DNA from: Caloramator sp. E03
GTDB taxonomy: Bacteria; Bacillota; Clostridia; Clostridiales; Caloramatoraceae
DNA: 64,000 nucleotides
Assembly (NCBI RefSeq): GCF_006016075.1
Contig: NZ_CP040093.1
Span: forward strand, 620,001-684,000
Reading direction: 5' to 3'
The notes under the pieces are model-generated. The model worked only from the letters and a program-made list of their open reading frames with translations. It did no database searches and had not been told where the DNA came from. Both the position numbers and the translations under genes were made by a program. Below, piece after piece: positions 1 through 64,000 of this stretch (position 1 is the stretch's first letter; the number at the start of each line of letters is the position of its first letter).

Positions 1-113
1 ACTGTACAGGAAGTTTTGCATGCTGACTGGCAGGAATTTGCACATTCTTTACATCCTGGCTTATTTATGCTTGACTTTAATACTCCATAATTTATTGTCT
101 TTATATGTTTCAT
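1..113 (-). CDS. scfA: SCIFF ranthipeptide precursor (cut by window edge)
   Basis: Translating the minus strand from the ATG at 113 gives 37 codons before the window ends. The start reads MKHIKTINYGVLK, followed by a Cys-rich core with cysteines at residues 21, 24, 28, 32 and 36 and the segment SCQSACKTSCT. This matches the family known as six-cysteine-in-forty-five (SCIFF), the precursor of a thioether-bridged ranthipeptide made by a radical SAM/SPASM maturase. The sixth Cys and the stop codon would lie beyond the left edge, as would a maturase if it is adjacent. A strong AAAGGAGG ribosome binding site sits 9 nt before the ATG. The identification rests on the near-invariant N-terminus and Cys spacing; the peptide's role in the cell is not known to me. 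Confidence 0.9.
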   Translation of the reverse strand, partial: MKHIKTINYGVLKSSINKPGCKECANSCQSACKTSCT

Positions 114-217
114 GTTAAATTCCTCCTTTAGCTACTTAATTATATTATTAATTTAACTACTAAATTATAACATACAATATATTATTACTCAATACTTACA
201 GCAGGTATTATAATAAA

Positions 218-619
218 TTAATCTTTACTTGCAATGGTTATTCCTATAATTCCAGCAAGAGCACCAACAATTAAGGACATTACAAACATTATAATATAAG
301 ATTTAAAATTAAGTCCTCCTCTTTCTGCAAGCAAAGCAATAATTGCAATTAAAATAATATAAATTCCTCCAATTAAAGCTCCATGCAAAAATCCTTTGCT
401 TCCTACTTTATAGGAACCATATATTGATGCATAACATATACTTATAATCGTAATTATCCACACAATGGTTTTCATATAATCCTGATTTAAATTTGAGAAA
501 AAAAACACTAAAGATGTAATTAAAAGAAGTATTATTGAAAGTGCTATACCTCTCATTACTGCTTTTAGGTATATAACATATAGCTTTTCCTTATCTTCTT
601 TTTCATACATAAAATCCAC
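218..619 (-). CDS. TIGR04086-type integral membrane protein
   Basis: This is a 133-residue hydrophobic protein with four predicted membrane segments (about residues 25-45, 52-70, 76-98 and 107-130) after a charged N-terminus. Its size, its four-helix pattern and its place between the SCIFF precursor and yajC fit the clostridial family TIGR04086, which usually sits beside SCIFF genes. The function is unknown. A GGGGG ribosome binding site lies 6 nt before the ATG. The short gap to yajC (39 bp) suggests cotranscription with the upstream yajC-tgt-queA genes. Confidence 0.7.
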   Translation of the reverse strand: MDFMYEKEDKEKLYVIYLKAVMRGIALSIILLLITSLVFFFSNLNQDYMKTIVWIITIISICYASIYGSYKVGSKGFLHGALIGGIYIILIAIIALLAERGGLNFKSYIIMFVMSLIVGALAGIIGITIASKD

Positions 620-658
620 CCCCTAAAATATATATGAGGGTGATTATGAATATATGTA

Positions 659-949
659 TCATTCATTATTTTCTTCTTTATTTTCTTCTTTTTCAAATAC
701 AGATGATACTGAATACTTTGCCATACTAATTTTAACTTTATCAGGGCCTGTTTCAAGTATTATGGAATTTTCATTCATGTCAATTATTTTTCCATATATC
801 CCTGATCTTGTCATTACATTATCTCCAATCTTTAAACCTTCAATCATATTCTTTAATTTCTTCTGTTTTTTCTGCTCTGGCATTATTAGAAAAAAATAAA
901 ATACTCCAAATATAAGAACCCAAAGTAAAATGTTTACTCCTCCCTGCAT
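659..949 (-). CDS. yajC: Sec translocase auxiliary subunit YajC
   Basis: A 96-residue protein with one N-terminal membrane helix (about residues 5-23, ending FLIMPEQKKQKK) and a small cytoplasmic beta domain containing LKIGDNVMTRSGIYGKI, the hallmark of YajC. YajC associates with SecDF and SecYEG in protein export but is not essential. The C-terminus is Glu/Asn-rich, as is common in Firmicutes. It follows tgt by 22 bp with its own GGAGGTG ribosome binding site. The tgt-yajC order is widespread in bacteria. Confidence 0.93.
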   Translation of the reverse strand: MQGGVNILLWVLIFGVFYFFLIMPEQKKQKKLKNMIEGLKIGDNVMTRSGIYGKIIDMNENSIILETGPDKVKISMAKYSVSSVFEKEENKEENNE

Positions 950-971
950 TTATTGCACCTCCAATATATTA

Positions 972-2111
<1,140 letters not shown>

Positions 2112-3137
2112 TTAAATTATAAGCATTGCATCTCCAAAACTAAAAAATCTATATCTTTCTTTAACTGCAATGTTATATGCCTCCATTATCTTTTCTCTCC
2201 CTGCCAAAGCACTTACAAGCATAATAAGAGTTGATTCTGGGAGGTGAAAGTTTGTAATAAGACAATCGACTGCTTTAAATTTATACCCTGGATATATGAA
2301 TATATCTGTCCAACCGGATTTTCCATGAATTATTCCATTATCATCTGCAGCAGTTTCTAATGTTCTACAGGAAGTTGTTCCCACTGCAAAAACTCTTTTA
2401 TTTTTCTTTTTGGTTTCATTTATAATCTCTGCTGTCTTATCATCTATAATGTAAAACTCTGAATGCATTTTATGGTTTTTAATATCCTCAACCTTAACAG
2501 GCCTAAAAGTTCCAAGGCCTACATGAAGGGTAACGTAAACTATTTTAACTCCCTTCTTTTCGATTCTGTCTAAAAGCTCCTTTGTAAAATGAAGCCCTGC
2601 AGTTGGTGCTGCAGCAGAACCTTCAACCTTTGAATATACAGTTTGATATCTTTCTTTATCCTTAAGCTGCCTTTTAATGTATGGAGGAAGAGGCATCTGC
2701 CCAAGTTTATCTAATATCTCTTCAAATACACCATCATATTCAAACTCTATTATTCTTCCTCCAGCTTCTGTATTTTCTAATATAGTACATTTTAATTCTC
2801 CATCTCCAAATAAAAACCGTGCCCCTATTTTAGCTTTTTTACCTGGCTTTACAAGGGTTTCCCATCTGTTTTTATCTATTCTTTTAAGAAGCACAAATTC
2901 CATTTTAGCACCAGTATCTTCTTTAACTCCAAAAAACCTTGCAGGAATAACCCTGCTGTTATTTAAAACAAGGCAATCTCCTTCATCCAAGTATTCAACA
3001 ATATCCCTGAAAATCCTGTGTTCAATTTTTCCATCTTCTCTATGGAGTACTAAGAGCCTTGATGCATCCCTTTCTTTTAGTGGCTCCTGAGCTATTAATT
3101 CTTCTGGAAGCTCAAAATAAAAATCATGTACCTTCAT
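2112..3137 (-). CDS. queA: S-adenosylmethionine:tRNA ribosyltransferase-isomerase (QueA)
   Basis: A 341-residue protein, full length for the family. It transfers and isomerises the ribosyl part of SAM onto preQ1-tRNA to make epoxyqueuosine. Recognisable stretches are [14 protein letters not shown] at the start, NNSRVIPAR near residue 60, [10 protein letters not shown] near 175 and [11 protein letters not shown] near 295. It starts 4 bp after the ruvB stop codon, so it belongs to the ruvCAB-queA-tgt-yajC transcription unit, a common clostridial arrangement. Confidence 0.97.
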
Positions 3138-3141
3138 ATTG

Positions 3142-4148
3142 TCACTCCTTAGTATGTTTTTTACCTAAATGTTCATAAGCAAGTTTAGTTGCTATTCTTC
3201 CCCTTGGTGTTCTGCTTATAAAGCCTATCTGAAGAAGGTATGGTTCATAAACATCTTCTATAGTATCATTTTCCTCACCTATTGAATAAGCAAGAGTATC
3301 AATTCCAACAGGCCCTCCTGCGAATTTATCAATTATTGTTAAAAGTATTTTCCTATCGATATTATCAAGTCCAAGTTTGTCTACCTCAAGTAAATCTAAT
3401 GCTTCTACAGCAGTTTTATAATCAATAAATCCATTTCCTCTAACCTGAGCATAATCCCTAACCCTTTTTAAAAGCCTATTTGCAATCCTTGGAGTTCCTC
3501 TTGATCTTCTTGCAATTTCTAAGGCTCCTTCATCATCAATTCCAATTCCAAGTATTTTTGATGACCTTTTGACTATCAATGAAAGCTCATTAACATTATA
3601 TAGCTCAAGCCTACATATTACTCCAAACCTACCTATGCTCCTAAAGGTGAAGTTAACATTCCTGCTCTTGTTGTTGCTCCTATAAGAGTAAATTTGGGAA
3701 GGTCTATTCTTATAGAACGTGCACTTGGTCCCTTACCTATTATTATATCCAAAGCATAGTCTTCCATTGCAGGATAGAGAATTTCTTCTACGCTTCTATT
3801 TAGTCTGTGTATTTCATCAATAAACAAAACATCCTTTTCTCCAAGATTTGTAAGTATTGCTGCAAGATCTCCGGGCCTTTCAATTGCAGGACCTGAAGTT
3901 ATTCTTAAACCGCATCCCATCTCATTTGCTATTATACTTGACAATGTAGTTTTCCCAAGTCCTGGAGGTCCGTAGAGTAAAACATGGTCTAAAGATTCTC
4001 CTCTGTTTTTAGCAGCTTGAATAAAAATCGAAAGCTTTTCTTTTACATTTTCCTGGCCTATATATTCATCAAAGCACTTTGGCCTTAGGCTTCCTTCAAT
4101 ATCTATATCCTCAAATTTAAGCTCTGAGGTTATAATCCTTTCATCCAT
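3142..4148 (-). pseudogene. ruvB: Holliday junction helicase RuvB, frameshifted
   Basis: Two reading frames together cover a complete RuvB. The N-terminal part (4148 to about 3633) carries [14 protein letters not shown] (Walker A), LFIDEIHRL (Walker B) and [15 protein letters not shown]. The C-terminal part (from about 3635 to 3142) carries [33 protein letters not shown] and the winged-helix domain. They meet at the spot where RuvB has PLRDRFG, the arginine-finger motif. Between the codons for PL and FG there are 14 nt (3636-3649) instead of the expected 9, including a tandem TAGG-TAGG, which shifts the frame and gives a TAG stop. As written, no full RuvB can be made. A sequencing or assembly error is possible; the rest of both halves looks well conserved. 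Confidence 0.88.
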
Positions 4149-4157
4149 TTACATCAC

Positions 4158-4745
4158 CTAACCTCTCATTAAAACCTTAAGTGATTTTTTAACTATATCC
4201 TCAACCTTTAAAGTTCCATCATCTACCTGTTTTATAGCTGACGCTGCTTCACTTTTTGTATAACCTAAAGTCATTAATGCTGCCAAGGCTTCCATACTTT
4301 CATCTTCAACTTTTACCTCTTCATTCTGTTTAATGAAATCATAATCCTTAAACTTATCCTTAAGCTCAAGTATAATTCTTTGGGCAAGTTTTTTACCAAT
4401 ACCCTGAGCAGAAGATAAAGTCTTCTCATCACCTGTTATTATTGCAAGTATAAAATTTGATGGTGAAATACTGGATAAAATAGAAAGAGCCGCTTTAGGG
4501 CCAACTCCCGAAACGTTAATCAGCATTTTAAATATGCTTATCTCTTCATGGCTTATAAAACCATACAACACTATTGCATCTTCTCTAACATATTGATAAG
4601 TATTTATCTTTATAATTGCATTTTTGTTTTTCACTTTTTCTATATCGCTTAAAGGCATATATATCAAATATCCTATTCCATTATTATCAAGTATAATATA
4701 ATCATCTCCAACAGTTTCAACTGTGCCTTTTATATAAGCTATCAT
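4158..4745 (-). CDS. ruvA: Holliday junction DNA-binding subunit RuvA
   Basis: A 195-residue protein with the standard three domains: an N-terminal OB fold (MIAYIKGTVETVGDDYIILDNNG), two helix-hairpin-helix motifs (VSGVGPKAALSILS near residue 75-90 and GIGKKLAQRIILELK near 110-125), and a C-terminal three-helix domain from about 145 that contacts RuvB. RuvA tetramers bind four-way junctions and load the RuvB motor. The gene is intact although both partner genes are frameshifted. It lies 9 bp from each neighbour, clearly in one operon. Confidence 0.96.
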   Translation of the reverse strand: MIAYIKGTVETVGDDYIILDNNGIGYLIYMPLSDIEKVKNKNAIIKINTYQYVREDAIVLYGFISHEEISIFKMLINVSGVGPKAALSILSSISPSNFILAIITGDEKTLSSAQGIGKKLAQRIILELKDKFKDYDFIKQNEEVKVEDESMEALAALMTLGYTKSEAASAIKQVDDGTLKVEDIVKKSLKVLMRG

Positions 4746-4754
4746 AATTCCACC

Positions 4755-5248
4755 TCATTTTATTCTAAACATTTCTCCTGCATGGCTTGAATGTCCGTGA
4801 CAAATTGCAATTGCTATGGCATCGGCAGTATCATCTGGCTTTGGAATCTCTTTTAAATTAAGTATAACTTTTACCATCTGCTGTATTTGCTTTTTTTCAG
4901 CTCTTCCATATCCAACAACTGCCTGCTTTACCTGAAGAGGAGTATACTCATAAATGTCTATGCCATTTTTTTGTGCACAAAGCACAGCTACCCCCTTGCC
5001 TGTCCAACTATTATAGCAGTTTTTGAATTTTGATTAAAGAAAAGCTCTTCAAAGGCAACAGCATCAGGTCTATATTCTTTTATTATATCTTCTAATGAAT
5101 TATACAATATTTCAAGTCTCCTTGGCATACTATCCTTGTTTGAAGTAATTACAGATCCATAATCAACTACTTTAAACCTATTCCCTTCGTAATCTAAAAT
5201 CCCATACCCCATTATAGCAATTCCAGGGTCTATTCCTAAAATTCTCAT
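4755..5248 (-). pseudogene. ruvC: Holliday junction resolvase RuvC, frameshifted in a G run
   Basis: The first frame (5248-4988) encodes MRILGIDPGIAIMGYG with the catalytic Asp-7 and AFEELFF with the second catalytic acid. The second frame (about 4990-4755) encodes the rest, [15 protein letters not shown] through [11 protein letters not shown] with the last acidic residues. They join at GQARG: the gene has five G (4991-4995) where six would give [12 protein letters not shown], so a single base loss in a homopolymer creates a TAG stop. Rejoined, the product is 164 residues, normal for RuvC. Either a sequencing slip or a real mutation would explain this. Confidence 0.9.
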
Positions 5249-5261
5249 AAGATCCTCCTAA

Positions 5262-5275
5262 CGAAAGCACGTTCG
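5262..5275. promoter_or_regulatory. LexA (SOS) box at the ruvC promoter
   Basis: The 14 bp CGAAAGCACGTTCG (minus strand CGAACGTGCTTTCG) match the Gram-positive LexA/DinR consensus CGAACRNRYGTTYG at 13 of 14 positions. The site lies 13 bp before the ruvC start, just downstream of a good -10 (TATAAT, minus strand, 5282-5287), where a bound repressor would block transcription. This suggests that ruvC-ruvA-ruvB and the genes behind them are induced by DNA damage. Confidence 0.78.
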
Positions 5276-5281
5276 TCTATT

Positions 5282-5287
5282 ATTATA
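5282..5287 (-). promoter_or_regulatory. -10 element of ruvC operon promoter
   Basis: A perfect TATAAT on the minus strand lies 33 bp before the ruvC ATG and just upstream of the LexA box. The matching -35 is poor (TATAAA with a 17 bp spacer), so the promoter call rests mainly on the -10 and on the position of the LexA box. Confidence 0.55.
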
Positions 5288-5348
5288 TCATTATTTTTAA
5301 ACTTTTTATATAAATCATAACATATTTTTATCATTGGTGAAAACTAAA

Positions 5349-5389
5349 AAGCCTTGACCTTTGCACTTTAATGCAAAACTCAAGGCTTA
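5349..5389 (-). terminator. intrinsic terminator after the bofC-like gene
   Basis: On the minus strand AAGCCTTGA pairs with TCAAGGCTT around an inner TTTGCA/TGCAAA stem, followed by a run of T. It stands 11 bp after the stop of the bofC-like gene and before the ruvC promoter, separating the two transcription units. Confidence 0.85.
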
Positions 5390-5400
5390 AATAAATTTTA

Positions 5401-6000
5401 TTAAGAGTTATAATCTTCTTCTATCAGGTTTTCTGCTTCTTCTCTTGTTTTAAAAACTTTACCTTTAATTACTTCTTCTTTCTCTTGAATAGGCAAGTCC
5501 TCAACCTTTATCTCTGTTACTCTAAGGAGAGAAAGACTGTTGTCAACTTCAACTTTAAATATTGCCACGTAACCATCATTATCCTTGACAACATAGCAGT
5601 TAGCAGGCCATTTATCAGATATCTCCCTTGAGATTATAACCTTTTTTTCTTTTTCTGGAGAAAATTTAATTATTATATAGCCTAAATCTTTAAAATAGTT
5701 TTCCGCAGCATATATATCCATTCCTATAATATTTGAAGATGCTTTTTCGCTATATTCATCAATAAATATGGTGCCCTTTGTATATCTATCCCTCTTAATT
5801 ATAACAGTAGACTCATTTATCAACTCCGATGAAGGAATTTTTACAGTTTCCTTTACAGTACTGTCAGTAATTTTAATAGGATTAGTCTCATTTTGCTGGC
5901 TTTTTTTCATATATTGAAGAATAGTAAAATATCCTGCAATAAAGCTAACTGCTAAGGTACAAGTTAATATTATTATATAGGCTAAACGTCTCTTTAGCAT
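5401..6000 (-). CDS. BofC C-terminal-domain protein
   Basis: A 199-residue protein with one N-terminal membrane anchor (about residues 7-28) and an extracytoplasmic part. Residues about 140-190 (VVKDNDGYVAIFKVEVDN, then LPIQEKEEVIKGKVFKTREEAENLIEEDY) match the C-terminal domain of BofC, the forespore intermembrane-space protein that controls SigK processing in Bacillus. The middle part is not recognised. In clostridia such proteins often sit between yebC and ruvC, as here. The product may act during sporulation, but pro-SigK processing by BofC is not general in clostridia, so the actual role is open. Confidence 0.75.
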   Translation of the reverse strand: MLKRRLAYIIILTCTLAVSFIAGYFTILQYMKKSQQNETNPIKITDSTVKETVKIPSSELINESTVIIKRDRYTKGTIFIDEYSEKASSNIIGMDIYAAENYFKDLGYIIIKFSPEKEKKVIISREISDKWPANCYVVKDNDGYVAIFKVEVDNSLSLLRVTEIKVEDLPIQEKEEVIKGKVFKTREEAENLIEEDYNS

Positions 6001-6065
6001 AATCTTTCCTCCTCTCAGAGGATATTATGCCCACTTTTTACCTTTTTATTCAACAAAATAAAATT

Positions 6066-6809
6066 TTATTCTTCTCCCCATCCTTCAGGAAAATTTGCGT
6101 TGTGCCAAACGTTTTGCACATCATCATTATCTTCAAGAAGATCAATTAACTTTTCAAGTTTTGTAGCAGATTCATTGTTTAATTCTACTGTATTATTTGG
6201 TATCATAGATATTTCTGCTGATAAAAATTCAATTCCATTACTCTCTAAAGCTGATCTTACAACACTAAAATCAGAAGGAGCTGTTATTATTTCATAGGTT
6301 TCATCCTCTGAAGAAAAGTCCTCAGCACCAGCATCAAGAGCCATCATCATAAGCTCGTCCTCATCAATTGAATCCTTTTTCTCAACAACAAGCAAACCTT
6401 TCTTTTCAAACATCCAGCTAACACAGCCTGTTGCTCCAAGATTTCCTCCATGCTTTTCAAGAAGATGTCTAACATCACTTGCTGTTCTATTTCTATTATC
6501 AGTAAGTGCTTCAATAATCATTGCAACTCCTGATGGACCATAACCTTCATATACTATTTCTTCATAGTTTTCTGCATCTCCTTCACCAGATGCCTTCTTT
6601 ATTATCCTCATTATAGTATCCATAGGCATATTGTTTGATTTTGCCTTTGCAATACAGTCACTAAGCTTAGAATTTGACTCCGGATTGGGTCCGCCTTCCT
6701 TTACAGCAACAGTAAGTTCTCTTCCAAGCTTTGTAAATATCTTTCCTCTCGCAGCATCAGCTTTACTCTTCTTTGCTTGTATATTATGCCATTTTGAATG
6801 ACCTGACAT
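6066..6809 (-). CDS. yebC: YebC/PmpR family DNA-binding or translation-related protein
   Basis: A 247-residue protein of standard length beginning [25 protein letters not shown], the family signature, followed by the three domains of the YebC fold. YebC proteins have been described as transcription regulators and, more recently, some as factors relieving ribosome stalling at proline-rich stretches. Which role this one has cannot be told. The ATG is preceded by TTAGGAGGAATATAAA. It lies 65 bp upstream of the bofC-like gene, on the same strand, with no terminator seen between. Confidence 0.95.
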
Positions 6810-6925
6810 TTTATATTCCTCCTAACCTTTTTAAATACCATATTAAATATGATAATATAAAAGATTCTATACTTTTCATTTAAAAATATTAACACAATAA
6901 ATTTATCAATGCAATATAATACATA

Positions 6926-6952
6926 GAAAAAGCCGCGTTAAGCGGCCTTTTT
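6926..6952 (-). terminator. intrinsic terminator after DUF1858 gene 1
   Basis: GCCGC-GTTAA-GCGGC (6932-6946) with T runs on both strands. It follows the DUF1858 stop codon at once on the minus strand. Confidence 0.85.
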
Positions 6953-7143
6953 TACTTTAATATTGAATTTAAATCCTTTACAAGGGAGTCAACATCTATT
7001 CCATGAGCTAGAGCACCCTGCTCTAAGTTTTCAAATCTTGCTGCCATTCATCCAAAACAGCTCATGCCATATTTTACGAAAACATCAACAGTTTGAGGAT
7101 ATTTTGATACTATTTCTGTTATGCTCATATCCTTTGTTATCAT
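6952..7143 (-). CDS. DUF1858 redox protein with in-frame UGA, candidate selenoprotein
   Basis: From the ATG at 7143 the minus strand encodes 63 codons with one internal TGA at codon 32 (7048-7050) and a TAA stop. The product reads MITKDMSITEIVSKYPQ..., then GMSCFG, then the TGA, then MAARFENLEQGALAHGID to the end. The neighbouring paralog at 7314-7508 has GMGCIGCMAARF, so the TGA stands exactly on the second cysteine of a CxxC redox motif; read as selenocysteine it gives CxxU. Downstream of the TGA the two genes differ mostly by synonymous changes (5 of 6 differences in the next 19 codons), which means this part is still translated. A hairpin of bacterial SECIS type follows (see 7009-7025). 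Clear AGGAGG ribosome binding site. DUF1858 is the hybrid-cluster-protein-associated disulfide domain. A plain nonsense mutation is the alternative. Confidence 0.78.
7009..7025 (-). promoter_or_regulatory. SECIS-like hairpin after the in-frame UGA
   Basis: In the mRNA the sequence UAGAGCA-GGG-UGCUCUA forms a perfect 7 bp stem, extendable by one U-G pair, with a GGG loop. The loop starts 29 nt after the UGA, within the spacing of about 16-37 nt reported for bacterial SECIS elements, and has G at the first loop positions as that model requires. In the Cys-containing paralog the equivalent stretch keeps only a 4 bp core. Confidence 0.65.
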
Positions 7144-7232
7144 AAAAATACCTCCTAAATTTTATGTCAAATAGATAATATCTATTTATTATTATTTAAC
7201 TATTATAATATCAAATAGAATTTAATAGGTCA

Positions 7233-7279
7233 ACAAAAAAACAAAAATAAACCCCTATGTATTAAAAACATAGGGGTTT
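7233..7279 (-). terminator. intrinsic terminator after DUF1858 gene 2
   Basis: AAACCCCTATGT pairs perfectly with ACATAGGGGTTT around a 7 nt loop (7249-7279). The minus strand then runs into a T-rich tail. Confidence 0.88.
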
Positions 7280-7313
7280 ATAATAACACATTTTATGTAT
7301 TACTTCACAATGT

Positions 7314-7508
7314 TTATTTTTTTATTTTTGCATTTAAATCCTCAACAAGCTTGTTAACATCTATTCCGTGTGCCATAGCACCCTGCTCTAAATTCTCAAA
7401 CCTTGCTGCCATACAGCCAATACATCCCATTCCGTAAGATGCAAAAACTTCCACAGTTTCAGGATATTTTGATACAATATCAGTTATAGGCATATCTTTA
7501 GTTATCAT
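7314..7508 (-). CDS. DUF1858 domain disulfide protein (Cys form)
   Basis: A 64-residue single-domain protein, MITKDMPITDIVSKYPETVEVFASYGMGCIGCMAARFENLEQ and on, with a CxxC motif at residues 29-32. DUF1858, also known as the hybrid-cluster-protein-associated redox disulfide domain, is common in anaerobes; its partners and substrates are largely unknown. It is the close paralog of the UGA-containing gene next door, and each has its own terminator, so they are probably separately transcribed. A GGAGGTG ribosome binding site lies before the ATG. Confidence 0.9.
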   Translation of the reverse strand: MITKDMPITDIVSKYPETVEVFASYGMGCIGCMAARFENLEQGAMAHGIDVNKLVEDLNAKIKK

Positions 7509-7636
7509 AGTACACCTCCAAATTATATAAACAATTTACTTTAGATTATGATATACTAATTAATAGTATGTATCAATTGTTATAGATATTTTCTATAGTA
7601 TGTTTTAAATGCATAATAATGTAGAGGAAGGTCGAT

Positions 7637-8299
7637 ATGAAAAATATATCATGGGATGATATATCTAAACTTTCTGATTCAGAAATTACATATCTTCTTT
7701 ATCTGGAAGGTAAAAGCATAGATGTTATATGTAAGATTAGAAATTTAGAAAAATCAAAAGTTGAAAAACAAATAATTGAATGTAAAATAAAATATAGAAT
7801 ATTTGAAAATTCAAAGTCAGAAAAAGATATAATAACAAAGCTCAAAAAATGTTTTAAAAGCGAACGCTTATCGATTATAGAACTGCTCCAAAAAGAAGAT
7901 AAAGAAAATCTTGAAAATTATGTTATTAATAACCTTTTTAATTGTTCAAAGGAGGACTGCTCATTTTATATATGGTTATTGGGAGAGCTTAAAAGTAAAA
8001 GAGCTGTTCTACCAATATGCGCTTTTTTAAAAAGTAACGATGGAAATATAAAAAGGATTTGCTGTTCTGCCCTTGGGAAAATAGGAGATGTTTCTGCAGA
8101 AGATGCCTTAATTTCATGTTTAAATGATGAAAAACCTCAAGTAGTACAGTATGCAATAAAATCCCTTGGAAAAATTAAAAGCAAAAAGGCTCTTCCATAC
8201 TTGAATAAAATTATAAATACTAAAAATCAAAAAGAATATATTATAAATTCAGCTATTTTTTCTATTAAAGAAATAATAAAGGGTGATAAGATTGACTAA
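7637..8299 (+). CDS. HEAT-repeat protein with N-terminal helical domain
   Basis: A 220-residue protein. Residues 1-60 form a charged helical region with a possible helix-turn-helix (YLLYLEGKSIDVICKIRNLEKSKVEKQ). Residues about 110-210 hold at least three PBS-lyase-type HEAT repeats, for example RAVLPICAFLKSNDGNIKRICCSALGKIG and ALISCLNDEKPQVVQYAIKSLGKIK. Such repeats form scaffolds for protein binding; no catalytic residues are visible. It overlaps or abuts the following yigZ gene and shares its ribosome-binding region, so the two are translationally linked. Function unknown. Confidence 0.8.
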   Translation: MKNISWDDISKLSDSEITYLLYLEGKSIDVICKIRNLEKSKVEKQIIECKIKYRIFENSKSEKDIITKLKKCFKSERLSIIELLQKEDKENLENYVINNLFNCSKEDCSFYIWLLGELKSKRAVLPICAFLKSNDGNIKRICCSALGKIGDVSAEDALISCLNDEKPQVVQYAIKSLGKIKSKKALPYLNKIINTKNQKEYIINSAIFSIKEIIKGDKID

Positions 8300-8942
8300 A
8301 CAGTTTTATACAGTCTTAAATAAAGTTGAAGTATCCTTTGAAGAAAAAAAATCTATTTTTATATGCAATATTAAAAGAGTTGAAAATGAAGATGATGCTT
8401 TAAAATTTATAAATGAAATCAAAGACAAATACAAAGATGCAACTCATAACGTTTATGCGTACATTACAAACAATGGCATATCAATGAGATATTCCGATGA
8501 TGGTGAACCGCAAGGAACTGCTGGTCCTCCCGTACTTGAAGTTTTAAAGAGGGAAAAATTAAACGATGTTGCAGCTGTTGTTACAAGATATTTTGGAGGC
8601 ACACTGCTTGGGGCCTCTGGTCTTATTAGAGCCTATAGCACATCTTGTAAAATGGGAATAGATGCAGCTAAAAAAGTAATGCGTAAGGAAGGCTGTATAT
8701 TTGAAATGACATTTGACTATGATAAATATGGTAAGATTCAAAACTATCTTCAAAGGAAAAACGTAATAATAAACAATTCCGAGTTCCTTGAAAAAGTAAA
8801 GTTAAATATTACTTGTTTTAAAGATGATTTTGATAAAATCCGCTATGATATGATTGAATTTATGAATGGGAATGATATATGTAACTTAAAATATGATATA
8901 ATGTGTTATGTAGATTCTGATAACAAAATAATGGAGGTATAA
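8292..8942 (+). CDS. YigZ/IMPACT family protein
   Basis: About 216 residues from a TTG start at 8292 that follows AAAGGGTGAT; a GTG at 8283 is the alternative. The N-terminal IMPACT domain shows EVSFEEKKSIFIC, ATHNVYAYI, SDDGEPQGTAGPPVLEVLKRE and VVTRYFGGTLLGASGLIRAYS, all family hallmarks; the C-terminal part is the DUF1949 domain. The bacterial members are conserved but of uncertain function, with a link to eukaryotic IMPACT, a regulator of GCN2. The gene overlaps the end of the HEAT-repeat gene and ends 1 bp before the CoA-binding gene. Confidence 0.92.
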   Translation: MTKQFYTVLNKVEVSFEEKKSIFICNIKRVENEDDALKFINEIKDKYKDATHNVYAYITNNGISMRYSDDGEPQGTAGPPVLEVLKREKLNDVAAVVTRYFGGTLLGASGLIRAYSTSCKMGIDAAKKVMRKEGCIFEMTFDYDKYGKIQNYLQRKNVIINNSEFLEKVKLNITCFKDDFDKIRYDMIEFMNGNDICNLKYDIMCYVDSDNKIMEV

Positions 8943-8943
8943 T

Positions 8944-9318
8944 ATGGATATATCTGAGTTTAAGAATAAAAAAGTATGGGCTGTAGTCGGAAACATACAC
9001 AATAAAGATAAATTTGCTTATAAAATATATAAATTCCTTAAAGATAAAGGCTATACTGTATATCCTGTTGATCCAACTGGTAAAAATGTTGACGGTGAAA
9101 AGACTTATACATCATTACTTGAGCTTCCTGAAGTACCAGAATCCGTTAATATGGTTATAAACCCTGTAAAAGGAATTGAATATTTAAACCAAATACATCA
9201 ACTTGATATAAAATACCTTTGGTTTCAACCTGGAGCTGAAAGCATGGAGCTTGTTGAAAGAGCATTAGCAAACAATATAAATGTAGTTTATAATAAATGT
9301 GTTCTTATTGAATTTTAG
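8944..9318 (+). CDS. CoA-binding (Rossmann) domain protein, YccU type
   Basis: A 124-residue single-domain protein of the CoA_binding_2 family. Visible are the Rossmann start KKVWAVVGNIHNKDKFAYKIYKFLKDKGYTVYPVDP, the VINPVKGIEYLNQI segment and the final YNKCVLIEF. Members bind CoA through a Rossmann fold related to succinyl-CoA synthetase; the bacterial role is unclear. Last gene of a three-gene operon, with GGAGGTATA before the ATG and a terminator after it. Confidence 0.88.
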   Translation: MDISEFKNKKVWAVVGNIHNKDKFAYKIYKFLKDKGYTVYPVDPTGKNVDGEKTYTSLLELPEVPESVNMVINPVKGIEYLNQIHQLDIKYLWFQPGAESMELVERALANNINVVYNKCVLIEF

Positions 9319-9329
9319 TAACAAAATAA

Positions 9330-9366
9330 GCCCACAATGATATTTTTTATGTGGGCCTATTTTTAA
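9330..9366 (+). terminator. terminator between converging genes
   Basis: GCCCACA (9330-9336) pairs with TGTGGGC (9350-9356), followed by CTATTTTTA on the plus strand; the AT-rich flanks may let it also serve the opposing gene. Confidence 0.8.
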
Positions 9367-9381
9367 TTCTCTTTTATAAGC

Positions 9382-10479
9382 TCAATTAAGTTCAAAAGCT
9401 GTTTTACCATTTTTTTGTACAACAAAACATCTTCCAAGATAAAAGTCATTTTCGTCTTCAGGATAAGTGCTATAGAATATAAGATCATTATCAACTTCAT
9501 ATATATAAAGAAGTTGACCTTTTGCAATCTCATAATTTTTCTTACCATTCAAATCAGTGTTATACAATCCAGTTCTATCAACGCTATCTATATAATAGAT
9601 ATTGCCGTTTACTTTAAAGCTTGCAGCCTTAACACCAATAATACTTTTTTCCTTTGTGTCTATTTTCATTTTATATATTTTCATATCATCATCTGCATTA
9701 GTATAATAAATATATTCATTGCTTATATCAAAATTTCCAATCCATTCATATCCCGTATCCTTTAAAATTCTGTTATTTACTATTTTCTTTCCATCTTTAT
9801 ATAAGCATAAGTCCTTTTCATTTATATAAAATACAGAAGAATTTACAACTTTAAAATCATATATTCCTCCAGATACTACCTTGCATTTATTTGTCCCGTC
9901 AATTTTTATTTTGTATATTCCATCTCTTTGAAGAAAATAAATATAGTTATTATATAATATTTTTTTGAAGGAGTTAAAATACATTTGGCATATTTCTCTC
10001 TCCCTATAGGTTAGCTTCATTTCCTTTCCATCTATACTAATCTTAAAAAAATTAAACCCAGAAAAATAATATATATAACCATTTAATAAATAAAATCCAT
10101 CAGAAATATCTAAACTTCTTTTAGCAATGCAAATCTTTCCTGTACCATCCCTATTTATCCTATATAATCTGTTTTTATCGCTTTCATTTATATAATAAAT
10201 AAATTTACCATCCATAATCATCCCAGATAGGAGCATACCATCAGTAAAAACCCTATCTTTAGTTATTTGCTTTTTATCCTTTCCATCAACTCTAACCTTA
10301 TATATTAATCCATCATTTTCACTAACATAATAAATGTATCCTTCATTCACAAAGTACATCTTTGGCATTAGAAGTTTTGTTTCATTATAATTTTTTGATA
10401 TCATAGTTTTTGCCAAAGTATTAAAATTCAGATAGACTGAAATAATTATAATTAAAAAAAACCCAACCTTTTTACCCAT
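9382..10479 (-). CDS. secreted/anchored DUF5050-like beta-propeller protein
   Basis: I take the ATG at 10479 because GAGG lies 8 nt before it and the resulting N-terminus (MGKKVGFFLIIIISVYLNFNTLA) is a signal peptide or anchor; an open frame extends upstream to 10572. The 365-residue product repeats a pattern of the type IYYV...GLIYKVRVDGKDKKQI about seven to eight times (for example FIYYINESDKNRLYRINRDGTGKICI), the DUF5050 / prolow-density-lipoprotein-like propeller found in many secreted clostridial proteins. No catalytic motif is visible. It stands alone, facing the YigZ operon. Function unknown. Confidence 0.72.
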   Translation of the reverse strand: MGKKVGFFLIIIISVYLNFNTLAKTMISKNYNETKLLMPKMYFVNEGYIYYVSENDGLIYKVRVDGKDKKQITKDRVFTDGMLLSGMIMDGKFIYYINESDKNRLYRINRDGTGKICIAKRSLDISDGFYLLNGYIYYFSGFNFFKISIDGKEMKLTYREREICQMYFNSFKKILYNNYIYFLQRDGIYKIKIDGTNKCKVVSGGIYDFKVVNSSVFYINEKDLCLYKDGKKIVNNRILKDTGYEWIGNFDISNEYIYYTNADDDMKIYKMKIDTKEKSIIGVKAASFKVNGNIYYIDSVDRTGLYNTDLNGKKNYEIAKGQLLYIYEVDNDLIFYSTYPEDENDFYLGRCFVVQKNGKTAFELN

Positions 10480-10694
10480 ACCAATTACCTCATCAAATGT
10501 ATTTTTCTTTTTAATTATATTCTTTAATGAGTAAAATATTCCTTCAATTTTTAGTAAGCCAATCGTACACAAAATTACAATATATATTTACACAACTTTC
10601 CAATTACATACTTATACTAATATTTTTCTCCCCCATATCTTAAGTTGAATTTTAAAATCTGATATAAAAAATTATATTTTAATAACATTTTTTA

Positions 10695-10724
10695 TAAATA
10701 AAAAAAAGCCGACAAATACCGGCT
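10695..10724 (-). terminator. intrinsic terminator after the PHP phosphatase gene
   Basis: AGCCG/CGGCT stem with an 8 nt loop, followed on the minus strand by a run of seven T. The hairpin overlaps the stop codon of the gene. Confidence 0.8.
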
Positions 10725-11493
10725 AAATACTATATTCAACAGCTTTTCTATTTTTATAGTATACTGGAGTTAATTTTAAATCCTTTATCATTTTCAAAGC
10801 TTCATTTAAATTCTTTTCTATATCAATAGCTTTATGACTGTCTGATCCAATAGTTACTATCTTTCCTCCAAGTTCTTTAAACCTTTTATATATATTATAA
10901 AGATTTTCATAAGCTACTTTATCCTCAAGCCTTCTTGTATTTATCTCTATTGATATATCTCTTTGAGCCACTATTTTTAAAATTTCGTCAATAAAATCTT
11001 TATAGTCGTCATAATAAATCTCTTTATCTTCAAATCTGCCGTATCTTGCTATATAATCTATATGTCCAAGGCAGTCAATAAAATCATAGATTTTAATGTT
11101 TTCAAGCATACACAGGAAATATTCTTCATAAGCCTCCTTTTTATTTTTTCCAACATAATATTCATCATAAAAAGGATCAAATCCATTTACAACATGAAGA
11201 GAACCTAATACATAGTCAAAAGGACTATTGAGGGCTATTTTCTTATTCTCATTTTTATAATCTTTTGTCATTCCTATTTCAATTCCAAGAAGGAGTCTGT
11301 CATTTCTATATTTTTCATACTCATTAAAATACTCTTTAACATCAAAGGTAAATCTTCCATCTTCACACAATCCTAAATCCATGTGATCTGTTATAATAAC
11401 TCCTAATTTTTTTTCATTTAATACTTCAATTGCTTCATTTATACCCATATTACAATCACTAGAAAAGCTCGTATGAACATGACAATTAAACAT
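10723..11493 (-). CDS. PHP-domain phosphatase, HisK (HisJ) type histidinol-phosphatase family
   Basis: A 256-residue protein starting MFNCHVHTSFSSD at the ATG at 11493, chosen because GGAGG stands 8 nt upstream. The PHP metal-binding motifs are present: HVHTSFSSD near residue 5, ITDHMD near 35, GIEIG near 70, SLHVV near 98, a CLGHIDYIARYG region near 140 and GSDSH near 218. The family includes histidinol-phosphate phosphatase (HisK), the penultimate step of histidine synthesis. No other his gene is nearby, so the substrate could be a different phosphate ester. Confidence 0.82.
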   Translation of the reverse strand: MFNCHVHTSFSSDCNMGINEAIEVLNEKKLGVIITDHMDLGLCEDGRFTFDVKEYFNEYEKYRNDRLLLGIEIGMTKDYKNENKKIALNSPFDYVLGSLHVVNGFDPFYDEYYVGKNKKEAYEEYFLCMLENIKIYDFIDCLGHIDYIARYGRFEDKEIYYDDYKDFIDEILKIVAQRDISIEINTRRLEDKVAYENLYNIYKRFKELGGKIVTIGSDSHKAIDIEKNLNEALKMIKDLKLTPVYYKNRKAVEYSI

Positions 11494-11643
11494 ATATATA
11501 ACCTCCAAATTCCCGTACTATAAATAAAGTATACAGCAATGCTTTATATATGTAAAATTATTCTTTCTAAAAATATAAAATTAAGAATAATATATCCCTT
11601 ATGAAAAATACTATAAATGTAAAATTATTTTGGAGGTGATTAT

Positions 11644-11808
11644 ATGGCCAATCAAATTAACCGTAGTATAGGCTGTAATGTTACAGAATGTAAATATCAT
11701 GCTCAAAACGAACCATACTGTTCACTTACAAGAATTGAAGTTACTCATCATGAAGAACCTGCAAGAAGAAAAGAAAGTACAGATTGTCACAGCTTTGAAC
11801 CAAAGTAA
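11644..11808 (+). CDS. DUF1540 small Cys-rich protein
   Basis: A 54-residue open frame, MANQINRSIGCNVTECKYHA to CHSFEPK, with four cysteines in the order Cx4C...C...C. It has an excellent GGAGGTGAT ribosome binding site and ends just before a strong terminator. The Cys pattern C-N-x-x-x-C-x-Y-H together with a final CHSF matches DUF1540, a putative metal-binding (probably zinc) clostridial family sometimes linked to sporulation. Function unknown. Confidence 0.85.
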   Translation: MANQINRSIGCNVTECKYHAQNEPYCSLTRIEVTHHEEPARRKESTDCHSFEPK

Positions 11809-11813
11809 TTAAT

Positions 11814-11842
11814 AAAGAACCGGCTCTACCGGTTCTTTATTA
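11814..11842. terminator. bidirectional terminator
   Basis: AAAGAACCGG pairs with CCGGTTCTTT around CTCTA, with T-rich tails on both sides; it serves both the DUF1540 gene (plus) and the large gene at 11856 (minus). Confidence 0.88.
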
Positions 11843-11855
11843 ATTTAAATAAAAG

Positions 11856-14800
11856 CTATTTGTTTTGTTTAGGCTTTAAAATTTTAATGCTGCATTTTGA
11901 AATTAATCCTTTAAACTCTGCTATTATTTCAACAATTGTATCCTCATTTACAGTTTTTGCAGTAAAGGTTCCATTGTCAATTTTTCCATATTTCTCATTT
12001 ACTTTGAAATTTATAAGGCTATTATCTATATCATAAGCATTTCCATAAAGGTCATAGCCAATTACTGACAATACTGTACTTGTTCCTGGTGTTACATTTA
12101 ACAATTTAGAGCTTAAAGAAATTCCTGAAGGAACTACATCCTTTTGATCTACTACCATAATCCTCATCGTGGTACTTTTACCTAAAACACTTAAGCTTAT
12201 ATTTGCTGTACCGGGTTTTAAAGTAGTTATTTTCCCGAACTGGTCTACTGATACTACCGATGGATTATCAGATACCCAATTTGAATCCATCTCTCTAAAA
12301 GCTGTTAATGGTATTATATAATCACAGCTTAGCAAAGTAAAATCTCCATACATATTTAGCTGTTTCTTTGTTCCAACAGGAAGAATTATCTGCCCTGTTT
12401 TATCCTTTAAAGAATCTAATATTGATATACTCTGAACTATTGGTACAACCTTTTTATATACACTACTGCCAGCTACATTGAATTTTGTATAGGATAAAAA
12501 TCCTCCATTGGCAGGGCTTACATATCTCTTATTTCCTCCGTTACCATCGACTGTGTAGACAACTCCTCCAACACTCCAACTCTTAAAGGCATGTAAATGC
12601 CCAAATACTACATTTATATTTTTTGAAGGATTTTTTTTCTTATAATCGCTTAATATACTTTCAAGCTTTGCCGCATCACCTGCAACCATCTGATGACCTG
12701 TATTAAAATAATCCTTTGTTGGAACGTGTGTATATATAAATATGTTCGTCTTATTCGTTTTATTAAGAACCCTTTGAAGATAGTCAAATTGCATAGAATC
12801 AGATGCTGTAATGCTCTGCCCAATTGCGCTGTTTAAAGAAATAAACAGTGAATTACCAAATTCAAAACTATAGGTTGGTGATCCAAAGTATTTTATATAA
12901 TTATTAAGATTTCCAGACATAGCTTCATGGTTACCTGCATTAAACATTATTGGCTTATTTTTGATAATTGAAACCTCATTTTGTGCGTCTTTCCATTCTT
13001 CTTCAGAATCTGTATCAACAAGATCGCCATTTTGTATAATAAGCTCTGAATTATCATTATTTATAATATTATAAAGTTCATAAGCATACCCATCATCATG
13101 GCTATCAGAAATAAAGGATACAGTAAAATTATTAGGATTTAAAGGGCCTTTAATTGGTTCAACTGTAAACTTTACTACATTTTGTTCTGAAGTATTACCT
13201 GCTTTATCCTTTGCATATATAACTAATCTATGTTCTCCCTTTGTGAGATTTTCAGTAAGTGCATACCCCCATCCTGAACTACTATCATAATAAGTAGACA
13301 ATCTCTTATCATCTAAATAAACAAATATATCAGAATTATTAACTCCAGAACGGTTATCCTTTATATTAAAACTTATTCTTGGAGTTACTGTTTTTATAAT
13401 TGAGCTATCAAGTGGAGTTATGTTGGTAATTGTAGGGCTTTCAATATCCTTATCAAGATCAACAATAAACGTCCTTTTAAAAATTGGATTGTTTTTGTTT
13501 GAAAGCTTATCAGAAGCCTCAACCTCAAAAGTATGAGTTCCCTTTGATAAGTATTTTGCATTATAAGTCAAAACACCTGTTGACTCATTGAAAATTGCTG
13601 AAACTACCTTTCCATCTAGTCTTGCTACTATTGAATTTTTATTAATCCCCGATTTATCCTTTATAGTTACTGATATTGTTGTGCTACTGCTATATACACT
13701 GCCACTTGGTTTAAAATCATAAAACTCAGGTCCTTTGAAATCTTCATTATCAGTATATGTAAATCTTATATCATCAAAATATACTGTACCTTTATAATTT
13801 AAATTTTTATCACATTCTACCATATAAAAATAGTTTAGGGATATTGGTAGAGGCATATCTGATGGTATATCTGCATCAACATACTTCCAACCAGTCCAGT
13901 TGATTCTTTGGACAATATCAATTGTTCTGCTATTTGATTCTCCATCAGTTAAAACAACCCTAAGCCATGGTGCATGGCCATCTCCATAAACCCACATTCC
14001 TATTTTTTTAGGTCTTACATAAGTAGTATAAAGTGAATTAATATCATTTCCATTTTTATCTTGAAAGGTAGGTCTTATATTAATTGTCCCATTATATTGT
14101 TTTGTCCAATTTTTGTAATCATAGCTTACCTTTAAGCTGTACTTTCCATTTTTTGATACCTGTGATGTGATTGTACCTGTCCCTCCAACATATCCATCAA
14201 CAGTATAACGTTTTAAATCAGCATGTTCAAAATTATCTATAACTGTAGAATCCTGCCCAACAATAATCTGAATTGTTGCTTTAAGACCTCCTGCTTCAGC
14301 TGTTACAGTACCGTTTCCTTTCTTAGCTTTTACTGTTAAAAGTCCATTTGAATCAATAGTACCAATATCACCTGAAATACTCCATTTAGCAGTTGAATTA
14401 CTAATTATAACAGGTATCTCTCCATCACATTTTGCACTTAGATTAAACTGTTTTTTTGCGCCAGCTTGAAGCAGTATCGGACCACTTTCTGTAAAGCTTA
14501 ATGCATCAAGATTTTCAACAACGTTAACATTTGCTTTTCCAACTGCATTTTTTAATGTCGCTATAACACTTCCATTTGCAGTTTTTGAGCCTGCCTTAAA
14601 ATTGCCATTAGAATCTATTTGCCCTATACCACCCTCCGTTGTCCATGTTATGTTGATTTTTGTTAAGTTTACAGGATTGATATTAGTATCTACTCCCTTT
14701 AAATTGAATTTAAATGTCGAATTTTTATATATAGTAATATCCTTGTCTACTACTATATCCCCTGCTTCATAGGTTTTAGAACTTTTGCTTACAAAAAGAA

Positions 14801-16016
14801 TACCATTAGTAATTGCTCTTTCTCTGCCATCTGAGGGCTTGTTTACAACATCAATAAAATCATTCCCATACAGCCTTACGTTCATCTGAGTTGAACCGCC
14901 ACCATCTAAAGCTGCAGCTACAACTGCTCCCATATTTAGCATGACATTTGCCATCTCAGTAAATGTTATTCCATCACTAATTCCCGCAGAAGGCTTACCA
15001 TAATCAACAGTAACAGCAATAACCTTTTTATCCTTTGTAATTCCTATGGCACTCCTTGCTTTTCTTGAGGTTACATGGGAGTATGCTGCCCCATTTTTAA
15101 CCATTTCATCAACAGTTAATGCCCTTCCATCCTTTACAATATAGGCATAGGTTCCAACAGCCTCTACTATTCCCTTTTTATTAAAATCAAATTTTATTTT
15201 AATCTTGTCCCCTTCTTTTACATGGGATTTAACCCAATCAAACTTAGTTCCATTACTTGCAATTATAATACCATCATCTGGAATTTTAATGTTTTTACTT
15301 CCTATTCCCAATGATTCAACAACACCTTCATATTCTACTCCAAGCTTAATAGGTCCTTTTATTCCTCTAACAATCGTAAGTGCTCCATTTGATGCATAGC
15401 TTGAAAAATCTATTTTCTTATATTCATTTATCTGTGAAGTCAAAACTATAATATTATCCTTAAAGCTTTCCCTGTTTATATTATATATATCTACAGTTTC
15501 TCCGCCTGCAGTTAATTTTCCTTCCATATATATATTTTCAATAAATGGGCTTTTGTTGCTATCTATTCCAAATACAGGATATATCTTTTCCTCACTCCTT
15601 GCAAAATATCCTGCAAGAAGTGCACCTTCCTTTATCTGTGGGCCTGTACTTACACCAGTTGTCATACTAAACATATCTGCATTAATACCAGCAACAACGT
15701 TATTACCTTTAAATATCTCCCTTTGTATCTGCTGGCTTAATGTGTCGTATTTATTTACTACATCCTTTGCCTTTGAGAATATCATATCTACATCATTATC
15801 ATTTAAATCTGCCGTAATTATATTCATTCTCTGCTTTATATTATTTGTTGTATATATCTGCTTCTCAATATATGTAATACCCTTTGCAATTGGTTTATTA
15901 TAAAGTTCAATCTCAACACCTGGTGCAGCTTTAACCTCCTTTATATTTCCATTAAAAATTCCTGCTACAAAAAGCAGGCTTGTAAATAATGAAATAAATC
16001 TTTTTTTCTTTGCCAT
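11856..16016 (-). CDS. secreted phosphodiester glycosidase / metallophosphoesterase multidomain protein
   Basis: The ATG at 16016 follows AGAGGTGATGAA and gives a 1386-residue protein with a signal peptide (MAKKKRFISLFTSLLFVAGIF, cut near VKAA). In order: a phosphodiester glycosidase domain (NAGPA/DUF2233 family, about residues 60-420, with VAALDGGGSTQMNV near 370); two Big2-like beta domains (about 420-595); a carbohydrate-binding-like beta-sandwich (from DNFEHADLKRY near 597 to about 750, with YFDDIRFTY); two Ig-like bacterial domains (about 755-960); a calcineurin-type metallophosphatase (about 965-1145, motifs ISDSHDDG, NGDLVD, GNHEA, YTHVP, FGHLH); and C-terminal Big2-like domains. Probably exported, acting on cell-surface or environmental glycan phosphodiesters. 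No cell-wall anchor or SLH domain is visible. Confidence 0.85.
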   Translation of the reverse strand: MAKKKRFISLFTSLLFVAGIFNGNIKEVKAAPGVEIELYNKPIAKGITYIEKQIYTTNNIKQRMNIITADLNDNDVDMIFSKAKDVVNKYDTLSQQIQREIFKGNNVVAGINADMFSMTTGVSTGPQIKEGALLAGYFARSEEKIYPVFGIDSNKSPFIENIYMEGKLTAGGETVDIYNINRESFKDNIIVLTSQINEYKKIDFSSYASNGALTIVRGIKGPIKLGVEYEGVVESLGIGSKNIKIPDDGIIIASNGTKFDWVKSHVKEGDKIKIKFDFNKKGIVEAVGTYAYIVKDGRALTVDEMVKNGAAYSHVTSRKARSAIGITKDKKVIAVTVDYGKPSAGISDGITFTEMANVMLNMGAVVAAALDGGGSTQMNVRLYGNDFIDVVNKPSDGRERAITNGILFVSKSSKTYEAGDIVVDKDITIYKNSTFKFNLKGVDTNINPVNLTKINITWTTEGGIGQIDSNGNFKAGSKTANGSVIATLKNAVGKANVNVVENLDALSFTESGPILLQAGAKKQFNLSAKCDGEIPVIISNSTAKWSISGDIGTIDSNGLLTVKAKKGNGTVTAEAGGLKATIQIIVGQDSTVIDNFEHADLKRYTVDGYVGGTGTITSQVSKNGKYSLKVSYDYKNWTKQYNGTINIRPTFQDKNGNDINSLYTTYVRPKKIGMWVYGDGHAPWLRVVLTDGESNSRTIDIVQRINWTGWKYVDADIPSDMPLPISLNYFYMVECDKNLNYKGTVYFDDIRFTYTDNEDFKGPEFYDFKPSGSVYSSSTTISVTIKDKSGINKNSIVARLDGKVVSAIFNESTGVLTYNAKYLSKGTHTFEVEASDKLSNKNNPIFKRTFIVDLDKDIESPTITNITPLDSSIIKTVTPRISFNIKDNRSGVNNSDIFVYLDDKRLSTYYDSSSGWGYALTENLTKGEHRLVIYAKDKAGNTSEQNVVKFTVEPIKGPLNPNNFTVSFISDSHDDGYAYELYNIINNDNSELIIQNGDLVDTDSEEEWKDAQNEVSIIKNKPIMFNAGNHEAMSGNLNNYIKYFGSPTYSFEFGNSLFISLNSAIGQSITASDSMQFDYLQRVLNKTNKTNIFIYTHVPTKDYFNTGHQMVAGDAAKLESILSDYKKKNPSKNINVVFGHLHAFKSWSVGGVVYTVDGNGGNKRYVSPANGGFLSYTKFNVAGSSVYKKVVPIVQSISILDSLKDKTGQIILPVGTKKQLNMYGDFTLLSCDYIIPLTAFREMDSNWVSDNPSVVSVDQFGKITTLKPGTANISLSVLGKSTTMRIMVVDQKDVVPSGISLSSKLLNVTPGTSTVLSVIGYDLYGNAYDIDNSLINFKVNEKYGKIDNGTFTAKTVNEDTIVEIIAEFKGLISKCSIKILKPKQNK

Positions 16017-16109
16017 TTCATCACCTCTCCCAATTAATTTCTTAAACATTTACAAAATATTCTTAAATACCTTTTTTAATTAAGACGGTAAATATTTATT
16101 CATAGTTCC

Positions 16110-16134
16110 AAAAAATAAGGGCATAAATTTGCCC
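16110..16134 (-). terminator. intrinsic terminator after M16C gene
   Basis: GGGCA-AATTTA-TGCCC on the minus strand followed by TTATTTTTT; the stem starts at the stop codon of the peptidase gene. Confidence 0.75.
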
Positions 16135-19061
16135 TATTCAAATACATTAATTATATTATTAAATATATCTTTGTTTTCTTTAATTTTAGTTTCACTTCCA
16201 AGAACGCATATATATTCATGTTTCATAACATCATGAACTAATCTATCAAAGCTTTTTATATCTGCTACAGTAGTATCTAATACTTCATTTCTTTCCTTTT
16301 GTAAATCTTCATAAGTTAAATGAGTTATATAATTAATATCTGCTCTTTCTGCTTTTCCAGAAGGAGTTAGAGGATAATCTAATCTTCCTATTGTTCCTAT
16401 AATATACTTTGTCATCTCCCTTTTATCTGCATCAAAATTATTTAAATATTGAAAACTACTATTGTATACATTTAAAGTTTCTTTAAGGTTAGGATCACGG
16501 TATGATACAAACACAAAATTACCTGACCTATCAAACCTCATAAAGCCTCCATAAGCTCCACCTTGTACCCTTACTCTATTCCATAGATAATCCCCTGATA
16601 ATATAGTTCGCAATACCTGCATTCTTCCAGTATATCTATATCCTTCTTTTATAAAATTATATCCTTTTGCAACATACTGAACATTACCAGGAGTTAAAAG
16701 CCCTTCATTTTTAGGTTCTAATTCAAATTCATATTCAACTGGTTTAAATTCTTTGTTTCCAATATAATTTAAAATCTTACCTATATTTTCTTTAAATATG
16801 CTATAATCCTTTTCTTCACATGTAACGCTAATAATAAGATTTCCTTTATTAAATATAATATCTGATGCTTTTTTAAGGTTTGATATAATTACATCCGACA
16901 TAGAATCAAAGTTTTTCTCAATATCTACAATGAACTTATAATAGCTTAATCCAGAAAGCTTTTCTAAGTACGCTCCTACTTTTGAAAAATAGGACATTAC
17001 CCTCATAGATGCTATAATATGTCCTCCGTCAAATATTCTCATCTCGGATCTTGATTTAATTTCCTGGATTATTTCTTTTAGTCTTTTTTTATCATTAAAA
17101 TCAGTCTTCCCAGCTATTTCTCCTACAAATTCAACAAGTTTTGGTATTTTATCAGAAAGAGCCTTAGATTTTACAATAAGCTGCGGATAAAATTTGTCTA
17201 AGCTTTCTTTTTCTTGGTATGCATCAACTCCAAACCTTATGCCTCCTGTATTTATGTTTATCTCCTTTGCCAGTTCTGAATAACTATATTTTTCAGTACT
17301 CATTTTCCCTAAAACGTCAGATAATAGTGAAATATATGGTAATACATCATAAGGTACTGCACTTGTATTAAAAAGAAAGTTTATATAGAATATTTTGTTA
17401 GTAAATATTGGGTGAAAAAGAACTTTAACTCCCTCAATTGATTTTTCTTCTATAGGAATTATTTCTGCTTTAGTATTTATATCTTTAATTGAAAGCAAAG
17501 GAAGTTTTTCTAAATTTTCCTTTGAATCCGGCTCCTCCTGTCTCTTTTTAAGGGATTTAGTCTGTTGAATAACTATTTCTATTTCTTCTTCGCTCATATT
17601 ATTTTTAATATCAGCAAGTTTTCTTTTGATTTCCTCTACCTTTTTCTCAGCAAGCCCCTTCTTAGGTACAAGTGCCAATATTAGGCTATGAGTATTATTT
17701 AAAAGATACTTTTCTATTAATTTTTCAAAATAATTCGTTTTTATGTTTTCTTTAAGCTTTTCGATTATCTTACCATATTGAAGATGAAGGGCTGGATTTT
17801 CATCGTAAAGCCAGCTTTCCATAAGTTTTATATCATATAAAAGCCCCTTAGGCATTCCTTCTTCTTCTGCTTCCCTCATCTCAAACTCCTTTTTGTTAAT
17901 CGATGCCTCAATAAGCTTTTTGTCAATTCCTTCTTGAACAAGTTTACTTAACGTTTTAAATACAACATCTTTAAATTTATTCTTCATTTCAATATTAGAA
18001 TTCTTAACTATTATGCTAAATACTGGCTGCATTATGCTGCTATCATATTGCCCAAAAACATCTTTTCCTATCCCTTCTTCTATAAGAGCTCTTTTTAATG
18101 GAGCTGCTGAAGTTTCAAGTAAAAGATGTTCAAGAATATTAAGTGCAAGATGGCTTTCAGCATCTGTTGATTTTCCAGTAACAAAACTCAAACTTAAAAA
18201 GGTTTTATCTTTTTCGTCTTCATTTGGAGTTATTGGGTACTCCAATACCATATCCTTCATAGAATCGAAGGGTTTTTGCTCTTTTATACTTGAATCTATT
18301 TCTATAATATCAAAGTCCTTTAGATAATTCTCATTTAAAAATTCAAGTTCCTTTAAAGTATCTCCATTTCCATAAAGATAAATATAGCTATTTGAAGGAT
18401 GATAGTATTTTTTATGATATTCAATGAATTTTTCCTGAGTAAGGTTTGGTATAAAGTCGGGATCTCCTCCTGACTCATTACCATAAGGGCTATCTGGAAA
18501 TAAATTCTGCTGAATTCTTCTAATAAGTAAGGATTCAGCTGATGAAAAAGCTCCCTGCATCTCATTATATACAACGCCTTTGTATATCATCTCTTCATTT
18601 TTATCATTAAGTTCATAATGCCATCCTTCTTGCATTAGTATTTCTGGATATTTATATATGTTGGGATAAAGGACTGCATCCATATAAACATCCATTAAAT
18701 TAAAAAAATCTTTTTCATTTCTACTTGCAAAAGGATACATAGTTTTATCTGAAAAAGTAAATGCGTTAAGGAAAGTATTTAAAGATCCTTTTAAAAGCTC
18801 AACGAATGGTTCTTTTGATGGAAACTTTCTTGAACCACAAAGAACTGAATGTTCAAGAATATGTGGAAGGCCTGTATCATCATAAGGAGGAGTTCTAAAT
18901 CCTATTGAAAATACCTTATTATCATCATCATTAATGAGTTTATAAAGCCTTGCACCACTTTTTTCATGAAAGAACAAAAGTGCTAATGAATTTATTTCTT
19001 CAATATTCCTTTTTTCAATTAACTTAAAACCATTATAGACTTTTCCAACTTCAAAATCCAT
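16134..19061 (-). CDS. M16C insulinase-family zinc metallopeptidase (presequence-protease type)
   Basis: The ATG at 19061 has AAAGGGGG 8 nt upstream and gives MDFEVGKVYNGFKL, the usual start of this family; the product is 975 residues. The inverted zinc motif HxxEH appears as HILEHSVLCGS near residue 60, with the downstream Glu region in NEMQGAF. The four-domain M16C layout is complete: catalytic N-domain, long helical hinge (about 450-540, KKGLAEKKVEEIKRKLADI) and inactive C-terminal half ending with RVQGGAYGGF near 850. In mitochondria the relatives degrade presequences; the bacterial enzymes probably degrade cytosolic peptides. No signal peptide. Single-gene unit. Confidence 0.93.
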   Translation of the reverse strand: MDFEVGKVYNGFKLIEKRNIEEINSLALLFFHEKSGARLYKLINDDDNKVFSIGFRTPPYDDTGLPHILEHSVLCGSRKFPSKEPFVELLKGSLNTFLNAFTFSDKTMYPFASRNEKDFFNLMDVYMDAVLYPNIYKYPEILMQEGWHYELNDKNEEMIYKGVVYNEMQGAFSSAESLLIRRIQQNLFPDSPYGNESGGDPDFIPNLTQEKFIEYHKKYYHPSNSYIYLYGNGDTLKELEFLNENYLKDFDIIEIDSSIKEQKPFDSMKDMVLEYPITPNEDEKDKTFLSLSFVTGKSTDAESHLALNILEHLLLETSAAPLKRALIEEGIGKDVFGQYDSSIMQPVFSIIVKNSNIEMKNKFKDVVFKTLSKLVQEGIDKKLIEASINKKEFEMREAEEEGMPKGLLYDIKLMESWLYDENPALHLQYGKIIEKLKENIKTNYFEKLIEKYLLNNTHSLILALVPKKGLAEKKVEEIKRKLADIKNNMSEEEIEIVIQQTKSLKKRQEEPDSKENLEKLPLLSIKDINTKAEIIPIEEKSIEGVKVLFHPIFTNKIFYINFLFNTSAVPYDVLPYISLLSDVLGKMSTEKYSYSELAKEININTGGIRFGVDAYQEKESLDKFYPQLIVKSKALSDKIPKLVEFVGEIAGKTDFNDKKRLKEIIQEIKSRSEMRIFDGGHIIASMRVMSYFSKVGAYLEKLSGLSYYKFIVDIEKNFDSMSDVIISNLKKASDIIFNKGNLIISVTCEEKDYSIFKENIGKILNYIGNKEFKPVEYEFELEPKNEGLLTPGNVQYVAKGYNFIKEGYRYTGRMQVLRTILSGDYLWNRVRVQGGAYGGFMRFDRSGNFVFVSYRDPNLKETLNVYNSSFQYLNNFDADKREMTKYIIGTIGRLDYPLTPSGKAERADINYITHLTYEDLQKERNEVLDTTVADIKSFDRLVHDVMKHEYICVLGSETKIKENKDIFNNIINVFE

Positions 19062-19200
19062 AGTATTGCCCCCTTTGCATGTTTTATAAATATGCCTTAC
19101 ATTATAGTTATATCTTCTCCTATTTTCCACATTTATTTTATGAATGTATATTGATTTTATACCATTATTTGCATTTAAACAAGTATGTTATCTATGGCTT

Positions 19201-21531
19201 TTAATCATAATATATATTTGAAAACTCAACATTTACATTCTGAATAAACCTATTATCCTCTAATATTCCACATTTATCTTCAATTTCTTCTTTAACAAAG
19301 TCATCAGGTAAAAATACTTTAAAGCTACTTCCCACCCCTTCTATGCTTGAAAATTCTATCCTACCTCCTAAAGCCTCAGTAAAGAGCTTTGTAAGGTTTA
19401 ATCCTATCCCCGTTCCATCACTTTTCCTTGATAGGCTATTATCTATCTGACTAAAGCGTTTAAATATTAGTTCTTGTTTTTCCTTTGGTATTCCAACGCC
19501 TTCATCCTTAACCTCAATACAAACACTATTTTCATCTGTTGAAATATAAACATATATATTTTTCCCGCAAGGAGTATTTTTAATAGCATTAGAAAGTAGG
19601 TTCAATAGTATTCTTTCATACTTTTCATCATCAATTGCAATTATCTTGTTTCTAATCTGGGGTATAAAACTTAAGTTTATATTTTTTTGCTTTGCATATA
19701 TTGAAACCAGTTCAATTATTGATTTTGAAAATCTAACTATATCTATGTTTTTTTTGTATACCTTTAAATATCCTGCATCGGCTCTTACTACATCAAGAAG
19801 GTTATTAACAAGCCTAATCTGCTGAAGGCAGCTTTGCTTTATCTTTTTTAAATAATCTTTTGTTCTGTCAGAAAGCTCATCCTTAGATAAAAATTCTATT
19901 GTTTGAACAGCAGCACTAATAATTGATAGAGGTGTTTTAAACTCGTGAGTAATAAAAGAAAATATCTCCCCTTGAACCCTTAATAAATTCTCTATTGCCT
20001 CCTTCTGTTCAACTTCATTTGTAATATCTATTATTATCATAAGTATTTCATATATATCTCCTGATGAATTTAATATTGGCTGAAATATGATTTTTGCATG
20101 TATTTTTTTATTCTTCTTTAATATTTCAACATCATTAATCTCAATTGGCATTTTATTTTTTTCCATTTCATCAATTAATTTATATTCTTCTCTGTCTTTA
20201 AAGTCAAAGGGAATACACTTTAGGGATTGACCTAATTTAATTTCATCTAAATTGTTATGAAATCTTGGTATAGTCTGATTTATTAATTCCTTTGCCTTTT
20301 TATTAATTTCAATTATTTTATATTCAGGATAGGAGATTCTAACAATAGGTAATTCAAGTGAATCAATTATTTTATAGAAATGCTCCATCTGTGTTTTTAA
20401 TATAGATTCATAATTTATCTGTTCTGTTATATCCTTATAACATAAAACTGCCATTGAAACTTCTCCATTTTTATCATATACAGGGCTTCCACAAGTATTA
20501 ACATATATAGTCTTATCTTGGCATTTAATAACTTGTATAAAATCCTTTATTTTTTCTCCTTTTAATACTCTATATCCAGGCATATTCTCAAAGGCAATCT
20601 CATTACCATCATAACCATAATAAGTTGTATCCTTTAACGAATCCCCAAAATATTTTATTTTTTCCCAGCTACTGAAAAATTCCTTTGCAGAGTCACTTAA
20701 GAGTTTATAACTAAGGTCTTTATTTATAATACAGATTCCATCAGATATATTTTTTAATATTATTTCAAGCTGATCTCTTTGTTCTTTTATAATCCTTGCT
20801 TGATTTTCAATCTGTTTTCTCCTAATAACAACATCAGTTATATCTTTTATCGCTACAAGTATATATTTTATAACATCTTTTTCTTTAATAGGAGTAATAT
20901 TTATAGAACAATATTCTATTTGTCCATCTATCCTAAGATGCTTATATTCTTTGATAAAATATTGCTTCTGAGTTTTTAGTATGCGCTCCCAAACCTTGTC
21001 CCAAAAGTATTTTGGCATCCCAACTTCAACTATATCATCAATTCTCTTCCCAATGAAATTTTCCTTTTTAATTGTAAAATTACTAAGAAAATTAATAAAG
21101 TTTTTATTAGCTTTTAAAAGTAGAAAATCCGGTACTGCAAAAAGTGCAATGCCAAAAGCGTTATCAAAATATTTCTCAAACTGATTAATAAAACTCAACT
21201 TTTTGCTTAATTTATTTTTATATATCTCATTAAATGCTAAAAGGTACTCATTATCTCTTTTTAAATCGTATTTTTTAATAGTTACAGCTTTAACCTGGAA
21301 AGTTCTGTTAAACAAATAATAATCTTTATCATTGGAAAATTTATTATCAAATTTAGGATATAGTTTTATTAAATTAAAAAAACTTTCAACATCCTTTCCT
21401 ACAATGATTTTTTTATCATATTTAAGTAATGAAATTAGATTACTGCTTATTTTTCTTACAATACCATCTTTTACAACAACATAATTTTTTGAATACTTCA
21501 TCTTTTGAGGCAAAATTTCACTTTTCCCCAT
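19201..21531 (-). CDS. orphan multi-PAS sensor histidine kinase
   Basis: About 776 residues from the ATG at 21531 (9 nt after GGGGG; ATG 21537 is an alternative). No membrane segments. There are PAS-type regions at about 110-235 (ending LVAIKDITD), 260-370 (ending VLCYKDITEQ) and 385-510 (ending IIIDITNEVEQ), then HisKA with FSFITHEFKTPLSII near residue 530, and HATPase with NLLSNAIKNTP, VKDEGVGIP, FKRFSQ and GTGIGLNLTK. It should therefore autophosphorylate on a His in response to a cytoplasmic signal sensed by PAS domains. No response regulator is next to it. A short acidic tail of 30 residues follows the kinase domain. Confidence 0.9.
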   Translation of the reverse strand: MGKSEILPQKMKYSKNYVVVKDGIVRKISSNLISLLKYDKKIIVGKDVESFFNLIKLYPKFDNKFSNDKDYYLFNRTFQVKAVTIKKYDLKRDNEYLLAFNEIYKNKLSKKLSFINQFEKYFDNAFGIALFAVPDFLLLKANKNFINFLSNFTIKKENFIGKRIDDIVEVGMPKYFWDKVWERILKTQKQYFIKEYKHLRIDGQIEYCSINITPIKEKDVIKYILVAIKDITDVVIRRKQIENQARIIKEQRDQLEIILKNISDGICIINKDLSYKLLSDSAKEFFSSWEKIKYFGDSLKDTTYYGYDGNEIAFENMPGYRVLKGEKIKDFIQVIKCQDKTIYVNTCGSPVYDKNGEVSMAVLCYKDITEQINYESILKTQMEHFYKIIDSLELPIVRISYPEYKIIEINKKAKELINQTIPRFHNNLDEIKLGQSLKCIPFDFKDREEYKLIDEMEKNKMPIEINDVEILKKNKKIHAKIIFQPILNSSGDIYEILMIIIDITNEVEQKEAIENLLRVQGEIFSFITHEFKTPLSIISAAVQTIEFLSKDELSDRTKDYLKKIKQSCLQQIRLVNNLLDVVRADAGYLKVYKKNIDIVRFSKSIIELVSIYAKQKNINLSFIPQIRNKIIAIDDEKYERILLNLLSNAIKNTPCGKNIYVYISTDENSVCIEVKDEGVGIPKEKQELIFKRFSQIDNSLSRKSDGTGIGLNLTKLFTEALGGRIEFSSIEGVGSSFKVFLPDDFVKEEIEDKCGILEDNRFIQNVNVEFSNIYYD

Positions 21532-21635
21532 CACCATATATACCCCCAAAACAATATATATGTTTTTTTTTAATAACTTCTACAAAATTTCAAAATTTCC
21601 TTTTTTTTAATCTAAAATATTCTATACTTAAATTT

Positions 21636-21678
21636 TAAAACAAAAGGGTGATTAAATATATAAATTAATCACCCTTTT
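21636..21678 (-). terminator. intrinsic terminator of the trp operon
   Basis: AAAAGGGTGATTAA (21642-21655) pairs perfectly with TTAATCACCCTTTT (21665-21678); the minus strand continues with GTTTTAAAATTT. It follows the trpA stop codon directly. Confidence 0.88.
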
Positions 21679-21683
21679 ACATT

Positions 21684-22478
21684 TTATTTTAAAACATTCT
21701 TTATTTGTGATACTATATACTTTACATTTTTTATTGTTTCTTCTTTATTAGTAGAATCTATTATTCTTTTTACTATTGCACTACCTACAATTATTCCTTC
21801 ACAGTATAATTTATATTTTTTTGCCATTTCTGCACTTGATATTCCAAATCCAAGGGCTTTTGGTAATTTAGTATATTGAGATATCATTTTCATATATTCT
21901 TCAACGTTTGTATCAATATCATCCCTAATCCCTGTAACACCTTTCGTTGATACACAATACACGAAACCTTTTCCATTCTCTACTATCTTTTTTATTCTTT
22001 CTTTAGAGGTTGGGGCAACAAGTGGAATTAAATATACACCATATTTATCTGAAATTTTCAATATATCACCTCTCTCTTCAATCGGTAAATCCGGAATAAT
22101 AATTCCATCAACACCGACTTGGCTACTTTCCTTAATAAATTTATCAATTCCATATTTAAATATAGAATTATAATATACTAAATAAATCAAAGGTATATTG
22201 CTCTTTTTTCTTATCTCTTCAACAGCTTTCATTATAATGCTAATCTTTGCACCTTTTTTTAAAGCTCTTGATGAGGATTCTTGTATAATAACTCCATCAG
22301 CTAAAGGATCAGAATAGGGTATACCTAATTCTATGATATCAGCCCCTGCCTCTTCCATTGCTAAAACCAAATCAATTGTCATATTTATATCTGGATCTCC
22401 AGCCATTATAAATGGAATCATTACCTTTTCACCATTTTGAATTAATAATTTAAATTTTGCATCAATTCTATTTGCCAT
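21684..22478 (-). CDS. trpA: tryptophan synthase alpha chain
   Basis: 264 residues, normal length. Catalytic residues are visible in [22 protein letters not shown] (Glu near residue 49 and Asp near 60), with IIPDLPIEE near 128 and GFGISSAEM near 210 and the phosphate-binding GIIVGSAIV near 230. Cleaves indole-3-glycerol phosphate to indole, which is passed to TrpB. Overlaps the end of trpB by 11 bp, as expected for a coupled pair. Last gene of the operon. Confidence 0.97.
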
Positions 22479-23652
22479 TATTATTCTCCTCCATAATACT
22501 AATTACAGTATCTATATCTTTATCCCCTCTACCTGATAAATTAACAATAATAATATCATCTTTTTGAAGTTTTTTAGCAAGTTTTTCTCCATAAGAAACT
22601 GCATGGGAACTCTCAAGTGCAGGTATTATTCCTTCAAAGTGTGATAAATCATGAAATGCTTCAAGTGCTTCTTTATCTGTTACAGATACATACTCTGCCC
22701 TTCCTATTTCTTTCAAATATGCATGTTCAGGACCAATACCAGGATAGTCCAGTCCTGCAGAAATTGAATAAGCTGGAAGTATCTGCCCATCCTCGTCTTG
22801 AAGAACATATGTCATCATACCGTGAATAACACCAACTGATCCACCTGAAATACTTGCAGCATGCTTTCCAGTATCAATTCCTAAACCTGCAGCTTCAACA
22901 CCAATAAGTTTTACTTTGATATCATTTATAAAAGGGTAAAATATACCCATAGAGTTACTTCCTCCTCCAACACATGCAACAACATAATCCGGAAGTTTTC
23001 CCTCTTTTTCCAAAATCTGTTTTCTTGTTTCATCTCCAATTATCCTTTGAAAGTCCCTAACTATTGTAGGATAAGGATGTGGACCAACAACAGATCCTAT
23101 AACATAAAAAGTATTTTCTACATTTTTAACCCAATCTCTCATTGCTTCGTTTACAGCATCTTTAAGAGTACCTGTGCCTGAAGACACAGCTGTCACTTTG
23201 GCACCTAATATCTTCATTTTAAAAACATTAAGTGCCTGCCTTTTAATATCCTCTTCACCCATAAAAATTTCACATTCCATTCCTAACATTGCAGCTACAG
23301 TTGCTGTTGCAACTCCATGCTGACCAGCTCCTGTTTCTGCAATAATCCTGTTTTTCCCCATTCTTTTTGCAAGCAAGACCTGTCCCAATACATTGTTTAT
23401 TTTATGTGATCCTGTATGATTTAAATCTTCTCTTTTAAGATATATTTTTGCACCTCCTAGCCTTTTAGTAAGATTTTCTGCAAAATATAAAGGCGTTTCT
23501 CTTCCTGAATATTCTTTAAGATAGTAATTATATTCATCCATAAAATCCTTATCATTTTTTGCTTTATAAAATTCATTCTCAAGTTCAATTAAAGCATTCA
23601 TTATTGTTTCAGGAACATACTGTCCTCCAAATTTACCAAATCTTCCATTCAT
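22468..23652 (-). CDS. trpB: tryptophan synthase beta chain
   Basis: 394 residues, complete. The pyridoxal-phosphate lysine is in [18 protein letters not shown] near residue 85, the catalytic Glu region in [13 protein letters not shown] near 107, and the phosphate-binding loop in [10 protein letters not shown] near 229. The start [15 protein letters not shown] is typical of TrpB1. Joins indole and serine to make tryptophan. Overlaps trpF by 4 bp. Confidence 0.98.
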
Positions 23653-24293
23653 TCAAAATCCCTCACCTTTTTAATAAATTCATTCATTTTATTAAAATCT
23701 TTTACCCCATTTTCTTCCACACCACTTGAAACATCAACTGCAAAAGGTCTTACTTTTGATATTGCATTTGTTATATTATCAGAGTTTAATCCACCTGCTA
23801 AAATAATTGGCTTTTTTATATCAAGCATATCTATAACTTCTAGGTTAAAGCCCTTACCAAGTCCTCCTTGTATATCTTTCAATTTACTATCTAATACAAT
23901 TGCCTCAATAGGAAGATTATTTAATATTTCAATTTGTTTTTGATAATATTTTAGCTTATCTGTAATATTCTCCCCAATATCTATCCCCAATACCTTCCAT
24001 GTTCTAAAGCCTTTTAATTTTTTAATATATATTTCATCTTCACTTCCATGAAGTTGTATTATATCAAGTTTTAAATATTCAGCAATATATTTTACTTTTT
24101 CAATATCCTCATTTACAAAAACTCCAACTCTTTGTACCTTTTTATCAAGAATTTCAATTAAATTTTTTGCCTCTTCAATTCCAACACGCCTTTTGCTATT
24201 TGCAAATATAAAGCCAGTATAGTCAGGCATAAGCTCATTTACATAAGCTATATCTTCATATCTTTTTAATCCGCAAATTTTAATCTTTACCAT
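23649..24293 (-). CDS. trpF: phosphoribosylanthranilate isomerase
   Basis: 214 residues with the TrpF signatures: [11 protein letters not shown] near residue 4 (catalytic Cys), FANSKRRVG near 31, GVFVNEDIE near 58, [10 protein letters not shown] near 76, and the phosphate-binding [10 protein letters not shown] and VDVSSGVE toward the end, where the Asp is the general acid. It catalyses the Amadori rearrangement between TrpD and TrpC products. Overlaps trpC by 14 bp and trpB by 4 bp. Confidence 0.97.
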
Positions 24294-25077
24294 AACTACA
24301 AGACTCCTCTTTCCTTACCTTTAAAACCAAATCCTCTAATTCAGCTATATTTTCAATCTTCCTCATAAACGTTTCCCCAATCAGTACTGAGTCCACACCA
24401 AGTGATTTTAAATATTCAATATCCTCAGTATTTTTTATACCACTTTCAGATATTACTAAAACATTATTTGGTATATACCTTATAAGCCTTTCGGTAGTTT
24501 TTAAATTAACTGTGAAATCTTTTAAATTTCGATTATTTATTCCTATAATGTCGCATCCTGCCGATAAAACAAATTCAAGATCCCTTTCATCATGAACTTC
24601 AGCTATACAATCCAGCCCTATTTCTTTAGCTTTAGTATAAAATACTTTTATTTTATCTTTAAGGACAGAAGCTATAAGCAAAACTGCATCTGCACCTAAT
24701 GCTTTTGACTGATATATCTGATATTCATCAACTATAAAGTCTTTTCTTAATACAGGTTTTGAACTTACATTTTTAACCTCTAATATATATTCATCAGAAC
24801 CTTTAAAAAAATATTTTTCTGTTAAAACTGATATTGCATCAACATCTATTTTTTCATAAATCTTAGCAATTTCAGAAGGATTAAAATCCTTTTTAATTAT
24901 ACCCTTTGATGGTGATGCTTTCTTTATTTCTGCAATTATTGTTATACGATCTTTTTTTAAGGCCTTCTTAAATTCTCTCAAAGAATTATTACAATTACTA
25001 AAGCTTTCATAAGATATTCTTTTTTTCTCTTCTTCTATCTGTGCTTTTTTATAGGCAATAATATCATCAAGTATCAT
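24280..25077 (-). CDS. trpC: indole-3-glycerol phosphate synthase
   Basis: The ATG at 25077 (1 nt after the trpD stop codon) gives 265 residues starting MILDDIIAYKKAQIEEEK, the usual TrpC opening; an upstream in-frame ATG would lie inside trpD. Motifs: IIAEIKKASPSKGII near residue 47 (catalytic Lys), VLTEKYFFKGS, VLRKDFIVDEYQ near 105, GINNRNLKDF and SESGI near 205. It closes the indole ring. AGTAGGGGATG in the trpD end can serve as ribosome binding site. Confidence 0.97.
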   Translation of the reverse strand: MILDDIIAYKKAQIEEEKKRISYESFSNCNNSLREFKKALKKDRITIIAEIKKASPSKGIIKKDFNPSEIAKIYEKIDVDAISVLTEKYFFKGSDEYILEVKNVSSKPVLRKDFIVDEYQIYQSKALGADAVLLIASVLKDKIKVFYTKAKEIGLDCIAEVHDERDLEFVLSAGCDIIGINNRNLKDFTVNLKTTERLIRYIPNNVLVISESGIKNTEDIEYLKSLGVDSVLIGETFMRKIENIAELEDLVLKVRKEESCSYGKD

Positions 25078-25078
25078 A

Positions 25079-26092
25079 TTAGCATCCCCTACTATATTCA
25101 ATGATTTCATTCATTTTTTTATATGCCTTCCCTGAATCTATAATCTCCTCTGCAAGACGTATTCCTTCCTTTATGCTTAAACAAACATTCCCAACATAAA
25201 GTGCAGCAGCACTATTTAAAACTACAATATCTCTTTTAAAACCTTTTTTACCTTTTAAAATATCAATAATGATTTTTGCATTTTCATTTGGGCTTCCTCC
25301 TTTAATATCATTTATTGATGATCTTTCAATACCAAATTCCTCAGGATTTATAATATAATCAATAACCTCGCCATTTTTAACTTCACTTACAAAAGTAAAT
25401 GTTGTTGTAGTAATCTCATCTAATCCATCATTCCCAGATACAACTAATGCCTTCTTGCATCCTAATCTTAAAAGTACATTTGCAAGCATATTTGTCAAAT
25501 CCTTATCATATACGCCCAATACTTGACCTTTAACAAATGCAGGATTTGTAAGAGGTCCCAGTATGTTAAATATAGTGCTTGTTCCAATTTCTTTTCTTGC
25601 TGCTGCAACATTTTTCATTGCAGTATGGTATTTTTGTGCAAATAAGAATCCCATACCTGACACATCAATACATTCTGCTGCCTTATCTGGATCTAAATCT
25701 ATATTATAGCCGAGCTCCATTAATACATCAGCACTGCCACTTTTACTTGAAACTGCTTTATTTCCATGCTTTGCAACCTTAATCCCCGCTGCTGCCGCAA
25801 TTATGGCAACAGCTGTTGAAATATTAAATGTCTTCCCTCCATCTCCACCTGTCCCACAAGTATCAATTACATACTCTGATTTTAATTTTACCTTCTTTGC
25901 ATTATCCCTCATTGCTCTTGCACATCCTGCTACTTCGTCAACTGTTTCCCCTTTCATTCTAATTCCAATTAAAAATGCTCCTATTTGAGAATTTGCTACA
26001 TTACCTTTCATAATTTCGTTCATTGCATTATAAGCTTCATCTTCAGTTAAATTTTTCTTATCAACAATCTTTTTAATTATTTCTTGAAACAT
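25079..26092 (-). CDS. trpD: anthranilate phosphoribosyltransferase
   Basis: 337 residues. The PRPP-binding glycine-rich motif [17 protein letters not shown] is near residue 78, [20 protein letters not shown] near 107, [11 protein letters not shown] near 150 and [11 protein letters not shown] near 175. Joins anthranilate and PRPP. Overlaps the 3' end of trpG by 20 bp, indicating translational coupling. Not fused to TrpG, unlike in enterobacteria. Confidence 0.97.
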
Positions 26093-26663
26093 AGCATATC
26101 CCCTCCAAAAAATTTTTTATTATGTCTTTTCCATGCTCAGTTAATATAGATTCAGGATGGAACTGAAGTCCATATACATCAAAATATCTATGTCTAACTG
26201 CCATTATTGCTCCATCATCAATACTTTTTGCTATAATTTTAAGTTCATTTGGAAGAGTATTTTCTTCAACAATTAATGAATGGTATCTCATAACTTTAAT
26301 TTTATTTTTTATACCTTTGAATATTTTGTCATCATCGTGTAGAATAACTGATGTCTTACCATGCTTAATTATATGGGCCCTAATAACTTTTCCGCCATAA
26401 GCACATCCAATAGCTTGATGTCCAAGACATATTCCTAATATAGGAATCTTACCTCCATATTCTCTTATTAAATCTATACATATCCCTGCCTTCTCAGGCC
26501 TTCCAGGCCCAGGTGATAAAATTATTCCTTTTAGATTCATTGAAGATATATATTTCAAATCCACTTCATCATTTCTTAAAACTAAAATATCATCATAAAA
26601 TTCACCTACATATTGATAAATGTTATAAGTAAATGAATCATAATTATCAACTATTAATAACAA
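26073..26663 (-). CDS. trpG: anthranilate synthase component II (glutamine amidotransferase)
   Basis: 196 residues of class I amidotransferase: [12 protein letters not shown] at the start, [11 protein letters not shown] near residue 50, the nucleophile Cys in [10 protein letters not shown] near 78, and the His-Glu pair in [11 protein letters not shown] near 170. Supplies ammonia from glutamine to TrpE. In some Firmicutes the same protein also serves folate synthesis (PabA); no pab gene is near. Directly follows trpE. Confidence 0.96.
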
Positions 26664-28100
26664 TTAAATCACCTCCTTCATTGCCATTGCTTTATTAAGT
26701 GTTTCCATATACTCTGATTCTGGATTTGAATCAAATACAATTCCTGCTCCTGCCTGTATATATGCACTGTTTTCTTTAAAAATAATTGTCCTGATTGCTA
26801 TACATGTATCCATATCGCCACTAAAGGAAAAATAACCAACAGCACCTGCATAAATCCCTCTCCGAACATTTTCAAGTTCATCTATTATTTCCATTGCTCT
26901 TATTTTGGGAGCACCTGATACAGTGCCAACAGGCAAACAAGAACTTAACGCATCAAAGCATGTTAAACCTTTCTTAAGCTCTCCTGAGACAGTTGAAACT
27001 ATATGCATGACATGGGAATAATAATCAACTTCCATAAATCTTTCTACTGTGACGCTATTAAATTCACTTATCCTACCTATATCATTTCTTGCTAAATCAA
27101 CTAGCATTACATGCTCAGATTTTTCCTTTTCATCTTTTAAAAGTTCAACTTTTAAATTTTCATCTTCTTGAGAATCTCTGCCTCTTGCCCTTGTCCCAGC
27201 AATTGGATTAGTAACTACCTTTCTCCCTTTTAAAGAAACAAGTCTCTCTGGAGAAGAACCAGCTATCTGAAAATCCCTAAAATCTATATAAAAAAGATAT
27301 GGTGAAGGGTTTTTTGATCTTAGCCTTCTATAAACATCAAAAGGATCAGAATTGCAAATAAATTTCATCCTTTGTGATAATACTACCTGAAATATTTCGC
27401 CCTGCTTTATATACTCCTTTGCCTTTTCAACAATTCTGCAATATTCTTCCTTTGTAAAATTCGACTCAAATTCTTTTTCTTTATTTGTATCTTTCAATTC
27501 ATGTGTTTCAATATTCTCTTTAATCGTTTTTTTAATTTCGTTAAGTTTTTCTATTATTGCTTTTAAATCTGCTTCATCATCTTCAAATACGTTATAAACT
27601 AAAATCATTTTGTGGCGGAAATGATCATAGCATATAAAAGTTTTATAAAACATTAAAAATGCCTCTGGTACATCAATCTCATCTTTATTTTTATTAGGAA
27701 TCTTCTCATATTGCCTTATTACATCATAGCCAATATATCCTACCGCTCCTCCTGTAAACGGTATATCAAGGCCTAAAGATTCATAGTCACTTTCTATATA
27801 TTTCTTTATACAATCAAGAACCTTTCCTTTTGACTTTATTTCTTCTGCACCACGGCATATTAAAATTTCTTCTCCATAACTTTTTATACTCATATAAGGC
27901 TGTGCACCAATAAATGAATATCTTCCTATCTCTTTTTCTGAAAAAACGCTTTCTAAAATAAACTTGTTCGAACCTTTAATACTGTAGTAAATACTTATTG
28001 GAGTTATTTCATCTGCATTAATCGTTAAGTATACTGGAAATACTTTTTTCATACTTTTATATTTTTTAAATTCAATCTCTGATAAATTTACCACTATCAT
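26664..28100 (-). CDS. trpE: anthranilate synthase component I
   Basis: About 478 residues. N-terminal regulatory half with the probable tryptophan site in LESVFSEKEIGRYSFIGAQP (the ES...G...YSF pattern near residue 50), then the chorismate-binding half with GEIFQVVLSQRM, PSPYLFYIDF, GSSPERL, NPIAGTRARG, EHVMLVDLARNDIGR, GTVSGAPKIRAMEIIDELE and QAGAGIVFDSNPESEY. It converts chorismate to anthranilate and is expected to be inhibited by tryptophan. Start: ATG at 28100 lies too close to GGGG; GTG at 28094 is an equally good choice. Confidence 0.96.
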   Translation of the reverse strand: MIVVNLSEIEFKKYKSMKKVFPVYLTINADEITPISIYYSIKGSNKFILESVFSEKEIGRYSFIGAQPYMSIKSYGEEILICRGAEEIKSKGKVLDCIKKYIESDYESLGLDIPFTGGAVGYIGYDVIRQYEKIPNKNKDEIDVPEAFLMFYKTFICYDHFRHKMILVYNVFEDDEADLKAIIEKLNEIKKTIKENIETHELKDTNKEKEFESNFTKEEYCRIVEKAKEYIKQGEIFQVVLSQRMKFICNSDPFDVYRRLRSKNPSPYLFYIDFRDFQIAGSSPERLVSLKGRKVVTNPIAGTRARGRDSQEDENLKVELLKDEKEKSEHVMLVDLARNDIGRISEFNSVTVERFMEVDYYSHVMHIVSTVSGELKKGLTCFDALSSCLPVGTVSGAPKIRAMEIIDELENVRRGIYAGAVGYFSFSGDMDTCIAIRTIIFKENSAYIQAGAGIVFDSNPESEYMETLNKAMAMKEVI

Positions 28101-28118
28101 CACCCCTTTTTATATATA

Positions 28119-28470
28119 AAAAAATCGCTACGCCCAAATAATGGGACGTAGCGACGCGGTGCCACCCATCTTCAGTTTTACCTTTGGTGGAATATAAAAT
28201 AAAACAAAAAACATTTCATCCAAAAAGGACGAAATGTTAATTTCGTTTTGCCACCTCGGTTAAAACTATCTCTTCCAGGTACGGATTTTACTCGATACCC
28301 TGTCTTTTTAACGGTAGACTACCGGTTACTGCTACTTCAATTTCGCATCACATCTTCAAGACCCATTCAATACAGGCTACAGTATTTGGCTCTCACCACC
28401 CCAAACTCGCTTTAACTAAATTCCTGTACCTACTCCTTCTTTTCATCGACTTTAACTTATCCACTTTTAA
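28119..28470 (-). promoter_or_regulatory. tryptophan T-box riboswitch leader of trpE
   Basis: The minus strand carries the T-box element GGGTGGCACCGCG (28156-28168) followed by a terminator hairpin TCGCTACGTCCC...GGGCGTAGCGA plus seven T (28119-28156). Further upstream are the stem-I features: AGTAGG near 28430, GGTGGTGAGAGCC near 28392, and the specifier UGG (28363-28365) in UUGAAUGGGU, the tryptophan codon. The TGGC in the T-box can pair with GCCA, the acceptor end expected for bacterial tRNA-Trp with discriminator G. Uncharged tRNA-Trp would thus switch on trpEGDCFBA. A second, divergent module lies inside the leader (separate entry). Confidence 0.93.
28199..28255 (-). terminator. first antiterminator/terminator module within the trp T-box
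   Basis: Upstream of the canonical T-box the minus strand has AACCGAGGTGGCAAAACG (28245-28262), which resembles a T-box with the same TGGC, then a terminator AACATTTCGTCC-TTTTT-GGATGAAATGTT followed by TTTTGTTTT. No second stem I lies between this module and the canonical one, only about 45 nt, so one sensor seems to feed two decision modules in series. Confidence 0.7.
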
Positions 28471-28474
28471 TATT

Positions 28475-28502
28475 ATTATATTATTGCAACAACATTTGTC
28501 AA
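28475..28502 (-). promoter_or_regulatory. trp operon promoter
   Basis: Minus strand: perfect TTGACA (28497-28502), 16 bp spacer, perfect TATAAT (28475-28480). It stands just upstream of the T-box leader, with transcription expected to begin near 28467. The region from there to the stop of the next gene (28585) holds nothing else I can identify. Confidence 0.85.
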
Positions 28503-28584
28503 CATGATAATATATTAATTTTTTTACATAATTAGTGAAATTTCATTTTTATTAGTATTCCCATTCTTATATCAGCTATACCTT

Positions 28585-29235
28585 CTAATAGGCTCCTTCA
28601 CGCATAAATACAACCTTAAAAGTCTTTAAAAATATTTTAAAATCAAGCCAAAGGGAGAAATTCATTACATAATTAACATCGTATTCTATTGTCTGTCCAA
28701 CATCTAAATCTCCTCTTCCATTAACCTGTGCAAGTCCTGATACTCCTGGTTTTACAAGTAGTCTTATTCTTTCATAGTCACTATAGAGGTTTACAATGTC
28801 AGGTATCTCTGGTCTTGGTCCTATAAGGCTCATATCTCCTTTTAATATATTTATAAGTTGAGGCAACTCATCAAGGCTTGTTTTCCTTAAAAACTTTCCT
28901 GACCTTGTTATTCTTGGATCATCTTTATCCTGAAATACAAAATTCTTAAGGTTTTCTTTTTCAACCTTTTTGTTAAAAAGTTTATCTGCATTTTTTACCA
29001 TTGTTCTAAATTTATATATTGTGAATGGCTTGCCACCTAATCCTATCCTTGTTTGCCTAAAAATAGCTTCTCCTTCAGAATCAATTTTAATCCAAATAGC
29101 AAGAATAAGAAAAAGTGGACTTAATACTATAAGAAGTATTAACGAAATTATTACATCAAAAAATCTTTTAATAGCAAATTGAAATCTTTTTTTACTTAAA
29201 CTATTTTCTATCTCCTTTAATGTTATCCCTGCCAT
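28585..29235 (-). CDS. polyprenyl-phosphate phosphoglycosyl transferase
   Basis: 216 residues, the minimal monotopic phosphoglycosyl transferase (PglC/WcaJ C-domain). One membrane-embedded helical hairpin at about residues 24-48 (FDVIISLILLIVLSPLFLILAIWIK), then IFRQTRIGLGGKPFTIYKFRTM, the catalytic Asp-Glu pair in TSLDELPQLINILKGDMSLIGPRPE, and VKPGVSGLAQVNGRGDL. It puts the first sugar-1-phosphate onto undecaprenyl phosphate, starting repeat-unit synthesis. It is the last gene of the cluster on the transcribed strand. Confidence 0.92.
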   Translation of the reverse strand: MAGITLKEIENSLSKKRFQFAIKRFFDVIISLILLIVLSPLFLILAIWIKIDSEGEAIFRQTRIGLGGKPFTIYKFRTMVKNADKLFNKKVEKENLKNFVFQDKDDPRITRSGKFLRKTSLDELPQLINILKGDMSLIGPRPEIPDIVNLYSDYERIRLLVKPGVSGLAQVNGRGDLDVGQTIEYDVNYVMNFSLWLDFKIFLKTFKVVFMREGAY

Positions 29236-29246
29236 AAGCCCCTCCT

Positions 29247-29810
29247 TTATTTTAAGTCTTTAATATATTTTGCTGGAACTCCTCCAACTACAGTATATTC
29301 TGGGACATCCTTATTTACAACAGAGCCTGCTGCAACAACAGAACATTTTCCAATTTTAACACCACAAAGTATTGTAGCATTTGCACCAATCCAGCATCCC
29401 TCTTCTAATACAACTGGTGCAACCTTTCTTTTATAAAACCTTTTTAACATCCTATATCCAACATCTTGATGAGTCAATATACTAACCCCTTCTGAAATTA
29501 CTGCTTCTTTCTTTATAGTGATACAATCTGCCATATCAAAAAATACTTTTCGCCCAATAAAGCAATTATCTTCTATTTTAAGATTTTTATAGTTAAAATA
29601 GGTATTATCAAGTACAAGACCTGGTCTTATATTTGTAGTTTCTGAAATCTGTGCACCAAGAAGTTTTAATGCAATTTTTATTTCTCTCTCTGAACAATGT
29701 TCAATGTATCGGTTTATTATATAATCACCGAAAATTTTTGCCTTTATTCTTAGTACTCCAATTTTAACCTTAACCCATAAATATAATATACATCTAAATA
29801 GTCCTTTCAA
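29247..29810 (-). CDS. hexapeptide-repeat O-acyltransferase
   Basis: 187 residues of left-handed beta-helix type. The N-terminal third is hydrophobic/basic; the rest has hexapeptide repeats, for example CWIGANATILCGVKIGKCSVVAAGSVVNKDVPEYTVVGGVPAK at the end, and the His region SILTHQDVGY. Resembles maltose/serine O-acetyltransferase-like enzymes that decorate surface polysaccharides with acetyl groups. The acceptor sugar cannot be told. 11 bp before the phosphoglycosyl transferase gene. Confidence 0.85.
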   Translation of the reverse strand: MKGLFRCILYLWVKVKIGVLRIKAKIFGDYIINRYIEHCSEREIKIALKLLGAQISETTNIRPGLVLDNTYFNYKNLKIEDNCFIGRKVFFDMADCITIKKEAVISEGVSILTHQDVGYRMLKRFYKRKVAPVVLEEGCWIGANATILCGVKIGKCSVVAAGSVVNKDVPEYTVVGGVPAKYIKDLK

Positions 29811-29838
29811 ATTATTTCTCCCCCATTTTGAAGGTATA

Positions 29839-31176
29839 TTATATAGACATCACATAAATACCATTATTATTTAGCTGCTCTGCATATCTCACAAATAAGT
29901 TTTTAGTATCAAATAGTATTGTTCCTTTATTTAAGCTTTCTAATAGATAATCTAAGTCAATTGTGTCAAATTCTTTTTGTTTTGCAAGAACCATCACTGC
30001 ATCAGCATTTTTCAAGGCCTCATCTATTTTTTCAACCTTAAAATCATAAACTGTTGGAACAACTGGATCATAGGCAAAAACAGATGCTCCTTTATGTTTT
30101 AATATATTTATAATTTCAATTGGGGGACTTATCCTGTCATCATTTGAATAATCCTTCATAGCAATACCAAGTATCCCAATTTTGCAATCCTTTATCTTTT
30201 TACCAATGCTTAATAATTTATCTTCCAGCATGCTTACCATAATGTTGGGCAAATTAGCATTTTTATCCCTTGATAATTTTAAAAGATCAAGACTTATATT
30301 AAGCTCTTTTGCCTTTGGCTCAAGATAGTGATATGCATTAGGTATACAGTATCCACCAACACCAGGACCTGGAGTTAAAAGCTTTACCCTTTTATGAGTG
30401 TTTGCTACATTTATAACTTCAAAAATATCTATCCCAAGGGCTTCTGTAAATCTTGCAAACTCTTGTACCATTGCTATATTAACATCCCTTTGAACATTTT
30501 CAAATACCTTTGCAGTTTCAACTATTTTTATATTACTTGCTATTATAACTTCAGCCTTACATACTATAGATAGTAATTCTTTTGCTCTTTTAGCACTTTC
30601 TTTATTTATTCCTGCAACTATTGTTGGCATATATGCAAATTCTTCAAAGGCATGCCCTTCAGCTATTCTTTCAGAAGAATATGCAAGATAAAAATCCTCT
30701 CCCGCCTTAAGATTTGACTCCTTTTCAAGCACTGGAAGTATTTTTTCTTCAGTAGTTCCTGGAATTACAGTACTTCTTATAACAACAAGATCTCCCTTTT
30801 TAAGATTTTTTCCAATTACATTGCAACAGTTTAAAAGCTCTGATATGTCATGTTCTCCATTTCTTATAGGAATTCCTACAGTTACAATTATATTATTACT
30901 TTCTTTAAGGGCAAGCTCCATATCTGTAGTTGCTCTATATCTTTTACTTTCAAGCTCTTCCTTTAAAATCTGCTGTATTGATTTTCCTTCAAATCCTTCA
31001 GTATGATATGTAATACCTCTATTTATGTCATCAACAAGGTCTTTTACAACATCAACTCCATAAACATTACATCCTCTAAAGGAAAAGCTAAGTGATAGTG
31101 GAAGCCCTACAAAGCCTTGTCCAAATACTGCTACATTCTTATACCTATCGTCTATTTTTTCAATTAAATTATTCAT
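29839..31176 (-). CDS. nucleotide-sugar dehydrogenase (UDP-glucose/GDP-mannose dehydrogenase family)
   Basis: 445 residues with three domains: NAD-binding VAVFGQGFVGLPLSLSFSFRG near residue 15, central VRSTVIPGTTEEKILPVL and AYSSERIAEG, catalytic Cys in PGPGVGGYCIPNAYHYLEP near 275, and C-terminal UDP-binding KIGILGIAMKDYSNDDRISP. Oxidises C6 of a UDP-hexose or UDP-HexNAc to a uronic acid. The usual His before the Cys-Ile-Pro is Tyr here, and the active loop differs from the cluster's other dehydrogenase (41836), so the two probably act on different sugars. Overlaps the next upstream gene by 8 bp. Confidence 0.88.
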   Translation of the reverse strand: MNNLIEKIDDRYKNVAVFGQGFVGLPLSLSFSFRGCNVYGVDVVKDLVDDINRGITYHTEGFEGKSIQQILKEELESKRYRATTDMELALKESNNIIVTVGIPIRNGEHDISELLNCCNVIGKNLKKGDLVVIRSTVIPGTTEEKILPVLEKESNLKAGEDFYLAYSSERIAEGHAFEEFAYMPTIVAGINKESAKRAKELLSIVCKAEVIIASNIKIVETAKVFENVQRDVNIAMVQEFARFTEALGIDIFEVINVANTHKRVKLLTPGPGVGGYCIPNAYHYLEPKAKELNISLDLLKLSRDKNANLPNIMVSMLEDKLLSIGKKIKDCKIGILGIAMKDYSNDDRISPPIEIINILKHKGASVFAYDPVVPTVYDFKVEKIDEALKNADAVMVLAKQKEFDTIDLDYLLESLNKGTILFDTKNLFVRYAEQLNNNGIYVMSI

Positions 31177-32419
31177 TTTTATCCTCCTGTTCTTCTAAAT
31201 ATTTACCTTTATATAGTAAAGCAATTATTATCCATACAAACACATTTAGCTGAGGTATAAACATCAAATTGTTAAAGAAATTTTGAAAAACGTAAGAAAC
31301 TATAAAACACAAAGCTGCTAAAGCATAAAGCTTATATTTTTCACTTTTTAAATAGGTATCAAAGACAAGATAAAATAAATTTAAATAAATTCCAATAAAA
31401 ATTAACCCACCAAATATGCCAAGCTCTGCAAACATCTTTATATATGAATTATGAACGCTAAACTTCCACCTTCCAAGGTATAGTTCTTTATATTTTTTTA
31501 CATATTCTGTATATCTATAAAGATAGTTCCCATTTCCAACTCCTGTCCAAAAATGTTCTTTAAACATTATTATTCCAGTTTTCCAAAGCTTTAATCTTTC
31601 ATTATTAGTAAGGCTTGAAAAACTAAATATTGAAAGTATCCTTTTTCGTGTCAATGGAACTAATAAAGATAAAACTCCTATGAAAGGAAGAGCTATAAGA
31701 CCTTTTCTATACCTTAATAAAAATAAAAGAATAAGCCCTAATGCAAAACCTACCCATGAGCCTCTTGTAAAACTCATCAAAAGGTTAAAAGCAAAAAGAA
31801 TAAAAAGCAAAAGGTTATATATAATTTTTATCTTTTTGCTCTCAAGCATATCTATAATTGGAATAAATATAACAGTATTTACTGCACAGCCCCAGTAGTT
31901 TGGATTTTCAAAGGTTGCAAAGACTCTGCCTCTACCTAAAGGATAAATTTGCTCTGCATCCCTAAAATTTGATAAATTCAATGCAAACTGCACCACTCCA
32001 TATATATTTGCAAGTATCATTGAAAGAAAAAATAATAATAAAGCAATTTTTATAAATCTATCATCAGATATTATTAATATTAAATAAAAAAGAATAACAT
32101 ATTCTAAAAATCTAAAAGTTTCAGTTATAGCTACAGTTTTATTTACCGAGTAGCTAACAGAAATTAGGCTTAATAAAACAAAGAGTATTATCAATACATT
32201 TAATATTTTTATCCTTTTATCGAAAAAAATATCAAATACTTCTTTACCATCTTTGTTATAAATATATAAAGAATAAATAACACCTAATGCTATTGCAAAG
32301 CTTCCTAAAATAAAGTCGGCAGACATTGGGAAATATTTAATTTTAACTTTTAGAGGCATTATAGGAACAATTATAATAAACGAATACATTATAACATTAA
32401 ATAATCTTTTTAAAAACAT
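31169..32419 (-). CDS. O-antigen ligase/polymerase-family membrane protein (Wzy-like) 1
   Basis: 416 residues with about eleven to twelve membrane segments. The Wzy_C-type signature appears in the large loop between residues about 190 and 330: RGSWVGFALGLILLFLL, then NNERLKLWKTGIIMFKEHFWTGVGNGNYL and the HNSYIKMFAELGIFG motif. This family either polymerises repeat units (Wzy) or ligates glycans. One of two such genes in the cluster. Confidence 0.85.
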   Translation of the reverse strand: MFLKRLFNVIMYSFIIIVPIMPLKVKIKYFPMSADFILGSFAIALGVIYSLYIYNKDGKEVFDIFFDKRIKILNVLIILFVLLSLISVSYSVNKTVAITETFRFLEYVILFYLILIISDDRFIKIALLLFFLSMILANIYGVVQFALNLSNFRDAEQIYPLGRGRVFATFENPNYWGCAVNTVIFIPIIDMLESKKIKIIYNLLLFILFAFNLLMSFTRGSWVGFALGLILLFLLRYRKGLIALPFIGVLSLLVPLTRKRILSIFSFSSLTNNERLKLWKTGIIMFKEHFWTGVGNGNYLYRYTEYVKKYKELYLGRWKFSVHNSYIKMFAELGIFGGLIFIGIYLNLFYLVFDTYLKSEKYKLYALAALCFIVSYVFQNFFNNLMFIPQLNVFVWIIIALLYKGKYLEEQEDKNE

Positions 32420-32441
32420 ATTATCCTCCAGCTTACAGATT

Positions 32442-33470
32442 TCATCTTGAAAGCTTCTTATTTTTATCTATTTTATTCTTATCCTTTGAAATATAAAAAA
32501 CATATAATCCTTCTAAGAAACCTACCCCATAGCTTGTATGAAGTATTAAAAAAGCAAATAAAATTTTGAAAACAAGATTATAATTCTTATCTGATGCTTT
32601 TATTGAAAAAGCTACTCCAAGTATTAAATATATAAGCAAAACTATAGCATAAAGATAACCTATTAATTTTGAAAAAATGCTTAAAAATGCTCCTAATGCA
32701 AGTCCACATACAAAGAAAACTGGAACAAGATGTCTTAGCGAAGCCGGTTTTTTATGCTTTTGAATAACTCTAACTTTCCAGAATCCATATTGATAATACT
32801 GTTTCCAAAGTTTTTTATATGAGCCTCTTGTATAATAATAGGATATTATATCAGGATCAAGCAATATCTTCCCACCAGACTTTATCAATCTAAAATTTAT
32901 CTCATCATCTTGGTTTCTTACAAATTCCTCATCAAAATATCCTATTTTATCAAATATATCCCTTTTATATGCTGCAAATGCAACAGTATCAACAAGCTGT
33001 TTTGTTTTAGAAAATCTGAACAATGCATTACCAACACCAAAGGGAGATGACATTGCTTGAGCAATAGCTTGTGCAGTTTTATTTTCACTTATGTTAATTA
33101 TTCTGCCTCCAACGCAATCAACATTATCTCTCTCAAAATCTTCAACAACCCTTTTAATATAATCCTTGTGCATATATGAATGTGCACCAAATATCATAAC
33201 TATATCTCCTTTTGAATGCCTTATACCTATATTCATTGCAACAGGAGTTATTTTTTTTTCATTGTTTATGATTTTAATTTGAGTATAGGTTTCTTCATAC
33301 TTTTTAATTATGTCTAAGGTTTTATCATCAGACATCCCATCAACAACTATTATTTCTATGTTTTCAATCCCATAACTTTGATTTATAATTGATTCAATAC
33401 ATTGCCCTATATAGTTTTCTTCATTCCTGCAGGGTATCACAACAGACACAATTTTTTTGTTTTCTTCCAT
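32442..33470 (-). CDS. family 2 glycosyltransferase with C-terminal membrane segments
   Basis: About 342 residues from the ATG at 33470 (MEENKKIVSVVIPCRNEE; an in-frame ATG 9 nt upstream is possible). GT-A fold: VVIPCRNEENYIGQCIESI, IVVDGMSDDKT near residue 45, the metal-binding region in IVMIFGAHSYM, and ARNQDDEINFRL (ED-like acceptor motif) near 190. Three to four membrane helices after residue 250 anchor it. Adds one sugar to the lipid-linked repeat unit. It lies 3 bp after the preceding GT4 gene. Confidence 0.9.
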   Translation of the reverse strand: MEENKKIVSVVIPCRNEENYIGQCIESIINQSYGIENIEIIVVDGMSDDKTLDIIKKYEETYTQIKIINNEKKITPVAMNIGIRHSKGDIVMIFGAHSYMHKDYIKRVVEDFERDNVDCVGGRIINISENKTAQAIAQAMSSPFGVGNALFRFSKTKQLVDTVAFAAYKRDIFDKIGYFDEEFVRNQDDEINFRLIKSGGKILLDPDIISYYYTRGSYKKLWKQYYQYGFWKVRVIQKHKKPASLRHLVPVFFVCGLALGAFLSIFSKLIGYLYAIVLLIYLILGVAFSIKASDKNYNLVFKILFAFLILHTSYGVGFLEGLYVFYISKDKNKIDKNKKLSR

Positions 33471-33481
33471 TAAAAACACCC

Positions 33482-34528
33482 CTATTTATTCATACTTTCA
33501 TAAAGCTCTTCAACTATTTTTACATTATTACTCCAAAGCGCCTTTTCTCTAATAATCTTTAAATTTTTTATTGAAGCTTCTTTTAATATTTTTTTATTAT
33601 TACAACACCATAAAATAGCCTCTTCAACTTCTTTACTATTTATACCTTTTATTATATAACCATTATCTTTATCATGTACCCATTCCCTATTTGCAGGTAG
33701 ATCTGAAACTATAGGAAATAGTCCACAGCACATAGCCTCAAGTAAACTAACAGATGTTGAGTCTGAGGAAGGTATTGAAACAAATACATCATTTTTATAT
33801 AATAGCTTTCCTACATCTAAAGGATTATACCTTCCTACAAACTTTACTTTATCTTCAATTTTATATTCTTTAACCTTACTTTTTAATCTTTCCATCTCGC
33901 TACCATCAGCTGCAATTGTGAGGAATATATTATTATTTTTCAAAAGTGCCCCGTAAAAACCATCAATTATAATATCTATATTATAAAGCTTCTCAAGCCT
34001 TCTATTACTTATAAAGCTTAAACTATTATCTTCATCAAATTTATGGACATAGTTTAAAAGTTCATCTTCTACTCCCATCGGAAAAGTATATATTTTATTT
34101 TTATCAGCCCCAAGATCTACTATCTTTTCTGACATAAAACTTGAATCTGAAGTTATAAACTTAGCCTTTTTTAAAACATATTTCACTATTGTTCTTAATA
34201 TAATTGATTTTTCAGGTGCAAGCAGAATATCGGAACCCCAAGCTGAAACTATAAACTTATATCCTTTCATAGTAGCAGCATAAAATCCACAGGTATTTGC
34301 CTGGTGTGCATGTAGCACATCAGGATTTATTGATTTTATAAGTCTATGAACCTTTCTTGATGCAACCAGAAAATTTTTGAGACTATAATCTATATAGTGA
34401 ACATGTACACCTTCTATTTCTGCTTTTTTATGGGATATAACATGAACTTCCCATCCTTTTTTTGCAAAATACTGTGCCCATTTTTGAGTATGAGATAAGG
34501 CTGCATTTGCAATATAACAAATCTTCAT
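33482..34528 (-). CDS. family 4 glycosyltransferase 1
   Basis: 348 residues, GT-B fold. N-terminal acceptor domain KICYIANAALSHTQKWAQYFAKKGWEVHVIS, then VSAWGSDILLAPEKS near residue 95, and the C-terminal nucleotide-sugar domain with KVKFVGRYNPLDVGKLLYKNDVFVSIPSSDSTSVSLLEAMCCG (EX7E-like glutamate near 280). A retaining cytoplasmic transferase of the exopolysaccharide pathway; donor unknown. Confidence 0.9.
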   Translation of the reverse strand: MKICYIANAALSHTQKWAQYFAKKGWEVHVISHKKAEIEGVHVHYIDYSLKNFLVASRKVHRLIKSINPDVLHAHQANTCGFYAATMKGYKFIVSAWGSDILLAPEKSIILRTIVKYVLKKAKFITSDSSFMSEKIVDLGADKNKIYTFPMGVEDELLNYVHKFDEDNSLSFISNRRLEKLYNIDIIIDGFYGALLKNNNIFLTIAADGSEMERLKSKVKEYKIEDKVKFVGRYNPLDVGKLLYKNDVFVSIPSSDSTSVSLLEAMCCGLFPIVSDLPANREWVHDKDNGYIIKGINSKEVEEAILWCCNNKKILKEASIKNLKIIREKALWSNNVKIVEELYESMNK

Positions 34529-34543
34529 ATCCTCACCGCCTCA

Positions 34544-35962
34544 TTATCTTTCAGCTTCTAAAGATTTTTCTCTTTTCAATTCAATAGATATAATAATAAT
34601 CCATATAATAATAGTTGCAGTAATTATACCTTTATGTTCAAATTCAACACCTGTAAGCACAGAAAATATGAGATATGATATTATGCATGCAACTTCTGCC
34701 CTGAAAATGCCAAAATTCTTAACCGATAAAATAAGTCTATTAATAAGGATTACAAAGAAAATTACTGCACATACAACTCCAAATTCAGTTGAAATCTGAA
34801 GCCAAAGGTTATGAGCTGCTTCAAGGCTATAAGATGCAACTACAATCTTCGACCTTAAGCTATCTGGCATTAGATAATAACCGTCTATCATATATTTTTT
34901 ATAAAATTCTTGAAAGTTTCCTCCACCTATTCCAAAGGGATATTTTAATATTATTACAATGCTTGTATATAACGATTGAAGCCTTGCAATACTTGATTCA
35001 TTCATTGAAAAATCCATATTGGTTCCTCTTCTTAACACATAAGACAATGCAGGCTTTATAAATATTACACAAAATGCACCAAGCAAATAAAAAAACTTTT
35101 TATATCTTTTACTTAAAAGAATTATAAGTACAGATGTAAAGAAAGCAAGCCATGCTCCCCTAGTAAATGTCACATAAAGCCCTGTTGCACATAATAACAA
35201 TGAAACAAAAAGATAGTACGTTTCTTTCTTAGTATTTTTGCCATATAAAAGTTCATTTAAAATAAATGGAAGAATCAGTATAACTATACCAGCAAATATA
35301 TTTATATTATGAAATCCAAAGGTTATATAAATCCTACTTGAAGCTATTTGATTAAAAGGGATTCTATTTGTTATTATCTGTGAAAAACCATATAAGCAAC
35401 TTAAATCACATTGAAATATCAATGCATAGATTACTTGTTTAATATTTTTCTTATCAAAGTTAACATATACACAAAGGGCAAACATTATGGGCACAATAAC
35501 AGATATATAGGCATATCCAATGCTTCTTGCAATATTATTTGAAAATATGGAGCTGTTTATTGCAAATATAGTAAATAAAACAATAAAAATTATATATAAG
35601 AGCTCTTGTTTACCAGAATAATAAGCCTCTTTAAATCTATAAGTTATATCCTTAATGTCTTTTAAAAATAGTATTGTAATATAAATAGATTCATAAGTTA
35701 TCTTAAATATTAAAAAGTCAAAATACACTACCCTTCTTGCAGTAACAAGTAAAGGAAATGAAGCAATAAACAAAAGAATTGATAACTTTTTACTATATAT
35801 TAATAAGTATATTTCTATAAATAAGAGAACTGTTGCTATATAAATCATTAGCAAATCTTTTTTGCCTATATTACTGCACAAAAAAGCAGTTAATATACAT
35901 GATAGTATTAAAATTATAAATAAAGCTATATAATCTTTTTTAGTAAACATTAACCTCTTCAT
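34544..35962 (-). CDS. O-antigen ligase/polymerase-family membrane protein (Wzy-like) 2
   Basis: 472 residues with about twelve membrane helices. The conserved loop reads TRGAWLAFFTSVLIILL near residue 265, then PFGIGGGNFQEFYKKY and EAAHNLWLQISTEFG near 390, the same Wzy_C arrangement as in the protein at 31169 but with little overall similarity. One of the pair may polymerise and the other may ligate or join a different glycan. 10 bp from the solute-binding gene. Confidence 0.85.
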   Translation of the reverse strand: MKRLMFTKKDYIALFIILILSCILTAFLCSNIGKKDLLMIYIATVLLFIEIYLLIYSKKLSILLFIASFPLLVTARRVVYFDFLIFKITYESIYITILFLKDIKDITYRFKEAYYSGKQELLYIIFIVLFTIFAINSSIFSNNIARSIGYAYISVIVPIMFALCVYVNFDKKNIKQVIYALIFQCDLSCLYGFSQIITNRIPFNQIASSRIYITFGFHNINIFAGIVILILPFILNELLYGKNTKKETYYLFVSLLLCATGLYVTFTRGAWLAFFTSVLIILLSKRYKKFFYLLGAFCVIFIKPALSYVLRRGTNMDFSMNESSIARLQSLYTSIVIILKYPFGIGGGNFQEFYKKYMIDGYYLMPDSLRSKIVVASYSLEAAHNLWLQISTEFGVVCAVIFFVILINRLILSVKNFGIFRAEVACIISYLIFSVLTGVEFEHKGIITATIIIWIIIISIELKREKSLEAER

Positions 35963-35972
35963 TTTCTACCCC

Positions 35973-37262
35973 TTATCTTATATAGTCAATTAAAAAGTCT
36001 GGTTCTTTCTTTATTTTAGCATCCTTCATATAGTTAAAATATGAATTTAGATTTTGAATAACTTCATCTATTTTCATTTTCCCTTTAATCCCATCATATA
36101 TCAAACTGTTAACTTTTGGAAAATTAATATTAAGCGAACCTGTAGGATCATTTCCTTCAAAATCAAAATACTTCATATTATCATATTCAGCATATTTCAA
36201 ATTCGTTTGTTTTACACTTTCATCATTTAATTTTTTATACTCATCATAGAGATATTTATACACACTAATAACACTATTTAAATCATTATCATTTTTATAT
36301 ACTACCAAAACATTAAAGTTTGTTAAATAATATTTTCTGCTGCCTTCACCAAAGAACCTTGGAAGATTAGATATACCTATATTCATATCTATTTTATTAT
36401 CTTCAAAATAAGCTTTATCATCGCTTGTACTTATCATCATGGCAGTCTTACCTTCAATAAAGTCATTTCTTATATCTTTAATACTTTTTTTATCAAAATC
36501 CTGTGGTATAAGATTATCGCTATATAACTGATTATATTTTGTAATTATATCCTTTGAATAATTAAAATTATATTCACCCTTTTTATAGTTCCAAAAGGTT
36601 GTATATATATCTCCTTTAAAAACACTTGGCTCTCCTATTGACATTTTAATTTCTCCAAAATTAGATGCAGGAAATTCAAAGGGTACTATTTGTGGATTTG
36701 ACTGCTTTATTTTTTTTGCATAATAGAGCAATTCTTGCCAAGTTTCTGGAGGATTATCAGGATTTAATCCACTTTTTATAAATATATCTTTGTTCCATAC
36801 AAATTTTACTGTAGCACCTGAAACCTTTAAACCAATATTTTTACCCTTATACATAAAAATTCTGCTCTTATCTATTTCATCAAAATTATTTATGTTTAAA
36901 TCTTCCATAGTATATATTTCTTCTTTTTCAATAACATCATAAAAACCAAGCTGAAAAATATCCGGTCTTCCACTTGACTGAAGTGAAAGCCTTAATATGT
37001 TGGAATAATCATCATCAAAACTTTTGTAATCTATATAGATTTTGTTATTTTCTAAATTAAACTTTTCTATATCTTTTTTTAACCTACTGCTATAAGCAGA
37101 GTTTCTTGTGAATACAGTAACTACAGTTTTATTTTCTGCAATTTTTGGTAACTTTTTGTCATTTTTCTTTAATAAATCAACTTTATATACAAAAGATATG
37201 ACTAATAAAAATATAGTAATAATAAAATATGAAGTTACCAATCTTTGTCCTTTTGCTTTCAA
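35973..37262 (-). CDS. membrane-anchored extracellular solute-binding protein, orphan
   Basis: 429 residues starting at a TTG (AGGAG 10 nt upstream; only 5 bp after the flippase stop). Residues 10-28 form an N-terminal membrane helix without a lipobox Cys, followed by a family 1 substrate-binding fold: VVTVFTRNSAYSSRLKKDIEKFN, then RPDIFQLGFYDV, VSGATVKFVWNKDIFIKSGLNPDNPPETWQEL and EGKTAMMIS. Such proteins normally feed sugar ABC importers, but no importer genes are here. It might bind the polysaccharide or a precursor outside the membrane. Function not established. Confidence 0.82.
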   Translation of the reverse strand: MKAKGQRLVTSYFIITIFLLVISFVYKVDLLKKNDKKLPKIAENKTVVTVFTRNSAYSSRLKKDIEKFNLENNKIYIDYKSFDDDYSNILRLSLQSSGRPDIFQLGFYDVIEKEEIYTMEDLNINNFDEIDKSRIFMYKGKNIGLKVSGATVKFVWNKDIFIKSGLNPDNPPETWQELLYYAKKIKQSNPQIVPFEFPASNFGEIKMSIGEPSVFKGDIYTTFWNYKKGEYNFNYSKDIITKYNQLYSDNLIPQDFDKKSIKDIRNDFIEGKTAMMISTSDDKAYFEDNKIDMNIGISNLPRFFGEGSRKYYLTNFNVLVVYKNDNDLNSVISVYKYLYDEYKKLNDESVKQTNLKYAEYDNMKYFDFEGNDPTGSLNINFPKVNSLIYDGIKGKMKIDEVIQNLNSYFNYMKDAKIKKEPDFLIDYIR

Positions 37263-37267
37263 CTACT

Positions 37268-38806
37268 TCACACTCCTATTTTCTTTCTCTTTAGCATATC
37301 AACTATAATCTTAAATTCTTCTACCTTTAATATAATAAGCATAAAAGAATATATTAATGCTCCTAAAACTGTTGATACAATAATCTTAAGAATTAGTAAA
37401 GCATTTATACCTTTTATCATATTATCCATATATTTAAATGATAAACTCACTAAAATAGCCATAATAATTCCTGAAAGCATAGCTTTTACAAGTGTTAATA
37501 AGTTTTTATAATACTGATTATATTTTAGTTTCTTTGTTATTTGTATAAACATAACTGTTGCAATAATAAGCGTAGATAATGTTGTAGATAAAGCCAATCC
37601 TTTTATTTGTAGTCTTGGAACAAGTATAAATATTAAAACTACATTTATTCCAACATTCACAAATCCATTTATCATAGGAGTTACTGTATCCCTTGTAGAA
37701 TAAAATATCCTGCTAAAAATATCAATTAAAGAATAGCCTAGGGCAGAAAAAGATATATATTTAAGGCACAAAGAAGTTGCAACAGTAGCATTCCTATCAA
37801 ATTTCCCATGCTCTAAAAGGAGCATAACAACAGGAGTACTTAAGGCATAGACTCCAAGTATAAGTGGAACTGCAACAATAATAATTAAGTTTATTGATTT
37901 TAACATCATTTCTTTAAACTCATCGTATTTTTCTGTTGCATACTTTTCTGTAAGGCTTGGATAGAGTACAGTTGTAATTGATGTTATAAAAACAAGATTA
38001 ATTATACTATTTATTTTATAAGAATAATCATATATTGAAATGCTTCCCGCTGAAAGATTTGATGCAAAATTTCTCCCTACCATAAGATTAATCTGCGAAA
38101 CTGCCGTACTAATTATTGTTGGGACTGCAAGCTTTAACATTTTTCTTACATTCTTGTCTTTTAAATTTAAATATAACTTATATTTATAGCCTTTCATGAA
38201 AGGTCTTTGTGTATATGCCTGAGCAATTGCACCAATAAAGGTTGCAACTATCGCTGATATAATACCATATTTATAAAATAAAATTATTCCCAATATGATA
38301 ATTATATTTGCAACAATAGCTGCAACGGTTGGCTGAATGAATATATTATATGATTGTAAATACCCACTATATAAACCACTTATTCCAAGAAAAATTATAG
38401 ATGGCATTAGTATTCTTGTCATATAAACTGTTGTATAAAAATCCTTTCCCTTAAATCCACTTGCAAAAAGATAAGTAAGCTGTGGTGAAAGGATTATACC
38501 TATAATCGCAAGAAAAGTACATATTAATAATATTATGTTAAGTATATTATTAAAAAACTCATCTGCCTTTTGCCTATCGCGTTTAATTCCTGCAAAAACA
38601 GGTATAAAGGCAGTAACAAGTGCCGCTGCAATACAACTAAATAGAACCGTAGGCATTGTAGATGCTATTTTAAATATATCCGATTCTCTTGTGGCACCAA
38701 ATTTTACAGCTATTAGAAATTCTCTGATATATCCTGTTAACTTACTAATTACAAGTAAAATAGTTATGAATATGCTATATTTTGCTATTTTTTTTATTTC
38801 AGACAT
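37268..38806 (-). CDS. MurJ/MviN-type lipid-linked oligosaccharide flippase
   Basis: 512 residues with about fourteen membrane segments, MOP superfamily. The MviN signature is seen in the N-terminal part, SKLTGYIREFLIAVKFGATRESDIFKIASTMPTVLF, and in YTQRPFMKGYKYK and LLEHGKFDRNATVATSLCLKYISFSALGYSLIDIFSRIFYSTRDT. MurJ flips lipid II; in a polysaccharide cluster a paralog is likely to flip the lipid-linked repeat unit (Wzx role). No other flippase is in the cluster. Confidence 0.9.
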   Translation of the reverse strand: MSEIKKIAKYSIFITILLVISKLTGYIREFLIAVKFGATRESDIFKIASTMPTVLFSCIAAALVTAFIPVFAGIKRDRQKADEFFNNILNIILLICTFLAIIGIILSPQLTYLFASGFKGKDFYTTVYMTRILMPSIIFLGISGLYSGYLQSYNIFIQPTVAAIVANIIIILGIILFYKYGIISAIVATFIGAIAQAYTQRPFMKGYKYKLYLNLKDKNVRKMLKLAVPTIISTAVSQINLMVGRNFASNLSAGSISIYDYSYKINSIINLVFITSITTVLYPSLTEKYATEKYDEFKEMMLKSINLIIIVAVPLILGVYALSTPVVMLLLEHGKFDRNATVATSLCLKYISFSALGYSLIDIFSRIFYSTRDTVTPMINGFVNVGINVVLIFILVPRLQIKGLALSTTLSTLIIATVMFIQITKKLKYNQYYKNLLTLVKAMLSGIIMAILVSLSFKYMDNMIKGINALLILKIIVSTVLGALIYSFMLIILKVEEFKIIVDMLKRKKIGV

Positions 38807-38821
38807 ATTAAACCTCCGGCC

Positions 38822-39925
38822 CTATTTTTTTAAAAGCTCTTCATAAACTTTTAAAAGGACTTTGCTTTCAGCCTCCCAAGAATAATTATTTTCAACACAA
38901 AGCCTTCCTCTACATCCAAGCTGCTTTGCATAATCTTTGTTTTGCATTAGATATTTTATTTTTTCAGCAATATCCTTTGGATCCTTAGGGTTTGCAAATA
39001 CAGCACAATCTTTAAACAATTGCTGCCAGTATTCAAAATTTGACATAACAATAGGAAGACTGCAAGTCATATATTCAAATGGTTTGTTTGGTTGTGTTGT
39101 ATTATGATTTGGGGCTGGAAGAAAGTTAACAATTCCAATATCAGCTCTTTTCATATATGAATATGCTGTTTCAACACTAACTAATCCAAAATCCCTTGTA
39201 TACTTCCAACCCTCAAGACTTACACATTCATCTTTATAGCTTATACTGTCCCACTTACCTAAGAGCCATAGTTCAATTTCTCCTTTTAAAAGCCCTACTG
39301 CTTCTACAATCTGTTTTATTCCCCTTATTTTATTCATGCCTCCAGCATATATAATAGCCGGCTTTGTCTTTTCCACATTAGCTGGCTTAACATCATCTAT
39401 TAACTTTAATATTGCCATATTTCTAACTGTAACCGTTTTTTCTAAAGAAAAGTTTTGAGCTATATCCGGCCTTGCAGCTATTACTTTAGAAAAATATTTA
39501 ATAGAAAATTTTTCAAATTTATTAAAACACTTTGAAATAAAATTTCTTAAGGACGGTCTTATCCATTCCCTTGTCATAATGCTTTTAGCATAATCTTCAT
39601 GGACATCATATATAACTTTTTTTCCAAGAAAACTTAATATTATACCTGATATTATAAGTTCTGGATCATGAAAATGATATATTTGGGAATCAGTTTTAAG
39701 GGCAATTTTCATAGCTGAAAAGCCCTTAATGAAAAACCTATAAAACCTTCCATTGTTTTGAGGAAGAGGGATTATATGAACTCCATCTTTAATAGTTTCC
39801 CTGTCATAATTAGCAACAAGATAAACTTCATATCCATTATCAGCAAGAGTTTTGCATTCCTTATAAAATATTCTTATATCTTCTGCAGGATGGGCAGTTG
39901 ATATATGGCACACCCTCTCTGCCAT
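38822..39925 (-). CDS. family 4 glycosyltransferase 2
   Basis: 367 residues. N-terminal VCHISTAHPAEDIRIFYKECKTLADNGYEVYLVA and IYHFHDPELIISGIILSFLGKKVIYDVHEDY (near residue 80-115) are typical of a GT4 subfamily in capsule clusters; the donor domain has IIYAGGMNKIRGIKQIVEAV and a glycine-poor EYMTCSLPIVMSNF acceptor loop. Transfers a sugar to the lipid-linked intermediate in the cytoplasm. 15 bp after it comes the flippase gene. Confidence 0.9.
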   Translation of the reverse strand: MAERVCHISTAHPAEDIRIFYKECKTLADNGYEVYLVANYDRETIKDGVHIIPLPQNNGRFYRFFIKGFSAMKIALKTDSQIYHFHDPELIISGIILSFLGKKVIYDVHEDYAKSIMTREWIRPSLRNFISKCFNKFEKFSIKYFSKVIAARPDIAQNFSLEKTVTVRNMAILKLIDDVKPANVEKTKPAIIYAGGMNKIRGIKQIVEAVGLLKGEIELWLLGKWDSISYKDECVSLEGWKYTRDFGLVSVETAYSYMKRADIGIVNFLPAPNHNTTQPNKPFEYMTCSLPIVMSNFEYWQQLFKDCAVFANPKDPKDIAEKIKYLMQNKDYAKQLGCRGRLCVENNYSWEAESKVLLKVYEELLKK

Positions 39926-39950
39926 CTGTAAACCTCCTTAATTACGCCTT

Positions 39951-40694
39951 TTACTGATTTTCAAGAAGTTGTTCTTTAGGTACATCCTTAAAATATTTTG
40001 CAGGATTACCTGCAACTATCGTCCCTGAATTAACATCTTTTGTTACAACAGATCCAGCTGCAACAAAGCCATCCTCATTAATAATCTTACCTGGAAGTAT
40101 TGTAGCCTGTGCTCCAATCCTTCCTCCTTTTTTTACAGTAACTCCTTTAAAATGTTTAAACCTCTCTTTTGAACGGGATGCAAAATTATCGTTTGAAGTT
40201 ACTACCCCTGGAGCTATAAATGCATTATCTTCAATAGTTGAATAAGCAGTTATATATACGTTTGTTTCAAGTTTACAACTATTACCTATACTGCAAAAGT
40301 TCTCAATAGCAACTCCCCTACCTATAATCGTTTTGTTGCCAATTGTAACGTTTTCCCTTACAGTAGATAAATCTGCTATTAATGTATCCTTACCTATTTT
40401 ACATCCACAGTAAATTATCACTCCTGCCCCTATTAAACATCCATCAGAAATAGTAGCAGCTTCAAGCTCCTTTTCATCTTTAAATATACTATTTACTGAT
40501 CTCATAGGTTTTTTACCTATTACGGTATTATCATCTATTCTAACATTATTTCCTATTTTAGTTCCCTTGTGTATAACAACATTATGACCTATAATGCAGT
40601 TATCACCTATTTGAACATCATCTTCTATTACTACAAAATTACCAATGATAACATTCTCGCCAATCGTAGCACTATCAGAGATACAAAACATCAT
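39951..40694 (-). CDS. left-handed beta-helix N-acyltransferase (WbpD/WlbB-like)
   Basis: 247 residues, hexapeptide repeats throughout (IGENVIIGNFVVIEDDVQIGDNCIIG and on), ending with NEDGFVAAGSVVTKDVNSGTIVAGNPAKYFKD. Such enzymes N-acetylate UDP-amino-sugars. It overlaps the Gfo/Idh oxidoreductase by 4 bp (ATGA), and next upstream is a UDP-GlcNAc 6-dehydrogenase, the same order of activities as in the WbpA-WbpB-WbpE-WbpD route to UDP-GlcNAc(3NAc)A. The aminotransferase WbpE is missing from the cluster. Confidence 0.82.
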   Translation of the reverse strand: MMFCISDSATIGENVIIGNFVVIEDDVQIGDNCIIGHNVVIHKGTKIGNNVRIDDNTVIGKKPMRSVNSIFKDEKELEAATISDGCLIGAGVIIYCGCKIGKDTLIADLSTVRENVTIGNKTIIGRGVAIENFCSIGNSCKLETNVYITAYSTIEDNAFIAPGVVTSNDNFASRSKERFKHFKGVTVKKGGRIGAQATILPGKIINEDGFVAAGSVVTKDVNSGTIVAGNPAKYFKDVPKEQLLENQ

Positions 40695-41785
40695 AATTTC
40701 TCACCTTTCATGTCAAGAGTTGAAAAACTTCCCATTGGGAACTTTATTGGCATACCTGTTTTTTGTGATTTATATGCTGCAAGTATTATCTCCATTCCCT
40801 TTTTACCTTCCTGACCGTTTATTAAAGGTTCTCTATTATTATTTATTGCGTCTATCATATCCTTAAACAAAGGAGTATGCCCATGCCCATAAACTGTTTC
40901 AGGATCAGCTTCCTGCATTTTTAATATTTCTTCCTCACTATCTTTACCATCTTCAAATCTCCAGGTTTCAATCCTGTTTACTGCAAGACCTCCAATTACT
41001 GCACAACCCTTTTCACCAAATATGCTTAAAGTCTCTTCAAGGTTCTTCGGATATACACATGCACTTCCTTCTATAATTCCTATAGAACCATTTTTAAACC
41101 TTACTATCACTGCTCCAAAATCTTCAGCTTCAATATCTCTCAAAAACCTTCCTGTTTGAGCATAAACCGACTCGACCTCGCCACCCATCATCCATTGCAA
41201 AAGATCTATATCATGTATACATTGATTCATTAATGTTCCACCATCTAGCTCCCAAGTTCCTCTCCAGGGTGCTTGTCTGTAGTATTCCATATTTCTATTC
41301 CATCTTATGCTTGCCATGCCACTGACAAGTTTTCCAAATCTTCCCTCTTCCAAGGCAGCTCTTAACATTTGAATAGATTTATTAAATCTGTTCTGGTGGC
41401 TTACACAAAGTTTTACTTTATTTTCCTTAGCAGTTTTAATCATTAAATCTGCATCATCAGTAGATAGTGCCATTGGTTTTTCTACAATTACATGCTTTCC
41501 TTTTTTCATTGCATATATGGCAATTTCAGGATGATAGCCACTTTCAGTTGCAATAGTTACAACATCAATTTCTTCACTATCAAGCATCTTTTTATAATCT
41601 TCATATATATTTACAGTTGCATCAGAAAAATATTTTTTATAAATCTCAGACTTTTCTATAGCCTTTTCCTTTATAATATCGCAGGTTGCAACAAGAACAG
41701 CTTCATTATTATTCTGTGCTATTGCATCAACATGCCATTTTGATATTCTTCCACACCCGATAATAGCAAACTTTAATTTTTTCAT
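40691..41785 (-). CDS. Gfo/Idh/MocA oxidoreductase (WbpB/WlbA-like)
   Basis: 364 residues from the ATG at 41785 (GGAGG 5 nt upstream, typical start MKKLKFAIIGCGRISKWH). NAD-binding GCGRIS, catalytic-region VEKPMALSTDDADLMIK near residue 97, SHQNRFN near 125, and the C-terminal sheet with ELDGGTLMNQCIHDIDLLQWMMGGEVESVYA. Close in pattern to enzymes oxidising C3 of UDP-GlcNAcA. It lies between the 6-dehydrogenase and the acyltransferase, consistent with that role. Confidence 0.85.
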   Translation of the reverse strand: MKKLKFAIIGCGRISKWHVDAIAQNNNEAVLVATCDIIKEKAIEKSEIYKKYFSDATVNIYEDYKKMLDSEEIDVVTIATESGYHPEIAIYAMKKGKHVIVEKPMALSTDDADLMIKTAKENKVKLCVSHQNRFNKSIQMLRAALEEGRFGKLVSGMASIRWNRNMEYYRQAPWRGTWELDGGTLMNQCIHDIDLLQWMMGGEVESVYAQTGRFLRDIEAEDFGAVIVRFKNGSIGIIEGSACVYPKNLEETLSIFGEKGCAVIGGLAVNRIETWRFEDGKDSEEEILKMQEADPETVYGHGHTPLFKDMIDAINNNREPLINGQEGKKGMEIILAAYKSQKTGMPIKFPMGSFSTLDMKGEKL

Positions 41786-41835
41786 AATAACCTCCAATCG
41801 CAATTGTATATCTTTAAAAGCAAAAGCCTATAGGT

Positions 41836-43149
41836 TTATAGCTTGTGAATTTTTTCTCTATTATTTACAACGTTCTTAGAAGCATTTCTTGTATCATAAA
41901 ATATCTTTGCTCTTCTAACTATATCTTCATAATCATAGCAGCTATGATCTGTTGTTACTATTACTATATCTGCTTTGTCAAGTTCTTCATCAAGTTCTAC
42001 AGTTTTAACTTCTCTTCCTTTATATTTAAAAGTTTTTATATAAGGATCATTGACAGCAACTATAGCACCTCTTTTTTCCAAGTGCTCTATTATCTTTAAC
42101 ACAGGCGATTCCCTATAATCATCAATATCCTTTTTATATGCAACACCAAGCAGTAAAACTCTTGAACCATTTAATGCCTTCTTTTCTTTATTTAATAATT
42201 CCATTGCATTTTCTACAACAAATTCTGGCATATAATCGTTTATTTCCCCGGCAATTTCAATGAGCTTAGTATGATAATCATACTCCCTTGCCTTCCAAGT
42301 TAAATAAAAGGGGTCAAGAGGTATGCAATGCCCTCCAAGACCTGGACCTGGATAAAAAGCCATAAATCCATAAGGTTTAGTCTTTGCAGCTTCAATTACT
42401 TCCCATATATCTATTCCCATTCTTTTACATAATATTGCCATTTCATTTACAAGGGCTATATTTATATTTCTAAAGGTATTTTCAAGTATCTTTTCCATCT
42501 CAGCAACCTTTGGAGAGGAAACAGTCATAATATCTCCTTCCAAAACATTTCTATAAAGTGCTGCTGCAATTTCTGTACAATTTGGAGTTACACCACCTAC
42601 TACCTTTGGTGTATTCTTAGTTTTAAAATGCTTATTGCCTGGGTCTACCCTTTCTGGTGAAAAAGCCAGAAAAAAGTCAATCCCGCACTTTAAACCACTT
42701 TCTTCAAGTATTGGTTTGCAAACCTCTTCTGTTGTGCCTGGGTATGTAGTACTTTCCAAAACAATAAGCATATCTTTATGAAGATATTTTGATATACTCT
42801 TTGTTGAATTTACAACATAAGAAATATCCGGTTGCTTATAATTATCAAGTGGGGTTGGAACACATATTGATACAGCATCAACATCCTTTACAAAGCTAAA
42901 ATCAGTAGTAGCTGTAAGCTTCCCTTCCTTAACAAGAAGAGCTAATTCATCATCAACTACATCTCCGATATAGTTATGACCTTTATTTACCATTTCAACT
43001 TTCTTAGCTTGAACATCAAAACCTATAACCTTATATCCTGCCTTTGCCTTTTCAACTGCAAGAGGAAGACCTACATATCCGAGGCCTACTACTCCTATTA
43101 CTGCAGTTTTATTGTTTATTTTTTCTATCAATCTTTCTTTTGCGGACAT
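41836..43149 (-). CDS. UDP-N-acetyl-D-glucosamine 6-dehydrogenase (WbpA/WlbA-pathway type)
   Basis: 437 residues. NAD site GVVGLGYVGLPLAVEKAKAGYKVIG near residue 18, LESTTYPGTTEEV near 127, FSPERVDPGN near 155, the active-site Cys in YPGPGLGGHCIPLDPFYLTWKARE near 265, and LLGVAYKKDIDDYRESP near 328. The YLTWKARE form is characteristic of the WbpA/UDP-GlcNAc branch rather than UDP-glucose dehydrogenase. Produces UDP-GlcNAcA for the next gene. Start ATG preceded by AGGAGGATTAAT. Confidence 0.9.
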   Translation of the reverse strand: MSAKERLIEKINNKTAVIGVVGLGYVGLPLAVEKAKAGYKVIGFDVQAKKVEMVNKGHNYIGDVVDDELALLVKEGKLTATTDFSFVKDVDAVSICVPTPLDNYKQPDISYVVNSTKSISKYLHKDMLIVLESTTYPGTTEEVCKPILEESGLKCGIDFFLAFSPERVDPGNKHFKTKNTPKVVGGVTPNCTEIAAALYRNVLEGDIMTVSSPKVAEMEKILENTFRNINIALVNEMAILCKRMGIDIWEVIEAAKTKPYGFMAFYPGPGLGGHCIPLDPFYLTWKAREYDYHTKLIEIAGEINDYMPEFVVENAMELLNKEKKALNGSRVLLLGVAYKKDIDDYRESPVLKIIEHLEKRGAIVAVNDPYIKTFKYKGREVKTVELDEELDKADIVIVTTDHSCYDYEDIVRRAKIFYDTRNASKNVVNNREKIHKL

Positions 43150-43173
43150 ATTAATCCTCCTTAATATTTAATT

Positions 43174-45015
43174 TTACTGCTTTTTTCTTTTATACGTTGG
43201 TACCAGCTGTGCAACACTATCAAAAACAACTTCATCATCACAACTTAATTTATTATAAATCTCTATTATATTTGCTCTAAGCTCCATAAAATCGTAATTT
43301 CCTGGCTTTGCTATAAATATCTTCTTATGCTTTGTATTTTGAATTCCCTCTTCATCCATCAAAAGTTCCTCATATAGTTTTTCTCCAGGACGAAGACCAG
43401 TAAATACTATCTTTATATCTTTATCTGGCTCAAATCCAGAAAGCCTAATTAAGTCCCTTGCAAGGTCAACTATTTTAACAGGTTTTCCCATATCAAGTAT
43501 GAATATTTCTCCACCCTTTGCCATAGCACCAGCCTGAATTACAAGCTGTGCAGCTTCAGGAATTGTCATAAAATATCTATTTATTTCAGGATGAGTTACA
43601 GTAACTGGTCCACCTTCTTTAATTTGTCTTTTAAACAAAGGTATTACACTTCCATTGCTCCCAAGTACATTTCCAAATCTTACTGCAACAAATTCTGTAT
43701 CACTTATTTTATCTATTGCTTGAATTATCATCTCGCAGATTCTCTTTGTTGCACCCATTATATTAGTAGGATTTACTGCCTTATCTGTAGATATTTGAAC
43801 AAACTTTTTTATATTATATTTATCTGCACATTCAACAAGATTTAATGTCCCTATAACATTATTTTTAATGGCTTCCTTTGGGTTTGCTTCCATTAATGGA
43901 ACATGTTTATGAGCTGCTGCATGGAACACAACATCTATTTTATACTTTGAGAATATATCTTCAAGCCTGCTTTTTTCTCTAATAGATGCTATTATTACCT
44001 CTATATCAAGAATTGGATATTTCCTGTTAAGTTCCATTTGAAGATCGTATGCACCATTTTCATTTATATCAAGAATGAGAAGTTTTTTAGGGCTAAACCT
44101 TGCAATCTGTCTGCAAAGCTCTGAACCTATTGAACCTCCTCCACCTGTTACAAGAACAGTTTTATCTTTTAAATATCCAGCTATCTCTTCAATATTAAGT
44201 TCCACTGGTTCTCTTCCAAGTAAATCTTCTATTTCTACATCCCTTATTTGATTTACACTAACCTTTCCATCAATAAGCTCATATATTCCAGGAAGAGTCT
44301 TGAGATGACATCCAGTATTGCTGCATATTTTAAATATTTTCTGCCTCTCCTCAAGGCTTGCTGAAGGAAGAGCTATAAGTATCTCATCTATATCCTTTGA
44401 AGATACTATTTTTTCAATATCGTTTCTTGTTCCTATTATAGGTATTCCATGAATAACCTGACCTTTTTTACCTTCATCATCATCAACAAAAGCTATTGGT
44501 ATATATCCAAGTTCTGGATGCTTTTTCATCTCCTTTACAACAATTGCACCTGCATCCCCGGCACCTACAATTAATGTTCTTTTGCTTTTTTTAAGTACAT
44601 CTGAAGGCACCATTTCAATACTTGCAACTATCCTTCTTAAAAATCTAATTCCACCAGACATAAGAATTGTTAAGGCCCACATTATAAGATAGATACTAAT
44701 AGGGAGTCTATTGCCTATAAAAGGCTTTGCAATCTGTCCAAAAACAAATGAAATCATCGTTCCAAAACTTACTGCAAGAATAACAGATATTAGTTCGTCA
44801 ACACTTGCATATCTCCATACGCTTCTATATAGTTTAAAAGCACTAAAACATCCAATCATTATTATTGATATTGGAATAAAAGACCTAAGGTAAATATCCA
44901 AATAAGCCTTTGGTATATTCCAAGAAAATCTTACAAAATATCCAATAAAAATAGATGCATTAATAAATAGCACATCAAGAATAACAAAAAAAATTTGCTT
45001 AATCTGCCTATTCAT
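43174..45015 (-). CDS. membrane-bound UDP-GlcNAc 4,6-dehydratase (WbpM/CapD family)
   Basis: 613 residues: four to five membrane helices (about 8-30, 42-62, 80-102 and 110-128), a CoA-binding-like Rossmann domain (TLIVGAGDAGAIVVKEM near 148), then the SDR domain with VTGGGGSIGSELCRQIARF near 290 and the catalytic stretch STDKAVNPTNIMGATKR near 410, where Met replaces the usual Tyr as in WbpM-type long dehydratases. It makes UDP-4-keto-6-deoxy sugars from UDP-GlcNAc. First gene of the cluster; a TATAAT at 45130-45135 (minus strand) may be the -10 of its promoter. Confidence 0.92.
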   Translation of the reverse strand: MNRQIKQIFFVILDVLFINASIFIGYFVRFSWNIPKAYLDIYLRSFIPISIIMIGCFSAFKLYRSVWRYASVDELISVILAVSFGTMISFVFGQIAKPFIGNRLPISIYLIMWALTILMSGGIRFLRRIVASIEMVPSDVLKKSKRTLIVGAGDAGAIVVKEMKKHPELGYIPIAFVDDDEGKKGQVIHGIPIIGTRNDIEKIVSSKDIDEILIALPSASLEERQKIFKICSNTGCHLKTLPGIYELIDGKVSVNQIRDVEIEDLLGREPVELNIEEIAGYLKDKTVLVTGGGGSIGSELCRQIARFSPKKLLILDINENGAYDLQMELNRKYPILDIEVIIASIREKSRLEDIFSKYKIDVVFHAAAHKHVPLMEANPKEAIKNNVIGTLNLVECADKYNIKKFVQISTDKAVNPTNIMGATKRICEMIIQAIDKISDTEFVAVRFGNVLGSNGSVIPLFKRQIKEGGPVTVTHPEINRYFMTIPEAAQLVIQAGAMAKGGEIFILDMGKPVKIVDLARDLIRLSGFEPDKDIKIVFTGLRPGEKLYEELLMDEEGIQNTKHKKIFIAKPGNYDFMELRANIIEIYNKLSCDDEVVFDSVAQLVPTYKRKKQ

Positions 45016-45177
45016 TTCTTATTCATCTCCATTTCACTCTTGTCTTACATTTAGTAACCACAAAGTTACATCATTCAGCAATATAATTATATATCAATTA
45101 ATATAAGTAGTAAAATAATTACCTGTAATATTATATCATTTATTTATGAACATTTTTTAAATTTATAGTTATATATT

Positions 45178-45212
45178 AAAAAGAGATGACTAGTTGTTAG
45201 CCATCTCTTTTT
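45178..45212 (-). terminator. intrinsic terminator after the DUF4340 gene
   Basis: AAAGAGATG...CATCTCTTT stem with a T-rich tail on either strand; the minus-strand gene at 45216 ends 4 bp before it. Confidence 0.8.
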
Positions 45213-45215
45213 AAA

Positions 45216-46559
45216 TTAACTTTTTTGTTTTTCTTTAACCAAATTTATAAATTCATTTATTTGAGTCTTGCTTATAGCAAAATCCCCTTTACCATTTATA
45301 AGCATCTCATAAAAATTATCATTATACGGTATGAGCTCTATCTTCACATACTTTTCAAACCCTTCATTTAGTTTAAATGTAATTACCACATCAGGTGTTC
45401 CTTTTATCACATTTTTTATTTGTGAATCAACTACAAGGTTACAATATTTATTATACATATCTTTAAAATCTTCATCTTTTATCTGCTTTCCATTTAATTC
45501 ATAAATATATTTAACCTCATCGTTATTTTTGTTTGTACCTGAATTTTGCTTTTTAACTGTAAATGTATATTTATTCTTTCCATTAACAATAGTCATTTCA
45601 TCGATATTAGCTATTAATGGATTTACAGGACATTTGCTTACTATATCGAAAGGTTTTATATTAAATGTATTAAAGCTTTCTAATGACATCATATAAATTG
45701 AATTACTATCTGATGTTTTAAAATATATGTTGTCTTCTCCTACCTTATTTCCAAATATAAGACTTTTTGTATTGTTTCCTTCAAATACATCAACCTTGAG
45801 CGATGGCTTATTCAAGCCATATTTTGAAAGATCCTTACATTCATCTTCAACAAAACCTTCAATATATATTTCTTTTAGTGAATATATCAAAGAATTTAAT
45901 TTATCGTTATCCGCACTAACTGACATTCCATAGGGTTGTTCCATATACCATCTTGTCCCATCACTTGATTTTAATTCTATAATGTTATTTCCATTTGATA
46001 TTTTAATTCCTGATATATTTTCATTTGCAATTACAATTGTTTTATCTCTAATATCATCTAAAGATTTAATCATCTGTTTACCAATTGTATCAGAAACAGT
46101 ATAGATTTTATTATCTCCAATAGCTACATAATAGGCACTTCCACCAGGAACAACATCACCTAAATATAACTTTTTACTTGTTCCGTCCTTAAGATAAATA
46201 GTACATTGTCCCTGTGGATTATCTAATCCAAATCTACTTAAGTCCTCTTTTTTATCTGATATCAACCTTAATGCTTCTATATTACAAAGATTTGATACAA
46301 TTTCTTCAACTGAAGTATTATCAATTTTATATCTTACATTCATTACAGTAAATTTGTTATTTTCATTTTTTATAGAAAAGCTTCCTTTATTATTCTTAAT
46401 TTCTATAGCATCTATATTCTTTTTATCAGTTTTAAAAAGCTGTATTTTATCAGTTTCTTCACTCTGCTTTTTATTATCATAACTTACCTTAGCAATGTAA
46501 ATACCAATTATAGCACATAAAACTATAAGAAGAAAAATTATCTTCTTTGAAGATTTCAT
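45216..46559 (-). CDS. DUF4340 protein of a Gld-type ABC system
   Basis: 447 residues from the ATG at 46559 (AAGGAGGAAG upstream; the ATG overlaps the gldG stop as ATGA). One N-terminal membrane anchor (about residues 6-25), then an extracytoplasmic part with two similar DUF4340 halves, e.g. LRLISDKKEDLSRFGLDNPQGQCTIYLKDGTSKKLYLGD and VEDECKDLSKYGLNKPSLKVDVFEGNNTKSLIFGN. The family accompanies GldG/ABC permeases in many bacteria; its molecular role is unknown. Fourth gene of the operon starting at 49823. Confidence 0.88.
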   Translation of the reverse strand: MKSSKKIIFLLIVLCAIIGIYIAKVSYDNKKQSEETDKIQLFKTDKKNIDAIEIKNNKGSFSIKNENNKFTVMNVRYKIDNTSVEEIVSNLCNIEALRLISDKKEDLSRFGLDNPQGQCTIYLKDGTSKKLYLGDVVPGGSAYYVAIGDNKIYTVSDTIGKQMIKSLDDIRDKTIVIANENISGIKISNGNNIIELKSSDGTRWYMEQPYGMSVSADNDKLNSLIYSLKEIYIEGFVEDECKDLSKYGLNKPSLKVDVFEGNNTKSLIFGNKVGEDNIYFKTSDSNSIYMMSLESFNTFNIKPFDIVSKCPVNPLIANIDEMTIVNGKNKYTFTVKKQNSGTNKNNDEVKYIYELNGKQIKDEDFKDMYNKYCNLVVDSQIKNVIKGTPDVVITFKLNEGFEKYVKIELIPYNDNFYEMLINGKGDFAISKTQINEFINLVKEKQKS

Positions 46560-47974
46560 AGATTCTTCCTCCTTACACATACAGTAATACCACTGATAAG
46601 AATTATAAGAGGTATTACTATAACAACAAGACCTGAGAATAATAACTGTTTTGCTCCACTAAGCTGTAAATAATTTGAAGATAAATCTTTAGGAGATACA
46701 GATATATTTTGTGTATTGTCTTGAAGCCAATTTATACTATTTAATAATAAATCAGTATTTCCAAGGCCATTTGCAGTAAGGCTTTCATCAACAAAATTGC
46801 TACTTGATACAATAACTATTTTAGGATTTTTATTATCAATACTAACTTCATCCGTAATAGCACAAGCAACAACAAAAGGTCCTGATAAATCATTTTTTTC
46901 CTTTTCTATAACTTCACTTTGGAGATTGGTTTTTGCATAAGCTTTATCTGAAGTCTTTAAAAGAGGCTCAACTTTAACAGTATGCCTTACAATATCAACA
47001 TCAGAAATAGGATGTGCAGCCTTTAATATAATAGGAAATTTAGAATTACTAATTGGATTTATAATACTATGATCTAAATTATCCGGTATTATATAAAGAG
47101 GATTTTGTAATCTATTTGAACTACTTCCTTCAATTACTAAAGCATTTTCTAGTTTCACACCATAATTTGAAATAAGTTTATTTAAATTTTTAGGCTCACT
47201 TTTCATAATAGGAGCTGAAATAAATACATGACCACCTTTATCTAAAAAGTTTTGTATCTTGGATATTTCTTCTGGAGCTAAATCAACTTTTGGACCCATA
47301 ATCATCAATAATCCGCTATTAGAATCAATGTTATCAGTTAATAGATTTACATTTTTGATTTCATAATTTTGATTTTCAAGTGAATTTTTGATATTATAAG
47401 GGATTTCATCTTCGTTATGCCCTTGAGTGTTATATATTATTATTCTTTTATCAGAAGTTACATAAGTAATAGCACCTGTTATGTTTTGCTCTGCAGTTAG
47501 AAGCTGGCTATATTGTGAATAGCTTACAAGATCAGTTGAAGATAATACTTTAAATTTATTTCCGCATTCTACTATAATGTTTCCTTCTGTAATGCTATTA
47601 CCTTCTTTTTCATATTTCTTTACATATTCAGGATAAAGCTCTGGATCCTTATATTGAACTTTAATTTTATCAGAAAATTTTTCATACTGATCCAATATCT
47701 GTTTCACTGCCTTATCCTCATTTCCTGCCTTATAAAGAGCAATTATATTAACATCTTTATTTATGGACTTTAATATCTGTTTACTCTGATCTGACAATGT
47801 GTATAATTTATTTTTAGTAAGATCAAATTTTAAATCAAACTTACCAATTAATAGATTTAAAGCAATAACTATGCAAATTATAATTATTGTAGATAGAGTT
47901 GCATAACTTCCCTGTTTGAATTTTTTATTTTTAAAGGATGAATTAATATTTGAAATTAAATCTATCTTCTTCAT
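46556..47974 (-). CDS. GldG-like ABC-associated protein
   Basis: 472 residues from the ATG at 47974 (AAGGAGGCATAAA upstream). N-terminal membrane helix (about 25-45), an extracytoplasmic GldG/ABC_transp_aux domain (DLTKNKLYTLSDQSKQILKSINKDVNIIALYK, then IIIYNTQGHNEDEIPYNIKNSLENQNYEIKNVNLL and GLLMIMGPKVDLAPEEISKIQNFLDKGG), and a C-terminal membrane helix before the Arg-rich end. In Bacteroidetes GldG belongs to the gliding-motility ABC transporter; in Firmicutes the transported substrate is unknown. Confidence 0.88.
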   Translation of the reverse strand: MKKIDLISNINSSFKNKKFKQGSYATLSTIIIICIVIALNLLIGKFDLKFDLTKNKLYTLSDQSKQILKSINKDVNIIALYKAGNEDKAVKQILDQYEKFSDKIKVQYKDPELYPEYVKKYEKEGNSITEGNIIVECGNKFKVLSSTDLVSYSQYSQLLTAEQNITGAITYVTSDKRIIIYNTQGHNEDEIPYNIKNSLENQNYEIKNVNLLTDNIDSNSGLLMIMGPKVDLAPEEISKIQNFLDKGGHVFISAPIMKSEPKNLNKLISNYGVKLENALVIEGSSSNRLQNPLYIIPDNLDHSIINPISNSKFPIILKAAHPISDVDIVRHTVKVEPLLKTSDKAYAKTNLQSEVIEKEKNDLSGPFVVACAITDEVSIDNKNPKIVIVSSSNFVDESLTANGLGNTDLLLNSINWLQDNTQNISVSPKDLSSNYLQLSGAKQLLFSGLVVIVIPLIILISGITVCVRRKNL

Positions 47975-47988
47975 TTTATGCCTCCTTC

Positions 47989-48852
47989 TTAGCTCCATCG
48001 TTTTTTATCAATTGATTTTACCGTTAAAAGTAAAAATACAAATATAAAAGACAGATAATAAACTACGGAGCTTATATCAAAAACTCCTCCTGAGAAGGAA
48101 TCAAATCGAATAAGTACAGAAAACCAATTTAGAAAACTTGCAATAAAACCTTCAAAAAAGCTTTTTTTAATAAAATAAATAACTAAAATAATTAATAATC
48201 CAATAATACCTACAATACCACTAAAATATGGATTTTTAACTGTTAAATTGATAATAAACACGATTATAGCAATTAAGATAACAGCAAATATTATTCCAGA
48301 TTTAACTCCACTTTGTATATTTTGAGTTATCCATTCCATAATCCATAATATAAGTAGTGCTCCAAAAGTTCCTATAGCTGAAGTTATCTGATTTTCTGTA
48401 AGAGATGATATAAATACCCCTACAGATATAAAACTACAACCAAGAAGAAAAAAACCAATATATGTGCATAAAACTTCAGTTGGTGAAATATATCCATTAA
48501 ACTTTATTATAAGTGGATATATAAAAGTCACTAATAAAGTTATAAGGAATAATACTGATGAAGCTAAAAACTTTCCAAAAACAATATCCCATACCCTTAA
48601 GGGAGAAGTTAATAGAAGCTGCTCCGTCTTATTTTTCTTTTCTTCACTTAATGTTCTCATTGTAAGTATAGGAACAAGAAATAAAAATATAAAAACTATA
48701 GTATTAAGTACACTTGTAAATTCTGCATCGTTTTGAAGTAAATTCATAAGTGAAAAGAAAATACCGCTCATAAGTAAAAATACTCCCATGAACACATATC
48801 CAATAGGTGTTGTAAAATATGATTTAAGTTCACGTTTAAAAATAGCTATCAT
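47989..48852 (-). CDS. ABC-2 type permease (GldF-like)
   Basis: 287 residues with six membrane helices, starting MIAIFKRELKSYFTTPIGYVFMGVFLLMSGIFF, the typical opening of ABC-2 permeases of this group, followed by TMRTLSEEKKNKTEQLLLTSPLRVWDIVFGKF. Forms the membrane part with the ATPase encoded just upstream (4 bp overlap). Probably exports, or does mechanical work on, an unknown substrate. Confidence 0.92.
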   Translation of the reverse strand: MIAIFKRELKSYFTTPIGYVFMGVFLLMSGIFFSLMNLLQNDAEFTSVLNTIVFIFLFLVPILTMRTLSEEKKNKTEQLLLTSPLRVWDIVFGKFLASSVLFLITLLVTFIYPLIIKFNGYISPTEVLCTYIGFFLLGCSFISVGVFISSLTENQITSAIGTFGALLILWIMEWITQNIQSGVKSGIIFAVILIAIIVFIINLTVKNPYFSGIVGIIGLLIILVIYFIKKSFFEGFIASFLNWFSVLIRFDSFSGGVFDISSVVYYLSFIFVFLLLTVKSIDKKRWS

Positions 48853-49823
48853 ACCTTTACCTCCTTTGTTTTGTTTTCTTCATTTCCTGTAACTTGGAGG
48901 AATATATCTTCAAGATCATATTTTTGTTCAACCATCATAAGAATAGGACATCTTTTTTCTGCAGCAATCATAAAAACCTCTTCCCTAACATCCCTTCCTT
49001 TCTCTGATTCCACTATAATATCAATTATATTAGGATCTTTCTCTTGGTTCTTATCATTTTTTATGATGTTTGCAAACTTAACTCCAGATATTTTAAGTAT
49101 ATCATTAATAAATGTTTCATTTGCCTTAACTTTCAATTTTAGTCTTCTGCTTCCTTCAATATGACTTCTAAGCTCCTCTGGCGTACCACTTGCTACTATC
49201 TGTCCTTTATTTATAATGATTATTCTGCTGCATACTGCCTCAATTTCTGAAAGTATATGAGAACTTAAAAATACAGTATGCTTTTGTCCTAAATTTTTAA
49301 TAAGGTTTCTTATTTCTATAATTTGCATTGGATCAAGTCCTGAAGTTGGTTCATCAAGTATAAGCACTTCAGGATTTCCAATAAGTGCTTGAGCTATTCC
49401 TATTCTTTGTCTATACCCCTTGGATAAGTTTTTTATAAGCCTGTTTTTCACATCTTCAATTTTAACGATATCCATTATTTCATCTATAGCTTTATTTTTA
49501 TTAGAAGGATCAGCTTTTTTAATACTATAAACAAAATCTAAATATTCTCCTACCGTCATATCCATATAAAGAGGTGGAATATCCGGAAGATATCCTATTT
49601 TTTTCTTTACAGCATAGGAGTTTTCAATTATGTCAAGGCCATCAATTTCTACACAACCTTCTGTTGGTGATAAATATCCTGTTATAATATTTAATGTTGT
49701 AGTTTTACCTGCTCCATTTGGACCTAAAAATCCTACAATTTCTCCTTTGTCAACTTGAAAACTCACATTTTTAATTGCAGCATGTTCTCCATATAGCTTC
49801 GTAAGGTTTGTAACCTTTATCAA
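48849..49823 (-). CDS. ABC transporter ATPase (GldA/CcmA-like)
   Basis: 324 residues from a TTG start (GGAGGG 8 nt upstream). Walker A FLGPNGAGKTT near residue 35, Q-loop in YLPDIPPLY, signature NLSKGYRQRIGIAQAL near 135, Walker B VLILDEPTSGLDP near 158, and H-loop SSHILSE. A C-terminal regulatory extension follows. First gene of a four-gene operon with the permease, GldG-like and DUF4340 proteins. Confidence 0.94.
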   Translation of the reverse strand: MIKVTNLTKLYGEHAAIKNVSFQVDKGEIVGFLGPNGAGKTTTLNIITGYLSPTEGCVEIDGLDIIENSYAVKKKIGYLPDIPPLYMDMTVGEYLDFVYSIKKADPSNKNKAIDEIMDIVKIEDVKNRLIKNLSKGYRQRIGIAQALIGNPEVLILDEPTSGLDPMQIIEIRNLIKNLGQKHTVFLSSHILSEIEAVCSRIIIINKGQIVASGTPEELRSHIEGSRRLKLKVKANETFINDILKISGVKFANIIKNDKNQEKDPNIIDIIVESEKGRDVREEVFMIAAEKRCPILMMVEQKYDLEDIFLQVTGNEENKTKEVKV

Positions 49824-49989
49824 TTTCTTCCCTCCTCACAATATATTAATACAATTTTTACTATAAACATTTTTTATATAAAATTAATGACCAAACAATT
49901 AATAATTTGTAAAGTTTTAATCATATTAAATCTTTTGAATAAGGCAGATATTGTTAATAAATACCTACGAAACTTTAACAACGTACCTA

Positions 49990-50038
49990 AAAAAAAGCAG
50001 TTAAAAAGATAATTATTTTTAACTCCTTTTAACCGCTT
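49990..50038 (-). terminator. intrinsic terminator after crr-like gene
   Basis: On the minus strand AAGCGGTTAAAAG pairs with CTTTTTAACTGCTT (one mismatch), followed by seven T. 10 bp after the EIIA stop codon. Confidence 0.72.
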
Positions 50039-50047
50039 CTTTAGAAA

Positions 50048-50530
50048 TTATTTTTTTAATGTTACCTTTAAAACTACTTTATTTATATCACATTCTCCAT
50101 AAATTGTATCCATTGATTCTACTATGTCCATGTTAGTTATAACCATAGGTGAAATAGCTGATTTTGCTTTACTTTTAACAAGATCTAAGTCAAAGGAAAT
50201 TAGCTTATCGCCTGCTTTAACTTTGTCACCAACATTTACAAAAGCTTCAAAACCTTCACCTTTCATTTCTACAGTATCTATACCTATATGAACTAGTATT
50301 TCAAGACCTTCCTTTGTTTTAATACCTATAGCATGTTTTGTTGGAAATAAATTTACTATTTCACCACTGCATGGGGAATATACAACTCCTTCAATTGGTT
50401 CAAATGCAATTCCATTTCCAAGCATACCTGATGCAAAAACCTGATCTGGAACATTTTTTATGTCTATTGCACTTCCTTTAACTGGGGATGTTAATTCAAT
50501 TGTATTTTTCTTTTTGAATAAGCTAATCAT
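50048..50530 (-). CDS. crr: glucose-type PTS enzyme IIA
   Basis: 160 residues of EIIA-Glc fold. The phosphorylated His is in LEILVHIGIDTVEMKGEGF near residue 93, and the accepting His in FPTKHAIGIKTKEG near 78. It takes phosphate from HPr and passes it to the IIB domain of the protein encoded just upstream. In Firmicutes a free IIA such as this serves IIBC proteins lacking their own IIA. The gap to ptsG is 23 bp. The N-terminal 20 residues are unstructured. Confidence 0.9.
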   Translation of the reverse strand: MISLFKKKNTIELTSPVKGSAIDIKNVPDQVFASGMLGNGIAFEPIEGVVYSPCSGEIVNLFPTKHAIGIKTKEGLEILVHIGIDTVEMKGEGFEAFVNVGDKVKAGDKLISFDLDLVKSKAKSAISPMVITNMDIVESMDTIYGECDINKVVLKVTLKK

Positions 50531-50553
50531 TATTTTTTCCTCCTCTTTATAAT

Positions 50554-51999
50554 TTATAATAATTTTTTAATTTCATCTTTTAATGTTTCAGAATCTGTTC
50601 CATATACAATTTGAAGATTTCCACCACCAAGATCCATTATTCCTGATGCACCTAATTTTTTAAGTTCAGATTTATTTACCTTTGAAATATCTTTTACAGT
50701 AAGTCTTAGTCTTGTTATACATGCATCTATTGCATCAATATTCTTTTTCCCTCCAAGAGCTGCAAGTATTCTTTTTGCTTTTGAATGATAAAGTGACGAA
50801 GTGTCAAAATCATATTCATCATCTAAATCTTCAGTATCATCTTCTCTTCCTGGAGTTTTAAAGTCAAACATTTTTATAGCAAAGTAAAATACAGTAAAAT
50901 ATAATGCAAAAATTATTGGGCCAACAATAAGAAACAGCTTCCATCCATTTTGAGAATTTGAAATTCCCAATATGTAGTCTATCATACTTGCTGAAAAAGT
51001 ATAACCAAGCCTTATACTAAATGCTTTTGTTAGAATACCTGAAATAAATGCTCCAATAACATGGAATACATAAAGTGCTGGTGCAACAAAAATAAAGGAG
51101 AATTCAATAGGTTCAGTAATTCCTGTCAGTATTGATGTCATTGCTGCAGTCAGCATAACACCTGCAACTGCTTTCCTTTTACTTTTTTCAGCAGTTAGAT
51201 ACATTGCAAGAGTAGCTGCCGGAAGACCAAAAAGCATTATAGGGAATTCACTTGCCATAAAATATCCTGCCGTTTTATCTCCTGCAAAGTATCTTGCAGC
51301 TTCCCCTTTAAGAACCTGACCTGTTGCAGGATCAAGATATCTTCCAAATTCATATAAGAATACAGGATAATAAACATGATGAAGCCCTACCGGAATAAGT
51401 GCCCTTTTGCCTGCCGCATAAAAAGCAGGGCCAAAATATGAATTAACAGCAAAGTTAGCAAATTTATTAATTGCAACCTGAATAGGAGGCCAAATATAAG
51501 AAAACGCAATTCCCATAAATAAAGCTGTAACTGCTGCAACAATTGGAACAAATCTTTTCCCTGCAAAAAATCCAAGGTATGGCGGAAGCTTAATTTCATG
51601 GAACCTGTCATATAGTTTTGCAGCAACAATACCAATAATTATTCCTGCAAAAACTCCCATATCTATTTTCTCTATACCTTTTGCCTGTATGTTATTTAAA
51701 TTCCCCATGGCATCAAGCACTTTTGTCATTACTTCATAGCCAACAACTGATGCAAGACCAGCAACACCTATATTACTTGCAAATCCAATAGCAACACCAA
51801 TTGCAAAAATTAATGGAAGATTTTCAAATACTACTATTCCTCCATCATAAATTATTTGCCCTATTGCTTTGGAAACACCGCTATTTTGCATCAGCCATCT
51901 GCCAAAGGCTACAAGAATACCCGCCGCTGGAAGAACTGATACTGGCATCATGATTGCTTTTCCAATTTTTTGTAATATCTTAAAAAATCTTGTTTTCAA
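50554..51999 (-). CDS. ptsG: glucose-type PTS enzyme IICB
   Basis: 481 residues from a TTG at 51999 (9 nt after GGAGGG); an ATG 33 nt upstream lies ahead of the ribosome binding site and is unlikely. IIC domain about 1-375 with ten or so membrane segments (MMPVSVLPAAGILVAFGR, AIGVAIGFASN, YPVFLYEFGRYLDP, GITEPIEFSFIFVAPALYV), a linker, and IIB from about 400 with the phosphorylated Cys in DACITRLRLTV. Takes up and phosphorylates glucose or a close relative. Expression is probably governed by the RAT/terminator before it and by GlcT. Confidence 0.93.
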   Translation of the reverse strand: MKTRFFKILQKIGKAIMMPVSVLPAAGILVAFGRWLMQNSGVSKAIGQIIYDGGIVVFENLPLIFAIGVAIGFASNIGVAGLASVVGYEVMTKVLDAMGNLNNIQAKGIEKIDMGVFAGIIIGIVAAKLYDRFHEIKLPPYLGFFAGKRFVPIVAAVTALFMGIAFSYIWPPIQVAINKFANFAVNSYFGPAFYAAGKRALIPVGLHHVYYPVFLYEFGRYLDPATGQVLKGEAARYFAGDKTAGYFMASEFPIMLFGLPAATLAMYLTAEKSKRKAVAGVMLTAAMTSILTGITEPIEFSFIFVAPALYVFHVIGAFISGILTKAFSIRLGYTFSASMIDYILGISNSQNGWKLFLIVGPIIFALYFTVFYFAIKMFDFKTPGREDDTEDLDDEYDFDTSSLYHSKAKRILAALGGKKNIDAIDACITRLRLTVKDISKVNKSELKKLGASGIMDLGGGNLQIVYGTDSETLKDEIKKLL

Positions 52000-52063
52000 T
52001 ATTTTTATCCCTCCTTTATTATAGTATTTCAAAGATAAATTTTTATATTAATTGCTTTAATCA

Positions 52064-52138
52064 AAAAGGCATGAGTTATAATATCCTCGTGGGATATTAT
52101 AAGACTCATGCCTGATAGAATCGAATCAGTAACACGTC
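52064..52138 (-). promoter_or_regulatory. RAT antiterminator and terminator before ptsG
   Basis: Between glcT and ptsG the minus strand has ACGTGTTACTGATTCGATTC and then TATCAGGCATGAGT, very like the ribonucleic antiterminator (RAT) of Bacillus ptsG. It overlaps the left arm of a large terminator hairpin, AGGCATGAGT...CTCATGCCT with an inner TTATAATATCC/GGATATTATAA stem (52067-52113) and TTTTT. GlcT bound to the RAT would stop the terminator forming when glucose is present. Confidence 0.9.
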
Positions 52139-52140
52139 TT

Positions 52141-52977
52141 TTATATACTATCATTTAACCTTGCTATATGGATTGCAATATATCCAATTTCAGTATCAGG
52201 AACTGGTTTACCAAGCCTTTTTTCAATATATGTACATACCTTTTTCGATACTTTAAATTCTTTTTTAAGCCTCTTTTCTAAATTAGGAGATAAAAAATTT
52301 TCAAAGGTTTTTCCCCTATCCACTCTTTGCAAAGCATATCTTAAATGAGATATTAACCTTGCATATTCAAGGGATTTTTCATTTATGCTTATATCTAAAT
52401 CTTTTTGTATAAAATTTATAATTTCTTTAACAAGCTTAGTATACTTTAAGCTGTCAGATACACTTTGGTTAACTCTTGCAGAATATATATGAAGTGCAAT
52501 AAAACCTATCTCACTCTCTGGCAGCTTAACACCAATCCTATCTTCTATTAGATGAATACATTCTTCTGCAATAGAGTATTCTATAGGGTATAGAGTTTGA
52601 ATTTCAACTAAAAAAGGATTTACAATATCTATCCCTTCAGAAACGCGACGTATTGCAAAGTTTATATGATCCACCAGGCCAACATGAATATGAGAATTCA
52701 AAGGTTCCTTTAACTTTTGTGATGCCATATATATAATTTCTTCAGCAACTGCAACAATACTTTTTTCCGTGTTTTGAAGTATCTTGAAATAATCTTCCTT
52801 ATCTTCATCATCTATTGCTACAAATTTCTTTTCTATACTATTCTCATTTTTTATTATATCTCCCTTTGATTTCCCAAATCCTATACCTTTTCCTGTTAAT
52901 ACATAAAGTTTTCCTTCTTTTTCGCAAATAACAACATTATTGCTTAAAATCTTTGATACGACAAATTCTTTATCCAT
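52141..52977 (-). CDS. glcT: GlcT-type transcription antiterminator (BglG family)
   Basis: 278 residues from the ATG at 52977 (TAGGTG 6 nt upstream; MDKEFVVSKILSNNVVICEKEG is the usual CAT-domain start). RNA-binding CAT domain residues 1-58; PRD1 about 65-170 with SHIHVGLVDHINFAIRR and FIALHIYSARVN; PRD2 about 175-278 with ARLISHLRYALQRV and GYIAIHIARL. The four PRD histidines that PTS proteins phosphorylate seem present. Binds the RAT directly downstream to allow ptsG-crr transcription. Confidence 0.92.
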   Translation of the reverse strand: MDKEFVVSKILSNNVVICEKEGKLYVLTGKGIGFGKSKGDIIKNENSIEKKFVAIDDEDKEDYFKILQNTEKSIVAVAEEIIYMASQKLKEPLNSHIHVGLVDHINFAIRRVSEGIDIVNPFLVEIQTLYPIEYSIAEECIHLIEDRIGVKLPESEIGFIALHIYSARVNQSVSDSLKYTKLVKEIINFIQKDLDISINEKSLEYARLISHLRYALQRVDRGKTFENFLSPNLEKRLKKEFKVSKKVCTYIEKRLGKPVPDTEIGYIAIHIARLNDSI

Positions 52978-53122
52978 ACTAACACCTACAAAATACAATT
53001 TTATAATAAAATTTTAAAAATATCAATATTATTTTATGTCTAATTACCAGTATTAATTTTCCCCTAAAAAAATAATTAATTCAAATATGATGTATACAAT
53101 TGTTTGAAAAATATTTTAACAT

Positions 53123-53156
53123 TATATTGACTATATGGTCAAGAAGATAGATAATA
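53123..53156 (+). promoter_or_regulatory. promoter of the ABC efflux operon
   Basis: TTGACT (53127-53132), spacer of 17 bp, GATAAT (53150-53155). The -35 lies in the first TGAC-N6-GTCA operator and the expected start of transcription in or near the second. Confidence 0.6.
53128..53141. promoter_or_regulatory. operator 1, TGAC-N6-GTCA
   Basis: TGACTATATGGTCA, with arms extendable to TTGAC/GTCAA. Shares 11 of 14 positions with operator 2, 38 bp downstream. Likely target of the TetR-family protein encoded at the end of the operon. Confidence 0.65.
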
Positions 53157-53165
53157 TAATTGTAA

Positions 53166-53179
53166 TGACTTGGTGGTCA
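53166..53179. promoter_or_regulatory. operator 2, TGAC-N6-GTCA
   Basis: TGACTTGGTGGTCA, the second copy of the imperfect inverted repeat. The shared core is TGACT-N3-TGGTCA. It lies about 10 bp downstream of the -10. Confidence 0.65.
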
Positions 53180-53203
53180 AAAAATAATGTGGGTTGTGAT
53201 AAT

Positions 53204-53911
53204 TTGAAGGAAAGTATTATAATTGTAAAGGATGTTGTAAAAGAATATACAATGGGAGAAGTGAAAGTTAAGGCCTGTGACGGAATGAGTTTTGAAATAT
53301 GTAAAGGTGAGTTTGCAGTAATTTTAGGTCCCAGTGGCTCTGGTAAAAGTACTATATTAAATATCATAGGTGGAATGGACAGGGTAACATCTGGAGAAGT
53401 TTGGGTAGATGGAATAAATATAACTCTATATTCTGACAAGGAACTTACATTATATAGAAGAAAACATATCGGATTTGTTTTTCAGTTCTATAACCTTATT
53501 CCAAATTTAACTGCCATTGAAAATGTTGAACTTATGACACAACTAAGCAATAATCCACTGGACTCAAATGAAATTATGAAAAGAGTTGGACTTTATGACA
53601 GAATAAACAGTTTTCCCTCTCAATTATCCGGGGGAGAGCAACAAAGAGTTGCAATTGCAAGAGCTCTTGTAAAAAATCCATCATTAATATTATGTGATGA
53701 GCCAACTGGAGCATTGGATTTTAATACAGGTAAGATAATTTTAAAACTTCTTTGGGATATTAATAAAAAAACTGGAAAAACAATTGTAGTTATAACTCAC
53801 AATGCTGCTATTGCAACTATGGCAGATAGAGTTTTGAAATTAAGAAGTGGAATGGTTGAATCAATAATAATAAATGAAAATCCTGAACCTCCTGAAAGGA
53901 TTGAATGGTAA
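53204..53911 (+). CDS. MacB/LolD-type ABC ATPase of an efflux system
   Basis: About 235 residues from a TTG at 53204, giving MKESIIIVKDVVKEYTMGEVKVKACDG. An open frame runs upstream to an ATG at 53135, but that ATG lies upstream of the predicted transcription start and between two operators, so I prefer the TTG. Walker A LGPSGSGKST, Q-loop FVFQFYNLIP, signature [16 protein letters not shown], Walker [14 protein letters not shown]-loop ITHN. Powers the FtsX-like permease encoded next (7 bp overlap). Confidence 0.9.
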   Translation: MKESIIIVKDVVKEYTMGEVKVKACDGMSFEICKGEFAVILGPSGSGKSTILNIIGGMDRVTSGEVWVDGINITLYSDKELTLYRRKHIGFVFQFYNLIPNLTAIENVELMTQLSNNPLDSNEIMKRVGLYDRINSFPSQLSGGEQQRVAIARALVKNPSLILCDEPTGALDFNTGKIILKLLWDINKKTGKTIVVITHNAAIATMADRVLKLRSGMVESIIINENPEPPERIEW

Positions 53912-56274
53912 TGAATATTTTTTTTAGAAAATTATTAAGAGATATAAAAACATCAATGGGGCAATTCATTTCATTATTTATAATAGTGGTAATCGGCGTA
54001 ACCTTTTATACGGGAATAAATAGTACTTTCAGAAACCTAATAGAAGCAAAGGACAAATATTATGAAGGGTATAGATTTGGACATTTATGGTTTGATATCT
54101 ATAAGGCACCATATAGAATTACAAAGGAAATAGAAAAACTTCCAATGGTTAAAATGGCTACGGGAAGAATAGTAAAGGATGTAAGTTTAAAAATAAATGG
54201 GGAAAATGCAACAGTTAGGCTTATTACTCTTCCAGATAAAAAAAATGATATAGTAAATGATATTCAAATACTTTCAAAAAATTATTTTTCTGAAGGAGAA
54301 ATAAATCAATGTATCGTCGATGAGAGATTTTTAAAAGCAAATGGATTAAAAATAGGGAATTATATTTGTCCTATAATAAATGGTAATGAAGTCAAAATAA
54401 AAATTATTGGGTCAGCTTTAGGTCCTGAATTTATTTATCCTTTAAAGGATTCTGGAGAGCTAATATCCGACAATAAGAAATTTGGGATTGTATATATTAA
54501 AAATTCATTGGGTCAAGCAATTTTTGGATATAACAATTCAATAAATAATATAACAGTTTTACTAAATGATAATAAAGATATTAAAGCTGCCAAAGAGGAA
54601 ATTGAAAAAGTTTTAAAATCTTATGGAATTGCAGATGTTATTGAAAGGGATGACCAACTGAGTAATAGAATGATAAATATTGAGATTGAAAAACTAAAAA
54701 AAGCAGGAAGCGCTTATCCAGTAATTTTCTTTATTGTTGCATCAGTAATTATATATATTATGATGGGAAGAATGATAGAAAATCAAAGAGTGCAGATAGG
54801 TGTTTTGAAAGCAATGGGGTTTTCTGATTTTAAAATTTTTTCCCACTACCTTTCTTATTCAATATTAATAGCACTTTTAGGAAGCTTCGTTGGATCAATT
54901 TTTGGTATGTATCTTGGTGGTGTTTTTACAAAAATTTTAAACATTTATTTTTCACTTCCACTTGGGGCAATGAAAATATATCCAGATCTCGCTCTTCCAG
55001 CATCACTACTTACACTCTTTTTCTGCATTCTATCAAGTTATAATTCTTGCAAAACTATATTTAAAATTATGCCTGGTGAAACAATAAGACCAACAATCCC
55101 AAAGAGTGGAAAAAAAATTTTTCTAGAAAGATATAATTCTATCTGGAACAATATATCTCATATATCACGGCTTGTTTTTAGAAACGTTTTAAGATATAAA
55201 AAAAGAGCTATGATAACATCAATAGGAATAATTTTTTCAACAGTTTTGCTTATAATTGCTTTTGGTATGAATGATTCGGTAGATTTTCTTATTGAACAGC
55301 AATATAAAAATATACAAAATTATGATATTAAAGTCAATTTTAATAAATTGATGAGTATTGAAGAATTAAATAGCATTATAAACATAAAACATATTGAAAA
55401 AATGGAACCTTTGCTTGAAACTGGTGTTGAAATATCAAATGGATGGATAAAGAAAAAGATTGGATTTACAGCACTTATTAAAAATCCACAATATTATAAA
55501 GTTACAGATGACAAAGGAAGATCTATTGAGCTGCCAAGTAAAGGGATTATGATTCCAACAAGGCTTGCTGAAATCCTTGGTGTAAAGCAAAATGATACAG
55601 TATATATAAAACCTTTTTTCCCTGGAAAGGAAAAGAAAGAAGTTGTTGTTAAAGGAACAATTGCCCAATATATAGGACTTAGTGCATACGCAAGCGTTGA
55701 CTATGTAAATAACATATTTAATGAAGGAAAAATTGCTAATGCTGCAGTACTAAAAATTGATGATAAAGCATTTGCGGAAGAAGTTAAAAATAATCTTAGA
55801 GATCTTCCATCAATAAGTTCTGTTCAATCAAAGGATGATTCATATAATGCACTGATGGGAAGCATGTCTGCAATGACATCTACTATAGGAGTTTTAATAG
55901 TCCTTGCTGCAATTTTATCCATTGCTGTTTTATACAATATTGCAACAATAAACATATTTGAAAGACAAAAAGAGCTTGCCACTTTAAAGGTAATGGGCTT
56001 TAAGGACAATGAGATTAAAAAACTCATATTCAATGAAAACTATATTATAACTATTTTTGGTATTATTATTGCTCTACCCTTTGGAACATGGCTTGGTAAA
56101 TTGATTATGATTGCAAACAGTACAGATAATTATTACTTTCAGTTTGTAATAAAATTTAAATCCTACATTTTTGCCATTGTATTTACTTTCTTTTTTACAT
56201 TTATTGCTAATTGGATTTTAATTAAAAAAATCAAATCAATTAATATTGTTGAAACATTAAAAAGTGGTGAATAA
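53905..56274 (+). CDS. FtsX-like ABC permease, long form
   Basis: 789 residues. N-terminal membrane helix (about 18-37), a first extracytoplasmic region, three helices with the FtsX pattern (about 268-290, 318-345 and 358-375; NQRVQIGVLKAMGFSDFKIFSHYL), a second anchor (about 435-455) and extracytoplasmic domain, then the final three helices (about 655-690, 710-735, 755-780; ERQKELATLKVMGFKDNEI). This is the duplicated DUF/FtsX layout of large export or lipid-handling permeases. Overlaps the ATPase gene. Substrate unknown; drug or lipid efflux is plausible. Confidence 0.88.
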   Translation: MVMNIFFRKLLRDIKTSMGQFISLFIIVVIGVTFYTGINSTFRNLIEAKDKYYEGYRFGHLWFDIYKAPYRITKEIEKLPMVKMATGRIVKDVSLKINGENATVRLITLPDKKNDIVNDIQILSKNYFSEGEINQCIVDERFLKANGLKIGNYICPIINGNEVKIKIIGSALGPEFIYPLKDSGELISDNKKFGIVYIKNSLGQAIFGYNNSINNITVLLNDNKDIKAAKEEIEKVLKSYGIADVIERDDQLSNRMINIEIEKLKKAGSAYPVIFFIVASVIIYIMMGRMIENQRVQIGVLKAMGFSDFKIFSHYLSYSILIALLGSFVGSIFGMYLGGVFTKILNIYFSLPLGAMKIYPDLALPASLLTLFFCILSSYNSCKTIFKIMPGETIRPTIPKSGKKIFLERYNSIWNNISHISRLVFRNVLRYKKRAMITSIGIIFSTVLLIIAFGMNDSVDFLIEQQYKNIQNYDIKVNFNKLMSIEELNSIINIKHIEKMEPLLETGVEISNGWIKKKIGFTALIKNPQYYKVTDDKGRSIELPSKGIMIPTRLAEILGVKQNDTVYIKPFFPGKEKKEVVVKGTIAQYIGLSAYASVDYVNNIFNEGKIANAAVLKIDDKAFAEEVKNNLRDLPSISSVQSKDDSYNALMGSMSAMTSTIGVLIVLAAILSIAVLYNIATINIFERQKELATLKVMGFKDNEIKKLIFNENYIITIFGIIIALPFGTWLGKLIMIANSTDNYYFQFVIKFKSYIFAIVFTFFFTFIANWILIKKIKSINIVETLKSGE

Positions 56275-56306
56275 TTAAAGGATGTTTTTAAAAGGGGATG
56301 GAATTA

Positions 56307-57548
56307 ATGAAAACAAGAAAGATTATATCAATATCTGGTATATGTGTTTTTTTAATTGTACTAATTATAATAATATATACACAAAAAAGTATAACTGCAG
56401 AAACAATTATAATTTCAAAAACTGATGTTTATCAATATGTTGAGGATACAGCAATAGCAAAATGCAAAGGAGCCCAGACAGTCTATACTGAAGGGATGGG
56501 TAAAATAATATCAGTTAATTTCAATATTGGAGATAAGGTAAAAAAAGGTGATATATTATTATCCCTTGATAAGACCGATTTAGAATTTCAACTTAAAGAT
56601 GCCGAAGCAAAAGTTAAAAATGCAAGAGCTCAACTTGAAAGCACAGATACTAAAAACTATGCAAATAAAATTTTAGAAGCTGAAGCTACTGTTGAACAAT
56701 GTGAAGTTTCTATGGATGCTGCATATAGAAATTTTGAAACTTCAAAGTCATTGTATGAAGCTGGAGCAATTAGCAAAGACGATTTAAACAAATCAGAAGA
56801 TACGTATAAAACTGCATCCGCACTGTTAAAGTCTGCAAAAGCACAATTAAATGAAATAAAAAATGGTGCTCCATCGTATTTAAAAAGCAGTTACATTTCA
56901 CAGCTTGAGCAAGCTTTAATTTATAGAAGCAGTATTTTAAAAAGCCTTGAAAAACAAGAAGTACGCTCCCCAATTGATGGTATAATATTAGAAAAACTTG
57001 TTGACGATAATTCAATTGTTTCAAAAGGAACAGCTGCATTTATAGTTGGTGATGTAAAGAATATTGAACTTGAAGCAAATATACTTTCTGATGATAGTTA
57101 TAAAGTAAATGTAGGAAATGAAGTTGAAATATCTGGAGATTCAATAGCAAATACAGTATTAAAAGGCAAAATAATCAAAATTGCTCCTCAGGCAAAAATT
57201 ATAACTTCAGCTCTTGGAGTAAATCAAAGTAGGGTTCCAGTAACAATAGAAATTTTAAACAATAGCGGTATTTTAAAACCAGGATACAATGTTGATATAA
57301 AGATTATAACTTCATACAAAAAAAACGTAATTGCAGTACCAGACAGCTTAGTATTTAATTATAATGGTAATAGCTGTGTTTTTGTATTGCAAAATGGCAA
57401 AGCAGTTATAAGACAGGTTGAAAAAGGACTTGAAGGAGATAAATTAATTGAAATAACTAAAGGATTAAAAGAAGGAGATATAATAATAAAGCCCAACAAT
57501 AATATAAAAGAAGGAGCAAAGATAAAAACAAAACAAAGTAAAAACTAA
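56307..57548 (+). CDS. membrane fusion protein (HlyD/MacA-like) of the efflux operon
   Basis: 413 residues from the ATG at 56307 (GGGGATGG 9 nt upstream). One N-terminal membrane helix (about 6-25), a barrel-sandwich half-motif (GMGKIISVNFNIGDKVKKGDILLSLD), a long coiled-coil hairpin (about residues 85-205, LEFQLKDAEAKVKNARAQLES), the second lipoyl half (VRSPIDGIILEKLVDDNSIVSKGT), a beta-barrel (VEISGDSI..., KIIKIAPQAK) and a membrane-proximal domain ending with VEKGLEGDKLIEITKGLKEGDIII. Works with the ATPase and permease. Confidence 0.92.
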   Translation: MKTRKIISISGICVFLIVLIIIIYTQKSITAETIIISKTDVYQYVEDTAIAKCKGAQTVYTEGMGKIISVNFNIGDKVKKGDILLSLDKTDLEFQLKDAEAKVKNARAQLESTDTKNYANKILEAEATVEQCEVSMDAAYRNFETSKSLYEAGAISKDDLNKSEDTYKTASALLKSAKAQLNEIKNGAPSYLKSSYISQLEQALIYRSSILKSLEKQEVRSPIDGIILEKLVDDNSIVSKGTAAFIVGDVKNIELEANILSDDSYKVNVGNEVEISGDSIANTVLKGKIIKIAPQAKIITSALGVNQSRVPVTIEILNNSGILKPGYNVDIKIITSYKKNVIAVPDSLVFNYNGNSCVFVLQNGKAVIRQVEKGLEGDKLIEITKGLKEGDIIIKPNNNIKEGAKIKTKQSKN

Positions 57549-57567
57549 TGATAAGGAGAGAATATTT

Positions 57568-58200
57568 TTGCAGAATAGCTCATTTAATAGTTTGGAAGAT
57601 GAAAAAAGAAAAAGAATTATAAATGCATGTATTGAAGAATTTGCTAATAAAGGTTATGACAATGCATCTACAAATTCAATCGTAGAAAAAGCAAATATCT
57701 CAAAGGGACTTTTATTCTATTATTTTGGAAATAAAAAAAATCTTTTCCTTTATACATTCGATTATTGCATAGAATATTTATTAAATAAGTATTTTAACGA
57801 AATGAATTATAAAACATCAGATTTATTTGAAAGACTTATATGGCTTAGCCTGCAAAAGATGAAAATGATTTGTGAGGAACCATTAATGACAAAAATGCTT
57901 TCAAATGCAATAATAAATATGCCAAAGGTATTGGAGAAAGAACTATCTCAAAAATATAATGCTTTATATACCAAAAATATATCCTCAATTTTAAAAGATA
58001 TCGATACTTCAAAATTCAGAAAAGATATTGAAACCAAAAAAGCAATTGAATTTATCATGTTATGCATTGATGGGCTTTCAAACAAATACATTAATATCTA
58101 TAAAAACAGATCTATAGATGAACTTTTAAATGATATGGAAAAACTAATGAATGAATTTAAAATATATATAGAAATTATAAAATACGGAATTTATGTATAA
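57568..58200 (+). CDS. TetR-family transcription regulator
   Basis: 210 residues from a TTG start with AAGGAGAG 7 nt upstream. N-terminal TetR helix-turn-helix EEFANKGYDNASTNSIVEKANISKGLLFYYFGNKKNLF at about residues 20-60; the rest is a helical ligand/dimer domain without known similarity. Last gene of the efflux operon, so it probably represses its own operon through the two inverted repeats at 53128 and 53166. The ligand is unknown. Confidence 0.92.
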   Translation: MQNSSFNSLEDEKRKRIINACIEEFANKGYDNASTNSIVEKANISKGLLFYYFGNKKNLFLYTFDYCIEYLLNKYFNEMNYKTSDLFERLIWLSLQKMKMICEEPLMTKMLSNAIINMPKVLEKELSQKYNALYTKNISSILKDIDTSKFRKDIETKKAIEFIMLCIDGLSNKYINIYKNRSIDELLNDMEKLMNEFKIYIEIIKYGIYV

Positions 58201-58208
58201 AGCAAAAG

Positions 58209-58249
58209 CATCAGCCTATTAGAGCTTCATTAATAGGCTGATGTTTTTT
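58209..58249 (+). terminator. terminator after the TetR gene
   Basis: CATCAGCCTATTA pairs with TAATAGGCTGATG around a 9 nt loop, followed by six T on the plus strand. The T run reaches the stop codon of the opposing kinase gene at 58248. Confidence 0.88.
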
Positions 58250-59744
58250 ACTTAACACCACCGTCTAATGGTAATTCAATAATAAAACGAGCTCCTGAAT
58301 TTGTATTTTCTGCCATAATACTTCCATTAAGCCTTTCAATTACATTTTTGCTTATGGATAATCCTAATCCAAAGTTGCCTTTTTTCCCTTTATAAAACCT
58401 CTCAAATATATTAGATATCTCGTTAGGCTCAAATCCAGGTCCATCATCTGTTATAATTAACTTTACTTTATTCTTATCAACTATACTCCATCTTATTTCA
58501 ACAAGACTTTTTGCATAGCGTATACAATTGCTAATTATGTTTGTTATTGCACGGGCAAGCTTTTCTTCATCTGCATAAATTATAATTTCATTACAACATG
58601 CTATTGTATTAATCTTTATATTGTTTTTTATTGCTATCCCATTCATACGTTCAACACATGAATTTATAAGCTCATTAAAATCTAAATTATCATAACGGTA
58701 GTTTTCTTCAATTGCATCAAGTCTCGATAGATAAAGCAAGTCCTCAACAAGATGAGTTAGACGTTTAGATTCATCTATTATAATATCCGCTGCAGCATTT
58801 TTATCTACTACATCATACTTTATACCCTCTGCATAGCTTTGAATAGACATTATAGGTGTTCTAAACTCATGAGATACATTTTGAAGGAAAGTTTTTTGTG
58901 CTTTATCATAAGTTTCAAGCTTTTCAGACATAATATTAATATTATTTACAAAATCCTGCAACTCATCATCTACAACAATATTAATTTTATTTCCAAAATT
59001 CCTTTCTGCAATGTCCCTTATATGCTGATTCAATGATGAAAAAGGTGCAGATATTTTTTTAGATATATTTGAAGAAAAAACAACAATGATAATAGCTGAG
59101 AAAATAATAATTATAAATAATAAAATATTTATTACCATCAAAAGATGGCTTATTTTTTGAAGGTTAGAGTAAATTACAATCCAACCTAATCCAAATGAAT
59201 TTTTAAGGGATACTGGTTTTATAATTGCTATATATTTCACACCAGATAAAGTAAAGTTTAAATAAGTTTCATTTGTTGAATTTTTTGATTTTTCAACTTC
59301 ATTTTCTATTTTTGACAGTAAATCATCCGAAATTTTAAAGAACTCCTCTTGAGATGGAATTATCCTTTTTTTATCACTGTCAAATAAAATATAATCTGCA
59401 TTTATAACAGAAAGGGACTCTTTTAATGTACGGTCTAACATAAAATAAAATCTAATAAGTTCATTATTACTATTTTCGCTATTATTGCTTTCTGTTTCAG
59501 TAATATTAGGGGGCGGTGGTGGATCATGTTCAGCAGCATCACCTGATTTTTGCAAAAACCTTGGACCTTTTTTCAAGGTAGTTTCTTCAACACGTAGTGC
59601 AATCTTATTTAATTGTGAAAGAGTATCTTTTTCCATATACATACGAATTGCAACATTAAATATTATTGCAACTAATGCAAGAAGCATAAATATTATAATT
59701 AAATTATATTTAAAAATCCTCCATTTAATTGTGTTTTTTTTCAT
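58248..59744 (-). CDS. membrane sensor histidine kinase
   Basis: 498 residues from the ATG at 59744 (AAGGA upstream, 5 nt after the response-regulator stop). Two membrane helices (about 14-36 and 192-220) enclose a 155-residue sensor that includes an unusual run of five Pro (EHDPPPPPNITE near residue 80). HAMP follows, then HisKA with NVSHEFRTPIMSIQSYAEGI near 290, and HATPase with NIISNCIRYAK, DDGPGFEPN, FERFYKG and FGLGLSISK. Senses an external signal and phosphorylates the regulator encoded with it. Confidence 0.94.
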   Translation of the reverse strand: MKKNTIKWRIFKYNLIIIFMLLALVAIIFNVAIRMYMEKDTLSQLNKIALRVEETTLKKGPRFLQKSGDAAEHDPPPPPNITETESNNSENSNNELIRFYFMLDRTLKESLSVINADYILFDSDKKRIIPSQEEFFKISDDLLSKIENEVEKSKNSTNETYLNFTLSGVKYIAIIKPVSLKNSFGLGWIVIYSNLQKISHLLMVINILLFIIIIFSAIIIVVFSSNISKKISAPFSSLNQHIRDIAERNFGNKINIVVDDELQDFVNNINIMSEKLETYDKAQKTFLQNVSHEFRTPIMSIQSYAEGIKYDVVDKNAAADIIIDESKRLTHLVEDLLYLSRLDAIEENYRYDNLDFNELINSCVERMNGIAIKNNIKINTIACCNEIIIYADEEKLARAITNIISNCIRYAKSLVEIRWSIVDKNKVKLIITDDGPGFEPNEISNIFERFYKGKKGNFGLGLSISKNVIERLNGSIMAENTNSGARFIIELPLDGGVK

Positions 59745-59749
59745 AAAAA

Positions 59750-60445
59750 TCATTCCTTATCTTGAATTTTAAAGCCAAATCCCCATACTGTTTCTATTTT
59801 AAGTGTTGAACCTGAATCAGAAAGCTTTTTTCGTATTCTTTTTACCATATCATCTGTAGCTCTTGTTTCTACTTCACTTTCAAACCCCCAAACCTTATCA
59901 AGAAGTTCACTTCTGCTTATTGCTTTATTCTTATTTATTGCAAGATAATAAAGCAGGGAAAATTCCATACCAGTTAATCCAATATCTTTTCCATTAAATT
60001 CTGCTTGCCTTGTATCAGCATTTATTGTTATATCACATATTTTAATTACATTGCTCTTTTCGGAAGTAGATTTGTCCATTTCTATCCTTCGAAAAATACT
60101 TTTAATCCTTGCTACAAGTTCCATTGGACTAAAGGGCTTTGTAAGATAATCATCGCTTCCTAATGTGAGACCTGCTATTTTATCTGGTTCCGTATCCTTT
60201 GCAGATACAATTATTATAGGTACTGAACTTTTCTGGCGTATTAGTGAACAAAGGGAATATCCATCAATTTCCGGCATCATTATATCAATTACAACCATAT
60301 CCGGCTCTTTTATATTAAAAGCCTCAAAAATAGAACGCCCATCATTAAATGTTTCTACTTCAAAGCCCTCTTTTATAAGGAAAGATTTAATAATATTACA
60401 AATATTAACTTCATCATCTGCTATATATATTAGCTTCTTTTTCAT
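59750..60445 (-). CDS. OmpR-family response regulator
   Basis: 231 residues. Receiver domain: IADDEVNICNI (acidic pocket near residues 9-11), the phosphorylated Asp in VVIDIMMPEIDGYS near 54, Thr/Ser in IIIVSAKDTEPDKIAGL near 82 and LTKPFSPMEL near 104. C-terminal winged helix with EFSLLYYLAINKNKAISRSELLDKVWGF and ETRATDDMVKRIRKKL. Pairs with the kinase downstream. OmpR-type regulators bind direct repeats about 10-11 bp apart, which fits the GCCA-N7-GCCA boxes upstream. Confidence 0.95.
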   Translation of the reverse strand: MKKKLIYIADDEVNICNIIKSFLIKEGFEVETFNDGRSIFEAFNIKEPDMVVIDIMMPEIDGYSLCSLIRQKSSVPIIIVSAKDTEPDKIAGLTLGSDDYLTKPFSPMELVARIKSIFRRIEMDKSTSEKSNVIKICDITINADTRQAEFNGKDIGLTGMEFSLLYYLAINKNKAISRSELLDKVWGFESEVETRATDDMVKRIRKKLSDSGSTLKIETVWGFGFKIQDKE

Positions 60446-60522
60446 TCCCTATTGCACCTCCAATTTTATTTTAACATTAAACACGCCATTATTCATTTAA
60501 AAAATATGCTTGCTTTAATCTT

Positions 60523-60558
60523 GCCACAGTTTAGCCAAGAATCATTATATTATACTAG
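60523..60558 (+). promoter_or_regulatory. GCCA-N7-GCCA box 1 and -10 of the lipoprotein gene
   Basis: TTGCCACAGTTTAGCCAAGA (60523-60542) contains GCCA twice, 11 bp apart. 13 bp after the second GCCA is TATACT (60553-60558). The same arrangement with the same spacing stands before the macA-like gene. An inverted half-site TGTGGCAA follows at 60574-60581. Likely binding site of the OmpR-type regulator at 59750. Confidence 0.6.
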
Positions 60559-60681
60559 TATAGAATTAGTATGTGGCAAATAAATCCAACGAAATATAGA
60601 AGGGAGGGTATAAATCATTTATATACGCATATCAGGATGTGTACATATCAACTTAAAAAATTTTCTAAGGAGGATATCAAT

Positions 60682-61302
60682 ATGAAACTAAAAATCAGTA
60701 CTATCATGTTTATGTTCATATTAACATGCTTTTTAATGGTTTCATGTTCTAAAACATCACAGAATGCTACAAGCACAGTTACTAATAACAAAACAGAAAC
60801 AACACAAGAAATATCTTCTTCACAGACGTCACAAAATAATATTCAAAATGAAATTGAAGAAAAAATTAATAGTTTAGTAACCTCTGGAACTATAACAAAA
60901 GAACAGGCAACTGAAGTATTAAAAGCTCTACAGCCTCAAGATAAACCTCAAAATAGTGGAGAGCAAACTCCTGAAAAAAAGCAAAGTCCATTAGACAGCT
61001 TAGTTAATAAAGGAACAATAACCCAAGAACAAGCTGATAAGATTCAAAATGCAATGAAATCTGCTAGGGATTCTAACAAATCAGTGGATGATGCTATAAA
61101 TGATCTTGTATCAAAAGGAACTATAACAAAAGCACAAGCAACTGAAGTATTAAATAATTTTAAACCTAAAGGTAATGGTGAAAAACCTTCTGAACAAAAA
61201 AATAGTCCTTTAGATAGTTTGGTAGAGAAAGGAACTATATCTCAAGAACAAGCTGATGCAATTCAAAAAATATTGGACTCTGTAAGAGGAAATAATAATT
61301 AA
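60682..61302 (+). CDS. lipoprotein with four internal helix-turn-helix-like repeats
   Basis: 206 residues from the ATG at 60682 (AAGGAGGATATCAAT upstream; an open frame before it is not used). Signal MKLKISTIMFMFILTCFLMVSC, with a lipobox-like VSC near residue 22, then a Ser/Thr/Gln-rich linker. The rest holds four copies of a 25-residue unit of the type LDSLVxKGTITxEQAdxIqxal; copies 1 and 3 resemble each other (EQATEVL), as do 2 and 4 (SPLDSLV...EQADxIQ), so a two-unit block was duplicated. I do not recognise a family. Lying between a two-component system and its probable target exporter, it could be an extracytoplasmic sensor or chaperone. Confidence 0.8.
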   Translation: MKLKISTIMFMFILTCFLMVSCSKTSQNATSTVTNNKTETTQEISSSQTSQNNIQNEIEEKINSLVTSGTITKEQATEVLKALQPQDKPQNSGEQTPEKKQSPLDSLVNKGTITQEQADKIQNAMKSARDSNKSVDDAINDLVSKGTITKAQATEVLNNFKPKGNGEKPSEQKNSPLDSLVEKGTISQEQADAIQKILDSVRGNNN

Positions 61303-61319
61303 TTATTTTTAATAGCAGG

Positions 61320-61367
61320 AGACATAACTAAAGGGACTTGATAGTTTAAGTCCCTTTAGTTATGTCT
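61320..61367. repeat. perfect 20 bp inverted repeat
   Basis: Arms 61320-61339 and 61348-61367 are exactly complementary, with an 8 nt loop GATAGTTT. It follows the lipoprotein stop by 17 bp. Unlike the window's terminators it has no T run on either side. It may still act as an RNA end-protecting or terminating hairpin. Confidence 0.85.
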
Positions 61368-61382
61368 AAAAGAACATTTATA

Positions 61383-61418
61383 TTGCCACAATTTTGCCAA
61401 GACTTTATTTTATAAAAT
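61383..61418 (+). promoter_or_regulatory. GCCA-N7-GCCA box 2 and -10 of the macA-like gene
   Basis: TTGCCACAATTTTGCCAAGA (61383-61402) matches box 1 at 18 of 20 positions; 13 bp after the second GCCA is TAAAAT (61413-61418). Confidence 0.6.
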
Positions 61419-61481
61419 TGTTTAGAATTATAATTAGCAATTAAAATTAATATAAACACTAATATTCTGGAGGTTTAAAAA

Positions 61482-62870
61482 ATGGCAAAAAAATATCTAA
61501 AATACCTAAAATTAATAGTAATACCAATACTAATAATTGCTATAGGCACAGGAGGATTAGTTCTGTATAAAAAATTCAATTCAAAAAGTACTTCCGTATC
61601 ATCGACTGTATATTCAAGGGAAAAAGTAGTAAAAACTAATCTAGAAGTTACTGTAGAGGCGACCGGAACAATCAGTGGTGCTGATGCAGTAAATGTATTT
61701 TCATCTATTACTGGCGTAGTTCAAGGCTTAACTGTTAAAGAGGGAGATATAGTAAAAAAAGGCGATGTATTTTGCAAAATCGATGCAAGCACAACCGAAC
61801 AAGAAGTTAAAAATGCCAAACTATCCCTTGAAAAAAGCAAACTTGAATTGCAAGCATTAGAAAATCAGTTAGAATCTCTTTATGTAAAGGCTCCAATTGA
61901 CGGAAAAATTACAAAAGTATTTGTAGAACCTGGTGATAATACTTCCACAATACAATCAACTTATGGAGGAATGGCAGTAATGACTGCAGGATCAGATGAT
62001 TCATTAGAAATTACAATTCCATTCTCTTCAAGTGGAAAAATTGCTGAAGTATATGTTTCTCCAGGAAAAACCGTAAAAAAAGGCGACATACTATTTAAAT
62101 TTGATGATACATCACTTAAAAACAATATTGCTCAAAAGAAACTGGAAATACAGCAAGCAGAAAATAACCTTAAAGAAAAAGAAGCTGATCTTTCAAAAAC
62201 AACTATAGTTGCTCCAGTTAGCGGAGTTGTTACAGCTCTTGAAATCAAAAATGGTGAAATTGTTGATGATAGTAAACTTATGGCAACAATTACTGACACA
62301 TCAAAGATGCAGGTAACCATTCCTGTTGATGAGCTTGATATCAATAAAGTAAAAGTTGGACAGAAAGCTTCTATTAAAGTTGATGACGTCGATGGAAAAA
62401 CATTTGAAGGTAAAGTTGAATCCATATCTCATAACGGAGTAACTTCTAATAACATTACCACTTATGATGTTGTAGTCTCCATTGATAATCCTGAAAATTT
62501 GAAAATAGGAATGAATGCTGATGTTACTATATCAATTGAAAGCAAAGAAAATGTTCTTGCAGTACCTCAAGAAGCTATTATAGAAAAAAATGGAAAGAAA
62601 TATGTAATGATTGCTAATAATGAAACTCAAAATACTGATAACAAAACTGTTTCAAGAAAGCTTGTAGAAGTACAAACAGGAATAAAAACAACATCAATGA
62701 TAGAGATAACAAGTGGGCTTTCTGAAGGTCAGATTGTATTAGTTCAACTAAATACAAATTCAAATTCAAATAACAACAGAATGCAAGGATTCCCAGGCGA
62801 TATGGGTATGGGTGGTATGCCCGGTGGTGGTATGCCAAGTGGAGGTATGTCAAATAGAAGTAAAAATTAA
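61482..62870 (+). CDS. MacA-like membrane fusion protein with two barrel-sandwich domains
   Basis: 462 residues (CTGGAGG before the ATG). N-terminal membrane helix about residues 8-28. Two successive lipoyl/barrel-sandwich units are visible: VVQGLTVKEGDIVKKGDVFCKID ... APIDGKITKVFVEPGD, then GKIAEVYVSPGKTVKKGDILFKFD ... APVSGVVTALEIKNGE, each with its own short coiled coil. A beta-barrel and a membrane-proximal domain follow. The last 30 residues are Gly/Met-rich (GMGGMPGGGMPSGGM). Works with the ATPase and permease encoded next as a tripartite-type exporter in a Gram-positive cell, where no outer-membrane partner is expected. Confidence 0.92.
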   Translation: MAKKYLKYLKLIVIPILIIAIGTGGLVLYKKFNSKSTSVSSTVYSREKVVKTNLEVTVEATGTISGADAVNVFSSITGVVQGLTVKEGDIVKKGDVFCKIDASTTEQEVKNAKLSLEKSKLELQALENQLESLYVKAPIDGKITKVFVEPGDNTSTIQSTYGGMAVMTAGSDDSLEITIPFSSSGKIAEVYVSPGKTVKKGDILFKFDDTSLKNNIAQKKLEIQQAENNLKEKEADLSKTTIVAPVSGVVTALEIKNGEIVDDSKLMATITDTSKMQVTIPVDELDINKVKVGQKASIKVDDVDGKTFEGKVESISHNGVTSNNITTYDVVVSIDNPENLKIGMNADVTISIESKENVLAVPQEAIIEKNGKKYVMIANNETQNTDNKTVSRKLVEVQTGIKTTSMIEITSGLSEGQIVLVQLNTNSNSNNNRMQGFPGDMGMGGMPGGGMPSGGMSNRSKN

Positions 62871-62882
62871 AGGAGGGCAATT

Positions 62883-63584
62883 ATGGATTATGTAGTTTAC
62901 ATGGAAAATGTTGAAAAAATCTATAATTCAGGCTCAAACGAATACAGAGCATTATATAATATCAACTTAAAAATAAAAAAAGGTGATTTCGTATCAATAG
63001 TTGGACCCTCTGGAGCTGGAAAATCTACACTTATGAATATAATAGGTTGTCTTGATACACCAACTTCTGGAAAATACTATCTTGATGGAGAAGATACAAG
63101 TTGTAGTGATAATAAGCTATCTGATATTCGTAATAGAAAAATAGGGTTCATTTTTCAAACTTATAATCTTCTCCCAAAGCTTAATATTCTTGAAAATGTT
63201 GAACTTCCTTTAATTTATCAAGGGTTAAGTAATAAAGAGATGAGAAACAGGGCATTAAAAGCACTGGAGAAGATGGGCCTTATTACACATATAAAACATA
63301 AACCTTCACAGCTTTCTGGAGGGCAAATGCAAAGAGTAGCAATTGCAAGAGCACTTGTGACAGAACCTGAAATACTTCTTGCCGATGAGCCAACAGGAGC
63401 ACTTGATAGTAAAACTGGTAAAGAAGTTATACAAATTTTTAAAGAGCTAAATGAGGAAGGTCATACAATAATTCTTATTACCCATGATAAAGATATTGCA
63501 TCTCAAGCCAAGAGAATAATAACAATAAAAGATGGTACTATTATATCTGATGAACTAAATTATTGTTTAAGTAAGGTGATATAA
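62883..63584 (+). CDS. MacB-type ABC ATPase
   Basis: 233 residues, [27 protein letters not shown]. Walker [11 protein letters not shown] near residue 40, Q-loop [12 protein letters not shown], signature [16 protein letters not shown], Walker [13 protein letters not shown] and H-loop LITHD. Twelve bp after the macA-like gene with AAAGGAGGGC before the ATG. Drives the FtsX/MacB permease starting at the next base after its stop. Exports a peptide, lipid or drug; not determined. Confidence 0.94.
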
Positions 63585-64000
63585 TTGAAGTTTAGTAAAT
63601 TAATTAAAATGTCCTTTAAATCTGTTCTTTCAAATAAAATAAGATCCTTTTTAACAATGCTTGGTATAATAATAGGCATTAGCTCTGTTATAGTTTTAGT
63701 TGGAATGGGTGAAGGTACAACACAGCAAGTAACTTCTCAAATTGAAAGTTTAGGAACTAATCTTTTAACTGTAAATATTTTCACGGGGCGAACTGGAGGT
63801 ATAACAACAAATGATCTTGAACAGCTAAAAACAAAACCCGGCATTAAAGATATTGCACCATCAGTTTCCCAAGGAAATGTCACTGTAAAATCTGATTCAA
63901 GTTCAAGTAGTACTACAACTACTATTGAGGGTTGTGTTCCTAATTCAGCAACTATAAGAAAATTAAGCGTTAGCCAAGGTCGATTTATAACTCAGGATGA
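63585..64000 (+). CDS. MacB-type permease (cut by window edge)
   Basis: Starts at a TTG directly after the ATPase stop (AAGGTGAT is the ribosome binding site) and runs off the window after 138 codons. MKFSKLIKMSFKSVLSNKIRSFLTMLGIIIGISSVIVLVGMGEG is the classical MacB N-terminus with its first membrane helix; the MacB_PCD periplasmic-core-like domain follows (SQIESLGTNLLTVNIF...). Confidence 0.93.
   Translation, partial: MKFSKLIKMSFKSVLSNKIRSFLTMLGIIIGISSVIVLVGMGEGTTQQVTSQIESLGTNLLTVNIFTGRTGGITTNDLEQLKTKPGIKDIAPSVSQGNVTVKSDSSSSSTTTTIEGCVPNSATIRKLSVSQGRFITQD

Follow-up and report, generated by a model that had tools for sequence, protein, structure and literature searches.

Is the short DUF1858 gene that carries an in-frame TGA a broken copy of its neighbor, or is the TGA read as selenocysteine (Sec)? 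The question arises in a stretch of 64,000 nucleotides (the window) from a heat-loving clostridial bacterium, a relative of Caloramator. An earlier note, made from the letters of this DNA, had pointed to the TGA at codon 32, to a hairpin behind it and to an adjacent paralog with Cys in its place, and had proposed a candidate selenoprotein. Our analysis answers that 6952-7143 is not a broken gene but a real selenoprotein gene, newly added to a known family, with a probability of about 0.93.

An open DUF1858 frame on both sides of a single TGA

Under translation table 11, the minus strand holds a 31-residue open reading frame (7143-7048) that is ended by TGA at codon 32. This TGA, at 7050-7048, is the only one in the gene, and beyond it the frame continues through another 31 residues before a TAA at 6952. 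In profile searches, the readthrough product matched the whole domain of TIGR03980 (97.6 bits against a cut-off of 44.95, E 3e-28) and of PF08984, DUF1858 (84.1 bits against a cut-off of 32.2, E 7e-24). The CxxC redox motif of DUF1858/TIGR03980 is present as CFGU, and the Cys of the homologues aligns at the U. With the TGA read as Sec, a standard-code gene call of 31 residues would be wrong. The features of the locus are collected in Table 1.

Table 1. Features of the DUF1858 locus (window coordinates)
Feature	Position	Strand	Basis
DUF1858/TIGR03980 protein, 63 aa, in-frame TGA proposed to be read as Sec, motif CFGU	6952..7143	-	frame, profiles, TGA shared with the orthologues
Codon 32 (TGA, proposed Sec), opposite the second Cys of CxxC	7048..7050	-	position shared by all TGA forms, 7 near and 9 distant
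SECIS-like hairpin UUAGAGCA-GGG-UGCUCUAG, stem of 8 pairs (one of them U-G), loop from 29 nt after UGA	7008..7026	-	
Terminator-like hairpin directly 3' of the Sec gene	6927..6951	-	consensus match only
Adjacent Cys paralog (CIGC), 64 aa, hairpin reduced to 4-pair core	7314..7508	-	frame, profiles, stem count
Terminator-like hairpin between Cys and Sec genes	7247..7281	-	consensus match only

Purifying selection acts 3' of the UGA, though loosely in the closest pairs. Specifically, six orthologue comparisons of the sequence after the UGA gave dS of 0.2-1.35 against dN of 0.13-0.23; for the close orthologues in genomes G001 and G002, dN was 0.14-0.15 and dS 0.2-0.3, so that dN/dS is not very low. 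The comparison with the paralog that the earlier note had drawn was reproduced in full. The Cys paralog, the next gene upstream, is 76% identical to the Sec copy; in place of the TGA it has TGT, which encodes the second Cys of CIGC. Over the 19 codons after the TGA, the two genes differ at 6 codons, 5 of them synonymously (path-averaged counting: Sdiff 5.5, Ndiff 1.5, dN 0.03, dS 0.71).

TGA at the same codon in related genomes

Among 99 related genomes, seven carry this gene with a TGA in the corresponding position (G000, the source genome, and G001, G002, G003, G005, G007 and G018). These genomes, which belong to the family of Caloramator and to one more family, were assembled independently and include Caloramator quimbayensis, Caloramator sp. 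SKW245, Fonticella tunisiensis and Clostridiaceae UBA4839. One Sec copy, that of G007 (L015/L051/L088), reads CFCU, with an extra Cys ahead of the Sec. Among 391 genomes of the class, another family, f23, added more forms with TGA in place of this Cys; they are of three types, CVGUPSAQ, CLGUPGAT (or CLSU) and CFGUGGAL. The UGA column thus holds 110 Cys homologues alongside TGA homologues, 7 of them near and 9 distant, which was the pattern that the earlier note had suggested looking for. Two other candidates were rejected as Sec forms: the TGA matched in G074 is the terminal stop of the gene, and in G036 the Cys is intact. Phage records yielded distant relatives only.

A conserved SECIS-like hairpin downstream of the UGA

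A bacterial SECIS element is a hairpin immediately downstream of the UGA whose apical loop, at about 15-37 nt, contains a G. Behind codon 32, a GGG loop starts at 29 nt on an 8-pair stem that is conserved among the orthologues; the stem, UAGAGCA-GGG-UGCUCUA, consists of the seven Watson-Crick pairs that had been noticed before and one additional U-G pair. Four pairs were counted at the corresponding site of the Cys paralog, as had also been stated. At offset 29, the seven Sec orthologues all have the GGG loop; six of them have a stem of 8 pairs and one a stem of 6. At the same place, the 110 Cys homologues have 0-3 pairs in 105 cases, 4 or 5 in four and 8 in one. The stem is unlikely to be a product of chance, since 7/7 orthologues keep the TGA together with a stem of 6-8 bp, as against 1/110 Cys homologues with at least 6 pairs. 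A lone Cys-form DUF1858 gene in genome G009 (L014 1449-1683) carries a stem of 8 pairs where a SECIS would lie; this could be a relic of a SECIS after Sec-to-Cys reversion, or chance.

Taken alone, the hairpin is weak evidence, because about 2% of the synonymous recodings that keep the peptide produce a stem of such length there, and the hairpin region has a folding energy no better than that of shuffles (z -0.31). An Rfam scan of the region returned sub-threshold matches only. Comparison is more informative: across ten Sec forms that share this offset, pairing holds in 93.8% of cells, as against 24-46% with a slid partner, and two stem pairs are altered on both sides. This conservation of the stem and these compensatory pairs support the hairpin as a predicted SECIS. 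Of the CFGUGGAL genes in f23 (L170, L173 and L174, from three genomes), the stem at offset 29 is clear in two, with 9 and 6 pairs, and has one mismatch in the third. A simple hairpin search found no convincing hairpin at offset 29 in the distant CVGU and CLGU forms, and we therefore limit the SECIS claim to the CFGU types.

Selenocysteine machinery and the alternative readings

The earlier note had made its proposal depend on selA, selB, selC and selD; all four are present, with the reservation that selB is frameshifted in the assembly. The four genes lie side by side on one strand (G000:269527-274032). selC scored 69.9 bits against the Rfam tRNA-Sec model, above its cut-off, and ARAGORN assigned it the anticodon TCA. 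Furthermore, selA is present in 7/7 near and 8/8 distant genomes with a Sec form, and none of the four tested genomes that lack selA (G017, G019, G071 and G088) has one. selD (G000:C1:273115-274032) has a TGA of its own and an 8-pair SECIS-like hairpin.

selB (locus L046) falls into two frames near G000:C1:270535, at a run of seven G in ATAGGGGGGGAACC. A real frameshift would mean that Sec insertion fails: the selenoprotein would then have been functional in an ancestor, and this strain, having lost selB, would make a truncated peptide only. The break is there in the only assembly, but it sits in a homopolymer and selB is intact in both congeners. Within the window, ruvB (3145-4148) and ruvC (4755-5257) are each divided between two frames, a pattern that fits indel errors in the assembly, which makes at least two other conserved genes broken in the same way. 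The frameshift in selB is for these reasons probably a sequencing or assembly error. selD and the DUF1858 gene also retain their TGA codons and hairpins, and we regard the loss of selB in this strain as very improbable.

An assembly with frameshifts in selB, ruvB and ruvC does hold errors, and a functional Cys copy adjoins the gene, so that the TGA might instead be a nonsense mutation, or a miscalled TGT or TGC, in a redundant duplicate of the Cys paralog. The visible errors, however, are indels and not substitutions. Moreover, the same TGA, with the frame intact after it, occurs in six other independently assembled genomes, the hairpin is kept specifically in the TGA copies, and selection acts beyond the TGA. 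The orthologues largely refute a pseudogene or miscalled base, to which we give almost no credence. As little belief is due to a true or leaky stop, with a 31-residue peptide or low readthrough by another amino acid as product and a regulatory role for the hairpin: UGA termination always competes to some degree with Sec insertion and the hairpin overlaps coding sequence, but the aligned residue is Cys in other homologues, the sel operon is present and the protein 3' of the UGA is conserved at the amino-acid level.

The proposal of a selenoprotein is thus sustained by the domain match through the TGA, the seven TGA orthologues, the conserved hairpin and the sel genes. We consider it very likely that 6952-7143 encodes a selenoprotein that would be made and would act as follows. 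SelB would bring the Sec-tRNA encoded by selC to the UGA at codon 32, guided by the hairpin with its loop 29 nt downstream. The product would be a 63-residue DUF1858 selenoprotein in which a Cys-x-Gly-Sec redox pair, presumably able to form a Cys-Sec bond, replaces the CxxC of the paralog. Its likely role would be cytoplasmic thiol/selenol redox chemistry, as a small electron or disulfide carrier that may serve iron-sulfur or nitrogen-oxide metabolism, and with its selenol it would react faster or more reversibly than the Cys paralog.

A tandem pair of Cys and Sec genes

The Cys-then-Sec tandem is retained in five genomes (G000-G003 and G007). A divergent HEAT-repeat gene adjoins the Cys copy in G000, G001, G003 and G007, while in G002 the contig ends there; yebC is next after the Sec copy in G000-G002. 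In a tree built from 86 close homologues, the Cys copies of the five tandems form one group with support of 90/92; the tree is poorly resolved otherwise and is compatible with one or with several origins of the Sec form. The Sec copy of the window is 83% identical to the Sec copy of C. quimbayensis, against the 76% that it shares with its own neighbor. From this grouping and these identities, we conclude that the pair stems from an old duplication. The terminator-like hairpin after each gene suggests that the two genes would form separate transcripts under separate control. We speculate, tentatively, that the long-kept pair may work as two matched halves of a redox couple or as a switch that depends on selenium, with the copies used under different selenium or stress conditions, although we think this rather unlikely.

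Relation to known proteins

The earlier note had thought of a new or little-described selenoprotein, and this part of its proposal did not hold. A DUF1858 domain-containing selenoprotein with CxxU, WP_012065717.1, stands in Table 1 of PMC9312934 (2022), and the CxxU DUF1858 selenoprotein is also listed in a 2026 review (PMC13188914). The family is therefore already catalogued, and the window gene is a well-supported added member. Compared by domain and motif only, the window protein and WP_012065717.1 share PF08984 and Sec as the second residue of the pair in CxxC; the catalogue line itself carries no SECIS, context or tandem Cys/Sec pair. In the open-licence literature, we found no description of a conserved tandem Cys/Sec DUF1858 arrangement. 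What is added here is this conserved pair and the SECIS evidence.

The Cys form described by TIGR03980, the hybrid cluster protein-associated redox disulfide domain, is matched over its full length and above the curated cut-off, but the window protein has Sec for the second Cys and no gene for the hybrid cluster protein adjoins it; the genome has two such genes, both far from the DUF1858 genes. Likeness to the ScdA_N domain at the N terminus of RIC proteins (PF04405; ScdA, YtfE) is weak (E 4e-5, below the Pfam cut-off). ScdA_N is part of di-iron RIC proteins, which have a Cys pair (PMC9268430), and a conserved Cys pair is common to both domains; the motif there, however, is DfCCgG rather than CxxC, and the domain is fused to a di-iron hemerythrin-like domain, whereas here it stands alone (PMC9268430). 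The solved relatives, 2k5e and 2k53, were both deposited as uncharacterised proteins. Elsewhere, the DUF1858 protein bsl7085 belongs to the NnrR regulon, under joint control with denitrification genes (PMC6710368), and DrpB, in which DUF1858 is fused to DUF2249, is a nitrate respiration protein (PMC6282519). Based on these links to denitrification and nitrate respiration and on the relation to ScdA_N, our best guess by analogy is that the DUF1858 Sec protein would be a thiol/selenol redox carrier.

Implications

The gene at 6952-7143 deserves re-annotation in place of the 31-residue call. For the family, SECIS and comparative evidence now confirm the CxxU DUF1858 selenoproteins, for which the entries in the reviews give domain and motif only. 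A small, expressible Sec protein with a natural Cys twin adjoining it also offers a system in which to measure what selenium contributes to CxxC.
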